Of a DNA stretch of 64,000 bases, positions 1 to 64,000 are shown one piece after another (position 1 is the stretch's first letter; each line of letters starts with the position of its first letter). Position numbers and translations under genes: made by a program. The DNA is from Streptacidiphilus sp. P02-A3a (lineage in GTDB: Bacteria > Actinomycetota > Actinomycetes > Streptomycetales > Streptomycetaceae), in the NCBI RefSeq assembly GCF_014084105.1, contig NZ_CP048289.1, forward strand, positions 4,411,922 to 4,475,921. The letters are read 5' to 3'. The notes under the pieces were generated by a model, which saw only the letters and a list, made by a program, of their open reading frames with translations, did not search any database and was not told the origin of the DNA.

Positions 1-2148
1 GTGCCGCACGGCACCGCCCGGTTCGACCTGCTGCTGGCGCTCTCCGACGGCCCGGCCGGGCTCTTCGGCGCACTGGAGTTCAACCAGGAGGTCTTCGACC
101 GCGAGACGGCGGAGCAGCTGGTCACCCACCTGACGGCGGTGCTGGAACGGGCGGTGGCCGATCCCGGGACCAGCATCTCCCGGATCCCGCTGCTCGGCGC
201 CGAGCAGACCGCGCGGATCCTGCACGAGTGGAACGACACCGCCGCGCCGCAGCGGCCCGCCGCGATCCACACGCTGTTCGACGAGCAGGAGGCGAGGACC
301 CCGGAGGCGGTCGCGGTCGCCGACTCCACCCGCAGCTGGACCTACCGCGAACTGCGCCACCGGGCGGAGGACGTCGCCCGGGAGCTGCTCCCGGTGCCGG
401 GCCGGGACGTGGCCGTACTGATGGGCCGCTCGGCGGCCTCGGTGGCGGCGGTACTGGGCGTGCTGAAGGCGGGCAAGGCGTACGTGCCGATCGACCCGGC
501 CTTCCCGGAGGGCCGGGTCAACGGGATCCTGGACATCTGCGGGGCCCGCTGCCTGGTCACCGACCCGGAGCAGCTGGCGCGGGCCGAGGCGCTGGCGGCC
601 GACCGGCCGGGCACCCGGGTGCTGCTGGTCGACCCCGACGCCGACCCCGACGCCGGATCGGCTTCGGCCCCGGGCCGCGGTGAACTGCCGCTGGTGGCAC
701 CGGAGTCGGTCGCCTACACGATCTTCACCTCCGGCTCCACCGGAGTCCCGCAGGGCGTCGTGCTCCAGCACGCGGCCGTGGTCAACACCCTGCGCTGGGT
801 GGTCGACAGCCTCGGCTTCGGCCCCTCCGACCGACTGCTGTGGGTCACCTCGCTCAGCTTCGACCTCTCGGTCTTCGACATCTTCGGCACCCTCGCCGCG
901 GGCGGCCTGATCCGGGTCGCCGAGGCGGAGGAGCTCGCCGAACCCGCGCGGCTGGCCGAGTTGCTGGTGGGAGGCGGGATCACCGTCTGGGACTCGGCAC
1001 CGGCCGCGCTCCAGCGGCTGCTGCCGGCCCTGGAGCGGCGCGCGGCCAGGCCCGGCGACCCGGCGGTCCGCCTGGTCATGCTCAGCGGCGACTGGATCCC
1101 GGTGACCATGCCGGACCGGCTGCGCGAGCTGCTGCCCGGCTGCCGCGTCCGCGCGCTCGGCGGGGCCACCGAGGCCGCGATCTGGTCCAACCACTTCCCG
1201 GTGGAGCGGGTCGACCCGGCCTGGACCAGCATCCCGTACGGCCGCCCGATCCAGAACGCCCGCTACCACGTGCTGGACCGGTGGATGCAGCCCTGCCCGG
1301 TCGGCGTGCCCGGTGACCTGTACATCGGCGGCGCCTGCCTGGCCCTCGGCTACGTCGACCCGAAGGTGACCGCGCAGCGGTTCCTGCCGGACCCGCACAG
1401 CGGCCGGGCCGGTGAACGGCTGTACCGGACCGGCGACCTGGCGCGCTACTGGCGGGACGGCACGCTGGAGTTCCTCGGCCGCTCCGACCAGCAGGTGAAG
1501 ATCCGCGGCTTCCGGGTGGAGCCCGGCGAGGTGGAGGCGGTGCTGCGCCGCTGCGCGGACGTCCGCGAGGCGACCGTCGTGGTCCGCGACGACCTGCCGG
1601 GCGGCCGGTGCCTGGTCGGCTACGCCGTCCCGACCGAGCGGCGCAGCCTCGACGAGGGGCAGCTGCGCAAGGAACTGCGCGCGCAACTGCCCGAGTACAT
1701 GGTGCCGACCCACCTGGTCCTGCTGGACCGGCTGCCGGTGACGGCCAACGGCAAGCTCGACCGGCGGGCGCTGCCCGCCCCGGTCCTCGGGTCCGACGGC
1801 GTCGGCTTCCTCAGCCCGCGGGCCGGGACCGAGCAGGTCATCGCCGGGATCTGGAGCCGGATCCTCGGCGTGGAACGCCCCGGAAGCCGCGACAACGTCT
1901 TCGACCTGGGCGGCAACTCGCTGCGCCTGGCCGAGATGCACGTCCGGCTCCAGGAGAGCTTCGGCGAGCGGATCCAGCTGGTCCACCTGTTCGAGAACCC
2001 GACGATCGAGGGCCTGGCCCGAACCGTCGACGGCCTGGCGGCCGACGGCCCGGCGGTCGCCGAGACGGCGGCCGACCGGACCCAGGACCGCGCCGAGCGG
2101 CAGAAGCAGGCCATGCAGCGTCGGCGCGCCCCGCGCCGCGCGGAGTGA
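1..2148 (+). CDS. Non-ribosomal peptide synthetase, 3' part (C end-A-PCP)
   Basis: The reading frame is open from the first base, so the gene begins upstream. Residues 1-70 are the C-terminal end of a condensation domain. An adenylation domain follows at about 85-600, with core motifs TSGSTG, SGDWIP, GGATEA, YRTGD and the closing NGKLDRRALP. A carrier domain carries GGNSL with the phosphopantetheine serine at codon 640. Reading the ten-residue pocket by eye gives about D-L-F-D-M-S-L-I-W, close to the published cysteine code DLYNLSLIW; SGDWIP with GGATEA is also common in Cys-type domains. The substrate remains a prediction. The protein ends in a charged Arg-rich tail. The next gene starts 16 nt downstream behind an AAAGGAG ribosome site, so the genes are probably cotranscribed. 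This protein should hand its peptidyl thioester to the KS of the next one. Confidence 0.93.
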   Translation: MPHGTARFDLLLALSDGPAGLFGALEFNQEVFDRETAEQLVTHLTAVLERAVADPGTSISRIPLLGAEQTARILHEWNDTAAPQRPAAIHTLFDEQEARTPEAVAVADSTRSWTYRELRHRAEDVARELLPVPGRDVAVLMGRSAASVAAVLGVLKAGKAYVPIDPAFPEGRVNGILDICGARCLVTDPEQLARAEALAADRPGTRVLLVDPDADPDAGSASAPGRGELPLVAPESVAYTIFTSGSTGVPQGVVLQHAAVVNTLRWVVDSLGFGPSDRLLWVTSLSFDLSVFDIFGTLAAGGLIRVAEAEELAEPARLAELLVGGGITVWDSAPAALQRLLPALERRAARPGDPAVRLVMLSGDWIPVTMPDRLRELLPGCRVRALGGATEAAIWSNHFPVERVDPAWTSIPYGRPIQNARYHVLDRWMQPCPVGVPGDLYIGGACLALGYVDPKVTAQRFLPDPHSGRAGERLYRTGDLARYWRDGTLEFLGRSDQQVKIRGFRVEPGEVEAVLRRCADVREATVVVRDDLPGGRCLVGYAVPTERRSLDEGQLRKELRAQLPEYMVPTHLVLLDRLPVTANGKLDRRALPAPVLGSDGVGFLSPRAGTEQVIAGIWSRILGVERPGSRDNVFDLGGNSLRLAEMHVRLQESFGERIQLVHLFENPTIEGLARTVDGLAADGPAVAETAADRTQDRAERQKQAMQRRRAPRRAE

Positions 2149-2164
2149 GGAAAGGAGCGAGGCC

Positions 2165-5100
2165 ATGGACAACGCCATCGCCATCGTCGGGATGTCGGGA
2201 CGGTTCCCCGGCGCCCCGGACGTGCGGACCTTCTGGACGAACCTGCTGGCCGGTGTCAGCGGCATCGTCGCTCCGACCGACCAGGACCTGGACGCCGCCG
2301 GAGTGCCGCCGCACGTCCGTGACGATCCCGCCTACGTGCGGGCCACCGGCGCACTCGACGGGATCGAGCAGTTCGACGCGGAGTTCTTCGGCCTGACGCC
2401 CCGCGAGGCGCAGCTGATGGACCCGCAGCAGCGGATCTTCCTGGAGTGCGCCTGGCACGCCCTGGAGGACTGCGGCCACCGGGCTGGTGAACAGCTTCCG
2501 GCCGCCGTCTTCGGCGGCACCGGAGCCAACGGCTACCTGCTGTACAACCTGGCGCCGCACGCCTGGCTGCGCGACCCCGCGCACGAGTACTCGGTGATCC
2601 TCGGCAACGACAAGGACTACCTGGCGTCCCGCGCCTCCTACAAGCTCGGCCTGGCCGGACCGAGCGCCACCGTGCAGACGGCCTGCTCGACCTCGCTGGT
2701 CGCGGTCGCCATGGCCTGCCAGAGCCTGCTGGACTACCAGTGCGACCTGGCCCTGGCGGGCGGATCGGCGGTGGTCGTCCCGCACCGCGCCGGCTACCTG
2801 TACCAGGAGAGCGGGATCGCCTCCCCGGACGGCACCTGCCGCCCCTTCGACGCGGACGCCAACGGCACCGTGCGCGGCAGCGGCGCCGCCGTGGTGGCCC
2901 TCAAGCGGCTCGATGACGCGCTCGCGGCGGGGGACACCGTGTACGCGGTGATCCGCGGCTGGGCGGTCAACAACGACGGCTCGGCCAAGGCCGGGTACAC
3001 CGCGCCCTCGGTCGGCGCGCAGGCCGAGGTGATCGCCCTGGCCCACCAGCTCGCCGACGTGGAACCGGCGACGATCGGCTTCGTCGAGGCCCACGGCACC
3101 GGGACCACCCTCGGCGACCTGGTCGAGGTCGAGGCGCTGCGCCAGGCCTTCGCGGGCGCCGACGGGCGCTGCGCGCTGGGGTCGGTCAAGGCGTCGATCG
3201 GGCACCTCGACGCGGCGTCCGGGGTGACCGGCCTGATCAAGGCCGCGCTCGCGGTGCGGCACGGCCAGGTGCCGCCGACGCTGAACTTCCACCGGCCCAG
3301 CCCCGCCGCGGGGTTGGCGAGCAGCCGGTTCTTCGTCAACGCCGAACCGGTGGACTGGCCGGTGCCCACCGGGCCGCGCCGGGCCGGGGTCAGCTCGCTG
3401 GGCATCGGCGGCACCAACGCGCACGTGGTGCTGGAGCAGGCGCCCGACCGGCCGTCGGACGCCGGGGCGGACGCGCCCCCGCTGCTGCTGCCGCTCTCCG
3501 CGCGCACCGACACCGCCGTGCGGCAGGCCGCCGAGCGGCTGGCCGACGACCTGGAGCGGACCCCCGCCGACCTGCCGATGGCGGACGTCGCGCACACCCT
3601 GGTCACCGGGCGGGCCGTGTTCGGCTCCCGGATCCACGTGGTCGCGGCCACGGCCGGGGAGGCCGCGGCGGCCCTGCGCACGGCCGCCGCGCCACCCGTC
3701 GGCGGCGCGACCACCCGCCCGCTGGCGATGATGTTCCCCGGCCAGGGCGCCCAGCACCCGGGGATGACCGAGTCGCTGTACCGCTCCCAGCCGGTGCTGC
3801 GCGACGCGGTCGACGAGTGCGCCGCACTGCTGCGCGCCGACCTCGGAGCGGACCTGCGCGACCTGCTCTTCCCCGGGACCGACCCCGCCCGCACCGCCGC
3901 GGCGGCGGCCCGGCTGGAACGCACCGAGTACACCCAGCCCGCCCTGTTCACCGTGGAGTACGCGCTGGCCCGGCTGTGGCACAGCTGGGGCGTGCGCCCC
4001 GACGTGATGGTGGGGCACAGCATCGGCGAGTACGCCTGCGCCTGCCTGGCCGGGGTGCTCAGTCTGCCCGACGCCGCGCACCTGGTCGCACTCCGCGGCC
4101 GACTGCTCGCGGCCCAACCCCCCGGCGGCATGCTGTCGGTGGCACTGGCCGAGGGCGAGCTGCGCCGACGGCTGCCGCCGGGCGCGGCGATCGCCGCGGT
4201 CAACGCCCCCAGGCAGTGCACGGTCGCCGGCCCGCGCCCGGAACTGGACGCGCTCGCCGCCGCGCTCACCGCCGACGGGGTGCGGGTCACCGCCCTGCGC
4301 ACCTCGCACGCCTTCCACTCGCCGCTGGTCGCGGGCGCCGTCGAACCGTTCCGGCGCGCGGTCGGGCAGCTGACGCTGAACCCGCCACGGCAGGCCTACG
4401 TCTCCTCCGTCACCGGCGCGCCGATCACCGCCGAACAGGCCACCGACCCCGGCTACTGGGCCGATCAACTGGTACAGCCGGTGCGCTGGCAGCAGGCGCT
4501 GCGGACCGCCGCCGGTCCCCGCGCCGTCCTGCTGGAGGTCGGCCCGGGCCAGTCGCTGGGCGCGCTGGCCCGGCTGGGCCTGGACGTCGACGCGGGGCAC
4601 GTGGTCGCCGCCACCCTGCCGCGACCCGGCGGGGACGAGCGGCGCGCGGTGCTGGAGGCGGCCGGACTGCTCTGGGAAGCGGGCGTCGCGGTCGACCTTA
4701 CCGCCGTGAACGGCGCCCCCGGCCACCGGGTCCCGCTACCCGGATACCCGTTCCAGCGCCGCCGCCACTGGATCGACGCGCCGCAGCGGCCGACCGACGA
4801 CGGCGCACCGGCCGCCGACCCGCGGCCGCGCCCGGTCACCGCCCCGGACGGCCCCGGGGCGGCGGACACCGAGGCGGTCCGGGCCGCCGTCGACCAGGCG
4901 TGGGCGGAGGTGCTGCTCGGCGCCCCACCGGCGCCGGAGGACGACTTCTTCCAGCAGGGCGGCCAGTCCCTGATCGGCGTGCAACTGCTCTCCAGGATCT
5001 CCCAGTTGGTCAAGGTCCGGCTGCCACTGCAACTGATCTTCGACCACCCGACCCCGCACCGGCTGGCGCTCGCGGTCGTGGCCGAGGCACTGCGCGGCGC

Positions 5101-8100
5101 CGCCCGTCCGGACCTGCCGATCACCCCGGCCGACCGCGGCGGCGCCCTCGCCCTCTCACCCGCCCAGGAACGCCTGTGGGTGATCGAGCAGTTGGAGCCC
5201 GGCGGCAGCGCCTACAACGTGCCGCAGACCCTGATGCTGGACGGCGAACTCGACCGGGCGGCGCTGGAGCGGACGTTCACCGCGCTGGTCGCCCGGCACG
5301 AGGCGCTGCGCACCCGGATCGGGACGCACGGCGACGCGCCGGTGCAGGTCGTCGGCGAACCGTACCGGGTCACCGTGCCGCTGCTGCTGCCGGGCGGCGG
5401 GACCGGGGACACCGAGGCCGAGGCCGGGCGGATGGCGCTGGCCGAGCTCCAACGGCCGTTCGACCTGGTGCACGGCCCGCTGCTGCGCGCCGCGCTGATC
5501 CGGATCTCCGCCCGGCGGCACCTGCTGGTGGTGACCGTGCACCACCTGGTCACCGACGGCTGGTCCTACCTGGTGCTCACCCGCGAACTCGTGGAGCTGT
5601 ACGACGCGTTCACCACCGGCCGGGAACCGCAGCTGCCGCCCGCGCCGCTCCAGGCCGCCGACCACGCCGCCTGGCAGCGCGCCCTGGTCAGCGGCGGCCA
5701 CCTGGCCGAGCAGACCGCGTTCTGGACGGAGTACCTGGACGGCGCGCCCACCGCGCTGCAACTGCCGACCGACCGGCCGCGCCCGGCGGTCCAGCGCCAC
5801 GTCGGCCGACGGCACCGGATCCAGGTGCCCGCGGCCCTCACCCGGCAGCTGGCCGCGCTGAGCGCCGCGCGGGGCGCCACCCCGTTCGCTACCCTGCTGG
5901 CGCTGTTCGCCGCCGTGCTGCACGCCCACGCCGACACCCGGGACCTGCTGGTGGCGACCCCGGTGGCCGGACGCGACCGGGCCGAACTCGAAGGCATCGT
6001 CGGCTACCTGGTGAACACCGTGGTGGTGCGCGCCCGGCTCGACGGCGTCGGGACCGCCGCCGAACTGGTCGACCGGGTCCGCGAGAGCGCCCTCAAGGCG
6101 CTCAGCAACCCGGACGTGCCGTTCGACCAGGTCGTCCACCTCGCCGGGGCCGGGCGGCAGCTGGACCGCAACCCGCTGGCCCAGGTGCTGTTCACGCTGG
6201 AGAACCGGATCAACGGGGACGTGCGGCTGGCCGGTCTGGAGCTGTCGCCGGTCGACCTCGACCCGGGGATCGCCCAGTTCGACCTCGCCCTGCACCTCCA
6301 GGAGCGGCCGGACGACGGCCTGGACGGCTGGTTCGAGTACGACCAGGAGCTGTTCCAGCCGGACACCGTGGCCCGGCTCGCCGAGCACTTCCTGGAGGTG
6401 CTGCGGCGCGCGGTGGCCGATCCGGAGCAGAGCCTGGCCGCGCTGGTCCGGGTCCCGGACCAGGTCCGGCGGCTGCTCACCGAGGTGTGGAACACCGGTG
6501 CCGAGCGGCTGCCGGAGACGGACTCGCTGGTCGACCTGTTCGCCGCCGCGGTCGCCGCCGGACCGGACCGGCCCGCGGTGGTCGACGGCGGGCGCACCTG
6601 CCGCTACCGGGAGCTCGACCAGGCGTCGGACCGGATCGCCGCCCTGCTCACCGGCCACGGGACGGTCCCCGGCGACCGGGTCGGCGTGCTGCTGGAACGC
6701 GGCACGGACCTGATCGCCTCGGTGCTCGGCGTGCTCAAGACCGGCGCCGCGTACGTGCCGCTGGACCCCACGCACCCGGCCGAACGGCTCGGGCTGGCGG
6801 TCGCCGACAGCGGCGTCCGACTGGTGCTGACGCAGCGGTCCCTGGCCGACCGGCAGCCGCCCGGCGAGGTGGTCCCGCTGTTCGTGGACCGCCCCGGGGC
6901 CGACGCCCCGGCGGTCGGCTTCCGGCCCCGCCCGGTGGACCCGCTGAGCCCGGCGTACGTCATCTACACCTCCGGCTCGACCGGCCGCCCGAAGGGCGTC
7001 GAGGTGAGCCACCACAACGTGGTGCGGTTGCTGAGGTCGAGTCAGCGGCACTTCGGCTTCGGCCCCGACGACGTGTTCGCGCAGTTCTTCTCGCACGCCT
7101 TCGACGTCTCGGTGTGGGAGGTCTTCGGGGCGCTGTGCCACGGCGCGGCGCTGGTGGTGGTGCCGTACTGGACCAGCCGCGACCCGGACGCGGTGGTCCG
7201 GCTGCTGGCCGAGCGGCGGGTCACGGTGCTCAACCAGACCCCGTCGTCCTTCCAGTCGCTGATCGAGGCCGACGGCCGGTCCACGGCCGGTCCGTCGGCG
7301 CTGCGCGCGGTCGTGCTCTGCGGCGAGAACCTGGACGTCGGCATCCTCGGCCCGTGGTTCGACCGGCACGGCGACCAGCGGCCGGAGATCGTCAACATGT
7401 ACGGGATCACCGAGACCACGGTGCACACCACGTACCGCCGGATGACCGCCGCCGACGTCCGCCGCGAGGTCGGCACGCCCATCGGCACGGCCCTGCCCGA
7501 CCTGGTGATCCGGCTGCTGGACCAGGACGGCGAGCTGGTGCCGGTCGGCAGGGCGGCGGAGATCTGCGTCGGCGGTCCGGGCGTGGCCCTGGGGTACCTC
7601 AACCGGCCGGAGCTGACCGCCGGGCGCTTCGTCGCCGACCCGTTCGACCCCCGGCCCGGGGCCCGGCTGTACCGCTCGGGCGACCTGGCCCGCTACGGCG
7701 GCGACGGAGAGCTCTACTACCTCGGCCGGGCCGACCACCAGGTCCAGATCCGCGGCTACCGGGTCGAACCGGGCGAGGTGCAGACCGTGCTCGCCGGACA
7801 CCCCGGGCTGGCCGGGGCGGTGGTGGTCTCCACCACGGCGCCCGACGGCGGCACCGAACTCGTCGGCTACCCGGTGCCGCAGCCCGGTGCCGAGCCGCCG
7901 AGCACCGCCGAGCTGCGGGACTTCCTCGGCGGCCGGGTGCCGGAGTACATGGTGCCCACCCACCTGGTGCCGATCGCCGAGATCCCGCTGACGGTGAACG
8001 GCAAGGTCGACCGGGACGCGCTGCCCGCGCCGGTACGGCGGACGCCGACCTCGCGGGTCGCCGGGACCCCGGTGGAGAAGGAGGTCTGCCAGATCTGGTG

Positions 8101-9745
8101 CGAGCTGCTCGGCGCGTCCTCGGTCGGCGTCGACGACGTCTTCTTCGAGATCGGCGGGAACTCGCTCTCGGTGGTGCGGGCCAGGAACCGGCTGACCCAG
8201 CGCTTCGGCGTGGAACTGCCGCTGCGGGCCCTGTTCGAGGAGCCGACCGCGGCCGCCGCCGCCCGCATGGTCACCGCCGCCCTGTCGGCCGCGGGCGGTC
8301 CGCGGGCGGCGACCGGCGAGCCGCTGACCGACCCGGCCGCGCCGTCCCCGCTCTCACCCGAGCAGGAGGGCATCTACCTGGCCGAACAGGTGACGCCCGG
8401 CACCTCCGCCTTCCACATCGGAACGGTGGTGCGGCTGCGCGGAGCACTCGACCCGGACCGGCTGGCGGACGCGCTCACCCAGGTGGTGGCCCGGCAGGAG
8501 GCGCTGCGGGTCGGCTTCGTGGACACCCCCGACGGTGTCCGGATGCGGCTCGCCGAACCCGGCCCCGGACCGCTGACGGTGCGGCAGCCGCCCGCCGGAG
8601 GGGACCCGGAGGCCTTCGCCGCCGAGCTGTACCAGCGGGAGCTGGCCCGCCCCTTCGACCTGGAGCAGCCACCGCTGGCGCGGGCCGCACTCGTCCCGGC
8701 GGGGGAGCGGGAGCAGCTGCTGGTACTGGTGGTCCACCACCTGGTCTGCGACGGCTGGTCACTGGGCGTGCTGCTGGACGAGCTCGCGGCGGCCTACGCC
8801 GACGGCCCCCGGCCGCTCCCGGCCACCGGCTACCGCGAGGCGGCCGCCCGCGCCCGGGCCCGGACGGAGTCCGGCGAGACCGCGGCGGACCTGGAGTGGT
8901 GGCGCCGTCACCTGGACCGCCACCCGGTCGGCGCACCGCTGCCGGAACTGCCCGGGGCGCCCGCGAGCGGCCCGTTCCGGGCCACCCGGCGGACCATGAC
9001 GCTGCCCGCGGAGCTGCGCGGCCAGGTCATGGCGGCCTGCCGGGTACTCGGCGCGACCCCGTTCGCGCTGCTGGCCACCGCCTTCCAACTGGCGCTGACC
9101 TCGGTCGGCGTCGCGGCCCCGGTACTCGGCTTCCCGACGGCCGGCCGCACCCCGGCGGACGAGGGCCTGGTCGGCTGCTTCATCCGCACCGCCGTGCTGC
9201 CCTCCGCCGAGCGCGCCCCGACCTTCGCCGACGCGGTGGGCGGGACCCGCGACCACCTGGTGGCCGCCCTGGAGCACGGCTCGGTACCGGCGGACGCCGC
9301 CCGGCCCCGCCAGGACCTGTACCACGCCTGGTTCGTACTGCAGAACACGCCGCCGACCGGCCCCGGCCCGGGCGGCACCGTCGTACAGCCGGTCCCGCAG
9401 CGGACCGGCACCACCAAGTTCCGGCTGGCGCTGGACATCACCGACACCGGCGACGAACTCGTCTGCTGGTGGGACTACGCGGCCGACGTGCTCGGCGAGG
9501 AACTGCCGCAGCGGGTGGCCGACGGCTTCCTCACGGTCCTGACGGCGGCCGTGGCCGAACCGGCGACCGCCCTGGACGAACTGCTCGCGGCGGCCCGAAC
9601 GGCACCCGCGACCCGGCGGCCCAGGGCCGGGCTCCGCTCGGTCTCCCGGCGCGCCCCTTCCCACCCGGCTGCTCCCCACCCGGCCCCGCAGCCCGACCAG
9701 CACCGCCGGCACGGCGACACCAAGCAAGGAGATGAGTGTTCATGA
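2165..9745 (+). CDS. Hybrid PKS-NRPS megasynthase KS-AT-ACP-C-A-PCP-C
   Basis: This 2526-aa protein opens with a ketosynthase (residues 5-430; Cys174 in TACSTS, His310 in EAHGTGT, His347 in GHLDAASG). An acyltransferase follows (520-830; GHSIGEY with Ser619, and HAFH at 715, the malonyl-type signature). Then come a carrier (GGQSL, Ser935), a condensation domain (HHLVTDGWS at 1126), an A domain (1450-1940), a PCP (GGNSL, Ser2000) and a terminal condensation domain (HHLVCDGWS at 2191). No KR, DH or ER lies between AT and ACP, so the added C2 unit should stay a beta-ketone. The A pocket reads about D-V-W-N-V-C-M-V-H, nearest the threonine code DFWNIGMVH. Ending on a C domain means the next acceptor is supplied in trans by the downstream NRPS. 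The stop codon overlaps the next start as ATGA. Confidence 0.95.
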   Translation: MDNAIAIVGMSGRFPGAPDVRTFWTNLLAGVSGIVAPTDQDLDAAGVPPHVRDDPAYVRATGALDGIEQFDAEFFGLTPREAQLMDPQQRIFLECAWHALEDCGHRAGEQLPAAVFGGTGANGYLLYNLAPHAWLRDPAHEYSVILGNDKDYLASRASYKLGLAGPSATVQTACSTSLVAVAMACQSLLDYQCDLALAGGSAVVVPHRAGYLYQESGIASPDGTCRPFDADANGTVRGSGAAVVALKRLDDALAAGDTVYAVIRGWAVNNDGSAKAGYTAPSVGAQAEVIALAHQLADVEPATIGFVEAHGTGTTLGDLVEVEALRQAFAGADGRCALGSVKASIGHLDAASGVTGLIKAALAVRHGQVPPTLNFHRPSPAAGLASSRFFVNAEPVDWPVPTGPRRAGVSSLGIGGTNAHVVLEQAPDRPSDAGADAPPLLLPLSARTDTAVRQAAERLADDLERTPADLPMADVAHTLVTGRAVFGSRIHVVAATAGEAAAALRTAAAPPVGGATTRPLAMMFPGQGAQHPGMTESLYRSQPVLRDAVDECAALLRADLGADLRDLLFPGTDPARTAAAAARLERTEYTQPALFTVEYALARLWHSWGVRPDVMVGHSIGEYACACLAGVLSLPDAAHLVALRGRLLAAQPPGGMLSVALAEGELRRRLPPGAAIAAVNAPRQCTVAGPRPELDALAAALTADGVRVTALRTSHAFHSPLVAGAVEPFRRAVGQLTLNPPRQAYVSSVTGAPITAEQATDPGYWADQLVQPVRWQQALRTAAGPRAVLLEVGPGQSLGALARLGLDVDAGHVVAATLPRPGGDERRAVLEAAGLLWEAGVAVDLTAVNGAPGHRVPLPGYPFQRRRHWIDAPQRPTDDGAPAADPRPRPVTAPDGPGAADTEAVRAAVDQAWAEVLLGAPPAPEDDFFQQGGQSLIGVQLLSRISQLVKVRLPLQLIFDHPTPHRLALAVVAEALRGAARPDLPITPADRGGALALSPAQERLWVIEQLEPGGSAYNVPQTLMLDGELDRAALERTFTALVARHEALRTRIGTHGDAPVQVVGEPYRVTVPLLLPGGGTGDTEAEAGRMALAELQRPFDLVHGPLLRAALIRISARRHLLVVTVHHLVTDGWSYLVLTRELVELYDAFTTGREPQLPPAPLQAADHAAWQRALVSGGHLAEQTAFWTEYLDGAPTALQLPTDRPRPAVQRHVGRRHRIQVPAALTRQLAALSAARGATPFATLLALFAAVLHAHADTRDLLVATPVAGRDRAELEGIVGYLVNTVVVRARLDGVGTAAELVDRVRESALKALSNPDVPFDQVVHLAGAGRQLDRNPLAQVLFTLENRINGDVRLAGLELSPVDLDPGIAQFDLALHLQERPDDGLDGWFEYDQELFQPDTVARLAEHFLEVLRRAVADPEQSLAALVRVPDQVRRLLTEVWNTGAERLPETDSLVDLFAAAVAAGPDRPAVVDGGRTCRYRELDQASDRIAALLTGHGTVPGDRVGVLLERGTDLIASVLGVLKTGAAYVPLDPTHPAERLGLAVADSGVRLVLTQRSLADRQPPGEVVPLFVDRPGADAPAVGFRPRPVDPLSPAYVIYTSGSTGRPKGVEVSHHNVVRLLRSSQRHFGFGPDDVFAQFFSHAFDVSVWEVFGALCHGAALVVVPYWTSRDPDAVVRLLAERRVTVLNQTPSSFQSLIEADGRSTAGPSALRAVVLCGENLDVGILGPWFDRHGDQRPEIVNMYGITETTVHTTYRRMTAADVRREVGTPIGTALPDLVIRLLDQDGELVPVGRAAEICVGGPGVALGYLNRPELTAGRFVADPFDPRPGARLYRSGDLARYGGDGELYYLGRADHQVQIRGYRVEPGEVQTVLAGHPGLAGAVVVSTTAPDGGTELVGYPVPQPGAEPPSTAELRDFLGGRVPEYMVPTHLVPIAEIPLTVNGKVDRDALPAPVRRTPTSRVAGTPVEKEVCQIWCELLGASSVGVDDVFFEIGGNSLSVVRARNRLTQRFGVELPLRALFEEPTAAAAARMVTAALSAAGGPRAATGEPLTDPAAPSPLSPEQEGIYLAEQVTPGTSAFHIGTVVRLRGALDPDRLADALTQVVARQEALRVGFVDTPDGVRMRLAEPGPGPLTVRQPPAGGDPEAFAAELYQRELARPFDLEQPPLARAALVPAGEREQLLVLVVHHLVCDGWSLGVLLDELAAAYADGPRPLPATGYREAAARARARTESGETAADLEWWRRHLDRHPVGAPLPELPGAPASGPFRATRRTMTLPAELRGQVMAACRVLGATPFALLATAFQLALTSVGVAAPVLGFPTAGRTPADEGLVGCFIRTAVLPSAERAPTFADAVGGTRDHLVAALEHGSVPADAARPRQDLYHAWFVLQNTPPTGPGPGGTVVQPVPQRTGTTKFRLALDITDTGDELVCWWDYAADVLGEELPQRVADGFLTVLTAAVAEPATALDELLAAARTAPATRRPRAGLRSVSRRAPSHPAAPHPAPQPDQHRRHGDTKQGDECS

Positions 9746-10821
9746 GCGCGCAGTTCACACGCGCGGGGACGGTCCGCAGGGTGGTCCGGTCCGCGTCCGG
9801 CCCCGACGCCGTCACGATCGAGCCGCTGACCGCCGACAGCCGCGTGCCGATGGTGGTCCGCCCGAAGGAGGCCGGGACCGACCTGGCGACCTGGGCCGCC
9901 GCGGGCCGCGACTGGGTGAGCGAGCGGCTGCTGGAACACCGCGCCCTGCTGTTCCGCGGCTGGCCGGTGACGGACGCCCCGGCCTTCCAGCGGTTCGTCG
10001 CCGCGGTCTCCGAGAGCGAGCCGCTGCAATACCGGGACCGGTCCACCCCGAGGGACGAGGTGGGCCAGAACGTCTACCTGTCCACCACCTACCCGGCGGC
10101 CGAGCGGATCGAGCCGCACAACGAGGGCACCTACTGGTCGACCTGGCCGCAGAAGCTGTTCTTCTGCTGCCTGGTCGCACCGCCGGTCGGCGGCGAGACC
10201 CCGATCGCCGACAACCGCCGGGTCATCGAACGGATCCCGGCGCCGGTCCGCGAGCGGCTGGAACGGCTCGGCGTGCGCTACGTGCGCAACTACAACAGCG
10301 GCTTCGGCCTCACCTGGCAGGAGGCGTACCAGACCGACTCCCGGGAGGACGCCGAGCGCTACGCCGAGGCCAACGGCACCGCCACCGAGTGGCTGGACGG
10401 CGGCCGCCTGCGGACCGTGCAGATCCGCCCGGCCGTACGCACCCATCCGGTCACCGGCGAGAAGCTCTGGTTCAACCACGCCGGGTTCTTCCACATCTCC
10501 AGCCGCGACCCGCAGATGCGCGAGGCACTGGTCGAGGCGCTGGGCGTGGACGGCCTGCCGACCAACACCGCCCACGGCGACGGCTCGCCGATCCCCGACG
10601 AGGACGTGCGGGCCATCAACGAGGCGTACCTCGCCGAGGAGACCGCCTTCCGCTGGGAGACGGGCGACGTGATGCTGCTGGACAACATGACCATGGCGCA
10701 CGCGCGCCGCCCCTACCAGGGCGACCGCAAGATCGTGGTGGCGATGACCGACCCGGTGACCGCCGAGGGCATCGGACAGGCCGACGGGACCGCCGCGACC
10801 GAGGGCGAGGAGGCGCGATGA
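9742..10821 (+). CDS. TauD/TfdA-family Fe(II)/2-oxoglutarate dioxygenase
   Basis: A 359-aa member of the TauD/TfdA (SyrP-like) non-haem iron oxygenases. The facial triad is visible: PHNEGTYW supplies the HxE pair, and the distal His is in TMAHARRPY, followed by an Arg-Lys pair in the usual 2-oxoglutarate-binding place. In NRPS clusters such enzymes usually hydroxylate an amino acid, often while it is tethered to a PCP. Here the gene sits between two megasynthase genes, sharing ATGA overlaps with both, so coupled translation and a tailoring role are likely. Candidate substrates are the residues loaded by the neighbouring modules; the exact target cannot be read from sequence. I chose ATG 9742 because AAGGAG lies 10 nt upstream; an in-frame GTG at 9736 sits too close to that site. 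Confidence 0.9.
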   Translation: MSAQFTRAGTVRRVVRSASGPDAVTIEPLTADSRVPMVVRPKEAGTDLATWAAAGRDWVSERLLEHRALLFRGWPVTDAPAFQRFVAAVSESEPLQYRDRSTPRDEVGQNVYLSTTYPAAERIEPHNEGTYWSTWPQKLFFCCLVAPPVGGETPIADNRRVIERIPAPVRERLERLGVRYVRNYNSGFGLTWQEAYQTDSREDAERYAEANGTATEWLDGGRLRTVQIRPAVRTHPVTGEKLWFNHAGFFHISSRDPQMREALVEALGVDGLPTNTAHGDGSPIPDEDVRAINEAYLAEETAFRWETGDVMLLDNMTMAHARRPYQGDRKIVVAMTDPVTAEGIGQADGTAATEGEEAR

Positions 10822-13800
10822 GCGAGGACATCACGGGCTTCCGGGTCGCCCCGGCGCAGCACCACCTGCACCGGCTCCGGTCGGCGCTGACCGGCCGGGA
10901 CCCGTTCGTGCTGCGGATCGAGGCGCGGCTCCCGGCCACCGCCGACCCGGAGCGGCTGCGGCAGGCCCTGCTCGCCGAACTGGCGCGGCACGAGGTGCTC
11001 CGCACCCGGGTGCTGGCGGCCTCCGGGGTCGGCGTCCCGGTGCAGGTCATCGCGGACGAGCCGGGGATCGGCGGGGACAGCGCGGCGGACGCCGACGCGG
11101 ACGCGCCGGTCCGGCTGAGCGTCGGCGAGCCGGTCGACGGCGTCCGGCGGCTGGCCCTCGCGGTCGACCCGGCGGTGGCCGACCTGGCCACCCTGGTCGG
11201 GCTGCTCGCGGCCGTCCTCGGCCGCGCGGCCGAGGACCCGCGGCAGGAGCCGGTCCAGTACGCGGACGTCGCCGAGTGGTTCCACCAGCTGCTGGAGGAG
11301 CCGGAGACCGCGGGCGCCCGGGACCGCTGGCGCCGGGTGCTGGCGGCCGAGCCGGCCGAGCCCGACCTGCCGCTGCGCCCGGCCGACCCCACACGCTTCC
11401 GGCCCGCGTCCGTGGCGCTGCCGCTGGACCCGGAGCTGTCCCGCCGGGTCGCCGCGGACGCCGCCGCACTCGCGGTCACCGAGGCCGGGTTGACCGCCGC
11501 CGCCTGGGCCCTGGCCCTCGGCCGCGGCGCGGGCGAGGAGCCGCCGCCGCTCGGCGTGACGGTGAGCGGCCGCGCCGCCGAGGAACTCCGGGGCGCCCCC
11601 GGCCCGTACGACCGGACCGTGCCGATCGCGCTGCCGACCGGCGTCCGGGACACCGCCGGGCTGGCCCGGGCGGTGGACGCCGCCGTCCGGCAGGCCGCCG
11701 ACGACGTCGACGTCTTCCACTGGGACGGCGCCCACGCCGCCGACAGCGAACCCTACTGCCGGTTCTCGGCCGGTCACCTGGACCTCTCCGCGCTGACCGC
11801 CGACGGCCCGGCCGTGACCGGCCCGGCCGTGACCGACCTGGCCGTGACCGACCTCGCGGACCGGTACGACCTGCGGCTGCTGGTCGTCCGGCACGCCCCC
11901 GACCGGCTCGAACTGCGCCTCGGCTACGACACCGACCGCTGCCGACGGCAGACCGCCGAGCTGCTGCTGGGCCGCACGGCCGCCGCGCTGGCGCAGTTCC
12001 GCGCCGACCCGGCGACCCCGCTCGACGGGATCGCGCTGACCACCGAGCGGGACGCCGAGCTGTCCCGGCGGCACGGCACCGGCGAGCCGCTGCCGGACTC
12101 CGACGCGACCGTGCTCGACCTGATCCGCGCGCACGTGCTGGCCCGGCCGGACGCCCCCGCCGTGGCCGCCCACGACGGTCGGCTCGACTACGCGGAACTC
12201 GACGCGGCGGCCGACTCGCTGGCCGCCGCGCTGCGGGCGGCGGGCTGCGCGCCCGGGGACCGGGTCGCGCTCTGCCTGGAGCGCGGGGTACTGGTCCCGG
12301 TGGCCGTGCTGGCGGTCCTGCGCTGCGGCGCCGCCTACGTGCCGCTGGACGGCCGCAACCCGGCCGAGCGGCTGGCCGGGATGGTCGCGGACGCCGGTGC
12401 CACCGTGCTGCTGGCCGACGCGGCCGGACAGCGGGCGCTGGCCGGGGCGGTCCCCGAGCTGCCGGTGGTGGACCCGGCCGCGGCCTGGTCCACCGGCGCC
12501 GTCGGCGAGGCGGCGCCGGTCGCACCGGACGCCTCGGCCTACGTGATCTTCACCTCCGGCTCCACCGGTCGGCCCAAGGGCGTCGAGATCACCCACCGCA
12601 ACCTGTCCCACTCGATCCGGGCCCGGCTGCGGGTCTACCGGCCGGAGCCGGACAGCGCCTCGCTGCTGATCCCCACCATCGCCTTCGACAGCTCGGTGGC
12701 CGTCCTGTTCGGCACGCTCAGCGCGGGCGGCTGCCTGGTGGTGCCCGCCGAGAAGGAGTCCGGCGACCCGGCCGCGCTGGCCCAGCTGGCGGTCGAGCAC
12801 GCGGTCACCGACGTGATCTGCGTCCCCTCGCTGTACCGCCCGCTGCTGGAGGAGCTCGCGGTCCGGGAGCAGGTCCGACTGCGCCGCGCCCTGGTGGTGG
12901 GCGAGGAGTGCACCGTCGCCCTGGTCGCCCGGCACCACGAGGTGCTGCCGCGGACCCCGCTGTTCAACGAGTACGGGCCGACCGAGGCCACCATCTGGTG
13001 CACCGTCCAGCAGGTGGCCCCGGACGGGACCGAGCGAGTGCCGATCGGCCGCCCCCGACCCGGCGTCCGGCTCTACCTGGTCGGCCCGGACGGCGCGCAG
13101 GTGCCGTACGGCGCCCGCGGCGAGCTCTACATCGGCGGCCCGAGCGTGGCGGCCGGGTACGTCGGCCGCCCCGAGCTCACCGCGGAGCGCTTCCTCGACG
13201 ACCCGTTCGACACCGAGCCCGGTGCCCGGGTCTACCGCACCGGCGACCTGGTGCGCTACCAGCCGGACGGCGTACTGGAGTTCCTCGGCCGGTCGGACCG
13301 CCAGGTGAAGATCCGCGGTTTCCGGGTCGAGCTGGAGGAGATCGAGAGCCGGCTCGCGGCGCAACCCGGCGTCACCGCGGCGGCCGTGCTCACCCGCACC
13401 GACCCGGCGGGCGCGACCAGCCTCGCGGCCTACGTCGTGCTGCGCGCACCGGCCACCCCCGAATCGGTGCGGACGGCGGCCGAGCGGACGCTCCCGGCCT
13501 ACATGGTGCCCGCGATCGAGGCGCTGCCCGAGCTGCCGTCCCTGACCAGCGGCAAGGTCGACTACGCCGCGCTCCGGCAACTCGCCCCGGCCCGGGCCGC
13601 CACCCCGTACCTGGCTCCCCGGACGCCGGTGGAGCAGGCGCTCGCCGAGGTCTGGCAGCAGGTGCTCGGAGTCGAACGGATCGGCGTCGAGGACAACTTC
13701 TTCGACCACGGCGGCGACTCGATCCGGGTGGTCCAGGTCCGCGCCCAGGCGCGTCGGCACGGACTGCTGGTCCAGGTCACCGACCTGATGCGGCACCGGA

Positions 13801-16800
13801 CCATCGCCGCGCTCGCCCCGCTGGTGACCGCCGTCGAGAGCGGCGGCGAACCGTCCGCGAGCCGGGCCGAGCTGCTGCCGGAGAGCGTGCGCGCCGGACT
13901 GCCGGACGAGCTGGAGGACGCCTGGCCGCTGTCCAGCCTGCAGGCCGGGATGCTCGTCCACAGCGCCTACGAGCACGGCGACCGGCTGCTCTACCACGAC
14001 GTCACCACGCTGCGGCTGGGCTCGGCGCTCCAGGTACCGGCCTTCGAGTCGGCCGTCGCCGAGCTCTGCCGACGGCACGCCATGCTCCGGGTGTCGTTCG
14101 ACCTGGGCCACGCCGCCGGGCCGCTGCAACTGGTCCACCGCGGCGTCCCGACCCCGCTGCGCGTGGTCGACCTGCGCTCCGTCCCCGACGACGAGCAGCG
14201 CCGACAGGTGGACGCCGACGTCGAGGGCGAGCGGACGACCCCGTTCGTCCTCCAGCAGGCCCCGCTGGCCCGCTTCGTGCTGCACCTGCTCGGCGCCGAC
14301 GAGTACCAGCTGACCTTCGCCGCGCACCACGCGGTGCTCGACGGCTGGAGCGTCAACGTCATGCTGGCCGAGCTGATGGACTGCTACCAGCACGCGGCCG
14401 ACCCGTCCGCCCCCGCCCCGGCCCCGGCCCCCGAGGCCAGCTACGGGCGCTTCCTGGCCCTGGAGCAGGCCGCGCTCGAAGGGCAGGACGCCGACTGGTG
14501 GGCCCGCCGCACCGAGGACCTGCCGACCGTTCGCCTCGGCGGCAGCGGCTTCGCCGACGGCCTCAGCGAGAAGCGGCTGGGAGCGGAGTTCGGCGCCGCG
14601 ACCAGCGACGCGCTGCGCGACGTCGCCCAGCGCGCCGGGGTGCCGCTCAAGAGCGCGCTGCTCGCCGTCCACCTCAAGGTGCTGGCGGTGATGACCGGGC
14701 ACCAGGACGTGGTCACCGGCCTGGTCACCAACGGTCGGCCGGAGGACGAGGACGGCTCCGAGTCGATGCTCGGACTCTTCCTCAACACCCTGCCGCTGCG
14801 GACCGCGCTGCCCCGGGGCAGTTGGCTCGACCTGCTCGCCCACGTGTTCGCCGAGGAGCGGGAGATGCTTCCGCACCGGTGGTACCCGATGAACCGGATC
14901 GGCCAGGGCCGGGCCGCGGACTCGCTGTTCGAAGCCACCTTCAACTACGTGCACTTCCGCCACTACGGCGAACTGTCCACCCGCAGCGGGCTCGACGTAA
15001 TCGACGCCCGGTTCCACGGGGACACGAACCTGCCGCTGGTCACCGACTTCGTCCAGGACCCGGTCAGCGGCCGGATCGAGCTGTCGATCGCCTTCGACCC
15101 GGCCCGCTACCGGCCGGAGTTCATCGAGGCGATGGTCGACCGGTACCGGGCGGCGCTGGACCTGCTCATCGCGGCGCCGGAACTGCCGCACACGGGCGCC
15201 CCGCTGCTGTCACCGGACGAGCGGACCCGCCTCGACGCCGCCGCGCACGGCGCGCGCACCGGCCCGGCGCCAGCCACCCTGGTGCCCGCACTGGCCGCCG
15301 CGCTCGCGGACGCCGGTGACCGGACGGCGGTGGAGGGACCCGACGGGTCGGTCACCCACGCGCGGCTGCTCGCCGACGCCCGCGCCCTCGGCGCCGCGGC
15401 CCGCGCGGCACTGACCCCCGGCGCGGACGGCGCCGAACCGGTCGCCGCGCTGCTGCTGCCGCGCGGCGTCGACCTGGTCACCGCGGCCACCGGCTGCCTG
15501 CTGGCGGGCGTGCCGTTCGTGGTCTGCGACCCGGGCCAGCGGCCGGAACGACTGCGCGCCATGCTCCTCGACGCCGGGACCGGCCTGGTCGTCGCCGCCG
15601 AACCGGACCGGCTCGGCGCCGCCCTGCCACCGGGGGTGCCCTGCCGGACACCGGAGCAGCTGCGCGGCTCCGGCACCCCCGGCCCGGACGCCGACCCGCA
15701 CCCCGAGGCACTCGCCTACCTGGTGTTCACCTCGGGCAGCACAGGCCGTCCGAAGCCGGTGGCGGTGCCGCACCGGGCCCTGGCCAACCGCGTCGCCTGG
15801 TCGCAGCGGGAGTACCCGCTGCGCGCGGAGGACCGGGTACTGGCCCTGGCCTCCCCGGTGTTCGACTTCGCCATCTGGGAGCTGTTCGGACCGCTGCTGG
15901 CCGGAGCGCGGACGATCGGGGCCCCGGAGCTCAGGGACACCAGCACCGGCCTCGCCGAACTCCTGCGCGACACCCGGGCCACCGTCGCCCACCTGGTGCC
16001 CTCCCTGCTGGGCGGACTGCTGAACGACCCGGCCCTGGCCGACGGCAACGACCTGCGGCTGCTGCTGGTGGGCGGCGAGGCGTTCCCCGCCCAGCTGCTG
16101 GCGGAGCTGCGCGGGGCGCTCGGATGCGAGGTGGTGCACCAGTACGGTCCGGCGGAGGCGACCATCGACGCCACCTTCCACCGGTGCGGCCCGGTGGAGT
16201 CCGGGCCGGTCGGCGGACCGGCCACGGTCCCGATCGGACGCCCGGTCGACAACGTCACGGTCCACCTGCTCGGCGACAACCTGCTGCCGGTGCCGCCCGG
16301 TTGCCCCGGCGAGGTGTTCCTCGGCGGCGCGGCGCCCGCCCGCGGCTACCACCGCCGCCCGGGCCCCACCGCCGAGGCGTTCCTGCCGGACCCGTACTCC
16401 GGCGCCCCCGGCGCCCGGCTGTACCGGACCGGGGACCTGGCCCGACTGCTGCCGGACGGCTCGCTGGAGTTCCTCGGCCGGGTCGACGACCAGGTCCAGG
16501 TCAACGGCGTACGGGTGGAGCCGGGCGAGGTCGAGGCCGCGCTCTACGCCGCCGGGCAGCTGGCGGAGGCCGCGGTCGTGGCGCTCCCGGCACCCGGCGG
16601 CGGCGCGCAGCTGGTGGCGCACGTGGTGCCGCGCGCCGGGATCCGGCTCACGGCCGAGGACGTGCTCGACGGCCTGGCCGGGCTGCCGGACGCGCTGCGC
16701 CCCGGCCTCGCCGTGGTCCACGGCGACCCGCTGCCGCGCACCGCCAGCGGCAAGCTCGACCGGGCGGCGCTGCGGACCGCCGAACTGCCCGGACCCCGGA

Positions 16801-17870
16801 CCGAGCGGGTGGCACCGGCCACCGAACTCGAAACCCGGCTGGCCGCCCGCTGGTCGGAGGTGTTCGGCAACGGCGAGATCGGGGTGACCGAGGACTTCTT
16901 CGAGCTCGGCGGCGGCTCCCTGCTGGCCCTGCAGCTGGTGGCCCGGGCCCGGCGCGACGGGATCAAGCTGACCCCCAGGCTCATCTACGCCCACCGGACC
17001 ATCCGGGCCCTGGCCGAGCTGCTGAGCGGAACGAAGCCGCCCACGGCCGCCCCGGCACCGGGCGGCACCCCCGCCGCGCTGGTGGCGCTGCGCTCGGACG
17101 GCGACCTGCCGCCGTTCTTCTGCGTGCACGCCAGCAACGGCTCGGCCGCCCCCTACGCGGCGCTCGCCGCCGGGCTGCCCCGGCGGCGTCCGTTCTTCGC
17201 GCTGGACGCGGAGGGGCTGGCGCCCGACGGTCCGGAGCTGGCCTCGGTGCCCGCTCTCGCGGCGCACTACACGGCGCAGGTCCGGGCCCAGCAGCCGCAC
17301 GGCCCCTACCGGATCGGCGGCTGGTCGACCGGCGCCGCCATCGCCCACGAGATGGCCGCGCAGCTCAGGGCGGCGGGTGAGGAGGTCGCCGCGCTGGTCC
17401 TGCTCGACCCGCCGACGCCGACCCGGCTCTCCGCCCCGCCCGAGCACGCCCTGCTGCTGTGGCTGTTCCTGCGGGACCTGGCGGGCCTGGTCGGCCGCCC
17501 GAGGCCGCCGCTGGAGGTCGAGCAGCTGACGCCGCTCGACGCCGAGGCCCGTCGGCAGGCCGTGCTGTCCGCGATCCGCACGGCCGGACTGGTCGGTGCG
17601 GAGGCGATGCCGGAGGTGGTGGCCCGGATGGGCGTGTTCTGCGCCATGGTCTCGGCCGCCGCCGTGTGGCAACCGGCCGACTACGACGGCCCGTTGACCC
17701 TCCTGCTGGCCGGTGGGCCGGATCCGGCGGCGGAACGGCTGGCCGGCTGGCGGCCGTTCACCACCGCCCGGGCCACCGCCGAACCGGTGGCGGGCGACCA
17801 CCACGGCATGCTGCGCCAACCGGCGGTCGCCGCGCTGGCCGAGCTCCTCGACCGCTTCCTGGACGAGTAG
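10818..17870 (+). CDS. Terminal NRPS C(degenerate)-A-PCP-C-A-PCP-TE
   Basis: A 2350-aa NRPS whose ATG overlaps the dioxygenase stop as ATGA. Residues 10-420 keep condensation-domain fold signatures, but the catalytic HHxxxDG is replaced by DPAVADL at 117-123, so this domain is probably inactive or structural. The rest runs: A domain 430-925, PCP with GGDSI (Ser968), intact C domain with HHAVLDGWS (1170), A domain 1485-1990, PCP with GGGSL (Ser2034), and a type I thioesterase 2090-2350 (GGWSTG, Ser2170; Asp in LLDPPTP; His in GDHHGM). Pocket residues read about D-S-A-C-L-V-E-I-W for the first A domain and D-F-W-H-L-G-Q-I-D for the second; I recognise no firm substrate for either. The thioesterase makes this the chain-release protein. 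The intact C domain at the end of the preceding megasynthase probably serves the first A-PCP here. Confidence 0.95.
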   Translation: MSEDITGFRVAPAQHHLHRLRSALTGRDPFVLRIEARLPATADPERLRQALLAELARHEVLRTRVLAASGVGVPVQVIADEPGIGGDSAADADADAPVRLSVGEPVDGVRRLALAVDPAVADLATLVGLLAAVLGRAAEDPRQEPVQYADVAEWFHQLLEEPETAGARDRWRRVLAAEPAEPDLPLRPADPTRFRPASVALPLDPELSRRVAADAAALAVTEAGLTAAAWALALGRGAGEEPPPLGVTVSGRAAEELRGAPGPYDRTVPIALPTGVRDTAGLARAVDAAVRQAADDVDVFHWDGAHAADSEPYCRFSAGHLDLSALTADGPAVTGPAVTDLAVTDLADRYDLRLLVVRHAPDRLELRLGYDTDRCRRQTAELLLGRTAAALAQFRADPATPLDGIALTTERDAELSRRHGTGEPLPDSDATVLDLIRAHVLARPDAPAVAAHDGRLDYAELDAAADSLAAALRAAGCAPGDRVALCLERGVLVPVAVLAVLRCGAAYVPLDGRNPAERLAGMVADAGATVLLADAAGQRALAGAVPELPVVDPAAAWSTGAVGEAAPVAPDASAYVIFTSGSTGRPKGVEITHRNLSHSIRARLRVYRPEPDSASLLIPTIAFDSSVAVLFGTLSAGGCLVVPAEKESGDPAALAQLAVEHAVTDVICVPSLYRPLLEELAVREQVRLRRALVVGEECTVALVARHHEVLPRTPLFNEYGPTEATIWCTVQQVAPDGTERVPIGRPRPGVRLYLVGPDGAQVPYGARGELYIGGPSVAAGYVGRPELTAERFLDDPFDTEPGARVYRTGDLVRYQPDGVLEFLGRSDRQVKIRGFRVELEEIESRLAAQPGVTAAAVLTRTDPAGATSLAAYVVLRAPATPESVRTAAERTLPAYMVPAIEALPELPSLTSGKVDYAALRQLAPARAATPYLAPRTPVEQALAEVWQQVLGVERIGVEDNFFDHGGDSIRVVQVRAQARRHGLLVQVTDLMRHRTIAALAPLVTAVESGGEPSASRAELLPESVRAGLPDELEDAWPLSSLQAGMLVHSAYEHGDRLLYHDVTTLRLGSALQVPAFESAVAELCRRHAMLRVSFDLGHAAGPLQLVHRGVPTPLRVVDLRSVPDDEQRRQVDADVEGERTTPFVLQQAPLARFVLHLLGADEYQLTFAAHHAVLDGWSVNVMLAELMDCYQHAADPSAPAPAPAPEASYGRFLALEQAALEGQDADWWARRTEDLPTVRLGGSGFADGLSEKRLGAEFGAATSDALRDVAQRAGVPLKSALLAVHLKVLAVMTGHQDVVTGLVTNGRPEDEDGSESMLGLFLNTLPLRTALPRGSWLDLLAHVFAEEREMLPHRWYPMNRIGQGRAADSLFEATFNYVHFRHYGELSTRSGLDVIDARFHGDTNLPLVTDFVQDPVSGRIELSIAFDPARYRPEFIEAMVDRYRAALDLLIAAPELPHTGAPLLSPDERTRLDAAAHGARTGPAPATLVPALAAALADAGDRTAVEGPDGSVTHARLLADARALGAAARAALTPGADGAEPVAALLLPRGVDLVTAATGCLLAGVPFVVCDPGQRPERLRAMLLDAGTGLVVAAEPDRLGAALPPGVPCRTPEQLRGSGTPGPDADPHPEALAYLVFTSGSTGRPKPVAVPHRALANRVAWSQREYPLRAEDRVLALASPVFDFAIWELFGPLLAGARTIGAPELRDTSTGLAELLRDTRATVAHLVPSLLGGLLNDPALADGNDLRLLLVGGEAFPAQLLAELRGALGCEVVHQYGPAEATIDATFHRCGPVESGPVGGPATVPIGRPVDNVTVHLLGDNLLPVPPGCPGEVFLGGAAPARGYHRRPGPTAEAFLPDPYSGAPGARLYRTGDLARLLPDGSLEFLGRVDDQVQVNGVRVEPGEVEAALYAAGQLAEAAVVALPAPGGGAQLVAHVVPRAGIRLTAEDVLDGLAGLPDALRPGLAVVHGDPLPRTASGKLDRAALRTAELPGPRTERVAPATELETRLAARWSEVFGNGEIGVTEDFFELGGGSLLALQLVARARRDGIKLTPRLIYAHRTIRALAELLSGTKPPTAAPAPGGTPAALVALRSDGDLPPFFCVHASNGSAAPYAALAAGLPRRRPFFALDAEGLAPDGPELASVPALAAHYTAQVRAQQPHGPYRIGGWSTGAAIAHEMAAQLRAAGEEVAALVLLDPPTPTRLSAPPEHALLLWLFLRDLAGLVGRPRPPLEVEQLTPLDAEARRQAVLSAIRTAGLVGAEAMPEVVARMGVFCAMVSAAAVWQPADYDGPLTLLLAGGPDPAAERLAGWRPFTTARATAEPVAGDHHGMLRQPAVAALAELLDRFLDE

Positions 17871-17879
17871 CGACCCCGC

Positions 17880-17911
17880 CCCGGCGCCGCCGCACCCGCG
17901 GCGGCGCCGGG
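17880..17911 (+). terminator. Strong hairpin after the terminal NRPS
   Basis: Perfect 14-bp inverted repeat with arms CCCGGCGCCGCCGC and GCGGCGGCGCCGGG and a 4-nt loop, starting 10 nt after the NRPS stop. There is no T-run. It could be a terminator, or a partial terminator or mRNA-stabilising stem that lowers expression of the radical SAM gene starting 40 nt later. Confidence 0.6.
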
Positions 17912-17951
17912 TACCCGTCCAGGCGTCACACATGGAAGGCAGAGAATCATC

Positions 17952-19589
17952 ATGGAACCGCTCGACTGCGTCGTCATCGGCTACAACGAGGGTGACTTCC
18001 AGGAGTACCGCGCGATCTGCGAGGGCAGCGGCGCCTGGTCGCCGACCCAGCAGATCTACAGCAAGGAGTACCTGGAGGTCGACGGCCGCCACTACTCGTT
18101 CATGGACGGCCTGAGCGTCCTGCGGAACCGGGCCACCGGCCGCGACGACCGCTACCACGTGGGCGAGGTGCACAACCTCGCCGGTATCTACCTCAGCAAC
18201 TTCCTGCACAAGGCGGGCTTCACCGCCGAGGCGGTCTCGCTGTTCAGCGCCGAGTTGGAGCGCCTCACCGACCTGCTCGGACGCGGTCCGGCGGTGGTCG
18301 CGGTGACGACCACGTTCTACGTCAACATCATGCCGGTGCTGCCGGTCATCGACTTCGTCCGGGAGCACGCGCCGGACGCCCACATCGTCGTCGGCGGGCC
18401 GCTGGTCGACAACCTCTGCCTGGACGGCCTCGACGGGCAGGCGCAGGACATGATGGACGCCATGGGCGCCGACAGCTACATCGTCGAGTCCCAGGGCGAG
18501 GCCGCGCTGGTCGAGCTGGTCGCCGCGGTCAAACAGGGCAGGTCCGTGGACGGCCTGGCCAACGTGATCACCCTGCGGGGGGAGAAGTGGCTCTCCGGCC
18601 CCAGGACGCCGGAGGCGAACAGCGTCGACCACGCCTCGATCAACTGGTCCGCCTTCAGCCCGGAGCTGATCGGCCGCACCGCCCAGACCCGGACCGCCCG
18701 CAGCTGCGCGTTCAAGTGCAGCTTCTGCGACTACCCCCAGCGCGCCGGCGCGCTGACCACCTCCTCGGTGGACACGGTGCGCCACGAACTCCGGCAGATG
18801 GCCGAACTCGGGGTCAAGAACCTGGTGTTCGTGGACGACACCTTCAACGTTCCGCCGAAGCGGTTCAAGGAGATCTGCCGGATGCTCATCGAGGAGGACC
18901 TGGGACTGAACTGGTACTCCTACTTCCGCTGCTCCAACGCCCGCGACCAGGAGACCTTCGACCTGGCCGCCGAGAGCGGCTGCCGCGGCGTCTTCCTCGG
19001 CATCGAGTCCGGCGACCAGGACATCCTCGCCGCCATGAACAAGTTGGCGCAGGACGCCCAGTACCGCAACGGCATAGCCGAGTTGAAGAAGCGGGGGATC
19101 ACCACCTTCGCGTCGATCATCGTCGGCTTCCCCGGCGAGAACGAGACCACGGTGCAGAACACGATCGACTTCCTCAACGAGACCGGGCCGACCTTCTGGC
19201 GCGCGCAGGCCTGGTGGGGCAACCCGAAGGCCCCGGTCTACCAGCGCAAGGAGATCCACGGCATCAAGGGTGAGGCGTACAACTGGTCGCACCGCACCAT
19301 GGACTCGGCCGAGGCCGCGCGGTGGTGCGACGTCATGTTCGACAAGGTCACCGAGTCGACCTGGCTGCCGCTGTACGACTTCGACTTCTGGGCGCTGCCG
19401 TACCTCGACGGCATGGGCATGAAGGTCGACGAGTTGCTGCCGATCCTGCGGATCTCCCAGGAGATCATGCGCGAGCGCGGCCGGGCCGTACCGGACGCAG
19501 TCCGGCTCGCCGCCCTGAACGACAGCCTCTACAAGACCGTCGCGGCCGTCGGCATGGCCCCCTCCCGGTTCGCCTTCGGCAGCCGCTGA
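17952..19589 (+). CDS. PhpK-like cobalamin-type radical SAM protein, probable methyltransferase
   Basis: A 545-aa radical SAM enzyme. The cluster-binding motif CAFKCSFC gives Cys252, Cys256 and Cys259 (CxxxCxxC). The first 190 residues have the layout of a Rossmann-type B12-binding region (VVAVTTTFYVNI, then HIVVGGPLVDN), though no DxHxxG cobalamin-His motif is visible. The N-terminus (IGYNEGDFQEY) and overall plan resemble the PhpK family of class B radical SAM methyltransferases, first known from phosphinothricin tripeptide biosynthesis. In this cluster it most plausibly C-methylates the peptide or a building block. It follows the terminal NRPS by about 80 nt with a strong hairpin between, so it may be cotranscribed at a reduced level. 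A strong stem-loop lies just after its stop, making it the last gene of the operon. Assignment to radical SAM is firm; the reaction is inference. Confidence 0.88.
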   Translation: MEPLDCVVIGYNEGDFQEYRAICEGSGAWSPTQQIYSKEYLEVDGRHYSFMDGLSVLRNRATGRDDRYHVGEVHNLAGIYLSNFLHKAGFTAEAVSLFSAELERLTDLLGRGPAVVAVTTTFYVNIMPVLPVIDFVREHAPDAHIVVGGPLVDNLCLDGLDGQAQDMMDAMGADSYIVESQGEAALVELVAAVKQGRSVDGLANVITLRGEKWLSGPRTPEANSVDHASINWSAFSPELIGRTAQTRTARSCAFKCSFCDYPQRAGALTTSSVDTVRHELRQMAELGVKNLVFVDDTFNVPPKRFKEICRMLIEEDLGLNWYSYFRCSNARDQETFDLAAESGCRGVFLGIESGDQDILAAMNKLAQDAQYRNGIAELKKRGITTFASIIVGFPGENETTVQNTIDFLNETGPTFWRAQAWWGNPKAPVYQRKEIHGIKGEAYNWSHRTMDSAEAARWCDVMFDKVTESTWLPLYDFDFWALPYLDGMGMKVDELLPILRISQEIMRERGRAVPDAVRLAALNDSLYKTVAAVGMAPSRFAFGSR

Positions 19590-19618
19590 CCGCACCGACC
19601 ACAGCGCCGCAGCCCCGC

Positions 19619-19657
19619 GGGCCGCTGGACCGGTTCCCGGAACCGGACCAGCGGCCC
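19619..19657 (+). terminator. Stem-loop after the radical SAM gene
   Basis: Near-perfect inverted repeat with 19-nt arms starting GGGCCGCTGG and ending CCAGCGGCCC, with one A:A mismatch and a small central loop, 30 nt past the radical SAM stop. It has no T-tract but is the likely end of the biosynthetic operon transcript. Confidence 0.6.
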
Positions 19658-19716
19658 GGCACGACCGCACCGCCGGACCTCGCGGAGCGGACACCGCGGT
19701 GTGCGAGGATCACGCC

Positions 19717-21204
19717 ATGGCCAGAGGTACCCCTCCACCGCTCGACGCGCCGCACGTGCCGAAAGGCCGCACATCGGCCGCCGCCGTGCTGGCGGCACTC
19801 CTCGACCGCTCGGTGCAGCAGATCGCGCAGGCCGCGGCCGACGTCCGCCGGTTCGACCGGGAAACGATTCGCGCGGCAGCCGATGTGTGGGACAACAACG
19901 TGCAACCGCTGTTCTGGGCGGTGAGCACGTCGGACGCCGACGAACGCGAGCGGCGGGCGACGGTGGCGCTGGAATGGATGGCCGGTTTCGGTGAGCGGCG
20001 GCGCGCGTGGATGATCGAGCAGGCCGCAATCGCCGGACACGACCTTGAGCCGCTGCTCCTGTCGGCCGAGCCGGACCTCCCGGGCCGCGACTACCTCGGA
20101 CATGTCACGGCACCGCAGTGCCGACTCACCCGGCAGAACGTGGACGACCTGGCCCCCGACTACGAGCTGGCAGCGGCGTCCGTTCGCCGGCTCCGGATCG
20201 AGCGGGCCGGGACTCACCTGACCGCCTTCCTCCAGCTGGTTGTCGACCGCAGGTTCGCCCTCGGCGCGAGCACCGACGCGCCACCCGCCCTCCTGGGCAT
20301 GTGGCTGGACGGGGTCACCGGCGCCGCCTTCGACCTCCCCGACACCCGGGGAGTGACCCTGGACGCCGATCCGCAGGGGATCGCGATGTCCCTGGGCACG
20401 GCCGGGCGGCTCCGCGCTACCGGCGGCGAGTACCGCCTCGACGACCGCTCATGGCACCTGTCGGCCGCCGGTCGGCGTGCCGACGCCGTCACCCCGCCCC
20501 GCACCGCCGAGTCGGGCCGACTCCGTCACCCACCGGCCGGGGAGCTGGGAGCCGATGCCCGCGCCGCTGCTGTCCTGCTACGCGGCGTCATGCTGGAGCT
20601 CCGCTCGGTGCGCTACGCCGACCGCGCCGATCACGTACCCGTACTCCGCCTGTGCCGGGCCCTGGAGCGGGCCGGTGGAGCGATCCTGGCGGCGGGCTCC
20701 CGACGCGGCTCCCGCCGTCGGGAGGCGGCATTCCGCGACCTGATCCGCACCTGGGCCGAGCGGGGAGGCCCCGAGACCACCCGCTGGCTCACCGGCGTCC
20801 TCAAGCGGCACGCGGGCCGGACGGATCTCATCGAGGCGCCTCGGGCCACCGAACGAACTCCTCCCTCCTCCGCCGACAGCGCGCCCGGGTCCGCCGTGCC
20901 CTCGCAGGCGGTTCTGACCCTGGCCGCCTGGACGGCGGCACACACCCGCCACGGCTCGGAGCACCCGGCCACGGCGCAGCTCCAACTCGCCCTACCGCCA
21001 AGGGGCGAGAACGCCTCGGGGCGCTGGCGGCTGCGTACGGTCAGCTGCACCGACCCGGACGCCTTCCGCCTTCACACCGATGCGTTCCAGGGCCCTGGAA
21101 CGCTCGTCCAGGTGGGGAAGCCCACCGCCGCCCGCAGTCTCGACCTCCACGGCGGTTCCCTGCTCATCTCGGCCAAGGACGGCTGGAGCGCCGAGGTGAG
21201 CTGA
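19717..21204 (+). CDS. Hypothetical protein, 495 aa, unknown function
   Basis: I do not recognise this protein. It is soluble-looking with no signal peptide or membrane segment. The N-terminal part (residues 15-100) is predicted helical and contains WDNNVQPLFWAV and an Arg/Glu-rich stretch; the C-terminal half is Arg-rich with several Ala/Leu helices. No catalytic motif stands out. Codon use matches its neighbours, with consistent GC at third positions, so it is very likely a real gene. ATG 19717 is preferred because GAGG lies nine nt upstream; a GTG at 19699 is an alternative. It is co-oriented with the NRPS cluster but separated from it by a stem-loop, and converges with the cysteine-synthase-like gene with only 23 nt between stops. 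Membership of the cluster is uncertain. Confidence 0.7.
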   Translation: MARGTPPPLDAPHVPKGRTSAAAVLAALLDRSVQQIAQAAADVRRFDRETIRAAADVWDNNVQPLFWAVSTSDADERERRATVALEWMAGFGERRRAWMIEQAAIAGHDLEPLLLSAEPDLPGRDYLGHVTAPQCRLTRQNVDDLAPDYELAAASVRRLRIERAGTHLTAFLQLVVDRRFALGASTDAPPALLGMWLDGVTGAAFDLPDTRGVTLDADPQGIAMSLGTAGRLRATGGEYRLDDRSWHLSAAGRRADAVTPPRTAESGRLRHPPAGELGADARAAAVLLRGVMLELRSVRYADRADHVPVLRLCRALERAGGAILAAGSRRGSRRREAAFRDLIRTWAERGGPETTRWLTGVLKRHAGRTDLIEAPRATERTPPSSADSAPGSAVPSQAVLTLAAWTAAHTRHGSEHPATAQLQLALPPRGENASGRWRLRTVSCTDPDAFRLHTDAFQGPGTLVQVGKPTAARSLDLHGGSLLISAKDGWSAEVS

Positions 21205-21227
21205 CCCCGAGGTCGGTGCGGCGGCAA

Positions 21228-22157
21228 CTAACTGCTCAGGTTGCTCAGGGTTTCGATGTTCTTCCAGCCGGAGTCGCCGGAGAGGAGGACTATGTCGCCG
21301 CGCAGGCCCAGTGTCTCGACGGCCTGGCAGGCGGCGGCGGTGACCGCGGCGGTCTGCAGTCCGCCGAAGACCCCGGCCCGGGGCAGCTCCGTGGCCATGG
21401 CGACGGCCTGCTGGTGGGTGACCTTGACCGACAGGTCGAAGACGTTCTCGTCGAAGCCGGCCGCGATGAAGGGTGTGCGGTAGTCGCCGTCGACCAGTGC
21501 CGCCGTGCCGGGGATCCGCGTGCCGCGCTCGGCCTCGACTGCGATGACCTTCACCTGCGGCCGCTGCTCCTTGAGGTACCGGCCGGTGCCCAGGAGTGTG
21601 CCGCCGGAGCCGATCGAGCCGACCACCGCCGTCACATTCGGGAGTTGCGCGAGGATCTCCGGGCCGGTGCCCGTGTAGTGCGCGTCGGGGTTCACCGTGT
21701 TGTGGAGCTGGTCCAGGAAGTACCAGCGCTCGGGGTCGGCGTCGTACTCCTTGCGGCAGTACTCGTTTCCCTCGATGGTGAATGTGCCCATGGTCTCCAG
21801 CCGGGCGCCGAAGTATTCGATGAACACGCGCTTTTCCCGGGTCAGTTTGCTGGAACTGACAATGTGCACGGGCACGCCGAGCCTGCTGCCGAAGTAGGCG
21901 ATGCTACAGCCCATGTTTCCGCTGGAGGAGTCCAGGATCGTCTTCTGGGGGCTCCACCGGGGGTCTTGGAGCATCTTGCGGAACATTGCCACGCACGCGC
22001 GGTCCTTGACGCTGCCCGTCGGATTCGCACCCTCGGTTTTCACGAAAAGCCGGACGGGGGAGCCGGAAAGGGACCTCAGTTCGATCAGCGGAGTATTCCC
22101 GACCTTCCCGGCCTCCGCCTCGAAGCCCTTGACCGACCCACCCTCGAACGTGTGCAT
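21228..22157 (-). CDS. Cysteine synthase-fold PLP enzyme
   Basis: A 309-aa member of the fold-type II PLP family (CysK/CysM/SbnA-like). The PLP lysine is in GANPTGSVKDR (Lys51), the substrate loop is SSSGNMG, and the phosphate-binding loop is GSIGSGGT. Such enzymes make cysteine or related beta-substituted alanines from O-acetyl- or O-phosphoserine. Family members inside NRPS clusters can supply precursors such as 2,3-diaminopropionate. Here a Cys-like A domain in the nearby NRPS makes a cysteine-supply role attractive, but the gene points the other way and an unknown gene lies between. ATG 22157 has GGAG five nt upstream; an in-frame GTG at 22163 lies too close to that site. The upstream region carries three CAACT repeats and is AT-rich for this genome. 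Confidence 0.85.
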   Translation of the reverse strand: MHTFEGGSVKGFEAEAGKVGNTPLIELRSLSGSPVRLFVKTEGANPTGSVKDRACVAMFRKMLQDPRWSPQKTILDSSSGNMGCSIAYFGSRLGVPVHIVSSSKLTREKRVFIEYFGARLETMGTFTIEGNEYCRKEYDADPERWYFLDQLHNTVNPDAHYTGTGPEILAQLPNVTAVVGSIGSGGTLLGTGRYLKEQRPQVKVIAVEAERGTRIPGTAALVDGDYRTPFIAAGFDENVFDLSVKVTHQQAVAMATELPRAGVFGGLQTAAVTAAACQAVETLGLRGDIVLLSGDSGWKNIETLSNLSS

Positions 22158-22176
22158 GCCCACTCCAGACGATGAT

Positions 22177-22262
22177 CAACTGATTTCGTCCGAACCTACC
22201 GCACAGATCAACTTGCCTACACGGTAGCCGAGATGGACAAAAGGCCAACTGATTGCGTCGAA
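22177..22262 (-). promoter_or_regulatory. Repeat-bearing promoter region of the cysteine-synthase-like gene
   Basis: Locally AT-rich gap between the RNase H stop and the cysteine-synthase-like start. CAACTGATT followed by a CGTC occurs at 22177 and 22246, and a third CAACT copy sits at 22209, giving spacings of 32 and 37 nt. These may be operator half-sites or chance; no clear -35/-10 pair can be assigned. Confidence 0.35.
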
Positions 22263-22271
22263 TTCCCGCCG

Positions 22272-22994
22272 TCAGCTTGTGGCACCGGCGCACTGGGGGT
22301 GGCCCCAGGTCTGGCCGACGCGGGTGATCGGGTCGCCCTTGGCGTAGGGCTGTGAGCACGGGCAGGTTCCGGGGAACCGCGCGGCGATGGTCCGTGCCTT
22401 GCCCGAACCCGAGCCCGGGGAGGCCTTCGCGGTGCCCCCGCTGTCCCCGCTGCCCCCGCTGGTACTGGTGGTGCGTGGGGTGCGCCGGGATGGGGTGGTC
22501 CGTGAGGGGTCGGGGGTTGGGAGGTCGGCGTTGGTGCCCTGGGCGGGTTGTTGGGTGCGGGCGGCGTCGCTGGCCGCCTTGTCCGCGATCGCGTTGAGCG
22601 GGTCGCCGCCGACCTGGTGCGCGGGCACGTAGACGAAGGTGACGTCGCGGCCGGTCAGGAGGGCGTCGATACGCTGGATCAGCTCGCGGTTGGCCACCGG
22701 CTTGCCCGCGGCGGTCTTCCAGCCGTTGCGCTTCCAGGCCGTGAGCCATTTGGTCGCCGCGTCTCGGGTGTACGTCGAGTCCAGGCGTACCTCCAGCGCG
22801 GCGGCCGGATCGGTCGCGAGCAGGAGTTGTTCCAGTGCCGTCAGCTCGCCGATGTTGTTGGTGCTGTGTCCCAGCGGCCCGGCCTGCCAGCGCACGGGTA
22901 CTCCCGTGCTGTCCGCGATCACGTAGGCCCAGGCCGCAGGGCCCGGGTTGCCCTTGGCTGCTCCGTCACACGCTGCGATGAATCGATCGACCAT
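22272..22994 (-). CDS. rnhA: Ribonuclease HI with Cys-containing C-terminal extension
   Basis: A 240-aa protein. Residues 1-145 form an RNase HI domain that cleaves the RNA strand of RNA:DNA hybrids. The metal-binding acidic residues sit in ACDGAAKGN, NIGELTALE and RLDSTYT, and the catalytic His/Asp in PAHQVGGDPLNAIAD. Residues 146-200 are a Ser/Thr/Pro/Gly-rich linker. The last 40 residues contain CPCSQPYAKGDPI and WGHPQC, three cysteines plus a histidine that could bind a metal or act as a small nucleic-acid-binding tail; compact RNase HI enzymes lack this part. The gene is followed in the same direction by the cysteine-synthase-like gene about 110 nt away, with a separate promoter likely. 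The function call is firm; the tail's job is unknown. Confidence 0.9.
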   Translation of the reverse strand: MVDRFIAACDGAAKGNPGPAAWAYVIADSTGVPVRWQAGPLGHSTNNIGELTALEQLLLATDPAAALEVRLDSTYTRDAATKWLTAWKRNGWKTAAGKPVANRELIQRIDALLTGRDVTFVYVPAHQVGGDPLNAIADKAASDAARTQQPAQGTNADLPTPDPSRTTPSRRTPRTTSTSGGSGDSGGTAKASPGSGSGKARTIAARFPGTCPCSQPYAKGDPITRVGQTWGHPQCAGATS

Positions 22995-23155
22995 GCCGGT
23001 GATCCTTCCAGATCCGGGCGGGTGCTCGTGCCCGGCCCGCGCCGTACCCGTGCCCCCGGGGCGGTCAGTCGGCTGGTACCGGCACGATTTCGCCGATGGT
23101 GCGCGGGGGTTGACGCTCCGACGCGAGCGCGCCTAGGGTCACCGGTGCATCCCAA

Positions 23156-23168
23156 GACATCTGATGTC
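23156..23168. promoter_or_regulatory. Perfect palindrome GACATC-T-GATGTC
   Basis: A 13-bp perfect palindrome directly upstream of the DasR-like site and about 45 nt before the beta-helix start codon. It has the size of a dimeric repressor operator; no cognate regulator is evident in the window. Confidence 0.4.
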
Positions 23169-23184
23169 AGTTGTCTAGACCACA
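23169..23184 (+). promoter_or_regulatory. DasR-like dre operator
   Basis: The sequence AGTTGTCTAGACCACA matches 14 of 16 positions of the Streptomyces DasR responsive element consensus (A[C/G]TGGTCTAGACCA[C/G]T), with an intact GTCTAGAC core. It lies 28 nt before the start codon of the secreted beta-helix protein. DasR is the GntR-family master regulator of chitin and N-acetylglucosamine genes, so the downstream gene may be repressed until amino-sugar phosphates accumulate. Confidence 0.6.
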
Positions 23185-23212
23185 TGACCGCTTGTCCCCG
23201 AGGGGGTCCTCC

Positions 23213-24310
23213 GTGAGTCGTTCCCGTGAAGCCGCTCCGTCCCGGCGCCGCGCCTTGACCGGTCTCGGATTGGCGGCCGGCGCGGCTGTGGCGCTGCCTG
23301 CGAGCCGGGCCGCGGCGTTGACCGTGACGGGCGGGTTGCCGGTGCTGCAACCCGCCGATGACTGGGCGGCGGTACTGGCGACCACCCCGCAGGTGCAACT
23401 ACTGCCCGGTGCGACCTATACCCTGGCGGCTGCGGTCGAACTGCCCGACGGCTGCTACATCCAGGGCAACGGTGCCACGGTGACCGTCGCCTCCGACACC
23501 ATCGGCGCGCTGACCGCGACCGGCAGGAGCGCCATCACCGTCACCGGTGTGCGGTTCCTGGGCCAGGCCGCCAATCCACTCAACACCGCGCCCTCTTTCC
23601 CGCATGTCGCCGTCGCCCTGGTCCGCAGTACGGATGTGCGGATCAGCGACTGCGACTTCACCAACTGGCGCGGAGCGGGCGTCACCCTGAACGGATCGGC
23701 CGCCGACGACTACTTCGCCTACCGGGTCAAACTCGACGGCAACGCCTTCCTCAACTGCTACTTCGGGGTGTCCGCGGCCGATCGCAGTGAGTACTCGCAA
23801 CTGACCGCGAACAGCTTCGCCTACTGCCGGTTGGCGATCTGGAACTCCTGCGGCAACTGGAGCGTCACCGGCAACCTGGTCGTCGGCTGCTACGGCGCCT
23901 ACTACTGCTTCGCCCAGACCAGCCCCTACGGTGCGCTGACGTCGGACAACTGGGCCCACGGCACCGTGGTCGGCAACACGTTCAACCACGCCAACGGCGG
24001 CGCCCAGGAGCTGTGGAGCGGCAACGCCGCGTTCCCGATCGGCGGCACCGCCCAGGACCCGGGCAGCGGCGTCGTCGTCAACGGTGCACTGCCGCCCACC
24101 TTCACCGGCAACACCCTGTGGTACAGCGATGTGACCGCGATCGGCCTGGCCGGTACCCGCTGGCTGCTGTCCGGTTGTACCTTCTCGAACCTGACCATCG
24201 CCTGCACCGGTGCTGCGCCCGTGCTCCTGGCCGGTACCCAGTCCAACGGCGCCGCCAACGCCCCCACGTTGACCGGCAACGTCAAAGACCTCTTCGCCGA
24301 CCTCTACTGA
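23213..24310 (+). CDS. Tat-exported right-handed beta-helix protein
   Basis: A 365-aa protein starting at GTG 23213, with AGGGGG six nt upstream. The N-terminus PSRRRALTGLGLAAGAAVALP is a twin-arginine signal with a likely cleavage after the Ala-rich stretch near residue 35. The rest has the short repeating beta-strand pattern of a parallel beta-helix (pectate-lyase-like fold), with phrases such as GNGATVTVAS, ITVTGVRFLG, VRISDCDFTNW, LTANSFAYCRLAIW and HGTVVGNTFNHANGG spaced about 22-28 residues apart. Such proteins are usually polysaccharide lyases, hydrolases or epimerases, but no active-site motif is identifiable. A DasR-like operator upstream suggests control by amino-sugar availability. 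It stands alone and converges on a STAS gene with almost no gap. Confidence 0.8.
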   Translation: MSRSREAAPSRRRALTGLGLAAGAAVALPASRAAALTVTGGLPVLQPADDWAAVLATTPQVQLLPGATYTLAAAVELPDGCYIQGNGATVTVASDTIGALTATGRSAITVTGVRFLGQAANPLNTAPSFPHVAVALVRSTDVRISDCDFTNWRGAGVTLNGSAADDYFAYRVKLDGNAFLNCYFGVSAADRSEYSQLTANSFAYCRLAIWNSCGNWSVTGNLVVGCYGAYYCFAQTSPYGALTSDNWAHGTVVGNTFNHANGGAQELWSGNAAFPIGGTAQDPGSGVVVNGALPPTFTGNTLWYSDVTAIGLAGTRWLLSGCTFSNLTIACTGAAPVLLAGTQSNGAANAPTLTGNVKDLFADLY

Positions 24311-24317
24311 CGCGACG

Positions 24318-24671
24318 TCAGGCGCCGGCCCTGATGGCATCCGCGGTGGTGGGCTGGATGGAGAAGAACTGATCGAGGCCGACGATCTCGAAGACCCGGT
24401 TGAGTCCGTGGTTCAGCCCCGCCAGGGTGACGCGCCCGCCCGCCGCGTCGGCCCGCTGGTGGGCGGTGACCAGGACGGTGATGCCGGTGGAGTCGCAGTA
24501 GGTCAACTGCGCCAGGTCGACGACCAGCAGGGAACCCGGGCCGAAGGGCACGTCGTCCAGGGTGGCTCGCAGCTGGGGCGCCGTGTCGTGGTCGAGTTCG
24601 CCGACCGCGGTGAGCACGCGGTGTCCGCCGGGAAGTACCCGCAAGGTGGTGGTCAGGGGGCGTTCGGTCAC
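24318..24671 (-). CDS. STAS-domain anti-sigma factor antagonist
   Basis: A 117-aa single STAS domain, the size of SpoIIAA/RsbV/BldG-type proteins. The phosphorylation-site serine sits in YCDSTGITVLV. In partner switching, the unphosphorylated form binds an anti-sigma kinase and frees a stress sigma factor, and a PP2C phosphatase resets it. The GTG start has GGAG five nt upstream. It is divergently arranged with the multidomain kinase/phosphatase gene, with under 150 nt between them, so shared regulation is likely. That neighbour contains both a PP2C domain and an RsbW-like kinase domain, so this protein is a natural substrate. Confidence 0.88.
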   Translation of the reverse strand: MTERPLTTTLRVLPGGHRVLTAVGELDHDTAPQLRATLDDVPFGPGSLLVVDLAQLTYCDSTGITVLVTAHQRADAAGGRVTLAGLNHGLNRVFEIVGLDQFFSIQPTTADAIRAGA

Positions 24672-24817
24672 TGGAGCTCCTGGTCGGCGGGCTGTGCCCA
24701 GTGAGGCGGTCAGCGCGATTCATGTGAGAGCTTAGAATATCCTACTGACCCCGGGGCCCCGAGGTGGTAGGCGGTGGTGCCGGCCAGTGGTTCGGCGTGA
24801 GCGAAGGGTGTCCCGGG

Positions 24818-27800
24818 GTGTGCTCCGAAAGCGCAGGGCCCGCAGTACCGGCCGCCACCGAGGCGGGTGTGTTCGCCGCCGACCCGGTGGTCGGGCGGGA
24901 CCTGGCCGCGCTGGACTGGTCGGAGACGCCACTGGGCCCCCCGGCCCTCTGGCCGCAGAGTCTTCGCACAGCGGTCGACATCCTGCTCTCGTCCCGGTTC
25001 CCCATGTGGATGGCCTGGGGGCCGGAGCTGACGTTCTTCTGCAACGACGCGTACCGACGCGACACGCTGGGCCGCAAGTACCCGTGGGCGCTGGGCCGAC
25101 CGGCGAGCGAGGTGTGGGCGGAGATCTGGGACGACATCTGGCCGCGCATCGACACCGTGACGACCACCGGTGAGGCGACCTGGGACGAGGCGCTGCTGCT
25201 GTTCCTGGAGCGGTCGGGCTATTCCGAGGAGACCTACCACACGTTCTCGTACAGCCCGCTCAGGGACGACGGCGGAGACGTCGTCGGCATGCTGTGCGTG
25301 GTGAGTGAGGACACCGAGCGGGTCATCGGCGAGCGGCGCATGGCGACGCTGCGGGACCTCGGCTCCGATCCCAGCGTGGTCCGTACCGAACAGGAGATGC
25401 TGGCCTTCACCGGCCGACAGCTCGGCCGGAACCAGCACGACCTCCCCTTCACCCTGACCTACCTGCTGGAAGACGGGGATCGCGCGCACCTGGCGGTGGC
25501 CACCGGTATCGGCGACGGGCATCCCGCCGCCGCGGCGATCGTGCCGCTCGACTCGCCGGACGCGGTCTGGCCGGCGGCGGCACTGGCCCTGGGGGAGCCG
25601 ATACTCGTCCAGCTCGACGCCAGGCACGGCGACGCGCTGCCCACGGGCGGTTGGCCGGAGCCGCCGACCCAGGCCCTGGTGGTACCGCTGGCGCAACAGG
25701 GCAGCGTGCCGTACGGGTTCCTGGTGGCCGCGCTGAACCGGTACCGGCCGCTGGACGACGGCTACCGCGGCTTCGTCGAGCTGGCCTCCGGCCACATCGC
25801 GGCGGGCATCGGGAGCGCGCGCAGCTACCGTGCCCAGCAGCGACGGGCCGAGGAGCTCATGGAGCTGGACCGGGCCAAGACCGCGTTCTTCTCCAACGTC
25901 AGCCACGAGTTCCGGACCCCCCTCACGCTGATCATGGGGCCGCTGGAGGAACTGCGCACACGGCTCCCCGAGGCCGACACGCGGGGGCACGAGGAGCTGG
26001 AGGTCATCCACCGCAACAGCCTGCGGCTGGGCAAGCTGGTCAACACGCTGCTGGACTTCTCCCGCATCGAGGCGGGCCGGATGCAGGCCACCTACGAGCC
26101 GGTCGACCTGGCCGCCGTGACGGCCGAGCTGGCCAGCGTGTTCCGCTCCGCCGTCGCCAGAGCCGGACTCCAGCTGGAGGTCGACTGCCCGCCGCTGCCC
26201 GCCCCGGTCCACGTGGACCAGGGCATGTGGGAGAAGGTCGTCCTCAACCTCCTCAGCAACGCCCTCAAGTTCACCTTCGAGGGCTCGATCCGCGTCGCGG
26301 TGCGCTGTGAGGACGACCAGGCGGTCGTCACCGTCACCGACACGGGCATCGGCGTGGCCGACGAGGAGATGCCGCGGCTGTTCGAACGGTTCCACCGGAT
26401 CGAGAACGCCCGGTCGCGTTCCAACGAGGGGAGCGGCATCGGGCTCGCGCTGGTCCGGCAACTGGTCCAGCTGCACGGCGGCACCATCACCGCCGACAGC
26501 GTCCTCGGCCGGGGTACCACCTTCCACATCCGACTGCCCTTCGGCACCGATCACCTGCCGGTGGACTCCATCGCCCCGGCAACCGACACCAGGCCCGTGT
26601 CGACCGCCGCCGCCCCCTACGTCCAGGAGGCACTGCGCTGGCTGCCCGAAGGCGGCGCCCCGACCGAGGCAGGTGAGGGTGAAGGGTCCGTCACGACGGC
26701 GGGAACCGAGGTCACCACGGCCGGGGGAACGGTCCCCGCCCGGGTACTGGTCGCCGATGACAACGCCGACATGCGCGAGTACCTGGTGCGGCTGCTGAGG
26801 AGCGCCGGCTACCAGGTCGACTCCGTGACCGACGGGCAGGCGGCCCTTGACGCGGTCCGCGCGAGCGCCCCGGACCTGCTGGTCAGCGACGTCATGATGC
26901 CCCGCCTCGACGGCCTGGAACTGGTCGCGGCGCTGCGCACCGACCAGCGCACCGCCGGGGTACCGGTGCTGCTGCTCTCCGCCCGGGCCGGGCAGGACGC
27001 CTCCATCGAGGGGCTTGACGCCGGAGCCGACGACTACCTGGTCAAGCCGTTCGCCGCCGCCGAACTGCTGGCGCGGATCCGGGCCAACATCGAGCTCGCG
27101 CGACTGCGCAACCACCACGCCCGGTGGCGTACCGCCCTCGTCGACTCGCTTCAGGAGGCGTTCTTCGTCTGCGACGAGCAGGGCTCGGTGATCGAGGTCA
27201 ACACCGCCTTCGGCGACATCCTCGGCTACGGTTCGGACGAGCTGCCCTACGCCTACCCGCACCCCTGGCTGCCCAGTGCCGACAGCGACGCCGAGGCGCA
27301 CCAGCAGGCGGACCGGGCCTTCCGGGACCTGCTCACCGCCCGCGGCGGCAGCTGCCTCCTCCCGGTGGTCCGGAGCGACGGCCAGCGGCTGTGGGTGAGC
27401 GCCACCCTCAACCAGGTCCAGGACCCGGACACCGGCCGGCGGCTGGTGGTCGGGACCTTCCGCGACGTGACCGCCGAGCGCTACGCCATCCAGCGGGAGA
27501 CGGCCCTGGCCGCCCTGGGCCTGCGGTTGGCGGAGGCGACCAGCCTGTCCGAGGCGCTCACGGCGGCTCTGACCGAACTGCGGACGATCTGGAGGGTGCG
27601 GACGGTCGTCGCGGCGCTGTTCGCCGACTCGGGCGCCGTGCGGCTGACAGCCACCGATCCCGGGCTCGGCTGGGACGACCTGCCCGCCGAACACCGCGCG
27701 ACGCTGACCGGCCTCCGGCAGCAGCCGCTGCTGACGCCTTCGGCGCACCAGGGCGACGGCGGTGCCATCGTGCTCGAACACCCCCACGGGCCGCTCGTCG

Positions 27801-28993
27801 TGTGGGTCGGGCCCGGTGAGCGCCGTCCCTTCGCCGACCAGGACCAGGTACTGCTCTCGCTGCTGGCCGGTCGGCTCGCGCAGGGACTGACCCGCGCCCA
27901 CCAGATCGAGCAGCAGCGGGAGACGGCGATCGCGCTCCAGCGGGCCATTCTGGGACCCTCCCGCCTGCCCGCCGGATTCGCGGTGCGCTACGAGCCGGCC
28001 GCCCGTCCGCTGGAGGTCGGCGGTGACTGGTACGACACCGTCGAGCTTCCGGACAGCCGCATCGGCATCGTCGTCGGCGACTGCGTCGGCCGCGGTCTGG
28101 AAGCGGCTGCCGTCATGGGCCAACTCCGCAGCGCCTGCCGTGCCCTGCTGTTGCAGGACATCGGCCCGGCGCAGACCCTGGTGGCCCTGGACCGCTTCGC
28201 CGCGGGCATCCCCGGGGCCGTCTGCACCACCGTGTTCTGCGGCGTGCTGGACCTCGCGACCGGGGACCTGACCTACTCCAGCGCCGGCCACCCGCCGGGG
28301 ATCCTCGCCTACCCGGACGGGACCACGTACCTGCTGGAGGACGGCCGCTCGACGCCCCTCGCCGTCCGGGACAGCGCCCGACGGCCCGAGGGCAGGCACA
28401 CGATGCCGCCGCGCGCCACCCTCATGCTCTACACCGACGGGCTGGTCGAGCGCCGCCGTCGTTCCCTGGACCACGGCATCGGCCGCGCCAGTTCCGCGGT
28501 GCAGGACGGCCGCGCGACGCCGGTGGACGCGCTCGCCAGCGGGGTCATGACCACCCTCGCTCCCGAGGGGGGATACGACGACGACGTCGCCCTGCTGCTC
28601 TACCGGCACCCGGCCCCGCTGGAGGTGTCGTTTCCGGCTGAGTCCTCACAACTGGCGCCAGTACGCCGAGAGTTGAGGGGATGGTTGGCCCAGTGCGGGC
28701 TGTCCGTGCCGACCATCCAGAACGTGCTCGTGGCCGCTGGTGAGGCGTGTGCGAACGCCATCGAGCACGGCCATCGCCATGCCGCGGGTGCCAGTATCCG
28801 CCTGCACGCCGCCGCCACCGTCGACGACCTCACGCTGACCATCGCCGACAGCGGTCAGTGGAAGGAGCCCAAGCCTGAGTTGAACGCCCATCGCGGACGG
28901 GGTATCACGCTGATGCGGGCCATGATGCAGCACGTGACCATCACTTCCGGCGAGGCCGGCACGACCGTCGACATGCATGTGAGGATCGCCTGA
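24818..28993 (+). CDS. Multidomain sensor kinase-response regulator-PP2C phosphatase-anti-sigma kinase
   Basis: A protein of about 1391 aa that packs a full signalling chain. In order it has: an N-terminal PAS-like sensor (30-190, WMAWGPELTFFCNDAYR), a GAF-like region, HisKA with SHEFRTPL (His363), HATPase (470-585), a receiver domain with Asp691 in SDVMMP and Lys in VKPF, PAS (770-890), GAF (900-1030), a SpoIIE/RsbU-type PP2C phosphatase (1045-1260; EVGGDWYD, GDCVGRG, YDDDVALL) and a C-terminal RsbW-like HATPase (1270-1390; AGEACANAIEHG). It has no membrane segment, so it acts in the cytoplasm. GTG 24818 has GAAGGG nine nt upstream; GTGs at 24764 and 24797 are alternatives. The stop overlaps the start of a STAS gene by one base, so it is translated together with a probable substrate. 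Confidence 0.9.
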   Translation: MCSESAGPAVPAATEAGVFAADPVVGRDLAALDWSETPLGPPALWPQSLRTAVDILLSSRFPMWMAWGPELTFFCNDAYRRDTLGRKYPWALGRPASEVWAEIWDDIWPRIDTVTTTGEATWDEALLLFLERSGYSEETYHTFSYSPLRDDGGDVVGMLCVVSEDTERVIGERRMATLRDLGSDPSVVRTEQEMLAFTGRQLGRNQHDLPFTLTYLLEDGDRAHLAVATGIGDGHPAAAAIVPLDSPDAVWPAAALALGEPILVQLDARHGDALPTGGWPEPPTQALVVPLAQQGSVPYGFLVAALNRYRPLDDGYRGFVELASGHIAAGIGSARSYRAQQRRAEELMELDRAKTAFFSNVSHEFRTPLTLIMGPLEELRTRLPEADTRGHEELEVIHRNSLRLGKLVNTLLDFSRIEAGRMQATYEPVDLAAVTAELASVFRSAVARAGLQLEVDCPPLPAPVHVDQGMWEKVVLNLLSNALKFTFEGSIRVAVRCEDDQAVVTVTDTGIGVADEEMPRLFERFHRIENARSRSNEGSGIGLALVRQLVQLHGGTITADSVLGRGTTFHIRLPFGTDHLPVDSIAPATDTRPVSTAAAPYVQEALRWLPEGGAPTEAGEGEGSVTTAGTEVTTAGGTVPARVLVADDNADMREYLVRLLRSAGYQVDSVTDGQAALDAVRASAPDLLVSDVMMPRLDGLELVAALRTDQRTAGVPVLLLSARAGQDASIEGLDAGADDYLVKPFAAAELLARIRANIELARLRNHHARWRTALVDSLQEAFFVCDEQGSVIEVNTAFGDILGYGSDELPYAYPHPWLPSADSDAEAHQQADRAFRDLLTARGGSCLLPVVRSDGQRLWVSATLNQVQDPDTGRRLVVGTFRDVTAERYAIQRETALAALGLRLAEATSLSEALTAALTELRTIWRVRTVVAALFADSGAVRLTATDPGLGWDDLPAEHRATLTGLRQQPLLTPSAHQGDGGAIVLEHPHGPLVVWVGPGERRPFADQDQVLLSLLAGRLAQGLTRAHQIEQQRETAIALQRAILGPSRLPAGFAVRYEPAARPLEVGGDWYDTVELPDSRIGIVVGDCVGRGLEAAAVMGQLRSACRALLLQDIGPAQTLVALDRFAAGIPGAVCTTVFCGVLDLATGDLTYSSAGHPPGILAYPDGTTYLLEDGRSTPLAVRDSARRPEGRHTMPPRATLMLYTDGLVERRRRSLDHGIGRASSAVQDGRATPVDALASGVMTTLAPEGGYDDDVALLLYRHPAPLEVSFPAESSQLAPVRRELRGWLAQCGLSVPTIQNVLVAAGEACANAIEHGHRHAAGASIRLHAAATVDDLTLTIADSGQWKEPKPELNAHRGRGITLMRAMMQHVTITSGEAGTTVDMHVRIA

Positions 28994-29316
28994 TGACCAC
29001 GCCACTGACCCTCACCACTGTCCGCCGCGCCGATGGTTCGCCGGTGCTGGAGGCCGTGGGTGAGATCGACATGAGCAACGTCGACGCCTTCGCCGCCGCC
29101 ATCGACGAGGGAACAGCCCCCGGGACCGCCCTGACCGTCGACCTGACCGCGGTCGAGTACCTGGACAGCGCCGGACTGACCGTGCTGTTCAACCGGGCGG
29201 AACGGATCGAGCTCATCAGCGGTCCGCTCCTCGGACCGCTCCTGGTCATCTCGGGGCTCGCCGACCTGACCAGTGTCCACGGCCTCGGCCCGGAAGCCGA
29301 GGACCGGCGCGGCTAG
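28993..29316 (+). CDS. STAS-domain anti-sigma factor antagonist
   Basis: A 107-aa STAS domain whose ATG overlaps the preceding kinase/phosphatase stop (TGATG). The regulatory serine lies in YLDSAGLTVLF. The expected role is as the phosphorylated/dephosphorylated switch partner of the upstream protein's RsbW-like and PP2C domains. The middle part after the serine is shorter than usual and runs LISGPLLGPLLVISGLADL, so the last helix is trimmed compared with typical RsbV. It converges with the second PP2C phosphatase gene, overlapping it by four bases at the stop codons. Confidence 0.87.
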   Translation: MTTPLTLTTVRRADGSPVLEAVGEIDMSNVDAFAAAIDEGTAPGTALTVDLTAVEYLDSAGLTVLFNRAERIELISGPLLGPLLVISGLADLTSVHGLGPEAEDRRG

Positions 29317-31547
29317 CCGGGGAGCGGCCGCCCGCGGGCCGGGTCGGTCGCGGTCAGCACCAGGACGGCCTGGTCGTCGTCGACGTCGGTGCCGCCGGTG
29401 AAGGAGCGGACGGCGTCGTTGAGGATGCTGATGACCTGGTGCGCGCTGTCGGTCCGGGCGCCGGACAGGGCCTGGGCGAGGCGCTCCTCGCCGAACTGCT
29501 CACCGGCGGGGTCGCGGGCCTCGGTGATGCCGTCGGTGTAGAGCAGCAGGCTCTCGGCGGGTCCGAGGTGGAGGCGGTGGGTGGGCAGGTGCGGGTCGGC
29601 GGTGACGCCGAGCAGCAGGCCCTGGCTGTTGACGAAGCGGGCGGTGTGCTCGGCGTCGATGTGCAGCGGGAAGGTGTGGCCGGCGCGGACCAGGGTGATG
29701 TCGAGGCCGTCCGGGGTGGGCGTGAGGTGGCCGTAGAGGAGGGTGACGAACCCGGTCCCGTGGCTGCGGGGACGGTCGAGCAGCGCCTTGTTGACGGCGC
29801 GGACGACGGCGTCGGGGCCGTCGAGCAGCGGGGCGACGGCGCGGGCGGTGTGGCGGACCAGCGCGGTGGTGGTCGCGGCGATCGCGCCGCGACCGCAGAC
29901 GTCGCCGAGCATGAAGGCCCAGCTGTCGTCGCCCAGCGGGAACACGTCGTAGAAGTCGCCGCCGACGTCGAGCCCCTCACCGGCGGGGTGGTAGTGGGTG
30001 GCGAGTTCGGCGCCCGGCAGCTCGGGTACCTGCGGCAGCAGCAGCCCGGCCTGCAGGTCGCGGGCCAGCGCGGCGCGCTCGGTGTACTGGCGGGCGTTGA
30101 GCGCCGCCGCGGCGGCACGGCGGGCGAGCTCCTCGGCCAGGGCGACGGTGTGGCCGCCGAAGGTCCCCTCGCCGGTCGTGAGCAGGGTCAACGCGCCGAA
30201 GGGGGTGCCCCGGTCCAGCAGCGGCACGCACAGGTAGCCGGTGACCCGCAGCTCCCGCCAGGGCCCGGGCCCGCTGGGAGTGCCGCGGACGATCTCGCTG
30301 GTGCCGCTGGCCAGGACCCGGGCGACGGCGTCGTCCTCGGCGTCGTGGGCGGGCACGTGCGAGGAGAGGAGCCGGTCCTCCTCCGGGGTGGGCGCGGCGG
30401 TGGCGATGCGGTGCACACGACCGGCGTCGATGATGTCGACCGCGCTCAGCGGAGCCAGGGCGGGTGCGCAGAAGGTGGCCAGCCGCTGCAGGGTCTGGGT
30501 GTAGTCGAGGTCGGTGGCGAGCGTCGTGCTGGCCTCCAGCAGGAAGGACAGGTCGCGGCGGGCGGCCCGCTCCCTGGTCTCCGCGGCCAGACGGGCCTCC
30601 TCGGCCTGGAACCGCTCGATGGCGAGGGCCGCCGTATCGGCGAACACCCGGGCCAGGGCGAGGTCGGACTCCTGCGGGGCCCGGGGAGTGCGGTGGTACA
30701 TCGCGAAGGTGCCCAGCAGTGATCCGTCCCTGGCCAGGATGGGAGTGGACCAGCAGGCCGCGACGCCCGCGCGGACCGCCAGGTCGCGGAAGTCGTCCCA
30801 GAAGGGGTCGGTGGCGATGTCCGTGACGATGACCGGTCGGCGGCGGTGGGCGGCGGTGCCGCAGGAACCGACGCCCTCGCCGGTGGTGATCCCGTCGATG
30901 GCCCGGTTGTAGAAGTCGGGCAGACTGGGGGCCGCGCCATGGCGCAGCCGCCGCCCGTCCGGGTCGGCGAGCAGGACCGAGACCAGGACCTCCTCGGGCG
31001 CGAGGTCCTCGATGGTGCGGGCCATGCCGTGGAGCACCTGGTCCAGTGGGGCCTGACGGGCGATCTGCTCCAGCAGCGCCCGGTGCTCGGCGGTGAGCCG
31101 CTGCGCGTGCTTGACCTGCGTGGTCTCCATCCCGATGAGGTGCACGCCGACGACGTTGCCGCCGGTGTCCAGGCGCGGCTCGAAGGTGAAGTCGAAGAAC
31201 GCCTCCCGCGCGCCGGAGCCGCGGCCCAGCAGGACGCGTGCGTCCCGCTCGGTGTGGCGCTCACCGGTGCGGTAGACGCGGTGGAGCAGGGTGAGGAACC
31301 GCTGCTCGGCGAGTTCGGGCAGCAGCTGGCCGATCGGTACCCCGGTCCGGGCCCGGTCCGCGGCGCCCATCGAGGCGAAGAAGGCCGCGTTCGCTGCCTC
31401 CACCAGGTGCGCGGGCCCCGCCAAGGCCGCGAAAACGGCGCTGGACTGGCCGAACAGGGCCCTGAGGTCCGGCTCACCCTTGCTGGCGCTGTCCGGGACG
31501 GCAGCTGGACCGGAGTCCGGTCGCTGCTGCTCGGGGGCGCTGGTCAT
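29313..31547 (-). CDS. PAS-GAF-GAF-PP2C (SpoIIE-type) phosphatase
   Basis: A 744-aa cytoplasmic protein. A PAS-like domain (25-150) is followed by two GAF sensor domains (about 155-310, with GVGSCGTAAHRRRPVIVTDIATDP, and 325-480). A SpoIIE/RsbU-class PP2C phosphatase follows at about 500-735 (DVGGDFYDVF, GDVCGRGAIAA, VRAGHTFPL, YTDGITEAR, DDDQAVLVL). Such enzymes dephosphorylate STAS antagonists to switch on stress sigma factors. The start is seven nt after the stop of a STAS gene in the same direction, with AGAGG upstream, so the pair is an operon of phosphatase and probable substrate. It lacks the RsbW-like domain found in the larger neighbour, so it can only push the switch one way. Confidence 0.9.
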   Translation of the reverse strand: MTSAPEQQRPDSGPAAVPDSASKGEPDLRALFGQSSAVFAALAGPAHLVEAANAAFFASMGAADRARTGVPIGQLLPELAEQRFLTLLHRVYRTGERHTERDARVLLGRGSGAREAFFDFTFEPRLDTGGNVVGVHLIGMETTQVKHAQRLTAEHRALLEQIARQAPLDQVLHGMARTIEDLAPEEVLVSVLLADPDGRRLRHGAAPSLPDFYNRAIDGITTGEGVGSCGTAAHRRRPVIVTDIATDPFWDDFRDLAVRAGVAACWSTPILARDGSLLGTFAMYHRTPRAPQESDLALARVFADTAALAIERFQAEEARLAAETRERAARRDLSFLLEASTTLATDLDYTQTLQRLATFCAPALAPLSAVDIIDAGRVHRIATAAPTPEEDRLLSSHVPAHDAEDDAVARVLASGTSEIVRGTPSGPGPWRELRVTGYLCVPLLDRGTPFGALTLLTTGEGTFGGHTVALAEELARRAAAAALNARQYTERAALARDLQAGLLLPQVPELPGAELATHYHPAGEGLDVGGDFYDVFPLGDDSWAFMLGDVCGRGAIAATTTALVRHTARAVAPLLDGPDAVVRAVNKALLDRPRSHGTGFVTLLYGHLTPTPDGLDITLVRAGHTFPLHIDAEHTARFVNSQGLLLGVTADPHLPTHRLHLGPAESLLLYTDGITEARDPAGEQFGEERLAQALSGARTDSAHQVISILNDAVRSFTGGTDVDDDQAVLVLTATDPARGRPLPG

Positions 31548-31553
31548 GGACTG

Positions 31554-31958
31554 CTACCTCTCGCTCGCCGTAGGCGCCGCGGACGCGGAGTCCTGAGCGT
31601 GGAGGTCTCCCGCGCCGTCTTCGGGGGGGAGCGCCTCGGTCACCGACGCGTGCACGGCGATGACCTGGTCCAGGCCGGTCAGCGCGAAGATCCGCGCCAC
31701 CGACGTGGGTACCGCGGCCAGACGCAGCGCGCCGCCGTGCGCGGCCACCCGCTGGTGGATCCTGATCAGACCGGTGATACCGGTCGAGTCGCAGTACTCA
31801 AGGGCAGCGCAGTCGATCACCACGAGCGGCGCCGACTGCGGCTCGGCGACCAGCGCGTCAGCCGCCTCGTGCAGCTGGACAGCGCTGTGGAAGTCCAGCT
31901 CGCCCCGCAGAACGAGCACCCACGCGTGCCTGGACGGCCTGGAATCCACCGAGAACAC
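31554..31958 (-). CDS. STAS-domain anti-sigma factor antagonist
   Basis: A 134-aa protein with a STAS domain and a short Ala/Ser-rich tail. The phosphorylation serine is in YCDSTGITGLI. GTG 31958 is preceded by GGGGAGG nine nt upstream. It is the first gene of a two-gene operon with the PAS-GAF-PP2C phosphatase, which would dephosphorylate it. It is the third STAS protein within 8 kb; its closest look-alike here is the one at 24318-24671, sharing the YCDSTGIT core and the following HQR. Confidence 0.88.
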   Translation of the reverse strand: MFSVDSRPSRHAWVLVLRGELDFHSAVQLHEAADALVAEPQSAPLVVIDCAALEYCDSTGITGLIRIHQRVAAHGGALRLAAVPTSVARIFALTGLDQVIAVHASVTEALPPEDGAGDLHAQDSASAAPTASER

Positions 31959-32066
31959 CCGTCACCGCCTCCCCTGGACCAACTGGCAACAGTCTCGATG
32001 ATAGGCGACTGTCCGCAACGGGCAGGCTGAACCCTGTTCGCAGGCCTCGCGCTCGCCGGGGCCGGT

Positions 32067-32831
32067 TCAGGGGGTTGGCAGTCCACCCGGGCGAGCGGGG
32101 CGGCCGAAGCGCACCGGTACGCCGGGGGAGTAGAGCACGCTCGCGGGCGGCCCGACCGGCGCCGGCAGCCCGGCGGCTGCCACCAGCTCGTCGTCGCAGG
32201 CCAGGAGCTCGGCCCGGTGCAGGGGCCAGTGCGGGTGGGTGTTGGGCAGGTACATCGATCGGCCGAAGAAGGCGTTGTGCATGCCCCAGCGGGCGGTCAG
32301 GAAGTGTTCGAGCGCGGTGGGCTCCTCGATCCGCTCGCCGATTCGCACCGAGATCCGACAGCGCGCCCCGCGCGGGCCCGGCCAGCGTCGGCTGCTTGAG
32401 TAGCTGATGGTGTCCGCGTCGTGGTCGATGGCCATCCTGGCCCACATGTAGGGGAGCCGGAAGGCGCCGCGACCGAAGGCGACCGGCAGCAGCCGTGATG
32501 CCTCCAGGGAACGGAACACCACGCCGCGCCGACCGTACTGGTCCACCGAGTAGAGCCGCACGTTGGTCTCCGGGAACGTGCCGAGGTACGGGATGCCCGG
32601 CACCCTGAACCAGCCCACCCGGTACATCCGGAAGGCCACCAGGCCGATGTAGGTGAGCCCCTCGTGCGTGTCCGGCCTGGTTCCGGGCGGCAGCAGCGGT
32701 GCCACGTCCGCGGGGTCGGCGGCCCAGTGCAGGAACGAGAGGTGCAGCCAGGACTGGGTGAGCAGCGTGTCCGGAACCTGGCGCACCGGGTCGGGCATGA
32801 TCGGCTCAGCAGGGACAGGGGTGAGCGACAC
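32067..32831 (-). CDS. DUF2071/YqjF-like protein
   Basis: A protein of about 254 aa resembling the DUF2071 (YqjF) family, whose biochemical role is not established. Family-like phrases are LLTQSWLHLSFLHWAADPADVAPLLPPG near the N-terminus, YIGLVAFRMYRVGWFRVPGIPYLGTFPETNVRLY in the middle, and FLTARWGMHNAF near the C-terminus. No signal peptide or membrane segment is seen. The start is uncertain: GTG 32831 and ATG 32798 both keep the family domain intact, and neither has a strong ribosome site. It is divergent from the GH18 gene, and the shared upstream region holds the tandem TGGTCA operator, so the same regulator could affect both. Confidence 0.75.
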   Translation of the reverse strand: MSLTPVPAEPIMPDPVRQVPDTLLTQSWLHLSFLHWAADPADVAPLLPPGTRPDTHEGLTYIGLVAFRMYRVGWFRVPGIPYLGTFPETNVRLYSVDQYGRRGVVFRSLEASRLLPVAFGRGAFRLPYMWARMAIDHDADTISYSSSRRWPGPRGARCRISVRIGERIEEPTALEHFLTARWGMHNAFFGRSMYLPNTHPHWPLHRAELLACDDELVAAAGLPAPVGPPASVLYSPGVPVRFGRPARPGGLPTP

Positions 32832-32898
32832 CTCACCAGCGTCGCACATCCTTCCGGCTGTCGACCAGGGTCCGGCGCTCGGTGGCATCAGAAAATAT

Positions 32899-32915
32899 TG
32901 ACCACTTGTTGACCA
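32899..32915 (-). promoter_or_regulatory. Tandem TGGTCA operator upstream of the GH18 gene
   Basis: Read on the minus strand this is TGGTCA-N5-TGGTCA, two direct half-sites 11 bp apart (plus strand TTGACCACTTG twice in a row). The flanks also match the site at 37205-37226: 19 of 22 positions are the same including the trailing TATT. A single inverted TGGTCA lies at 32939-32944. It sits 90 nt before the GH18 start codon and is a likely GntR/HutC binding site. Confidence 0.6.
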
Positions 32916-33004
32916 CTTGCCCAATCTGGGCCATCATCTGGTCAACATCAAGCGCACAACCGGCACCGGGAACGAACCACTGCACCTCCACGAAGGGATG
33001 GATC

Positions 33005-34093
33005 ATGTTTCGTCGCACCCTGTACACCGCCGTCGCCACCGCCTGCGCCGTCGCCCTCAGCACTGCCGCGAGCGCCGCGCCGGCCGCTGCCGCGCACCGG
33101 TCAGGCCGCCCCGGGGCGGTCACCGCCGGCGTCGAACTGGAGACCTGGATGTACCCCGGCTCCTCCGGCGACTCGCAGTGCAGCGCCCCGGCGGAGTACG
33201 CCGACAACCGGGTCATCAACGGCGCGCTCAAGCCCGAGTACTGGACTGTCACCGGCAAGGGCAAGGTCTCGCTGGAGACCACTGCCCAGGGCCTGTGCAA
33301 CGCCTACAGCCAGGCCAATGTGGCGGACCTCAAGGCACACTCCGCGGCTCAGTACCCGACCGTCTCCGGCATGACCACCGCTGACGTCCACGCCCTGGTG
33401 AGCAGCAGTGCCAACCGCGGTGCGGCGGTCTCCCAACTCACCTCGCTGGTGGTCGGCAACCAGCTCAGCGGCGTGGACGTCGACCTGGAGGACTACTGGT
33501 CCTGGAGCACCGCCGACTTCCACAACTACCTGACCTTCCTCGGCCAACTCGCCACCGCACTGCACGCCCAGGGCAAGCGGCTGCTGGTGGACGCTCCCGC
33601 CATGACCTCCGACGCCGCGTTCTACAACTACGCGGCCGTCAGCGCCGAGGGCGTGGACGAGCTGGAGATCATGGCCTACGACGAGGAGTACGACACCGCC
33701 CCCGGCGACACCTGCCTGCCGATCACCCCACTGGCCTGGCTGAGGCAGGTCACCCAGTACGCCCAGAGCCAGGTGCCGGACCCGTCCAAGCTGACCATCG
33801 GCCTGCCCTCGTACGGCATCAGCTCGCCCGACCCCTGTGACCTGAACAACATCACCGGCAACATCCAGTACAGCCAGATGGAGCAGAGCCCCGGCTTCTC
33901 CACCGACCCGGCGGTGATCGCCGCCCGGCGCGACCCCTCCTCCGGGGAGATCCGCTGGATCGACAACGGAACCCTGTACGACTACGTCGACAGCACCGCC
34001 CTGGACGACAAGCTCGCCGTGCTGACCTCGCTCGGCGTCACCCAGGTCTCCGTCTGGTCCCTGGGCGGCGGCAATCCCTGGTTCAGCGGCTGA
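33005..34093 (+). CDS. Secreted GH18 chitinase-type glycoside hydrolase
   Basis: A 362-aa exported protein. The N-terminus has a short basic start, a hydrophobic Ala-rich core and a cleavage zone near residue 28 (SAAPAAAAH). The glycoside hydrolase family 18 catalytic motif is SGVDVDLED, with the acid/base glutamate at residue 162. The flanking strands LEIMAYDEEYD and VSVWSLGGGNPWF match the barrel ends of the family. GH18 enzymes cleave beta-1,4-GlcNAc linkages in chitin; some members instead act on glycoprotein glycans (endo-beta-GlcNAcase) or only bind sugar. No carbohydrate-binding module is present. ATG 33005 is the only start that gives a clean signal peptide, with GAAGGG upstream. Tandem TGGTCA sites upstream and a strong stem-loop after the stop frame it as a single-gene transcript under repressor control. 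Confidence 0.88.
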   Translation: MFRRTLYTAVATACAVALSTAASAAPAAAAHRSGRPGAVTAGVELETWMYPGSSGDSQCSAPAEYADNRVINGALKPEYWTVTGKGKVSLETTAQGLCNAYSQANVADLKAHSAAQYPTVSGMTTADVHALVSSSANRGAAVSQLTSLVVGNQLSGVDVDLEDYWSWSTADFHNYLTFLGQLATALHAQGKRLLVDAPAMTSDAAFYNYAAVSAEGVDELEIMAYDEEYDTAPGDTCLPITPLAWLRQVTQYAQSQVPDPSKLTIGLPSYGISSPDPCDLNNITGNIQYSQMEQSPGFSTDPAVIAARRDPSSGEIRWIDNGTLYDYVDSTALDDKLAVLTSLGVTQVSVWSLGGGNPWFSG

Positions 34094-34099
34094 CCGCGC

Positions 34100-34128
34100 G
34101 GCGGTGGCGGCCCGTCGCCGCCACCGCC
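34100..34128 (+). terminator. Terminator hairpin of the GH18 gene
   Basis: Perfect 11-bp stem GGCGGTGGCGG / CCGCCACCGCC with a 7-nt loop, starting six nt after the GH18 stop. No T-run, as is common in this group. Confidence 0.65.
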
Positions 34129-34204
34129 GCCCCGGTCGCTCCCGGGCCGGGGTACCAGCCGGCCGGGCAGGCCGGGCATCCACCACGTAGCGAAAGACGG
34201 CACC

Positions 34205-34492
34205 TTGAGCGAGACACCCAGTCAGGCCATGGCACTGGCCGCCGCACTGCGAGAACTGCTGATCGGATCCCGCGCGAGCGACGGCGAGGGCCTCGCACCG
34301 GCGGTGGTGCTGGCCATGACCGATCCGGCCACCGGCACCGAGCACACCGTCGCCCTCCAACCGGAGTCCGCCGACTGGCTCACCAGACTGACCGTCGACT
34401 CCATCGCGAGCTGCCGGAACGCGCACAGCGGTGGGAACGGCCTGTGCGCACACTGCCGCGGCACCGGCCGGGCCGGCCTCGTCCAGCAGTAG
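34205..34492 (+). CDS. Small hypothetical protein with a CxxCxGxG motif
   Basis: A 95-aa protein of unknown function. The first 75 residues look like a small mixed helix/strand domain. The C-terminus has CRNAHSGGNGLCAHCRGTGRAG, in which CAHCRGTG matches the CxxCxGxG zinc-finger unit of DnaJ-type proteins; with the earlier cysteine and histidine it could bind one zinc. The start is uncertain: TTG 34205 begins the frame, while ATG 34229 is a more usual start. It lies between the GH18 terminator and the convergent SsgA-like gene. Codon use is normal for the genome, so it is likely real. Confidence 0.55.
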   Translation: MSETPSQAMALAAALRELLIGSRASDGEGLAPAVVLAMTDPATGTEHTVALQPESADWLTRLTVDSIASCRNAHSGGNGLCAHCRGTGRAGLVQQ

Positions 34493-34564
34493 CCGCCACG
34501 GCGTCGGAGGCCCTGAAGCTGTTCGGTCTACCTCGTGGTCGCGGATGTCATCGTGCTTCCTGCG

Positions 34565-34993
34565 TCAGGGCCCGCAGGGGGAGTCGGGTTGCTGGAGCAC
34601 CCCGGTCAGGGCGCGCCAGTTGATCGTGGGAACCTCGCTGCCCAGCGGGACCAGGGCGCGGGTGGCGTCCAGGAACTGGGCCAGGTCGCGGGTGGCCACC
34701 GTGAGCAGGGCGTTCTCCTGGCCGGAGTACAGCTCGATGGCGGTACTGTCACCGTGGGGGAAGATGCGGACGTCGCCGATGCCGACGGGGCCCAGCAGCC
34801 CGTCCGCGATCAGGTCCCGGCCGATGACCCACTGCGCGGGTCGGCCGTCCACGACCAGGGTGGCGTCGAAGGCCGCGGTGACCTGCAACGGATGACGGCG
34901 GTTGTAGGTGAGGGTCATGCGTGATTCCAGGATGCCCACGGGGCTGTGCAACTGGAAGCGGACGACCTGACTGACCTGACCCCTTGACCGCAT
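34565..34993 (-). CDS. SsgA/SsgB-like sporulation and cell-division protein
   Basis: A 142-aa protein resembling the SsgA-like (SALP) family, which is found only in morphologically complex actinomycetes. Family features are VTAAFD, then WVIGRDLIADGLLGPVGIGDVRIFP, then LYSGQENALLTVATRDLAQFLDATRALVPLGSE. SALPs steer septum placement, spore-wall synthesis and DNA segregation during sporulation; SsgB recruits FtsZ. Which member this is cannot be told without alignment. ATG 34993 was chosen as the first start consistent with the family; a GGTGGAG lies right against it, so the exact start is uncertain. It is alone, convergent with the small CxxC protein gene. Confidence 0.83.
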   Translation of the reverse strand: MRSRGQVSQVVRFQLHSPVGILESRMTLTYNRRHPLQVTAAFDATLVVDGRPAQWVIGRDLIADGLLGPVGIGDVRIFPHGDSTAIELYSGQENALLTVATRDLAQFLDATRALVPLGSEVPTINWRALTGVLQQPDSPCGP

Positions 34994-35190
34994 ACTCCAC
35001 CAATTCCGCTGCTGGGTGCCACCGTTGGTCGGTGCCGATGGGCCGCGCCTACCCGACGTCCACCCGCCCATGCGCGGCGGGAACCGAGCCGGGACCGTGC
35101 TCACCCGGACAGAGCAACAGGTCGGCCGGGCCGCCGGTCGGTCCCCTCGGCCGCCGCTGCCGTGGTCGACCCCAGGCCGGGAGCGCGGCG

Positions 35191-35748
35191 TCAGGACTTC
35201 TTGCGGTTCTTGGCGGCCGCCTGCTTGGCGGGCCTGGCGGCGGGTGCCTCGACGAGGGAGCCGCCCGCGGTCTCGTGGTGGGCCCGGATGAACCAGTGGA
35301 ACTGCTCCAGCGCGTGCAGGTGGCCGACGAGCATGTCCTCGCTCACCGGGTCGGCGGATCCGGTGGCCTTCGCCGCCTCGCGGTGGTCCGTGATGATGCC
35401 GGTGTAGACGTGGTCCAGGGCGACCAGGTGCTCCAGGGCGTCGGCGCGGCCCAGCTTGTAGTTGTCCCAGGTCCGCTCGCTGACCAGGGTCCCCGGCGTG
35501 CCGTCGGGGGAGCCGCCGAGGGTGGCGATGCGTTCGGCTGTCTCGTCCACCATCGCGCGCACGGCTTCGACCTGGGGGTCGATCATGGTGTGAACGGCGA
35601 TGAAGTGCGGCCCGACCACGTTCCAGTGCACGTGCTTGAGGGTCAGCGCGAGGTCGTTGAGCGCGTGCAGCCGCATCCGCAGCTGATCGATGACCTCGGC
35701 TGCCTGGTCGGTCGTCATGCCGGGAACGGTGTAACGGGGCGTGCTCAT
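35191..35748 (-). CDS. dps: Dps-family DNA-binding ferritin-like protein
   Basis: A 185-aa Dps protein. It forms a dodecamer that oxidises and stores iron using H2O2, and it protects DNA. The ferroxidase signature appears as HVHWNVVGPHFIAVHTMIDPQ, with further conserved segments DNYKLGRADALEHLVALDHVY and HLHALEQFHWFIRAH. The last 20 residues (ARPAKQAAAKNRKKS at the end) form a basic tail, the usual DNA-binding element in actinomycete Dps. ATG 35748 fits the family start. In streptomycetes dps genes respond to osmotic stress and development; no promoter motif could be assigned with confidence here. Confidence 0.93.
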   Translation of the reverse strand: MSTPRYTVPGMTTDQAAEVIDQLRMRLHALNDLALTLKHVHWNVVGPHFIAVHTMIDPQVEAVRAMVDETAERIATLGGSPDGTPGTLVSERTWDNYKLGRADALEHLVALDHVYTGIITDHREAAKATGSADPVSEDMLVGHLHALEQFHWFIRAHHETAGGSLVEAPAARPAKQAAAKNRKKS

Positions 35749-36251
35749 GAGGTGTCGCCTTTCTGTCGCGATCCGTGGCCCGGGTCCAGGTCCCAGGTTC
35801 AGGATTCGGGTCCGGGGGCCGGTCCTGGGCGCAGGCCCCGCGTGCGGGCACTGCGCGGACGCTTCCTCGCCTGCCCCGAATGGCGGGCGATATGCCTGGG
35901 GTCACCGGTTTCGTCCGAACCGTGGGCCGCGAACACGGGCCTGGCGGGCCGCCGCGGCCCGCGGGAACCGGGCGCGGAGGTGCTGGGTGAGGAAGAGGGC
36001 GGCGCGGTCCAGCGCCTGGTCGGCCTCGTCGAGGTACATGGCCCCGGTGTGTTCCAGGCCCTGGCGGGTGAGACCCGCGCCGGGCGGCTGGCCGAGCTGA
36101 CCACGGGTGTGCTCGACGCGCCCGCGATGGCGGCCGCCGCGCAGGCCTTCGCGCACCTGCGTGCCGCCCTGGAGCGCGACCAGGTCGGCACGCCCACCGG
36201 CTGACGCGCCGCCGCGCCCCGGCCGGAGGCCGACCCGGCCGGGGCGGTGCC
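35749..36251. other. Gap with a strand-ambiguous small ORF
   Basis: About 500 nt between dps and the GntR gene. On the plus strand, 35980-36204 (GTG start, 74 aa, containing VFQALAGETRAGRLAELTTGVLDAP) has strongly biased third positions. The overlapping minus frame ending at 35902 also reads plausibly (MYLDEADQALDRAALFLTQHL). Both cannot be trusted; at most one is a gene and I recognise neither. The plus candidate has a GCGGAG overlapping its start as the only ribosome-site hint. The remainder shows nothing identifiable. Confidence 0.3.
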
Positions 36252-37082
36252 TCAGGCCTGCTCGGTCCAGTAGGGGTCGAGCACCAGGGTGTCCGCCCCG
36301 GGCACGGTCGAGGCCGCTGACCAGGAGCCGCCGAGCACGCGCCCGTTGTCGGGCCGGGCGGCCAGCGAGAGCTGGGTCAGGATCCGGTAGCGGTCGCCCC
36401 GGTAGACGGAGTGGGTGAACTCCACGACGCGGCCGTCCGCGTCCCGGGTCTCGCGTTCGAACAGCAGCGCCGGGGTGTGCGGCGGCACGCCCAGCAGATC
36501 GGCCTCGGACTCGTCGACCACGGTCGGCTCGATGCTCTGGCGGGCGTCGGTGGGCAGGATGCCGAAGCGACGCCCCAGCAGCCGGTAGAAGGAGTCCGCC
36601 TCCAGGTCCCGCGCGGCCAGCCCGGGTACCAGGGCCTGCGGGACGTGCAGCGTCTCCAGGCACATGGGGTCGCCGTCGACCAGCCGCAGCCGGGTGATCC
36701 GCAGGACCGGCTCGCCCGGGGAGACCCGCAGTCGCCGACTGATCCGGGGCCCGGCCGCGACGACCCGGGAGTCCACCGTCCGGCTGGTCCAGTGGCCGTC
36801 CACCGCGCCGACGCCCAGGAGGCTGCGGGAGGCGGTCTGGGCGAGGTCCTGGGCCACCTTTGCCTTGGCGACGAAGACGCCCCGGCCGTGCTCGCGCACC
36901 AGCAGGCCGTCGCGCACCAGGTCGTCGACCACCGAGCGCAGCGTGGGCCGGGACACCCCCAGCTCCTCGCACAACTGCCGCTCGGCGGGGATCGACGCCC
37001 CGTCGCGGGTCTCCTCCACCAGGTCGAGCAGCCGCTCGCGGATCCGCTCCCGCTTCTCCCGACGGCTCTCATTGATGACCAT
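36252..37082 (-). CDS. GntR/HutC-family transcriptional regulator
   Basis: A 276-aa regulator. An N-terminal winged helix-turn-helix (residues 8-75; IPAERQLCEELGVSRPTLRSVVDDLVRDGLLVREHGRGVFVA) is followed by a UTRA effector domain (about 100-245; EPVLRITRLRLVDGDPMCLETLHVP, then FTHSVYRGDRYRILTQL). This plan is shared with DasR, NagR and HutC, which bind small sugars or sugar phosphates. Its start codon lies inside a tandem TGGTCA site (37076-37092), and a second such site lies at 37205-37226. The same arrangement sits upstream of the GH18 gene, so this protein is the best candidate to repress itself and GH18. The domain layout matches the second HutC-type regulator near 61.3-62.0 kb. Confidence 0.88.
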   Translation of the reverse strand: MVINESRREKRERIRERLLDLVEETRDGASIPAERQLCEELGVSRPTLRSVVDDLVRDGLLVREHGRGVFVAKAKVAQDLAQTASRSLLGVGAVDGHWTSRTVDSRVVAAGPRISRRLRVSPGEPVLRITRLRLVDGDPMCLETLHVPQALVPGLAARDLEADSFYRLLGRRFGILPTDARQSIEPTVVDESEADLLGVPPHTPALLFERETRDADGRVVEFTHSVYRGDRYRILTQLSLAARPDNGRVLGGSWSAASTVPGADTLVLDPYWTEQA

Positions 37083-37092
37083 TTGCTGACCA
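37076..37092 (-). promoter_or_regulatory. Tandem TGGTCA site overlapping the GntR start codon
   Basis: On the minus strand this reads TGGTCA-N5-TGGTCA, half-sites 11 bp apart, and covers the ATG of the GntR gene (37082-37080). A repressor bound here would block transcription or translation of its own gene. Confidence 0.5.
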
Positions 37093-37204
37093 GTCCTCTT
37101 CGGCTGTGGATCACATCCAGAGGGATGGTACCGCTGCGGCGGCCATGCTGGCTGCTTCCGGAGCTGACCAGGGCAGGCCAGCGGATGACTCGGGATGGCC
37201 GAAT

Positions 37205-37226
37205 TGGTCATGAAGTGGTCACTATT
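37205..37226 (+). promoter_or_regulatory. Tandem TGGTCA site between gntR and sdhB
   Basis: TGGTCA at 37205-37210 and 37216-37221, spaced 11 bp, followed by CTATT. It matches the GH18 upstream site at 19 of 22 positions. It lies about 125-145 nt upstream of the GntR start and immediately next to the sdhB terminator hairpin, consistent with an operator in the GntR promoter region. Confidence 0.6.
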
Positions 37227-37251
37227 GCCCCGGCGACGGCGTCGCCGGGGC
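37227..37251 (-). terminator. sdhCAB terminator hairpin
   Basis: Perfect 11-bp stem GCCCCGGCGAC / GTCGCCGGGGC with a 3-nt loop, four nt beyond the sdhB stop on the minus strand, followed by an AT-rich run AATAGTG in the transcript direction. Confidence 0.75.
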
Positions 37252-37255
37252 GGGA

Positions 37256-38017
37256 TCAGTGCCGGCGGGTGGCGGTGGGCTTGCTGCGGACGGCCCGCAG
37301 GAACTCGCGGTTCATGGTGGCGATGCTGGTCAGGGGGATGCCCTTGGGGCAGGCTGTCGCGCAGGCGCCGGTGTTGGTGCACCCGCCGAAGCCCTCGGCG
37401 TCCATCGCGGCGACCATGTCCAGGACCCGGCTCTCGCGCTCCGGTGCGCCCTGCGGCAGGGTGTTCAGGTGGGTGATCTTGGCGCTGGTGAACAGCATCG
37501 CCGAGCCGTTGGGGCAGGCCGCCACGCAGGCGCCGCAGCCGATGCACTCGGCGTGTTCGAACGCCAGATCGGCGTTCGGTTTGGGCACGGGTGTGGTGTT
37601 GGCCTCGGGGGCGGAGCCGGTCGGCGCGGTGATGTAGCCCCCGGCCGCGATGATCCGGTCGAACCCGGAGCGGTCGACCACCAGGTCCTTGATGAGCGGG
37701 AATGCCGCCGCCCGCCAGGGTTCGACGTCGATGCTCTGGCCGTCGGTGAAGTGCCGCAGGTGCAGTTGGCAGGCGGTGGTCCGTTCCGGGCCGTGTGCCT
37801 GGCCGTTGATGACCAGCGAGCACATGCCGCAGATGCCCTCGCGGCAGTCGTGGTCGAAGGCGACCGGTTCCTCGCCGCGGCCGATCAGTTCCTCGTTGAG
37901 GACGTCCAGCATCTCCAGGAACGACATGTCGCGGGACAGGTCCCGCAGGTGGTACTCGACCATGGCGCCGGGCGCGCCGGGGCCGCGCTGGCGCCAGATC
38001 CGCAGGGTCAGGTTCAT
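37256..38017 (-). CDS. sdhB: Succinate dehydrogenase/fumarate reductase iron-sulfur subunit
   Basis: A 253-aa iron-sulfur subunit that carries electrons from the flavoprotein to the quinone site. Cluster motifs are CREGICGMC with a downstream Cys (2Fe-2S), [12 protein letters not shown] (4Fe-4S), and [12 protein letters not shown] (3Fe-4S), in the usual order. The start codon overlaps the sdhA stop as ATGA, and a strong terminator follows. The residue pattern and gene order C-A-B fit the cytochrome-b558-type enzyme found alongside the classical four-subunit complex in many actinomycetes. Confidence 0.95.
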
Positions 38018-39981
38018 GTGTAGCTCCGCTGGGTGGGGTGGACGTCACGGAAGTCGAGCTGCTCGCGGTGCAGCACCGGCGGGTTGCCGGGGCCGGTGTA
38101 CTGCCAGGCGGCGGTGTACGAGAACGCCGCGTCGTCGCGGGCGGCCTCGCCGTCAGGGGTCTGCGACTCGACCCGGAAGTGCCCGCCGCAGGACTCGGTG
38201 CGGTGCAGCGCGTCCAGGCACAGCAGTTCGGCCAGCTCCAGGTAGTCGACGACGCGGTTGGCCTGCTCCAGGCACTGGTTGAGCTCGGCGCCACCACCGG
38301 GGACCCTGACCCGGCGCCAGAACTCCGCGCGGATCTGCGGGATGCGCGCCAGCGCGGTCCGCAGTCCGGCCTCGCCGCGGGCCATCCCGCAGTACTCCCA
38401 GAGCAGTTCACCGATCTCGCGGTGGAAGGACTCGGGACTGCGGTCGCCGTCGACGGCCAGCAGCCGGTCCAGCCGCTCGGTGGTCTGCGCCAGGACCGCG
38501 GTGACCTCGGGGTGGTCGTGGGCGACCGGCGGCTGGACCGGGTTGCGGGACAGGTAGTCGGCCAGGGTCGCCGGGAGTACGAAGTAGCCGTCGGCCAGGC
38601 CCTGCATCAGGGCCGAGGCGCCCAGGCGGTTGGCCCCGTGGTCGGAGAAGTTGGCCTCGCCGATGGCGAACAGCCCCGGGACGGTGGTCTGCAGGTCGTA
38701 GTCCACCCACAGGCCGCCCATGGTGTAGTGGATCGCCGGGTAGATCCGCATCGGGACCAGGTACGGGTCCTCGCCGGTGATCCGCTGGTACATCTCGAAC
38801 AGGTTGCCGTACTGCTCGGCCACCCGCGCCCGGCCCGTTCGGGCGATCGCGTCCGCGAAGTCCAGGTAGACGCCCAGCCCGCCGGGGCCCACGCCGCGCC
38901 CCTGGTCGCAGACGGCCTTGGCGGCGCGCGAGGCGATGTCGCGCGGCACCAGGTTCCCGAACGAGGGGTAGAGCCGCTCCAGGTAGTAGTCGCGCTCGTC
39001 CTCGGGGATCTGCTCGGGGCCGCGGCTGTCGCCCTTGGTCTTCGGCACCCAGATCCGGCCGTCGTTGCGCAGCGACTCGCTCATCAGGGTGAGCTTGGAC
39101 TGGTGGCTGCCCGAACGCGGGATGCAGGTCGGGTGGATCTGGGTGAAGCAGGGGTTGGCGAAGTACGCGCCGCGCCGGTGCGCGCGCCAGATCGCGGTCG
39201 CGTTGGAGTTCTTCGCGTTGGTCGACAGGTGGAAGACGTTGCCGTAGCCGCCGGTGGCCAGCACCACCGCGTCCGCCAGGTGGCTGGAGACCTCGCCGGT
39301 GACCAGGTCCCGGGCCACGATGCCGCGCGCCCGGCCGTCGACCACGATCAGGTCGAGCATCTCGGTGCGGGTACGCATCTCCACGTTGCCCGCCGCGATC
39401 TGCCGCGACAGCGCCTGGTACGCGCCCAGCAGCAGTTGCTGCCCGGTCTGGCCGCGGGCGTAGAACGTGCGCTGTACCTGGACCCCGCCGAAGGAGCGGG
39501 TGTCCAGCAGGCCGCCGTACTCGCGGGCGAACGGCACCCCCTGGGCCACGCACTGGTCGATGATCTGCACCGAGATCTCGGCCAGCCGGTGGACGTTGGA
39601 CTCCCGGGCACGGAAGTCCCCGCCCTTGACCGTGTCGTAGAACAGCCGCCGGACGCTGTCGCCGTCGTTGCGGTAGTTCTTCGCCGCGTTGATCCCGCCC
39701 TGGGCGGCGATCGAGTGCGCCCGGCGCGGGGAGTCCTGGTAGCAGAACTGGAGCACGTGGTAGCCCTGTTCGGCCAGCGTGGCCCCGGCCGAGCCGCCGG
39801 CCAGCCCGGTACCGACCACGATCACCGTGTGCTTGCGCCGGTTGGCCGGGTTGACCAGCCCGGCCTGGAACCGCCGGGTGCTCCAGCGCTGCTCCACCGG
39901 CCCCTCGGGCGCCCGGGTGTCCGCGACCGGGTCACCGACGCGGTAGTCGGCGTAGCCGCCGGGGGACGTGTGCTCGCTCAT
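38014..39981 (-). CDS. sdhA: Succinate dehydrogenase/fumarate reductase flavoprotein subunit
   Basis: A 655-aa catalytic subunit that oxidises succinate to fumarate. The dinucleotide-binding motif is [10 protein letters not shown] (about 57-66), the covalent FAD histidine is expected at His89 in [11 protein letters not shown], and the substrate-site region is seen in [20 protein letters not shown] and [10 protein letters not shown]. The length and TCIPRSG insertion fit the non-classical Sdh/Frd flavoproteins paired with a single b-type anchor. Its ATG overlaps the sdhC stop by one base, and its stop overlaps the sdhB start, so all three subunits are translationally coupled. Confidence 0.95.
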
Positions 39982-40685
39982 CAGTGCACGGCTCCGATCA
40001 TGACGGCGACGGGTACGGTGACGAAACCCGCGAACAGTACGAGCGCCAGCACCCAGCCGGCGACCTTGAACACCGGCCCGCTGCGCGGACCGTTGGCGCC
40101 CAGCGTCTGGGCCGCGCTCCACAGCCCGTGGCGCACGTGCAGCCCCAGCGCCGCCATCGCCACGATGTAGATCACGTCCGACCACCAGTCGCGGAAGTCG
40201 GCGACGATGTCCTGGTAGGGGTGGCCCGCCTCACCCAGCGGGTTCACCGTCCCGGTGGTCAGGTCCAGGATGTGCCACACCAGGAACAGCAGCAGGATCA
40301 CCCCGCCCCACCGCATCGTCCGGGTCGCGAACGAGGGCCCGGCCGGTGGCCGGTGCACGTAACCGGGGCCGCGCGCCTTCAGGTCGCGGCGGCTGAGCTG
40401 GTACGCGGTCACCGCGTGCAGCACCGCGCACACCGCCAGCACCACCCGCTGGATCCACAGGTACCAGGTCCGGTGCAGCACCGGCTCCCCGATGGTGCGC
40501 AGCCACGCCGCGTACGAGTCGAACACGGTCGCCCCGAAGAAGATCTTCAGGTTGCCGTACATGTGGATGACCAGGAATCCGAGCATGACCATGCCGGTGG
40601 CCGCCATCACCGCCTTCTTGCCGATGGTGGAGGACCACAGCGTCCCCAGGGTCGACGGCCGAGCCGTCCGTGTCGCGACTGCCAT
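39981..40685 (-). CDS. sdhC: Succinate dehydrogenase cytochrome b (membrane anchor) subunit
   Basis: A 234-aa membrane protein with five hydrophobic segments, including [20 protein letters not shown], the segment around [50 protein letters not shown], and [21 protein letters not shown]. Histidines in four of these (HMYGN, LHAV, WHIL, LHVRHG) are the expected haem ligands of a di-haem b558-type anchor. It is the first gene of sdhCAB. ATG 40685 fits the family N-terminus. It is divergent from a LysR-type gene, and the 94-nt gap contains two palindromes that could couple the two promoters. Confidence 0.93.
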
Positions 40686-40726
40686 GACACAGAACGCTAG
40701 GTTCAGCACAACCACAGGTCAAAGAC

Positions 40727-40770
40727 ATGATCCGGGTCATTTCCATAGCCAACGCCTATCAACGGATAGG
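40727..40770. promoter_or_regulatory. Divergent sdhC/lysR control region with two palindromes
   Basis: Two dyads lie in the 94-nt gap. ATGATCCGGGTCAT (40727-40740) is palindromic at 12 of 14 positions. CCTATC-AACG-GATAGG (40755-40770) is perfect and lies nine nt before the LysR start codon. The second has the size of a LysR-type recognition site and suggests autoregulation; control of sdhC from the same region is inference. Confidence 0.5.
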
Positions 40771-40779
40771 GTCGGCCGT

Positions 40780-41715
40780 ATGCAGTTCCAACAGCTCGCC
40801 TACTTCCTGGCCGTGGTGGACACCCGCCACTTCACCCGCGCCGCCCAGCAGGCACACGTCGCCCAGCCCTCGCTGTCCCAGCAGATCCGGGCACTGGAGC
40901 GGGAGCTGGGCGCCGACCTGTTCCGCCGCGCCCGCGGCAACATCACCCTCACCGACGCCGGTGAGGCGCTGCTCCCGCTGGCCCGGCGGATCGTCGCCGA
41001 CGCCGACAGCGCGCGGACCCAGGTGCAGGAGGTCGCGGGCCTGCGCCGGGGCCGGGTCCGCCTCGGCGCCACCCCGAGCCTGTGCACCAGCCTGCTGCCG
41101 CAGGTGCTGCACGCCTACCACCGCGAACACCCCGGCATCAGCCTGCACGTCCAGGAGGGCGGCTCGCGCGACCTGGTCGGTGAACTCGCCACCGGACGCC
41201 TGGACCTGGCCCTGCTCATCCTGCCGCTACAGAGCCACGACCCGGCCCTGGCCACCACCGAACTGCTCACCGAGGAACTGGTACTGGCCTGCGCGCTGCA
41301 CGCCCCGCCGCCGACCCGGGAACCGTGGATCGAGGTCGGGGCCCTGCGGGAGCAGCCGCTGGTGATGTTCCGGCACGGCTACGACCTGCGCGAGTTCACC
41401 ATGGCCAGCTGCCGCGCCGAGGGCTTCGAACCACAGTTCGTGGTCGAGGGTGGTGAGATGGACGCCGTCCTGGCCATGGTCGAGGCCGGACTGGGCGCGG
41501 CCGTGGTTCCCGGCATGGTCGCCGACCGGCGCCCGCTGCGGACGACTCCGTTCGCCCCGCCGGGCCTGCACCGCACCATCGGCCTGGCCCACCGCAAGGA
41601 CGTCGAACCGCCCCGCGCCGCCCGGGAACTGCGCCGCGTCCTGCTGGACCACCTCCAGCACGCCGCCCGCACCGCCACCCTGCCCCCCGGCACCCGCCCC
41701 GCCCCGCGGCGGTAG
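40780..41715 (+). CDS. LysR-family transcriptional regulator
   Basis: A 311-aa LysR-type regulator. The N-terminal helix-turn-helix spans residues 1-62 (FTRAAQQAHVAQPSLSQQIRALERELGADLFRR), and the effector-binding domain starts near residue 90 (GRVRLGATPSLCTSLLPQVL). It is transcribed away from sdhCAB, the usual arrangement for a LysR regulator and its target, so it probably controls that operon in response to a metabolic signal. A perfect dyad just before its own start fits autoregulation. The last 25 residues are a Pro/Arg-rich tail of no known role. Confidence 0.92.
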   Translation: MQFQQLAYFLAVVDTRHFTRAAQQAHVAQPSLSQQIRALERELGADLFRRARGNITLTDAGEALLPLARRIVADADSARTQVQEVAGLRRGRVRLGATPSLCTSLLPQVLHAYHREHPGISLHVQEGGSRDLVGELATGRLDLALLILPLQSHDPALATTELLTEELVLACALHAPPPTREPWIEVGALREQPLVMFRHGYDLREFTMASCRAEGFEPQFVVEGGEMDAVLAMVEAGLGAAVVPGMVADRRPLRTTPFAPPGLHRTIGLAHRKDVEPPRAARELRRVLLDHLQHAARTATLPPGTRPAPRR

Positions 41716-41746
41716 CGGGCGGCCGGGCCGAGCGGTGGTCGGCTGC

Positions 41747-43012
41747 CTAGGGGGCCGTCCGCGGCAGCGGCCGCCCGAGCAGGAACGCTGTCAGCAGCGC
41801 GGTGTACCGGGCGGGTTGTCCGGCTGCGATGTCGTGGCCCGCGCCGTCGACCAGTACCAGTTGGGAGTCCGGGAGGGTGCTGCGGTACTCCGCGGTGACC
41901 TGCGGTCTCATGAAGTCGCAGGAGCCACGGAGGATCAGCGAGGGGACCCGGACCGCGCGCAGTGCGGGCCGGGGGTCCGGCAGCCGGTCGAAGTCGCGGC
42001 TGGTGACCTGGTTGGTGTAGAAGCCCTGCGGGTTGTCGTGCACGGGGACCGGCGGCGCGCCGGTGCAGGTGGTGCTGTCCTTGCCCGCCAGCGCGAGCTC
42101 GTGCAGCCAGTGGTCGGCCTCGTCGTCGCCCACCAGCGCGTGCGCCGCGTTCGGGTTGACGTCCATCAGGAGTGCGGCGGCGAGCAGTCGCGGCTGGTCG
42201 ACGAGGTCCTGGTAGCGGGCGTGCTCCGGGGCGCTGAGCCGGGACCACGGGTCGCCCGCCGCCGTGCCCGGGTACTGCCGCCCCCACAGCGCGCCGGGGG
42301 AGACGAACACCGCCTTGGCCACGTGGTCGCCGTGCGCGACCAGGTACTGGGCCAGCAGCGAGCCGCCCCAGGACTCGCCCACCAGGATGACCCGCTGCGC
42401 GCCGATGACGCGGCGGATCGCGTCCAGGTCGGCGACGTCCCTGGCGACGGTGTAGCCGTTGACGTCCTTCAGGCGGGTGGAGCGACCGGCCCCGAGTTGG
42501 TCGTAGGAGTACACGTCGAATCCGGCGGCGGCCAGTTGCGCGCCCCCGGCCGGGACGCCCTCGGCCGGGGTTCCCGGACCGCCGTGCAGGAAGATCACCG
42601 GAGTCGGCCGGGCGGCGCCCGCCGGATGCAGGGCCACGTAGGCGATGCGGGAGCCGGTCGGCAGCTCCCAGTAGCGGACGTCGGCCGGGACCGGGCCCGG
42701 CGCGGGGTGCGGCATCGGGTGGAGGACGGTCGCGGCGGCCAGGGCGGCGACGGCGACAGTGCTCCCGGCCGCGAACACCAGGGCGGCGAACCGCCCCCGG
42801 CCGAGCAGGGCGAAGGCCGCCCGGGCCAACAGGTAGCCGACCCCGGCCGCGGCGGCAAGCCCGGCCGCCGCGAGCAGCGGGACGGTGGCGCTGACGCTCG
42901 CCAGGGCGAGGAATCCGGCCGCCCCGGCGAGCAGGGCCAGGATCGGTGTGCTCAGCAGCAGGGCGGCGCCGAGGCTCCTACGGAGCAGCGTGTGAGTCAG
43001 CGTGTGAGTCAT
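41747..43012 (-). CDS. Membrane-anchored alpha/beta hydrolase (proline iminopeptidase-like)
   Basis: A 421-aa protein. The first 110 residues hold three hydrophobic segments (LLLSTPILALLAGAAGFLALA, then VPLLAAAGLAAAAGVGYLLA, then ALVFAAGSTVAVAALAAATVL). An alpha/beta hydrolase domain follows, with HGGPG at the oxyanion site, nucleophile motif GESWGGS, an Asp in GSCDFMRP and His in GAGHDI. HGGPG with GxSWGG is typical of the S33 peptidase family (prolyl aminopeptidase and relatives), but hydrolases of other substrates share it. The catalytic domain probably sits outside the membrane. ATG 43012 is preferred over the GTG six nt earlier. It is followed upstream by a two-component pair in the same direction, with about 130 nt between. 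Confidence 0.83.
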   Translation of the reverse strand: MTHTLTHTLLRRSLGAALLLSTPILALLAGAAGFLALASVSATVPLLAAAGLAAAAGVGYLLARAAFALLGRGRFAALVFAAGSTVAVAALAAATVLHPMPHPAPGPVPADVRYWELPTGSRIAYVALHPAGAARPTPVIFLHGGPGTPAEGVPAGGAQLAAAGFDVYSYDQLGAGRSTRLKDVNGYTVARDVADLDAIRRVIGAQRVILVGESWGGSLLAQYLVAHGDHVAKAVFVSPGALWGRQYPGTAAGDPWSRLSAPEHARYQDLVDQPRLLAAALLMDVNPNAAHALVGDDEADHWLHELALAGKDSTTCTGAPPVPVHDNPQGFYTNQVTSRDFDRLPDPRPALRAVRVPSLILRGSCDFMRPQVTAEYRSTLPDSQLVLVDGAGHDIAAGQPARYTALLTAFLLGRPLPRTAP

Positions 43013-43142
43013 GGCCACGACGCTATGAGCGCGTCGGCGGCCCTCCGTCGTACCCGGGGACCGTCCCGGGCGGCCCGGGCACCGCCGCGCGGCGGGGCCG
43101 CCTCCCCGCCGCGCGGCGGAGCGGCCGGGCGCACGCGGCTGC

Positions 43143-43811
43143 TCAGTCGGCGGCTGAGCCGCCGCCGGGGCGGATCAGGCCGGTCTCGTAGGCGGCGATG
43201 GTCGCCTGGATCCGGTCGCGGGCACCGAGTTTGGCCAGCAGCGCGGCGACGTGGTCCTTGACCGTGGCCGCGCCGATGCCCAGGGCAGCGGCGATCTCGG
43301 CGTTGGCCAGGCCGCGCGCGACCAGGCCCAGGACCTGGGTCTCACGTGGCGTCAGCAACCCCAGCGGGCTGGCGTCCAGCGGAGCCGGACCGCGCGCGAA
43401 GCGGCCGATCAGCCGCCCGGTGACGGCGGGGTCCAGCAGCGCGTCGCCGCGCGCGACCACCCGGACCGCGTCGATGACGCGCTCCGGCGCGGCGTCCTTG
43501 AGCAGGAAACCGACGGCCCCGGCGCGCAGCGCGGCGAACAGGTACTCGTCCAGGTCGAAGCTGGTCAGCACGACCACGCGGGTGCCGGGCAGGGCGCTGG
43601 TGATCCGGGCGGTCGCGGCCAGCCCGTCGGTCCCCGGCATCCGGATGTCGACCAGCGCCACGTCGGGGCGCAGCGCCAGCGCCAATGCGAGCGCGGCCTC
43701 GCCGTCGGCGGCCTGCCCGATGACCGACAGGTCGGGCTCGGCGTCCAGGACCGCCGCGATCCCGGCGCGGACGATCGCCTGGTCGTCGGCGACGGTCACC
43801 GTGATCGCCAT
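43143..43811 (-). CDS. NarL/FixJ-family response regulator
   Basis: A 222-aa response regulator. The receiver domain has acidic residues in VADDQ, the phospho-acceptor Asp in VALVDIRMPG, the Thr/Ser in LTSFD and the Lys in LLKDA. A LuxR-type helix-turn-helix lies at about 150-210 (LTPRETQVLGLVARGLANAEIAAALGIGAATVKDHVAALLAKLGARDR). Its ATG lies inside the 3' end of the sensor kinase gene, a 16-nt overlap, so the two form a coupled two-component pair. The target genes are unknown; the adjacent membrane hydrolase gene downstream is one candidate. Confidence 0.92.
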   Translation of the reverse strand: MAITVTVADDQAIVRAGIAAVLDAEPDLSVIGQAADGEAALALALALRPDVALVDIRMPGTDGLAATARITSALPGTRVVVLTSFDLDEYLFAALRAGAVGFLLKDAAPERVIDAVRVVARGDALLDPAVTGRLIGRFARGPAPLDASPLGLLTPRETQVLGLVARGLANAEIAAALGIGAATVKDHVAALLAKLGARDRIQATIAAYETGLIRPGGGSAAD

Positions 43812-46078
43812 GGGGACACCTCCGGCAGCCACACCAGTGCCGCGCCGTCGCGGGCCGTCGACAGCGTACCGCCGAGAGCGTCCGCCAGGGCGGCCAGCCG
43901 TCGGCGGGTGTGCCGGTCCTGCGGGTGCGGGCCGGACAGTTCGACTCCCGCGCCGTGGTGAAGGACCGTCAGCGACGCCCCGTCGGCCAGCAGCATCGCG
44001 GTGGCCCGGTAGGCGGCCACCTCAAGGGTGACGGACAGCGTGCGGGGCGCGGGGGAGTAGCGGACGGTGGCGTGGTACCGGGCGGCCAGGGCCATCGCGG
44101 CGCCCATGGTCGGCGGCGGGTCGACCGGGTCGACCGGGTCGCCGGGAGCCTCGGCCGAACGCAGCTCGCCGAGCTGCTGCCGCAGTGCGGCGAGCGCGGC
44201 CCGGGCCCGCTCCAGCACCGGCTCCAGCGCACCGGCGTCGGCAGCGGTGACAAGGGCCCGCAGGTGTTCGCGGGTGGTGCGGACGAGGCCGTCCGCGATC
44301 CGCAGCCGCTCCCGGCGTACCGCCTCGGCGGTGTCCGCGGCGAGCCGCGCCCGGGCGCGGGCCAGGTCCGCGGCGCGGCGGTCGCGCCGCCGGGCAGTAC
44401 GGCGCCCGAGCCACCAGACCGCGAAGGTGGGGACAGCAAGCGCGCAGCCGAGCACCGCCCCGGCGCCCGCGCGGCTTCCGCTGATCCCCGGACCCGCGGC
44501 CAGCACCAGCCCTCCGACCGCCGCGACCGCGAGCGGGGCCAGCCAGCCGAACCGGGCCAGGTACGCCCCGACCGCGTACACCAGCGTCAGCTCGACCCAC
44601 CAACGGACCAGGAACACGTCACTGAGCGGGGGTTGGGCGCGGACGGCCAGGTCGCAGCCGAGCCAGAGCAACAGCGAGGCCAGCACCGCCGCCAGACTGA
44701 GGGCGGGGGCGCGCAACCGCCACCCGAGCGGAAGGGCGTGCAGCCCGGAGAGCAGCACGACGAGCGTCGCGGGCAGCAACCCGCCATAGCCGCTGGGTAT
44801 GGCGTCCGAGCACAGGTCGGCGCCCAGGGACAGGGCGACCGCGAGCACCACCAGGCACCAGTCCAGGGAGCTCGGTCCGCGCCAGCGCGGCAGCCGACGG
44901 CCCCGGCGCGGAGCGGCCAAGGGAGCGGCCAGCGGCAGCTCGGCCCGTACCGTCCAGCCGGTCCCGGTCCCGGTCGTCGCGGTCCCCGGCCCGGTCCCCG
45001 TCGTCGCGGTCGCGGACCGCGTGGCTGTCAGGGTGCCGCCGACGGCGGCGACCGTGGCCCGCAGACCGTCCAGCCCGTGGCCGCCACCGAGGCCGGGGAC
45101 GGCGGCCCGGCCGCCACTGTCCTGGACGGTGACGGTCAACGCGTCGGTCCCACCGTCGAGCCCGATCCGGACCGCGGCCCCGGCGGCGTAGCGGGCGGCG
45201 TTGGTCAACGCCTCGGTGACCACGCGATGGGCCACCTCGGCGATCTGCGGCGGCACGGCCTCGACGGCGCGGGCGTACCCGACGCCGTGCCGGGCCGCCA
45301 GCGCGTCGATGTCGGCCAGCGTCACCGCCGCTCCGCCGGGCCGCGCCACCGCGAGCCGGTCGAGGTCGGCCAACGCCCGCCGCCCCTCGGCGGCGGCATA
45401 CCGCAGGGCCTCGGCGGAGCGCGCCGGATCGTCCAGGCGCAGCGCGGCGGCAGCCGAAACGGCGATCCCGGTGAGCCGGTGGGCGGCGGTGTCGTGCACT
45501 TCGGCGGCCATCCGCCCGCGTTCGGCTGCCGCCGCGAAACCCGGCGCGGCGGCGCGACCGGCCCGGAAGGCCGCCAGCGAGTCCCGGTCGGCCTTGCGGC
45601 GGCGCTGCGCCCGGCCCAGCACCCACACCACGGCCGCCGCGCCGAACACCAGCAGCGCCGTGCCGAGCGCCACCCGCGGGGGGCGGCCCTCGGCAGCCGC
45701 CTCGACGGCCCCGGCCAAGGCCGCCGCCACGCACCCGGCGGCGGCACGGCCCGCGGTGCGGTGCAGGGCCACCGCGTGCAGCGCGACCGCGACCGCCGCC
45801 CAGGTGACGACGGCCCCCGGGTTGAGCACCGCGCAGGCCAGCAGCACCGCCAGTACGGTCAGCGGGGCGTACCGGCGCAGCGCGAGCACGACCCCGGCGA
45901 ACGCGGCGCAGCCGACGGCCGTCCAGCGCTGCGGACCCAACCCGACCTGCGCCCCGACCAGCAGCGCGGCCGACGCGACGGCACAGGGCACCACCGACCA
46001 CACCACCACGCGCCCCGCCGAGCGAACCGCCGCCCCTCGCGCGCCGAAGTCGACACCGCCGCGCGGACCTGCGTACAT
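43796..46078 (-). CDS. Fused double histidine kinase (second half degenerate)
   Basis: A 760-aa membrane sensor kinase. The first half has about five hydrophobic segments, then a HisKA_3 site MAAEVHDTAAHRLTGIAV, then a HATPase with HRVVTEALTNAARYA and GGGHGLDGL. From about residue 385 a second set of membrane segments follows (LDWCLVVLAVALSLGADL and four more), with a second kinase-like region. There the histidine box is replaced by RERLRIADGLVRTTREHLRAL, and the ATPase signature is poorly kept (MAAYRATAMLLADG instead of an N-box). It looks like two tandem kinases fused, the second now a pseudokinase. ATG 46078 has GGGGGGAG six nt upstream. Five CGCCT repeats lie just before. Confidence 0.87.
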   Translation of the reverse strand: MYAGPRGGVDFGARGAAVRSAGRVVVWSVVPCAVASAALLVGAQVGLGPQRWTAVGCAAFAGVVLALRRYAPLTVLAVLLACAVLNPGAVVTWAAVAVALHAVALHRTAGRAAAGCVAAALAGAVEAAAEGRPPRVALGTALLVFGAAAVVWVLGRAQRRRKADRDSLAAFRAGRAAAPGFAAAAERGRMAAEVHDTAAHRLTGIAVSAAAALRLDDPARSAEALRYAAAEGRRALADLDRLAVARPGGAAVTLADIDALAARHGVGYARAVEAVPPQIAEVAHRVVTEALTNAARYAAGAAVRIGLDGGTDALTVTVQDSGGRAAVPGLGGGHGLDGLRATVAAVGGTLTATRSATATTGTGPGTATTGTGTGWTVRAELPLAAPLAAPRRGRRLPRWRGPSSLDWCLVVLAVALSLGADLCSDAIPSGYGGLLPATLVVLLSGLHALPLGWRLRAPALSLAAVLASLLLWLGCDLAVRAQPPLSDVFLVRWWVELTLVYAVGAYLARFGWLAPLAVAAVGGLVLAAGPGISGSRAGAGAVLGCALAVPTFAVWWLGRRTARRRDRRAADLARARARLAADTAEAVRRERLRIADGLVRTTREHLRALVTAADAGALEPVLERARAALAALRQQLGELRSAEAPGDPVDPVDPPPTMGAAMALAARYHATVRYSPAPRTLSVTLEVAAYRATAMLLADGASLTVLHHGAGVELSGPHPQDRHTRRRLAALADALGGTLSTARDGAALVWLPEVSPWRSR

Positions 46079-46103
46079 CGCTGCTCCCCCCGCCCGTCCG
46101 ACC

Positions 46104-46128
46104 CGCCTCGCCTCGCCTCGCCTCGCCT
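46104..46128. repeat. CGCCT x5 microsatellite
   Basis: Five perfect copies of the pentamer CGCCT plus a partial sixth, in the 5' leader of the double kinase gene (26-50 nt before its start). Copy number could vary between strains. Confidence 0.8.
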
Positions 46129-46215
46129 CGCCCGACGGTAGCCGGAACCGTCGGGCGGGGCTGCCTCCGGGCACTCCCCGACCGGCTGACCATGTCGGCC
46201 GGTTCAGGCCGACTG

Positions 46216-46247
46216 GTCGGGCAGTCGGGCAGTCGAGCAGTCGAGCG
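46216..46247. repeat. 8-bp tandem repeat (GTCGGGCA-type) x4
   Basis: Two copies of GTCGGGCA followed by GTCGAGCA and GTCGAGCG, between the double kinase gene and the end of the HAD phosphatase gene. No function is apparent. Confidence 0.7.
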
Positions 46248-46266
46248 GGTCGATCGGTCCGACCGG

Positions 46267-46959
46267 TCAGGCGACTGGGCAGTTGGCCTTCCAGCTGGCG
46301 GCCCAGTCGAGCACGGTGGGTTCGGCCAGGGTGCCGACCCACAGGTCGGCCATCGTGATCTCCTGCTCGCTGGGCCGTGGTCCGACACCCAGTACCCGCA
46401 GCCCCGCGCCGACGGCGGAGCGGATTCCGCAGGCGGAGTCCTCCACCGCCAGCGAGTCGGCCGCGGCCGCGCCGCACAGCTCGACGGCGCGCAGGTAGAC
46501 GGCCGGGTCGGGCTTGGGCGGCAGGCCGTCCTCCGGTACCACGACGTGTGCGAAGCAGGACAGCAGGCCGGCCTGGTCGAGGCTGGACTCGACCACGTCG
46601 CGCGGGCAGTTGCTGGCCACCGCCAGCGGAGCGAACTCGGCCGCTGCGAGGACCAGTTCGTGTGCGCCTGGGCAGGTGACCGGATTCTCCGCGACGAGCT
46701 TGCGGAAGGCGTCCAGGAGTTGACGGGTCATCTCCACGGCCAGTCCGGCGCGTCCGGCCGTCTCTGCCATCAGTTGGCCGCACTGGGCGTAGTGCAGCCC
46801 TTTCGCGCGCGCCGCGAACGTGCGGTCCGGTGCGACGCCGTAGCCGCGCAGTACCAGCTCCCTGGCCTCCTGCCAGTGCTGTTCGCTGTCCATGAGGGTG
46901 CCGTCGCAGTCGAAGACGACAGCGGCGGGAGTCCAGCTGAGGATCGATTCTTTCGCCAT
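46267..46959 (-). CDS. HAD-family phosphatase, possible signalling-furan/butyrolactone enzyme
   Basis: A 230-aa HAD hydrolase. Motif I is VVFDCDGTLMDSE, motif II the serine/asparagine in VASNCP, motif III the Lys in PPKPDPAVY and motif IV VEDSACGI. This is the beta-phosphoglucomutase/phosphatase subfamily with a helical cap. It lies downstream of the AfsA-like gene in the same direction. In the methylenomycin furan system an AfsA homologue (MmfL) works with a HAD phosphatase (MmfP) that dephosphorylates the intermediate, so a similar role is plausible here. A 7-7-7 inverted repeat lies 144 nt upstream. Sugar-phosphate phosphatase activity unrelated to signalling is the alternative. Confidence 0.88.
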   Translation of the reverse strand: MAKESILSWTPAAVVFDCDGTLMDSEQHWQEARELVLRGYGVAPDRTFAARAKGLHYAQCGQLMAETAGRAGLAVEMTRQLLDAFRKLVAENPVTCPGAHELVLAAAEFAPLAVASNCPRDVVESSLDQAGLLSCFAHVVVPEDGLPPKPDPAVYLRAVELCGAAAADSLAVEDSACGIRSAVGAGLRVLGVGPRPSEQEITMADLWVGTLAEPTVLDWAASWKANCPVA

Positions 46960-47102
46960 GCCTCTACCGTTCGTGAGGGAATGGAGGAGTACGGGGAGCC
47001 AATCCTGCGACCGTGTGCGCGGGCGTGAGCGGAAACGCGGCGGACTCGCGGATTGCGCCTTGGGGCTCACGGTTGAACGCGCGACCCAGAACATCCCAGA
47101 AC

Positions 47103-47123
47103 CATAACGCTCGTAACGTTATG
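47103..47123. promoter_or_regulatory. Inverted repeat CATAACG-N7-CGTTATG
   Basis: A perfect 7-bp dyad in an AT-rich pocket between the AfsA-like gene's end and the HAD gene start. Its size suits a TetR-family dimer, and the ArpA-like receptor gene is 1.1 kb away, so it is a candidate target of that receptor. Confidence 0.5.
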
Positions 47124-47212
47124 CTCATTACTTTTCGGAGTCAAACAACTCCGGGGCGTGTTCGGCGGACCAGTTCGGCAGGCCAGATCAGCAGGCCAGT
47201 TCGGCGGTCCGC

Positions 47213-48112
47213 TCAGCAATCCGGCCCGGCATACCGGAGCACCCCGGCAGCGGTCAGCCCCGCACCCTGCCGGATCCGGAACACGCAGGTCATGCCGTAC
47301 GCGGTGCACTCGACAGCGGCGGGCGGGCTGAACTCGGTGAAACGCAGCGCCCGCAGGCTGCACCCGACCGGGCGTCGCAGCCGCCCCTCGCTCTGCGCCG
47401 CCACGGCCTGGCGCGCCGCCTCCATCAAGGTCACTCCGGGCACGTGGTCACTGTCGTGGTCGAAGAAGTACGGATGCCTCGGGTCGGCCGGATCCACCCG
47501 GACGCCGTCCCGGGCGACCACCAGCATCACATCCTGCGGCGCGGCGACCCCCAGGCTCGCGGGCGGCGGGCGCAGCACCGCGGAGAGGGCCGGCGGGCGA
47601 CCGTCCAGGCACGGAGGGGGCTGTCGGAGCGCCGCGTAGTGCTCCGCGTCCAGGATCTGCGCCCCGCCCCTGGCCTGGGCGAACAGTCGTCCCCCGGCGA
47701 GGAAACGGGCCCGCATCCGTATGGCCGACAGCGCGCCGGACACCGCCGCCCGCCGCAGGCCGTCCATCTCCACCAGGCAGGTCACCTCGGTCGCGCCGTA
47801 CTGGACCAGCGGCTCGGCGGCCGGGTCGAGTTCGTAGGAGACGTCGGTGATCAGGAAGTGCGACCGGGGCGAGGTCGCGTAGTACCGCAGCGGGATGTAG
47901 ATGCCCAACTGCCGCAGCGTCTCCACGATCATCAGCGGGTTGTGCGCGCCGGTCCCGCCCCGGGGGAAGGTGGGATGGGAGAGCGGCCACTGCGCCGCGG
48001 CCATGAAGCTCCCGCGCCCGGCCCGCCGCACATCCGTCAGCAGTACCTCGGCCACCGAGAGGCGGTGCACCAACTCCCGGGGGACCGTTCGTGACCAACT
48101 GAGAGGACGCAT
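47213..48112 (-). CDS. AfsA/ScbA-family gamma-butyrolactone biosynthesis protein
   Basis: A 299-aa protein with the two AfsA repeats: HPTFPRGGTGAHNPLMIVETLRQ in the first half and HPYFFDHDSDHVPGVTLMEAARQA in the second. AfsA-type enzymes condense a beta-ketoacyl thioester with dihydroxyacetone phosphate to build autoregulator butyrolactones or related furans. The gene is divergent from an ArpA-type TetR gene with about 120 nt between, the classical synthase/receptor arrangement. ATG 48112 is preferred, with GAGG about 12 nt upstream; GTG 48124 is an alternative. The likely role is making the diffusible signal sensed by the divergent receptor; the structure of the signal is not predictable. 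Confidence 0.9.
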   Translation of the reverse strand: MRPLSWSRTVPRELVHRLSVAEVLLTDVRRAGRGSFMAAAQWPLSHPTFPRGGTGAHNPLMIVETLRQLGIYIPLRYYATSPRSHFLITDVSYELDPAAEPLVQYGATEVTCLVEMDGLRRAAVSGALSAIRMRARFLAGGRLFAQARGGAQILDAEHYAALRQPPPCLDGRPPALSAVLRPPPASLGVAAPQDVMLVVARDGVRVDPADPRHPYFFDHDSDHVPGVTLMEAARQAVAAQSEGRLRRPVGCSLRALRFTEFSPPAAVECTAYGMTCVFRIRQGAGLTAAGVLRYAGPDC

Positions 48113-48229
48113 ACCAACAAGCACACCTCAACCAGGCGGAACACGCATGTGCGCGCTCCCGTGGCGAGCGCAGCCGAGCCGCTAGGGTCTCCCTGTCAGC
48201 CGACGGCATCAATCTAGGCAGAGAAACAC

Positions 48230-48904
48230 GTGCAAGAACGGGCGGCTACGACGCGCAGAGCGGTCCTGGAGGCAGCAGCGCACCTCTTCGACGAAAAGGG
48301 CTACGCGGGAACGAGCATCAGCGACATCAGCGCGCTTTCCGGCCGCACCAGCGGGGCGATCTACTTCCACTACACCAGCAAGGAGAACCTGGCCCGGGCC
48401 GTCATCGAGGAGCACTTCGCCACGTGGCCGGGGCTCATCGGCGGCGTGGCGGCGCAGCCGCCGCTGGAGCAGCTGGTACTCCTGAGCTTCACGGTCGCCA
48501 GGGCGTTCCGCGACGACGTCGTCGTGCGCGCGGGCGCCCGGCTGTGGTCCGAACGGAAGGCCATCGACGCGGTCCTGCCGGTGCCCTTCGTGGGCTGGAT
48601 CGACACGGTCGCGGGCCTGCTCCAGCAGGGCCGGGCGGACGGCGACCTGGCCGTCGGCGTTGAGCCCAGGCAGGTGGCGCACGTCGTGGTCTGCGCCTTC
48701 TTCGGCCTCCACACCGTCTCCGACGCCCTGGACGGCCGCCGCCAGATCGAGGCCCACCTCACCAGCCTCTGGCTGCTGCTGCTGCCCTCGCTCCAGGCCC
48801 ACCCGGACCCGGTCGCGCTGCTCACCCGGGTCCGCGCCCGGCTCGCGGACCCGACGGGTACCGAGCCGTGGCCCGCTCCCTCCCAGGCCGCCGTGCCGGG
48901 CTGA
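48230..48904 (+). CDS. ArpA/ScbR-like TetR-family gamma-butyrolactone receptor
   Basis: A 224-aa TetR-family repressor starting at GTG 48230. The helix-turn-helix spans residues 8-55 (RRAVLEAAAHLFDEKGYAGTSISDISALSGRTSGAIYFHYTSKENLARAV), with the YFHYTSKE turn usual for butyrolactone receptors. The C-terminal ligand domain (RLWSERKAIDAVLPVPFVGWIDTVAGLLQQG, then VVCAFFGLHTVSDALDGR) also matches that group. Location divergent from an AfsA-like gene supports the call. Receptors of this type repress the synthase gene and antibiotic regulators until the signal binds; the short intergenic region holds GC-rich dyads that could be its site. A pseudo-receptor without ligand binding remains possible. 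Confidence 0.88.
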   Translation: MQERAATTRRAVLEAAAHLFDEKGYAGTSISDISALSGRTSGAIYFHYTSKENLARAVIEEHFATWPGLIGGVAAQPPLEQLVLLSFTVARAFRDDVVVRAGARLWSERKAIDAVLPVPFVGWIDTVAGLLQQGRADGDLAVGVEPRQVAHVVVCAFFGLHTVSDALDGRRQIEAHLTSLWLLLLPSLQAHPDPVALLTRVRARLADPTGTEPWPAPSQAAVPG

Positions 48905-48943
48905 CGCCTACCGGGCAGGATGTACACATCCGGGCGGGGCCGG

Positions 48944-49626
48944 CTACGACTCCGGAGACGCGAGCAGGCTGCTGTCCACGCGGTCGACCAGCTCAGCTGT
49001 GCCCTGGTAGACGGCGTCAGTACCGGTATCGAGGAGTTCGGCCCGGCTCACCCGGCCCGACAGCACGCCGATACAGCGCACACCCGTGCGATGGGCAGCT
49101 TTCACGTCCCACGGGGTGTCACCGACGAACACCGCCCGTCCGGCTTGGCCGCCGACCTTCGCCAGTGCCTGCTCGACCAGGTCGGGTGCCGGCTTGGCGG
49201 TGTCCACATCGTCCGCGTTCACTGCGTCGGTGATGGCGTCCTCCGCGTCGAGCGCACGGCGCAGGGCGTGCAGCTCGTCCTCCTTGGCCGAGGTCGCCGG
49301 GACCACGGCCCACCCCGCTCCGCGCACGCGCGCAGCAGCCGGGCAGCGCCCGGCAACGGCTGTAGCACGGGCCAGTGGGCGGCGTACAGGGCACTGTGGG
49401 CGTCGGCGAGCCCGCTGTCGCGGGCCTTGTCACGGTCCGGGCCCAGCAACTGCTCCAGGAGTTGTTCGGCTCCCAGACCGACCGCCCGGTGGACGCGGGC
49501 CATGGGAACAACGTGCCCCGCTTGGCGCAGCGCCTCCCACCAGGTCACGGCGTGCAGGTAGGACGTGTCGACCGGGGTTCCGTCGACGTCGAACAGGGCA
49601 GCGGCAGGTACGGGTGATTGCGTCAT
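48944..49626 (-). pseudogene. HAD hydrolase broken by a frameshift
   Basis: Two overlapping frames together make a HAD-family hydrolase of about 227 aa. The first (from ATG 49626) has motif I ALFDVDGTPVDTSYLHAVTWWEAL and the helical cap. The second continues with VVPATSAKEDELHALRRALD, the Lys in TAKPAPD and motif IV VFVGDTPWDVKAA, and ends at 48944. The join is at about 49327-49331, where the frames fit if one base is missing on the minus strand. Motif I has Pro where Leu is usual (DGTLVD). It may be a real pseudogene or a sequence error. It converges with the TetR receptor gene. Confidence 0.75.
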
Positions 49627-49841
49627 TGTGTCCTTCTCCCCCTGTTGCGCGGCGCGATACCCAAGCCCCGCTCGTCCGGTGCAACCGTGGGCAACCCGGG
49701 GCTGGGCGCCGAGCCGGACGTTCGACCGAATCCGCCCGGCCGGAAGGTGCCGGGCCCGGCTCCATCACGTCCGGGTCGGGGCGAGGAGTTCCACGCCGTT
49801 ATGTCATGTTTTCAACGGATTTCCGGGGGCATCCAGCAGGC

Positions 49842-50423
49842 ATGGTGCAGATCGGGTACACGATGATGAGTGAGCACTCCGGCCCACGCCGGCTGGTCGC
49901 GGACCTGGTGCGGGCCGAGGAGGTCGGCTTCGACTTCTCCGTCGCCTCCGACCACTACTTCCCGTGGCTGGAGGAGCAGGGCCACGCCCCGCACGTGTGG
50001 AGTGTGCTCGGCGCGGCGGCGCAGGCGACCAGCCGGATCCCGTTGCTGACCTGTGTGACCTGTCCGACCATGCGCTACCACCCGGCCGTGGTGGCGCAGA
50101 AGGCCGCCACGGTGCGGTTTACGTTCCCGAGCAGGCACCACCGATCGGCATCGCGGTCTGATCGCGGTGGAAGCCGAGCGGGCCGTGTGCTACGACCCTG
50201 ACCGGGACACCGCCATTGCCCGCGCCCATCAGCAGTTCCGCTGGTTAGGCGGCGGCTGGAAGGTCAACGCCGAACTGCCGGGCCCGGCCGGCTTCGCCAC
50301 CGAGAGCCAGTTCGTCCGTCCCGAGGACGTGGCCTCGCCCTGGTGCAGGTGGGCGGGGACGCCCAACGCCCCTTCCTGGACTGGGCCCAGAAGGCCCTGC
50401 TCCCGGCCCTGCGCGACCTCTGA
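49842..50423 (+). pseudogene. LLM-class F420-dependent oxidoreductase remnant with collinear deletions
   Basis: Pieces of one luciferase-like F420-dependent oxidoreductase in the right order but different frames. Piece 1 (49842 to about 50115) is the N-terminus: MVQIGYTMMSEHSGPRRLVA to YHPAVVAQKAATV. Piece 2 (about 50121-50157) is PEQAPPIGIAV. Piece 3 (about 50158-50340) is LIAVEAE, CYDPDRDTAIARAHQQFRW, GGGWKVNAELPGPAGFATE and FVRPEDVA. Piece 4 (about 50340-50423) is ALVQVGGD and DWAQKALLPALRDL, then a stop. Roughly 80, 15-20 and 25 residues appear to be missing between pieces, judged from memory of the family. The gene cannot make a working enzyme. Confidence 0.8.
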
Positions 50424-50560
50424 GAAGCGCCAGCGCCGGCTGACCGGCATCGATGAGATGGTGCTGTCGCTGTCCACCCGGGGTCTGACACACGGTGACA
50501 TCTCCGCCCACCTGGCCGAGATCTACGGCGCGAGCGTGTCCAAGCAGACCATCTCGTCAC
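50424..50560 (+). mobile_element. IS256-family (mutator) transposase fragment
   Basis: An internal piece of about 45 residues matching IS256-type transposases: EKRQRRLTGIDEMVLSLSTRGLTH, then GDISAHLAEIYGASVSKQTIS. It is joined directly to the end of the oxidoreductase remnant and breaks off in unrelated sequence. No terminal inverted repeats or target duplication were found. It marks an old insertion or deletion event next to the pseudogenes. Confidence 0.75.
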
Positions 50561-50633
50561 CACCGATCACTGCACAGGGCCTCATGCAACGGTTTGCGGT
50601 GGCCGTGGACTCTATGGTGTGAGGAGGTGAGCC

Positions 50634-51212
50634 ATGAGAGGCACAGCAGGAGCGGCAGCAGGCGCTGGCGGAGAATCCGAGGATTTCCAAGCGTTCGTCG
50701 TAGGGCGATGGTCCCGACTCATGCGGACCTCGTATCTCCTGACAGGAGAGCAGTACGCAGCAGAAGACCTCGTACAAGCATGCCTGGAGCGGACTTTCGT
50801 GGCGTGGCGGAAGGTGTCGCTGGCCCAGGACCCGGACGCCTACGTGCGACGCATCATGGTCAACGCACACGCGCGCAGGTACCGCAGAGGAATCAAGGAG
50901 TACCTGTCCCCAAGCGGTGACCCCGCTCACGAGCACGACCTGCCAGAGCGCGGCGACAACCTGGCACAGGCCGTCGAGCGTGCCGACCTGCTCGCGGCGC
51001 TGGCCCAACTGCCCCTGCGGCAGAGACAAGCCGTCGTACTGCGCTACTGGGAGGACCTGAGCGAAACGCAGGCCGCCGCCGCGATGGGGTGCTCGGTCGG
51101 CACCGTGAAGAGCAACGCAGCCAGAGGAATCACCCGGCTCCGGTCCGCCGTCGGGCTGACCCGCGCCAGCACGGACACCAGTCCCCCAATGCACGAAGGG
51201 CTAACGTCATGA
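50634..51212 (+). CDS. SigE-family ECF RNA polymerase sigma factor
   Basis: A 192-aa sigma-70 family protein of the SigE-like ECF group. Region 2 is at residues 20-85 (FVVGRWSRLMRTSYLLTGEQYAAEDLVQACLERTFVAWRKV) and region 4 at about 115-175 (LLAALAQLPLRQRQAVVLRYWEDLSETQAAAAMGCSVGTVKSNAARGITRLR). ATG 50634 follows a good GGAGGTGA. The stop overlaps the start of the next gene as ATGA, and that gene encodes a one-pass membrane protein that is the likely anti-sigma or signal partner. It may serve envelope or development signals; the large surface protein downstream is a possible target, though no promoter match was established. Confidence 0.92.
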   Translation: MRGTAGAAAGAGGESEDFQAFVVGRWSRLMRTSYLLTGEQYAAEDLVQACLERTFVAWRKVSLAQDPDAYVRRIMVNAHARRYRRGIKEYLSPSGDPAHEHDLPERGDNLAQAVERADLLAALAQLPLRQRQAVVLRYWEDLSETQAAAAMGCSVGTVKSNAARGITRLRSAVGLTRASTDTSPPMHEGLTS

Positions 51213-51943
51213 CGGATACAGGCACCGACATCTCCGAGCTGCTCGGCAACGCCGCGCAGGGCGTGCAGATCAAGCACGCGCCCGTCGAGGCGATCGTTGC
51301 GGGCGGCACGCGACGCAGGACCAGGCGCCGAGCAGCGGAGGCGATCGCCATCGCACTGGCCGTCGCGTGCACGGCCGGGATACTGACGTCGGTCTCCCAG
51401 CACACGGACTCCGGGACGGCATCCATCGCCGCAGCACCGGACGCGACGATCCAACCCATCACGCAGGTCATCGCTACCGGGGTGGTCGACGGGAAGCCCT
51501 GGACCCTCAGCATCGACATCTGGCAGCGCGCCGCCACGGCTGACGCAGCGGTCCGCGAGTGGAAAGCGACGCAGCAGGCCGAATACCCGGACCCCCAGCG
51601 CGCCGGCGGCGAAGGGGGGCGGCAGCTCGTTCACACAGGCTGGTTCTTCGCCAACCTGAACATCGGCGACCGGCGCGTGTTCGTGACTGACGATGCGTTG
51701 ACCGCAACAGGAGACCGCAACGTCGAGACCAGCTGGGGTAAGTTCACCCCGACCGGCACCCACTGGTTTGTCACCGGAATGGCCGGACCCGCAGTCCACG
51801 CCGTCACGTGCACCTGGGACGACGGGCACAAGTCCACGCCCCAACTGCAGACGATCGCCGGCACCGACAACCGGTTCTTCGCGATCGACGCCCCGACCCC
51901 GAAGCCGAACGACGGAGTCCCCAACTGCATGGCGACGGACTGA
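51209..51943 (+). CDS. Single-pass membrane protein, probable sigma-factor partner
   Basis: A 244-aa protein coupled to the sigma factor gene by an ATGA overlap. Residues 1-45 are cytoplasmic and contain a basic run (GGTRRRTRRRAAE). Residues 47-65 form a membrane helix (AIAIALAVACTAGILTSV), and about 180 residues lie outside. The outer part has strands such as GKPWTLSIDIW, GWFFANLNIGDRRVFV and HAVTCTWDDGHKSTPQL. No zinc anti-sigma motif (HxxxCxxC) is present. Genes placed like this after SigE-type sigma factors are often regulators or sensors of the sigma factor, but this one is not recognised as a defined family, so the role is inferred from position. Confidence 0.75.
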   Translation: MTDTGTDISELLGNAAQGVQIKHAPVEAIVAGGTRRRTRRRAAEAIAIALAVACTAGILTSVSQHTDSGTASIAAAPDATIQPITQVIATGVVDGKPWTLSIDIWQRAATADAAVREWKATQQAEYPDPQRAGGEGGRQLVHTGWFFANLNIGDRRVFVTDDALTATGDRNVETSWGKFTPTGTHWFVTGMAGPAVHAVTCTWDDGHKSTPQLQTIAGTDNRFFAIDAPTPKPNDGVPNCMATD

Positions 51944-52556
51944 CAGCTCCGCCCCCGCATGACCGCCGCAGGACGCCGCCGCGACCGAACAGCGATCGCT
52001 GGCGAGTGCAGGGGCAGGGGGCTGCCGAAGAATAACTACTCGGTCTGCTCGGCGGGTGGCGGGTAGGTGGAGTGGCCTGCGATCGTCGCGAGTTGCCGCG
52101 CGGAGGTCACGGTGAGTCCGTTGATGGGTTCCGTGTCCCCGAGTTCTGGAGCCGTTGGAGTGCCTGTGGGATGGGATCCAGCTGCTGCTGTCCTGGGTGG
52201 TCCGGGTGCGGTTCGGTGTTGGGGTCGTGGTTTGTCGCCCTTGGGTGGGGATTGAGCGGTGTGCTCTGGTACTCGCGGCCCGGGCGTGGTGCGGGCCGTG
52301 GTGGGTGGTGCTCGGCCTTGGCTGAGTGCGGCCAGGTTGATTGGGGGGTTGGTGGTCGTGGTGGTGTGGTGGGGTGGGCATGGTTGGTGGGTAAGGTTTG
52401 GGTGTGAGTGTGGGGGGTGGGTGGGTGCAAGGGGGTGCGTAAGTGGATCAAGGTGATTGTGAGGCGTGACACAGTTTTGTTGGGGTGTGTGGGTGGGCGT
52501 TTAGCGTGTTTGTGGTTTGGGGCTGGTTGGGTTCCTCGTGAGGGAAGGTTGTTTGA
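51944..52556. other. 613-nt gap without a convincing gene
   Basis: No gene was found. The base composition changes here: from about 52.05 kb the top strand becomes rich in G and T. A minus-strand frame ending at 52036 (tail LGDTEPINGLTVTSARQLATIAG) reads reasonably for about 40 residues but continues upstream into Pro/Thr-rich low-complexity sequence with no clear start. It may be the end of a decayed gene. The last 100 nt before 52557 should hold the promoter of the large secreted protein; a GGGAAGG ribosome site is at 52542-52548. Confidence 0.4.
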
Positions 52557-55500
52557 GTGAGAGTCATATCGGGTGGGTATCGGGGTTTTGTGCGGTTGGT
52601 GGGTGGTGTGGTGGTTCTGGGTGTGGTGTGGGGTTCGGCGGCTGGTGTGGGGTTCGCTCCGGTTGCTGTTGCCGCTACTGCTGCTTCTGGGGCTGCTTCG
52701 TCTGCTTCGTCTGCTGCTTCGTCTGCGTCTGCTTCGTCTGTTTCGTCTGTTGCTGTTTCGTCTGGGGGGTTGAGTACGGAGCAGGCTTCGTTGGAGGCGC
52801 GTCGGTCGGGTAGGGATGTGTTGGCGGGGGCGGCGACGTCGGATACGCAGATGGTGATGGCGCATCCGAATGGGACGTTTACGTTGACGCAGTCGTTGGC
52901 GGCGGTGCGTAAGCGGGTGGGTGGTGTGTGGAGGTCGTTGGATCCGACGTTGGTTCGTGGTGCTGATGGTTCGGTTTCGACGAGGGTGACGAGTAGTGGT
53001 TTGACGTTGTCGGGTGGTGGTGGTTCTGTGTTGGCGGTGATGGACAGTGGGGGCGGGAGTTGGCGGTGAGTGTGCCGGTGGTGTTGCCGGTGCCGTCGTT
53101 GTCGGGTGCTACGGCGACGTACCGTGATGTGTTCAAGGGTGTGGATCTGTGTGTCACGGCGACGGCTCAGGGTTCGTTTGCTGAGGTGTTGGTCGTCAAG
53201 GATGCGGCGGCGGCGGCGAATCCGGCGTTGAGGACGTTGGTGTTGGGTGCTCGTACGCGGGGGGTGACGTTGTCCTCGGACGCGGCGGGGAACTTGACGG
53301 CGAGGGATCCGCAGGGGCGGGCGGTGTTCACGGCTCCGGCGGCGACGATGTGGGACTCGGCTACCACCGCGGGCGCGCCGGCCGCCAAGGGCGGTGCCTC
53401 GACCGCGAAGGGCGCCTCGACCGCGAAGGGCGCGTCGGCTGCCAGGGGTGGTGTGTCGGCTGCCGGGGGTGTGTCGGTGGTTGGTCGGCGTTCGGTGGTG
53501 GATCCGCTTTCGGGTGTGTTGGTGGATGCGGTCAGTGGTTTGCCGGTGGTGTCTTCGGTGGGTAGTGCGGGTGAGGGTGCGCATACGTCGCGGGTCGGTG
53601 TCCGGGTGGTGGGGGGGAGGATTGATCTGACTCCGGATGTGTCGTTGCTCAGTGGTGGTAGGCCGGTGTTCCCGGTGTATATCGATCCGACGTTCAATGC
53701 GCCGTCGGCGTCGAGTCCGTTGCAGGCGTGGACGCAGATCAATTCGTATTATGCGTCGTCGAGTTACTGGAAGTCGTCGGATTTGTTGCGTGTGGGTGAC
53801 CAGGATTGGGAGTCGCCGACGTTCACGGCGCGGTCGTATGTGCAGATCGGTGTGCCGACGGCGTTGTATGGTGCGCAGGACATCATTTCCTCGCAGTTGA
53901 ATATTACGGAGGAGTGGTCGCCGAACTGCACGGCGAGTGGTGTGCAGTTGTGGCAGTCGAATCCGATCAGTTCTGGTACGACGTGGGACAGTCCGTCGAC
54001 GTTGACGAGTCAGGTGGGGCCGACGCAGACGGTGGCGTACGGGTATGACTCGTCGTGCCCGGCGCATGGTGTGGGTTTCGATATTTCTGGCATCATGGGG
54101 TCGGCGGCGAGTGGTAAGTGGTCGAATATCACGTTCGGGATTCGGGCGTCGAACGAGTCGGATCCGAATGGGTGGAAGGAGTTCGCGAATACGTTGAGTG
54201 TGTCGACGACGTATGACCATGCGCCGAACACGCCGTCTGCTTTGTCGACGTCGCCGTCGACGAACTGCACGGGCAACGATACTGTCGGTGATGGTGAGAT
54301 GTCGTTGTATGCGGGGTTGTCGGATCCGGACAAGGGTGTTCTGGGTGCGACGTTCACGGTGACGCGTAATAGTGACGGGAAGGTGGTGGCGACCAGTAAC
54401 TCCAATGATGTGACGGCGAATTCTGGTAGTAGTGTGGATTTCCAGTTGAGTCAGGCGAATTTGGAGGCGTGGTCGGGTAAGACGGGGAGTGCGCCGGGTG
54501 CGGCGACGGAGTTCACGTGGAAGGTGCAGGCGACTGACTTCAAGTTGTCCAGTGGGACGACGTCGGGTTGCACGTTCACGTTCGATCCGACGCGTCCGGG
54601 GACTCCGGTGACGCAGGACGCGAATGGTGTCGAGTTGTCGGATTACGGGAACACGAATCCGGTGACGGGTCTGCCGTATCCGACGACGTTGGGGACGATG
54701 GGCAGTCCGGTCGCGGTGAGTTTCAGTGAGTCGGGTGGTACTGCTCCGGCCAGTTACGTGTATCAGCTCAATGGTGGTGCGCCCAGGTCGGTGAGTGCGG
54801 CTGGTGGGGTGGCGACGGCGTCGATCACGCCGACGCGGTTGACTGATACGTTGAGTGTGACGGCGATTTCGGCGGGTGCTAATTACGGTGGTACCGAGAA
54901 TGTGATCTTCAATTCGGCGGTGGGCGGTACGGTGCAGGCCGATGGTGACCTGACCGGGGATGGTGTCGCGGACCTGCTCGCGGTGGGTGGTCAGGACAGT
55001 CTGCCGTCGGGGTTGTGGCTCTCGGCGGGTCAGGCGGGTGTGGGTCGTACGACGGGTGACGGGAGCCTGGTCGGCTCGATGAGTGACTTGGGGATCAACG
55101 GGAGTGGGATCGATACGACTGGTCCCACTGGTCTGGGGTCTCCTGCGGACTACAACGGGGCGACCGCGTTCAGTGGCCAGTTCACTGGTAGTGGGCTCAA
55201 TGACGTCCTGGTGTACTACCCGTCGGGGGTGCATGCGGGTGTGGCTGAGGTGTTGAACGGTAATGGTGATGGTTCGGCGTTGGCCATCGCGGGTGGTTCG
55301 ACGACGACCAATGCGTTGTATGACCCGTTCGAGGCGTCGACGCCGAACAATCCGGTGCAGTTGGCGAATGCGGGTTGCACCAGTGGGGTCTCGGTTGCGG
55401 GGCAGGGTGCGACGTGTGCGCTGCCGGATCTGATCGGGACCTCGGATGATGAGAGCGGCAACAAGACCGATGCGTTGACGTTGTATCCGTCGTTGGGCAG

Positions 55501-57532
55501 TATCGCGGACTTCGGTCGTACGCAGTTGTCGAACCCGAGTCCGGACGGCAGTGGTGACTGGGCGTCGTGGACGTTGAGTACGGTGCAGTTGCCGGTCAGT
55601 GGTGGGGGTTCCAGTACGGCGATGTTCCTGTGGGACAAGGCGACCGGTGTGCTGGACCTGTGGGAGGGGTTGGCGCTGTCGCAGGACGCCTCGGGTAATC
55701 CGGACCTGGTGTACACGTCGTATCCGGTGGCCACGGGGTGGAACACCGGTGCGGTGCTGAGTCTGCGGGCGGCGGATATCAATGGTGATGGCACGCCGGA
55801 CCTGTGGGCGACGACCAGTGGTGGTACCACGACGGCGTACCTGTTCAGTGCGTTGAGTACGACGGGTGCGGCGGCGGTGTCCACCACGGGTAGTGCGTTG
55901 GCTGCTGACAGCCACAGTTGGCCGTTGACTGACGCGGCCAGTGGGGACACCAGTGCCTCGGGTACGGTGGCGGCTGATGCCAGTGGTGGTTTGACGTTGA
56001 CGGGTGACGCGGGTGCCACGTGGCATACCGGTGACCTGTTCAGTCCGGATGTGAGTTTGAACGGCAGTAGCGGGGTGCTGGCCGGTAGTGGTCCGGCGGT
56101 CACCACGTCGAAGAGTTTCAGTGTCTCGGCGTGGGTCAAGCCGGCGGCGATGAACGGTGGTGTGGTGCTGTCGCAGGACGGTACCTACGGGTCGGGGTTC
56201 TTGGTCTATCCCACCGCGGCGGGCTGGAACTTCTGCATGGAGACCGGTGACGCGGCCGGTTACGCGTACAACTGCGCGGTTGCCGGGACGGCGCAGGTCG
56301 GCTCGTGGTCGCATGTGACGGTCACCTATGACCCGGTCAGCTCGTATATGAGCCTGTATGTCAATGGTATCGAGGTGGGCAGTGCGACGCACACCGCGGT
56401 TGCCGGCTACACCGATGGGTTCCAGGTCGGTGACCAGCTCTACAAGGGTGCGCATGGCAGCTATTTCGATGGCCAGGTCGCGCAGGTGGAGACCTGGAAC
56501 CAGACGTTGACTCCGGGTCAGGTCGCGGCGCTGTCCAATACGACGGGGTCGTTCGTGTTCCCGGCGGACAACACGTTGTATCCCAGTGGTAGTCAGTGGA
56601 CCAGTGGTGCGAACAGTTTGAGTTTCAATGAGGGTCTGATGAGTGTCTCGGTCGCCGGGACTCCGTTGTACCAGGTGGGTACCGCGAACCAGACGGGCGC
56701 GGTGATGACGTTGCAGAGCGACGGGAATCTGGTGGCCTATCCGAACGCGGCTGATGCCACCGGGCACACGGGTGCGTTGTGGGCGACGAACACCTCTGGT
56801 CATCCTGGTGACACGTTGGTGTTGCAGCCTGATGGGAACCTGGTGGTCTATGGTGCCAACGGGGCTGTGTACTGGAACAGTGTCACCAGTTTCCCGGGTG
56901 CTGACCAGTGGCGGTTGACTGGTGCGCTGGGTGGTGCGGACGCGTCGGGCAGTAACTCGGCGGCGGTCGGTTCCACGGTGGCCTGGGGTGCGAACCACAA
57001 GGGTGTCGCGTCGTCGGCCGCGGTCTTCGACGGGACGGATTCGGTGGTCAGGGCGGCCGCGCCGGCGGTGAACAGCAGTCAGAGTTACACGGTCTCGTGC
57101 TGGGTCAAGATCACCGCGCTCAGTGGGGCGCAGATCGCGCTGGCGCAGGGTACCGATACGCATCAGGCGTTCTACCTGGGTTACAACAGTGGCAACGGTG
57201 GCTGGATCTTCCAGACCACGACGTCGGACACGGCTTCGACGAGTTTCCCCACGGCGGAGGCCGCGGCGACCGCGAACACCTGGACGCATCTGACCGGGGT
57301 GTACAACGCGGGTACCGGTGCGATGCAGCTGTATGTGAACGGGGTGTTGAAGGCCAGTGCGACCAACACCACTCCGCAGTTCAACGCGGCCGGTGCCTTG
57401 GAGGTCGGCGCCAACAGTCTGGTCGGTTCCACCGCGCTGTACGACCAGGTCAACGGCAGTGTCAGTGATGTGCGTACCTACCAGGCGGCTTTGAGTGCCA
57501 CGCAGGTCGCCGCTGTCTACAACAACTCATGA
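52557..57532 (+). CDS. Large secreted LamG / B-lectin protein, one frameshift
   Basis: About 1658 aa if one base is restored in the G5 run at 53049-53053; as given, frame 1 stops at 53069 and frame 2 resumes near 53060. GTG 52557 follows GGGAAGG. Order: signal peptide (1-41), Ala/Ser-rich stretch, a repeat-rich linker with TAKGAS units, DNRLRE-type region (about 370-650), FG-GAP-like repeats (DGDLTGDGVADLLAV, then AADINGDGTPDLWAT), a LamG jelly roll (about 1160-1335), a bulb-type mannose-binding lectin unit (LQSDGNLVAYP, then LQPDGNLVVYG), and a second LamG domain to the C-terminus. No LPXTG or membrane anchor is seen. Likely an adhesion or glycan-binding surface protein. Its codons end in G or T far more often than those of the NRPS genes, suggesting a different history. 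Confidence 0.8.
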
Positions 57533-57555
57533 CCGTCACGAGGTAGGCCGGTCAC

Positions 57556-57586
57556 GCTGGGCCCCGCGATCATCGCGGGGCCCAGC
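57556..57586 (+). terminator. Rho-independent terminator after the LamG gene
   Basis: Perfect 15-bp arms GCTGGGCCCCGCGAT and ATCGCGGGGCCCAGC around one base, followed within a few nt by TTTT. It starts 24 nt after the stop codon and is the clearest intrinsic terminator in the window. Confidence 0.85.
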
Positions 57587-58355
57587 GCCGTTTTCCGTAC
57601 CCGGGCGGCCCGCGAGGGGCTGCGGGGGCGGGGGGCGGGGTGTGGCGCTGTGGCCGGTGGCGGGGCGGTGGTTTCGGTATCGCGGGTGCGGGTGGCTCGA
57701 TCGGCGGGCAGTCCCGGGTGGGTTGGGTTTCGTGCGGTGGAGCGGGATCCGGTGGGGGTTCGTGTCGTGGGGGCTCGGTTTCGGTGCGGGTACGGCCTGC
57801 CGGCGCGGCCGCGGGGATGGAGCGGGGCGGGCGGGTGGCGGGACCTGTAGGCACGATGGGCTCCTGCTCGCCGGGCCGTGGTCTGGCGGCGTGCTCGGCC
57901 TGTCCCGCGCCTGGGTCGACGGACCGCGCCCGCGGGCCCCGGGGGGCGGTGACGCGACCGGCCCTGCCCGGTGGACCGGCGGCACGTACCGCGTCGTCGA
58001 CGCCCACGGCCTACCCCTGGCCCTGGTCGCCACCGTGGCCGGTGGCCTACCCCTACCCCTACCCCTGGCCCTTGCCCTGGCCGCCACCGTGGCCGGTGGC
58101 CTACCCCTGGCCGCCACCGTGGCCGGTGGCCTACCCCTGGCCGCCACCGTGGCCGGTGGCCTACCCCTGGTCGCCACCGTGGCCGGTGGTGACGCGGTGA
58201 CGTCACCCAGCTCCTGCCCCTGAATCAACGCCGTGCCGCTGTTGCGCGGCACGCGCCTCCGCCTCCGCCTCCGCCTCCGCCTGTGCCTGTGCCTGCGCCT
58301 CCGCCGGGCGGTGGGCGGTGGGCGGTCAGCGGGCGGTCAGCGGGTGGGTGGGGGG
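57587..58355. repeat. Gene-poor region with 30-bp tandem repeats
   Basis: About 770 nt without a secure gene. From about 58009 to 58199 a 30-bp unit beginning CCGCCACCGTGGCCGGTGGC repeats; copies at 58081, 58111 and 58141 are identical, with diverged copies on both sides. Because 30 is a multiple of three, every frame is periodic. A plus frame (57640-58200) would encode the decapeptide AYPWPPPWPV repeatedly, and the minus frames give PPATVAARGR. None has a known relative, convincing start or ribosome site, so coding is uncertain. The repeats end shortly before the MarR gene stop. Confidence 0.75.
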
Positions 58356-58820
58356 TTAGTGGGTGGGGGGTGGGGTGAGGGTTTCGAGGGTGTCGACCAG
58401 GGGGGCGAGTCGGGGGTCGGTTGCGGCGTTGTCGAGGGCTTGGCGTAGGGCGGTGTCGTGGGTGGGGCGGGCTTGGGTGAGGAGGGTCAGTCCGGTGGGG
58501 GTGACGTCGGTGTAGATGCCGCGGCGGTCGGTCGCGCACAGGTAGCGGGTGAGTAGGGCGCGGTCTTCCAGGCGGGTGACCAGGCGGGTGGTCGCGCTTT
58601 GGCTGAGTATGACGGCGTCGGCGACCTGGTGCATTCGCAGGTGGCCGCCTTCGCCGCTGTGCTGGCGGCTGAGGACGTCCAGGAGGGAGTATTCGCGCGC
58701 GCTGAGGTCGTGGTGCTGTTGCAGGGCGTGTTCGATATGGGTCTCGATGCGGCCGTGCAGCAGTGCCAGGGCGTTCCAGCCGTGGGCGGGCCCGGTGGCG
58801 GCCGTGTCGGTGACGGTCAT
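58356..58820 (-). CDS. MarR-family transcriptional regulator
   Basis: A 154-aa winged-helix MarR protein. The DNA-binding region spans about residues 40-110 (LSAREYSLLDVLSRQH, HLRMHQVADAVILSQSATTRLVTRLEDRALLTRY, then the wing CATDRRGIYTDVTPTG). ATG 58820 follows GAGAGGATGGAG. It is divergent from an MFS exporter gene with 196 nt between, and that gap has paired TTGCAA sites, so it probably represses the exporter until an inducing compound binds. The C-terminal tail is Thr/Pro-rich. Confidence 0.9.
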   Translation of the reverse strand: MTVTDTAATGPAHGWNALALLHGRIETHIEHALQQHHDLSAREYSLLDVLSRQHSGEGGHLRMHQVADAVILSQSATTRLVTRLEDRALLTRYLCATDRRGIYTDVTPTGLTLLTQARPTHDTALRQALDNAATDPRLAPLVDTLETLTPPPTH

Positions 58821-58942
58821 GGCTCCATCCTCTCCCGCGGCGCCTGTCGCGACACTGGTCGCGGTGTCCCTCGGTGGTGTCCTTCATGGTGCGGCGCCGG
58901 CTGTGTCTGCCTCCAAACATACAGCGCCTGCAATCGTTGCGT

Positions 58943-58969
58943 TTGCAAGTATGCGGCGGTTGCAACTAT
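58943..58969. promoter_or_regulatory. Paired TTGCAA sites between marR and the MFS gene
   Basis: TTGCAAGTAT at 58943 and TTGCAACTAT at 58960 are direct repeats 17 bp apart, and each TTGCAA is itself a palindrome. They lie 50-70 nt before the MFS start, where a MarR repressor would block the promoter. Confidence 0.5.
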
Positions 58970-59016
58970 TGTGGTGGGTTGTAAGGCGCGGGGGCAATTG
59001 TTTGGAGGGTTGTGTC

Positions 59017-60225
59017 ATGCCGCTGGCGTTGTTTGCTCTGGCTGTCGGGGCTTTCGGGATCGGTACCACTGAGTTCGTGGTGATGGGTCTGCTGCCGCAG
59101 ATCGCGGGGGGTTATGGGGTCGCGATTCCTACCGCGGGTCTGCTGGTCAGTGGCTATGCGCTGGGGGTGGTGGTCGGGGCGCCGTTGATGGCTGTGGTGG
59201 GTGCCAGGGTCGGCCGCAAGCGGATGTTGATGGTGTTGATGGGGTTGTTCACGGTCGGTAACCTGTTGTCGGCGTTCGCGCCGGGTTTCGGGTGGATGCT
59301 TGTCGGCCGTGTGGTGGCCTCGTTGGCTCATGGTGCGTTCTTCGGTATCGGTTCGGTGGTCGCGGCCGGGTTGGTGGCTCCGGGCAGGAGGGCGGGGGCG
59401 ATCGCGACGGTGTTCACCGGGTTGACGGTCGCCAACATCGTGGGGGTGCCGTTGGGTACTTTCATCGGGCAGGTCGCGGGTTGGCGTGCCACTTTCGTGA
59501 TGGTCGCGGTGTTCGGTGTGGTGGGGCTTTTGGGTATCGCCCGGTGGGTGCCGGTGCTGCCCCGCCCTGAGGGTGTGGATCTGCGTGGGGAGGTGGCCGC
59601 GTTGGGTAATCCGCAGGTGGTGTTGGCGATGGTGATGACGGTGCTCGGGTTCGGTGGTGTGTTCGCCGCGATCACCTATATCTCGCCGATGATGGTCCAC
59701 GTCGCCGGGTACGGGCAGGGGGCGGTGACCTGGCTGCTGGTGCTGTTCGGTGTCGGTATGTTCCTGGGCAACCTTGTGGGTGGTCGGTATGCCGACCGTG
59801 CGCTGATGCCGATGCTCTGTGTCGCGCTCGGTGGGTTGGCTGTGGTGCTGGCGTTGTTCACTGTCACCGCTCATGACAAGGTCGCGGCGGCGGTCACGAT
59901 CGTGCTGGTGGGGGCGTTGGGCTTCGCTACCGTTCCGCCGTTGCAAAAGCGGGTCCTGGATCAGGCTCATGGCGCGCCGACGCTGGCGTCGGCTGTCAAC
60001 ATCGGTGCGTTCAACCTCGGCAACGCGCTCTCGGCGTGGCTGGGCGGTGTGGTGATCAGCGCCGGTCTCGGTTACACCGCGCCGAACTGGGTCGGTGCGG
60101 TCATGGCGGTGGCGGCCCTGGGTGTGGCCGTGTGGTCGGCCGCCCTGGAGCGCCGCGCTCCTGCCCGGACCAGCACCCCACCCGCTGTCGCCGCCCCCGC
60201 TCCGCGCACCCCCACCCACCACTGA
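59017..60225 (+). CDS. MFS transporter (DHA1/AraJ-like exporter)
   Basis: A 402-aa major facilitator protein with about 12 hydrophobic segments. The N-terminus FALAVGAFGIGTTEFVVMGLLPQIA is typical of the drug:H+ antiporter-1 AraJ/YdhP/NepI-like group, and the loop 2-3 signature appears as GARVGRKRM. It probably exports a small molecule or drug using the proton gradient. ATG 59017 follows GGAGGG. It is divergent from a MarR gene that is the likely repressor. The C-terminal 25 residues are a Pro/Ala/Thr-rich tail. The codon mix includes many G/T-ending codons, as in the LamG gene. Confidence 0.92.
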   Translation: MPLALFALAVGAFGIGTTEFVVMGLLPQIAGGYGVAIPTAGLLVSGYALGVVVGAPLMAVVGARVGRKRMLMVLMGLFTVGNLLSAFAPGFGWMLVGRVVASLAHGAFFGIGSVVAAGLVAPGRRAGAIATVFTGLTVANIVGVPLGTFIGQVAGWRATFVMVAVFGVVGLLGIARWVPVLPRPEGVDLRGEVAALGNPQVVLAMVMTVLGFGGVFAAITYISPMMVHVAGYGQGAVTWLLVLFGVGMFLGNLVGGRYADRALMPMLCVALGGLAVVLALFTVTAHDKVAAAVTIVLVGALGFATVPPLQKRVLDQAHGAPTLASAVNIGAFNLGNALSAWLGGVVISAGLGYTAPNWVGAVMAVAALGVAVWSAALERRAPARTSTPPAVAAPAPRTPTHH

Positions 60226-60360
60226 CCACCCACCACCGGCCACCGGCCACCGGCCACCCACCACCGGCCATGTACCGCTGTCTATCGGTTACTTATCGCT
60301 TATCGCTGACGATCCGCTGTCACGGGTTGATCGGCTGTCTACTGCACGGGAGTTGCTGTT

Positions 60361-60774
60361 ATGAACGTCCATGTCGCCCTTACTGCCGCTGATGCGGAGC
60401 AGTTGATCGTGGCTGCTCGTATGGCTGCGGACGCTGCTGGGGTCGCGGTCAGTGTCACTGTCGTGGATGCCGGTGGGCATCTGCTTGCTTTTCGCCGTGA
60501 TGAGCGGGCGGTGTTGATCTCGGGGGAGACCAGTACCCGTAAGGCCTATACCGCTCTTCAGTTGGATTGCGCGACCGCTGACCTGGTCGAGGCGGTACAG
60601 CCCGGTGGTGTGTTCCATACCCTGCCGACCGGGTTGGACCGCCCGCTGCTGTTCATCGCGGGGGGTGTTCCGATCCGCCGTGAGGGCCGCTTGGTCGGTG
60701 CGCTGGGTGTGGGTGGTGGCGCCCCGGGGCAGGACCACGCCTTCGCGACGGCCGCCCTGGGCACCCGCGGCTGA
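60361..60774 (+). CDS. HbpS/GlcG-family (DUF336) protein
   Basis: A 137-aa protein of the GlcG/HbpS/PduO-C (DUF336) family. Key phrases are VSVTVVDAGGHLLAFRRDE in the first half and GGVPIRREGRLVGALGVGGGAPGQDHAFATAAL near the end. Streptomyces HbpS is a secreted haem-binding octamer that senses redox stress with the SenS-SenR system; other members are cytoplasmic with unknown function. No signal peptide is present here, so a cytoplasmic role is more likely. ATG 60361 has GGGAG upstream. It follows the MFS gene by 135 nt of repeat-rich sequence (CCACCGGC units) and is followed by a large hairpin. Confidence 0.85.
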   Translation: MNVHVALTAADAEQLIVAARMAADAAGVAVSVTVVDAGGHLLAFRRDERAVLISGETSTRKAYTALQLDCATADLVEAVQPGGVFHTLPTGLDRPLLFIAGGVPIRREGRLVGALGVGGGAPGQDHAFATAALGTRG

Positions 60775-60812
60775 CCCCCGCGGCACCCGAGGAACCCCCC
60801 GGGACCTCTGAC

Positions 60813-60862
60813 CCCCCTGACCCCCGGCGCCCTGGCGCCCCGGGGCCCTGGGGGTCAGGGGG
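60813..60862 (+). terminator. Long-armed hairpin after the HbpS-like gene
   Basis: Perfect 13-bp arms CCCCCTGACCCCC and GGGGGTCAGGGGG enclose a 24-nt GC-rich loop that can form a nested stem. It starts 39 nt after the stop and is the likely terminator. Confidence 0.65.
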
Positions 60863-61293
60863 CGTTGGGGGTGTAGGGGTGGTGTGGGCTGTCAGTGCGC
60901 ACGGGCGGGGGAACGCGTTGCCCTGTGCGGTCTGGCCTCGGTGGGGATGGCGGTGCGGGCTGGTGTGTCCTGTTCCAGTGGTCGGGTGTGGCCGGGTTCG
61001 ACGGTGGTGCTGTCGGCCTTGGTGGTGTGCCGGTGGTGGGCGCGGTGGTGGGGTCGGTCCGGTTCGCGTGCCTGGCACGGTGGGTGCCGGGTGCCGGGTG
61101 CCGGGTGCCGGGTGCTGGGTGGTGGTTCACTGGTGCGGGGTTTTCGTGGGGTGTCGGCTGTTGGGGTCGCGGGTTCCTCTGCTGTGTGCGGGGGGCTCTG
61201 CTGTGGTTTGCCGCTGTACTGGTGCCGGTCTTGTGGTGTGTGCTGGTGTTCTTGTTTTGGTTGTGTGGTGTGGGTCTGGTGGTGGTGGGGTGG
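60863..61293. other. Gene-free G/T-skewed region with a 7-bp repeat
   Basis: About 430 nt with no recognisable gene between the HbpS-like gene's hairpin and the end of the broken GntR gene. The top strand is strongly G/T-rich. Four exact GGGTGCC copies and a variant lie at 61082-61116. Open frames exist on both strands but give low-complexity Trp/Gly- or Pro/His-rich products, typical of shadow frames. Confidence 0.5.
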
Positions 61294-62039
61294 TTAGCCG
61301 GAGGAGGCGTCGAAGCGGAGTTTGGAGGTGATGCGGTAGCGGTCGCCGCGGTAGACGGATTGGGCGTATTCGACGGTGCGGCCGGTGGTGTCTCGGGTGG
61401 TGCGTTCGACTTGGAGGATGGGGGAGTAGACGGGGACGTCCATGAGGTCGGCTTGTTGGGGGTTGGTGACGGAGGGTTCCAGGGTTTGGATGGCGTCCAT
61501 GACGATGATGTGGTGGCGCTCGCGTAGGAGTTGGTAGAAGTTGCCGCTTTCCATGTCTTGGGGGTCAGGCCGGGGACGAGGTCGGCGGGTAGTTCGAGTC
61601 GTTCGATGGCGATGGGTTCGTCGTCGACGTTGCGGACTCGGACGATTCGTAGGACGGGGGCGGTGGTGGCCAGGCCGAGTCGGGTGGCGCGGTGGGGGCC
61701 TGCGGGGGCGGTGGTGAATTGGACGACGCGGCTGGTCCAGTCGCCTTCGGCGGGGGGGACGGCGAGGGCGTTGGTGGTGGTGCCGGACATCTCCTGGGTG
61801 ACTTTGTGGGGGCTGGTGAAGGTGCCGCGGCCGTGTTGGCGTACCAGGAGGCCGCTGCGGGTCAGTTCTTCGACGGCGGCGCGGATGGTGGGGCGGGAGA
61901 CTTTGAGGCGGGCGGCGAGGTCGCGTTCGGGGGCCAGGCTGGTGCCGGGGCCTGATTTCTCGATCACTTCGAGGAGGTGTGCGCGTACGAGGTCTCGTTT
62001 GGTGGTGGCCCGGGTGGGGGTCTTGTCGCTGCTGGTCAC
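61294..62039 (-). pseudogene. GntR/HutC-family regulator with a frameshift
   Basis: Two frames join into a HutC-type regulator of about 248 aa. From GTG 62039 the first reads through a winged helix (LAPERDLAARLKVSRPTIRAAVEELTRSGLLVRQHGRGTFTSP) into the UTRA domain, as far as LPADLVPGLTP. The second starts with QDMESGNFYQLLRERHH and ends RGDRYRITSKLRFDASSG at 61294. They fit if the G5 run at 61560-61564 had six G. The start overlaps the GH20 stop as GTGA, so it is the last gene of that operon and the probable local regulator of amino-sugar use, like DasR or NagR relatives. It is either recently broken or an assembly error; the intact downstream frame favours error or recent loss. Confidence 0.78.
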
Positions 62040-63721
62040 CTGTTCATCGTCCCAGGGGTGGGCGCGGTGGGCGCGGGGGTGGGGCGGCGGGGGGTCAGGC
62101 CCAGGGCGTTGAGGCGTTGGTTGTGGTGGGCCAGTCGGGTCTGGAACTGGGTGAGGTCGCGTGGGCCGCTGGTCCAGGCGACTTCGGCCAGTGCGCACAG
62201 TCGTGGGTAGGTGAGGTAGGTGACGTGTTCGGGGGTGGGGGCGTACTCGGTCCACAGTTGTGCTTGGGTGCCCAGGACGCCGGGGGTGGGGTGGGGGGCG
62301 GCGGGGTCGGCGGTGGGTAGTGATCCGGCCAGGGGGTCGAAGGCGTAGACGTCGGCGAGGGTGACGGTGTGTCCGGGTTGTCCTTGGGGTTCGGTGGGGT
62401 CGTTGCTCTGGGGGTAGTCGAAGTAGGTGGACAGGTGGGGTGCGATCACGACTTGGTGGCCGCGGGCGATGGCTTGTGCTCCGTGTGCCTGGTCGCGCCA
62501 GGCGGTCAGGGCGAGTCCGGGTGGGGGGGTGTTCGCGGCGTAGCCCTTCTCGTCCCAGGCGATGGCCCGGCGTCCGTGGTGGGTCACGTACTGCTGCATC
62601 TGCCGTAGGAACCAGCCGTGCAGTTCGGCGGGGGCGGCCAGGCCCAGTTGCCGGGTCCGTTCGCGGGCCAGGGGGTCGTGCTGCCACTGGACGGTGGGGC
62701 ATTCGTCGCCGCCGATGTGCAGGTAGCGGGAGGGGAAGACGTCCATGGTCTGGGCCAGTACCTGGCGGCAGAAGTCCAGGGCCTGGTCGCTGACGGCCAA
62801 GATGTCCTCGCTGATGCCCCAGTTGGTCCATACCGGCAGTGCGCGGTCGGGGTGGTTGCCCAGGTGGGGGTAGGCGGCCAGGACGGCGCGGGCGTGTCCG
62901 GGCATGGTGATCTCCGGGACGATGCTGACGCCGCGGCCGCGGGCGTAGGAGACCAGGCCGCGTAGTTCGGCCTGGGTGTAGTAGCCGCCGTGGGGGGTGC
63001 CGTTGCCGGGTACCGTGGGGCCTGGGCCCAGGGCGGACTCGGTGCGCCAGGCGCCGACTTCGGTCAGTCGCGGCAGGCCGTCGATCTCGATCCGCCAGCC
63101 CTGGTCGTCGTTCAGGTGCAGTTGGAAGACGTTGAGTTTGTGCAGGGCCAGTTCGTCGACGAAGCGGTACAGGAACTCCAGGGGCAGGAAGTGCCGGGCG
63201 ACGTCCAGCAGTGCGCCGCGCCAGGCCAGGCGGGGCTGGTCGCGGATGTCCAGGCAGGGCCACCACCAGTGGTCGGGGCGGGCGCCGGCCGGGTCCAGGG
63301 CGGCCGGCGGCAGTAGTTGCCGCAGTGTCTGGACGCCGTTGAGGAGGCCGGCGGTGGCGGGCGCGGACAAGGTGACCAGGTCGGGGCGGATCCGCAGCAG
63401 GTAGCCCTGCGCGGCGGTCGACCCGATCACCCCGCTCGCCCCGTTCGACCCGTTCGACCCGTTCGTTCCGTTCGTTCCGGTGGTTCCGTTTGCTCCGTTG
63501 GTTCCGGTGGTTCTGGTTGATGCGGTGGTGGTGGGGTGGGTGGGGGACAGGGACAGTTCGATCCGCGGGCCGGTGGCGCTGCGGGTCCGTCCGCGGCCGA
63601 GGTATCCGGCGAGCAGTTCGGCGGCTTGCTCGGTCCCGGGTCCGGCGTCCAGGTGGAGCTGGGGGCCGATGACGAACCTCCCGGGGTGCGGGGTGAGTTC
63701 GGTGGGACGCGGGACGATCAT
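62036..63721 (-). CDS. GH20 beta-N-acetylhexosaminidase
   Basis: A 561-aa glycoside hydrolase family 20 enzyme that removes terminal GlcNAc/GalNAc from chito-oligosaccharides or glycans by substrate-assisted catalysis. The catalytic pair is Asp339-Glu340 in HIGGDECP. Other family segments are GALLDVARHFLPLEFLYRFVDELALHKLNVFQLHLNDDQGWRIEI and IVPEITMPGHARAVLAAYP. No signal peptide is present, so it should act in the cytoplasm on imported oligosaccharides. Residues about 67-98 form an odd Gly/Asn/Thr/Ser repeat (TNG and SNG units) inside the N-terminal domain, encoded by CCGTTCG-type DNA repeats. It lies downstream of a sugar ABC permease gene and overlaps the regulator gene that follows. Confidence 0.93.
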   Translation of the reverse strand: MIVPRPTELTPHPGRFVIGPQLHLDAGPGTEQAAELLAGYLGRGRTRSATGPRIELSLSPTHPTTTASTRTTGTNGANGTTGTNGTNGSNGSNGASGVIGSTAAQGYLLRIRPDLVTLSAPATAGLLNGVQTLRQLLPPAALDPAGARPDHWWWPCLDIRDQPRLAWRGALLDVARHFLPLEFLYRFVDELALHKLNVFQLHLNDDQGWRIEIDGLPRLTEVGAWRTESALGPGPTVPGNGTPHGGYYTQAELRGLVSYARGRGVSIVPEITMPGHARAVLAAYPHLGNHPDRALPVWTNWGISEDILAVSDQALDFCRQVLAQTMDVFPSRYLHIGGDECPTVQWQHDPLARERTRQLGLAAPAELHGWFLRQMQQYVTHHGRRAIAWDEKGYAANTPPPGLALTAWRDQAHGAQAIARGHQVVIAPHLSTYFDYPQSNDPTEPQGQPGHTVTLADVYAFDPLAGSLPTADPAAPHPTPGVLGTQAQLWTEYAPTPEHVTYLTYPRLCALAEVAWTSGPRDLTQFQTRLAHHNQRLNALGLTPRRPTPAPTAPTPGTMNR

Positions 63722-63761
63722 CGGTTGCCTTTCGGTGCGCTGGCGGCGGAACGGAACGGGA

Positions 63762-63870
63762 CGCGGGACGGGACGGGCGGGACGGGGCGGGGCGCGGGAC
63801 GGGACGGGCGGGACGGGGCGGGGCGCGGGACGGAACGGGCGGGACGGGGCGGGGCGCGGGACGGGGGTGG
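63762..63870. repeat. 31-bp tandem repeat x3
   Basis: A G-rich 31-bp unit beginning CGCGGGACGGGACGGGCGGG occurs at 63762, 63793 and 63824 (one base differs in the third copy), with a partial fourth copy. It fills the gap between the permease stop and the GH20 start and must be transcribed as part of the operon leader to GH20. Confidence 0.85.
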
Positions 63871-63880
63871 GGGTGGGTGG

Positions 63881-64000
63881 TCAGTCTTTGACGGCGCCGG
63901 CGGTCATGCCGGCGACCAGGCGGCGTTGGATGAGCATGAAGAAGACCACGACGGGCAGGGCGAACAGGGTGGAGGCGGCGATCAGGCCGCCGTAGTCGGT
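63881..64000 (-). CDS. Carbohydrate ABC transporter permease, C-terminal end
   Basis: The last 39 residues of a gene running off the right edge. The ending FFMLIQRRLVAGMTAGAVKD, preceded by a hydrophobic segment (AASTLFALPVVVFF), matches the C-terminus of MalG/DasC-type sugar ABC permeases. It is upstream of the GH20 gene in the same direction with 159 nt of tandem repeat between. Its position suggests it belongs to an importer for chito-oligosaccharides or related sugars, feeding the cytoplasmic hexosaminidase. Confidence 0.85.
   Translation of the reverse strand, partial: TDYGGLIAASTLFALPVVVFFMLIQRRLVAGMTAGAVKD

Follow-up and report, generated by a model that had tools for sequence, protein, structure and literature searches.

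The three copies of the direct repeat TGGTCA-N5-TGGTCA in this stretch of DNA from Streptacidiphilus, a soil actinobacterium (the window, 64,000 nucleotides in full), are, with good confidence, candidate operators for the GntR/HutC product of the gene at 36252-37082. This protein would be an autoregulated DasR/NagR-family repressor of its own gene, gntR, and of a gene for a secreted GH18 glycosidase. The regulon so outlined is small and open to experiment, and its DasR-family protein seemingly acts on a differently arranged operator. How paralogs of this kind avoid cross-talk is not obvious, because their half-sites look alike. Furthermore, regulator and target have been split by a rearrangement and both retain the operator, providing natural evidence for the regulatory link. 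The features are listed below.

32899..32915, minus strand: GH18 operator, TGGTCAACAAGTGGTCA, exact pattern match
32909..32937, plus strand: GH18 promoter-like element, TTGACC at 32909-32914, a 17-bp gap, CATCAT at 32932-32937
32939..32944, plus strand: extra half-site TGGTCA in opposite orientation, just 3' of the -10-like box
33005..34093, plus strand: secreted GH18 glycosidase, with an SGVDVDLE active-site motif and (by eye) a signal-peptide-like N terminus
34205..34492, plus strand: small ORF 3' of GH18; by eye, locus L083 has a similar ORF after its own GH18, at 7348-7659
36252..37082, minus strand: gntR, GntR winged helix and UTRA domain (HutC subfamily), 276 aa
37076..37092, minus strand: operator O2, spanning the gntR start codon, TGGTCAGCAAATGGTCA, exact pattern match
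37205..37221, plus strand: operator O1 in the gntR promoter, TGGTCATGAAGTGGTCA, exact pattern match

Operator sites and promoters

The exact pattern occurs in the window at 32899-32915 (minus), 37076-37092 (minus) and 37205-37221 (plus), just where an earlier note on this DNA had described it: ahead of GH18, over the start codon of gntR and in the gap between gntR and sdhB. The half-sites are direct repeats, 11 bp from start to start, in agreement with its claim of one helical turn, and the 19 of 22 identical positions that it gave for the GH18 site and the distal gntR site are again read from the sequence. Taken with its flanks, the GH18 operator is a perfect 11-bp tandem repeat, TTGACCACTTG standing twice on the plus strand. 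A whole-genome motif scan, proposed in the same note as a check, finds three exact matches in the 9,330,052 bases (9.33 Mb) of the genome (G000), all in the window and within one 4.3 kb segment, and one match to the reversed control pattern. By simple arithmetic, three random matches would fall inside 4.3 kb with a chance of about 6e-7. Matches to the pattern number 16 across the 14-genome genus, six at gntR or GH18 (the three in the window and one each in G005, G011 and G012) and ten elsewhere; its 12 fixed bases are by themselves not specific across the genus.

The gntR ATG lies at 37082-37080 on the minus strand, so that the middle site, O2, spans the start codon. The window shares this second operator copy with G005, G011 and G012, the closest three relatives within Streptacidiphilus, in which the copy reads TGGTAAGCNNATGGTCA. 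The distal site, O1, sits in the gap that separates gntR from the sdhB 3' end (37256). Both genes run on the same strand with sdhB upstream, and since sdhB has ended by O1, O1 is the gntR promoter site. The position given by the earlier note thus holds, and any role in an sdhB promoter falls: sdhB is ruled out as a target, O1 being 3' of it and belonging to the promoter of the gene that follows. The centres of O1 and O2 are, by arithmetic, ~129 bp apart in the window, ~126 bp in L081, ~73 bp in L082 and ~118 bp in L083; as this phasing is not strict, no claim of looping between the two sites is made.

We infer a GH18 promoter at 32909..32937, with a similar layout in aligned relatives. The inner repeat of the GH18 operator overlaps its -35 box. 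The extra half-site at 32939..32944 stands 29 bp from the start of this inner repeat. Among the 15 promoters of gntR orthologs, four have a TGGNNA in opposite orientation at 29 bp and ten have one at 30 bp.

Conservation in relatives

All 15 orthologous gntR promoters carry two direct TGGTNA half-sites 11 bp apart, for an expectation of 0.0 such repeats by chance (two-base-block shuffling, 20 rounds). A conserved block of this kind could be a promoter only, its TTGACC -35 box duplicated by chance and read by no specific regulator, and the 17-18 bp that separate TTGACC from a CATCAT-like -10 box fit this idea. It is nonetheless highly improbable: both repeats and their spacing are retained in 15/15 promoters, the copy at the start codon (window, G005, G011, G012) stands where no -35 box is expected, and the pattern is rare in its own genome, with three exact matches.

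Among the 14 genomes of the genus, the operator TGGTCANNAAGTGGTCA, gntR (at least 79%) and GH18 (at least 76%) occur in the same four. Searched in 394 family genomes, TGGTCANNAAGTGGTCA yields 14 matches, and its reversed control two. Ten of the 14 lie at a gntR and GH18; for the other four (L179-L182), neither gene is found in the flanking 1.5 kb. Operator, gntR and GH18 are found together in Streptacidiphilus, Streptomyces, Actinacidiphila and Catenulispora. Two loci with GH18 nearby and a gntR of 61% (L084) and 59% (L106) possess no 11-bp repeat. GH18 lies directly downstream of gntR in 13/13 readable loci outside the window, and genes for an ABC importer and a kinase run divergently from the gntR promoter in 10/14 relatives; no importer or kinase is located beside gntR in the present genome. 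In G005, G011 and G012, the operator is present before gntR only, and GH18 would therefore depend there on read-through from gntR.

Although gntR and GH18 are apart in the window, the GH18 promoter still resembles the operon promoter of relatives. Outside the operator, the likeness scores 17-19 for L081, L082, L083, L095, L104 and L105, with 0/2000 shuffles as high. It is lower elsewhere (15 for L096; 13 for L103; 11 for L098 and L102; 9 for L097, L099, L100 and L101), and reaches 7 against the window's own gntR promoter, a score matched by 528/2000 shuffles. The likeness is uneven, which counts against the repressor reading.

The regulator and the enzyme

The regulator is, by its sequence, a DasR/NagR-family (GntR/HutC) protein. 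Both of its domains score over cut-off (PF00392, 54.1 bits; PF07702, 147.6 bits), placing it in the HutC subfamily and confirming the earlier assignment. Related regulators abound, with 9 to 24 matches to it in each of the 14 genomes. It shares 35% identity with the genome's own DasR and is not a DasR ortholog: in a protein tree, the 15 gntR orthologs form a separate clade (support 99/98), outside the DasR group of the genus (100/100), to which L064, the genome's own DasR, belongs.

Residues R35, R45 and G66 are found at the spacing of NagR R38, R48 and G69. On the ligand side, 14 residues of DasR have been named as contacting GlcN-6-P or GlcNAc-6-P (PMC4918961). Eight of them (both arginines, Ser175, Tyr177, Glu154, Arg221, Glu232 and Tyr238) are identical in the window protein, where R131, R133, E143, S164, Y166, R210, E221 and Y227 align with them and are invariant in five compared sequences. 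Leu176, Glu193 and Val234 differ, and Ser97, Tyr98 and Thr99 are not safely alignable. The inducer is probably a phosphorylated amino sugar. All 15 orthologs have a C-terminal tail of the GSWS..VPGADTL..DPYW type; L084 and L106 resemble it in part, and none of the other listed tails shows it. As the cause of tandem binding, this tail is a weakened candidate, since it is missing from the L174-L177 group, whose operator is the same.

The enzyme matches the GH18 profile (PF00704, 48.4 bits; cut-off 29.6). The usual GH18 active-site motif is DxxDxDxE; here, S replaces the first D, and the catalytic D-x-E is present, with D158, D160 and E162 invariant in 13 sequences. A fold model of medium confidence (mean pLDDT 67) served for family placement only. 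The nearest folds of the enzyme include a chitinase from Chromobacterium as well as SleL and YdhD, which are spore-related, so that peptidoglycan-type substrates come into consideration; the substrate may be chitin or of peptidoglycan type.

Proposed mechanism

Each half-site (TGGTCA, often GTGGTCA) would probably be read by one winged-helix domain, through the same two arginines and wing glycine as in NagR. Given the tandem arrangement, with a period close to one turn of the helix, two repressor dimers most likely bind next to each other on a single face of the DNA and cover the -35 box. Repression would extend to gntR itself, through O1 with assistance from O2 over the start codon, as well as to GH18. 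GH18 would cut an extracellular GlcNAc-containing polymer, the products of which would be imported and phosphorylated; a phosphorylated amino sugar would then occupy the UTRA domain, whereupon the repressor would leave the DNA.

Activators also use sites upstream of or overlapping the -35 box, and GntR might in that manner activate GH18 and the importer. Such a role is very unlikely: the inner repeat lies on the -35 box itself and another copy over the start codon, which fits repression, and published accounts present both NagR and DasR as repressors. As to the small autoregulated regulon distinct from DasR that the earlier note had predicted, comparative genomics supports the GntR/GH18 autoregulation and the non-dre operator, and binding stands as a prediction.

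Comparison with known systems

DasR of Streptomyces (GntR/HutC; PDB 4zs8, 9i0v) resembles the window GntR in domain build, subfamily, TGGTC half-site and 8/14 ligand residues; chitinases are among its targets, and dasR adjoins the ABC importer dasABC as gntR adjoins one in relatives (title cited in PMC6097792). The operators differ, that of DasR being a 16-bp palindrome, A(G/C)TGGTCTAGACCA(G/C)T, and that of the window an 11-bp direct repeat. DasR targets are global; those of the window GntR are local as far as visible. Neither window promoter holds a dre within two mismatches, the direct repeat being found instead.

Could DasR, the chitin master regulator of the genome, read these sites rather than the adjacent GntR? 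It controls Streptomyces chitinases and shares the TGGTC half-site (PMC4398421 and PMC6097792), and the genome encodes one at G000:8191541 (L064; 431 bits to S. coelicolor DasR), adjoining a sugar-binding-protein gene. However, the best dre match has 3/12 mismatches in the GH18 promoter, and the gntR promoter has none within four. Of 11 DasR-group promoters of the genus, five carry AGGTCTAGACCA-like palindromes (at most three mismatches) and none the 11-bp direct repeat. This repeat tracks the window-type gntR (4/14 genomes), whereas a 34-37% DasR-like match, for which L064 alone was compared with DasR itself (solved chain), exists in all 14. Recognition by DasR is thus unlikely, and the adjacent GntR is the preferred reader.

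NagR/YvoA of Bacillus subtilis has in common with the window GntR the R38, R48 and G69 equivalents and a (G)TGG half-site. Its GTGG half-sites are inverted and six nucleotides apart according to PMC4333415, those of the window direct and 11 bp from start to start. NagQ and FarR are HutC regulators with direct-repeat operators; the repeats of NagQ, which governs GlcNAc utilisation, are TGGTATT and differ from TGGTCA (PMC4494728). Direct-repeat geometry therefore has precedent in the HutC subfamily, the window system being set beside NagQ by operator descriptions.

NanR of E. coli belongs to the FadR subfamily. It is a GntR-type repressor, three dimers of which bind tandem GGTATA repeats cooperatively (PMC8012715); it is like the window GntR in tandem arrangement only, subfamily and half-site being different. 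In Streptomyces, chitinase promoters also contain short direct repeats, in this respect like the window sites, that act as repressor sites (Delic 1992; Ni and Westpheling 1997, as cited in PMC6097792); the same review reports that DasR binds at chitinase genes by way of dre elements.

Further targets and operator geometry

With up to one mismatch allowed, the genome holds 37 matches, the three exact ones included, and the control 29, so weaker matches are mostly background; no further target in this genome is recognised above it. Context was viewed for 27 of the 34 inexact sites. Twelve of these were called coding, and L021 proved coding on a second look; because the simple gene caller had overlooked this, its "intergenic" labels are unreliable. 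The genes shown next to the remaining viewed sites, judged by eye and not by profile search, include none that looks like a chitin or amino-sugar gene. The longer pattern TGGTCANNAAGTGGTCA with three mismatches adds one place in G000, L080, identical to the L022 site and called coding. Importer binding protein has matches of 33% or less elsewhere in G000. GH4 has two paralogs of 65-68% in the genome, neither near an exact site, one of them within ~4 kb of the one-mismatch site L021, which lies inside a permease-like reading frame. The names GH4, BadF kinase and DasR were given by eye, then tested by further comparison.

Tentatively, amino-sugar repressor paralogs with a TGGT half-site and the same DNA-contact residues might have diverged by clade in operator geometry, half-site rearrangement rather than new base recognition insulating them from one another within one cell. 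The geometries in question are inverted for DasR (dre), a dre-like palindrome and/or everted pairs for a 55% clade, and direct with an 11-bp period for the clade of the window.

Genes and Operator Sites

The features concerned are as follows:

32899–32915 (−), GH18 operator
33005–34093 (+), GH18 protein, a putative secreted glycosidase whose start resembles a signal peptide by eye and which carries the motif SGVDVDLE
34568–34990 and 35191–35748 (−), SsgA-like gene and ferritin-like gene (the latter presumably Dps-type), between GH18 and gntR
36252–37082 (−), gntR, regulator with a GntR winged helix and a UTRA domain
37076–37092 (−), operator across the gntR start
37205–37221 (+), operator in the gntR promoter

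The closest solved structures to the regulator are DasR and NagR/YvoA. Those closest to the GH18 protein are a Chromobacterium chitinase, a Pseudomonas class V chitinase, a Desulfitobacterium putative chitinase, and proteins of the YdhD and SleL type.

The three TGGTCA-N5-TGGTCA sites reported in an earlier note are all present. The genome-wide scan that it proposed returns three exact matches in 9.33 Mb, all of them in the window, versus one for the reversed pattern used as a control. Between the distal gntR site and that of GH18, 19 of 22 positions are identical, as read from the sequence and as already counted. This distal site had been placed between gntR and sdhB; it exists, but belongs to the gntR promoter, since sdhB ends before it and lies on the same strand as gntR. 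With up to one mismatch, the genome contains 37 matches versus 29 for the control. The 12 fixed bases by themselves are unspecific across species; the 14 genomes of the genus hold 16 exact matches, of which 6 lie at gntR or GH18 and the other 10 do not.

Conservation in Relatives

The regulator gene (at least 79%), the GH18 gene (at least 76%), and the operator TGGTCANNAAGTGGTCA occur in the same four of the 14 genus genomes. In the other three of these four, gntR and GH18 are adjacent on one strand, with TGGTCAATAAGTGGTCA upstream of gntR. Two further genomes have more distant genes without the operator TGGTCANNAAGTGGTCA: G001, with gntR (61%) and GH18 (45%), and G008, with GH18 (50%). Across 394 family genomes, TGGTCANNAAGTGGTCA has 14 matches in 13 genomes, versus 2 for the reversed control. 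Ten are found at gntR and GH18 (five in the genus and five outside, loci L174–L178), and the remaining four (L179–L182) have neither gene in their 1.5 kb flanks. Orthologs of 72–76% are found in Streptomyces, Actinacidiphila, and Catenulispora among the best 80 of 456 matches of a named-genome search.

TGGTNA direct repeats spaced at exactly 11 bp are present in all 15 ortholog promoters, including that of the window, versus 0.0 in shuffled promoters. In nine of them (L095–L097, L099–L102, L104, L105), TGGTAA replaces TGGTCA in one half-site, so not every promoter keeps the strict TGGTCA pair. With the looser TGGNNA, everted half-sites are observed as minor patterns at 7 and 18 bp (9/15 each) and at 30 bp (10/15). 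The site set is real and conserved in relatives, and the earlier note is borne out on the operator and on its link to GH18, with chitin as a candidate substrate. The C-terminal tail of the regulator (GSWS..VPGADTL..DPYW, window 36255–36359, (−)) is also conserved in 15 of 15 orthologs, with a partial likeness in L084 and L106 and none among the listed tails of other clades.

GH18 lies directly behind gntR in 13 of 13 readable loci outside the window (L097 was left out, its contig ending too early). In 10 of the 14 loci outside the window, the gntR promoter is shared by divergent genes encoding a permease, a kinase, and the binding protein of an importer; this importer and kinase, found in most relatives, were not visible to the earlier note. 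In L082, Pfam assigns the divergent cluster to a solute-binding protein, two permeases, a family 4 glycosidase (GH4, looked for in this locus alone of the ten), and a BadF-type kinase, which resembles the N-acetylglucosamine kinase NagK well under the curated cut-off. In L099, the divergent gene beside the operator is by eye the start of a GH4 in place of the binding protein, which suggests a shorter version of the regulon.

Regulator Clades and Operator Geometry

A 46-protein tree gives two separate clades, one of the 15 orthologs (99/98) and one of the genus DasR group (100/100), with related regulators of the "55% clade" (loci L107–L173) outside both. The DasR-group member of the same genome (L064) scores 431 bits against Streptomyces coelicolor DasR and is 35% identical to the regulator; a 55% clade member reaches only 130 bits against DasR. 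Operator geometry differs between these clades: 15/15 orthologs, 8/67 members of the 55% clade, and 0/11 DasR-group promoters have the strict 11-bp direct repeat. In the 55% clade, the commonest TGGTNA pair is everted at an 8-bp offset (TNACCA-N2-TGGTNA, 21/67), and an exact dre-like palindrome, TGGCATAGACCA, lies upstream of gntR in 38/67. The regulators of L174–L177 (~53%) adjoin GH18 with the same direct repeat.

According to a survey of GntR motifs, most HutC sites keep the GT-AC spacing of a palindrome, FarR and NagQ being listed as direct-repeat exceptions (PMC4494728). The DasR operator, dre, is a 16-bp palindrome (PMC4398421), from which the present operator is distinct, as had been proposed. 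A review cites work of 1992 and 1997 on direct repeats in the chitinase promoters of Streptomyces, and has DasR bind at chitinase genes by way of dre elements (PMC6097792). Among the matches listed from the open-licence literature, no paper deals with this regulator or with TGGTCA-N5-TGGTCA, an absence that argues weakly for novelty.

The Separated GH18 Gene: REARRANGEMENT

GH18 has lost its place behind gntR in the window, where it lies ~2.2 kb away in reversed orientation. It is trailed by a small ORF, and a similar ORF is found by eye behind GH18 in L083. The 42 bp after the GH18 operator can be aligned to the operon promoters of L081, L082, L083, L095, L104, and L105, so GH18 probably has a promoter copied from that of the ancestral operon. 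These alignments score 17–19, a range reached by 0 of 2000 shuffles; among 18,201 other window segments, the highest score is 15. Scores are 15 for L096, 13 for L103, 11 for L098 and L102, 9 for L097, L099, L100, and L101, and 7 for the window's own gntR promoter. A DUF2071 gene (32067–32798, (−)) is divergent from GH18, its presumed start ~100 bp from the operator, and may be a further target of that operator.

Proposed Mechanism

The mechanism as a whole, from operator reading to ligand, is one that we infer. NagR recognises GTGG through Arg38, Arg48, and a glycine of the wing; in dre, its half-sites stand in inverted orientation with six nucleotides between them (PMC4333415). The regulator has Arg35, Arg45, and Gly66, invariant in five aligned sequences, at the NagR spacing, so it probably reads each half-site in the same way, with the arrangement alone being different. 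Read from the sequence, the GH18 promoter has −35-like and −10-like boxes, TTGACC and CATCAT, with 17 bp between them. Since the inner repeat overlaps the −35-like box, its occupancy would occlude this box and repress transcription. The preferred geometry would be two dimers side by side on the tandem half-sites, for which NanR offers a precedent of tandem dimers on tandem repeats (PMC8012715). Eight of the 14 ligand-contact residues named for DasR (PMC4918961), including both phosphate-binding arginines, are identical in the regulator, which suggests a phosphorylated amino sugar as ligand; the kinase encoded in the relatives' cluster fits this reading.

A second GntR/UTRA gene (window 61306–62003, (−)) matches at 44–49% identity as two pieces in different frames, and looks frameshifted through mutation or assembly error. 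It adjoins a reading frame that is GH20-like by eye.
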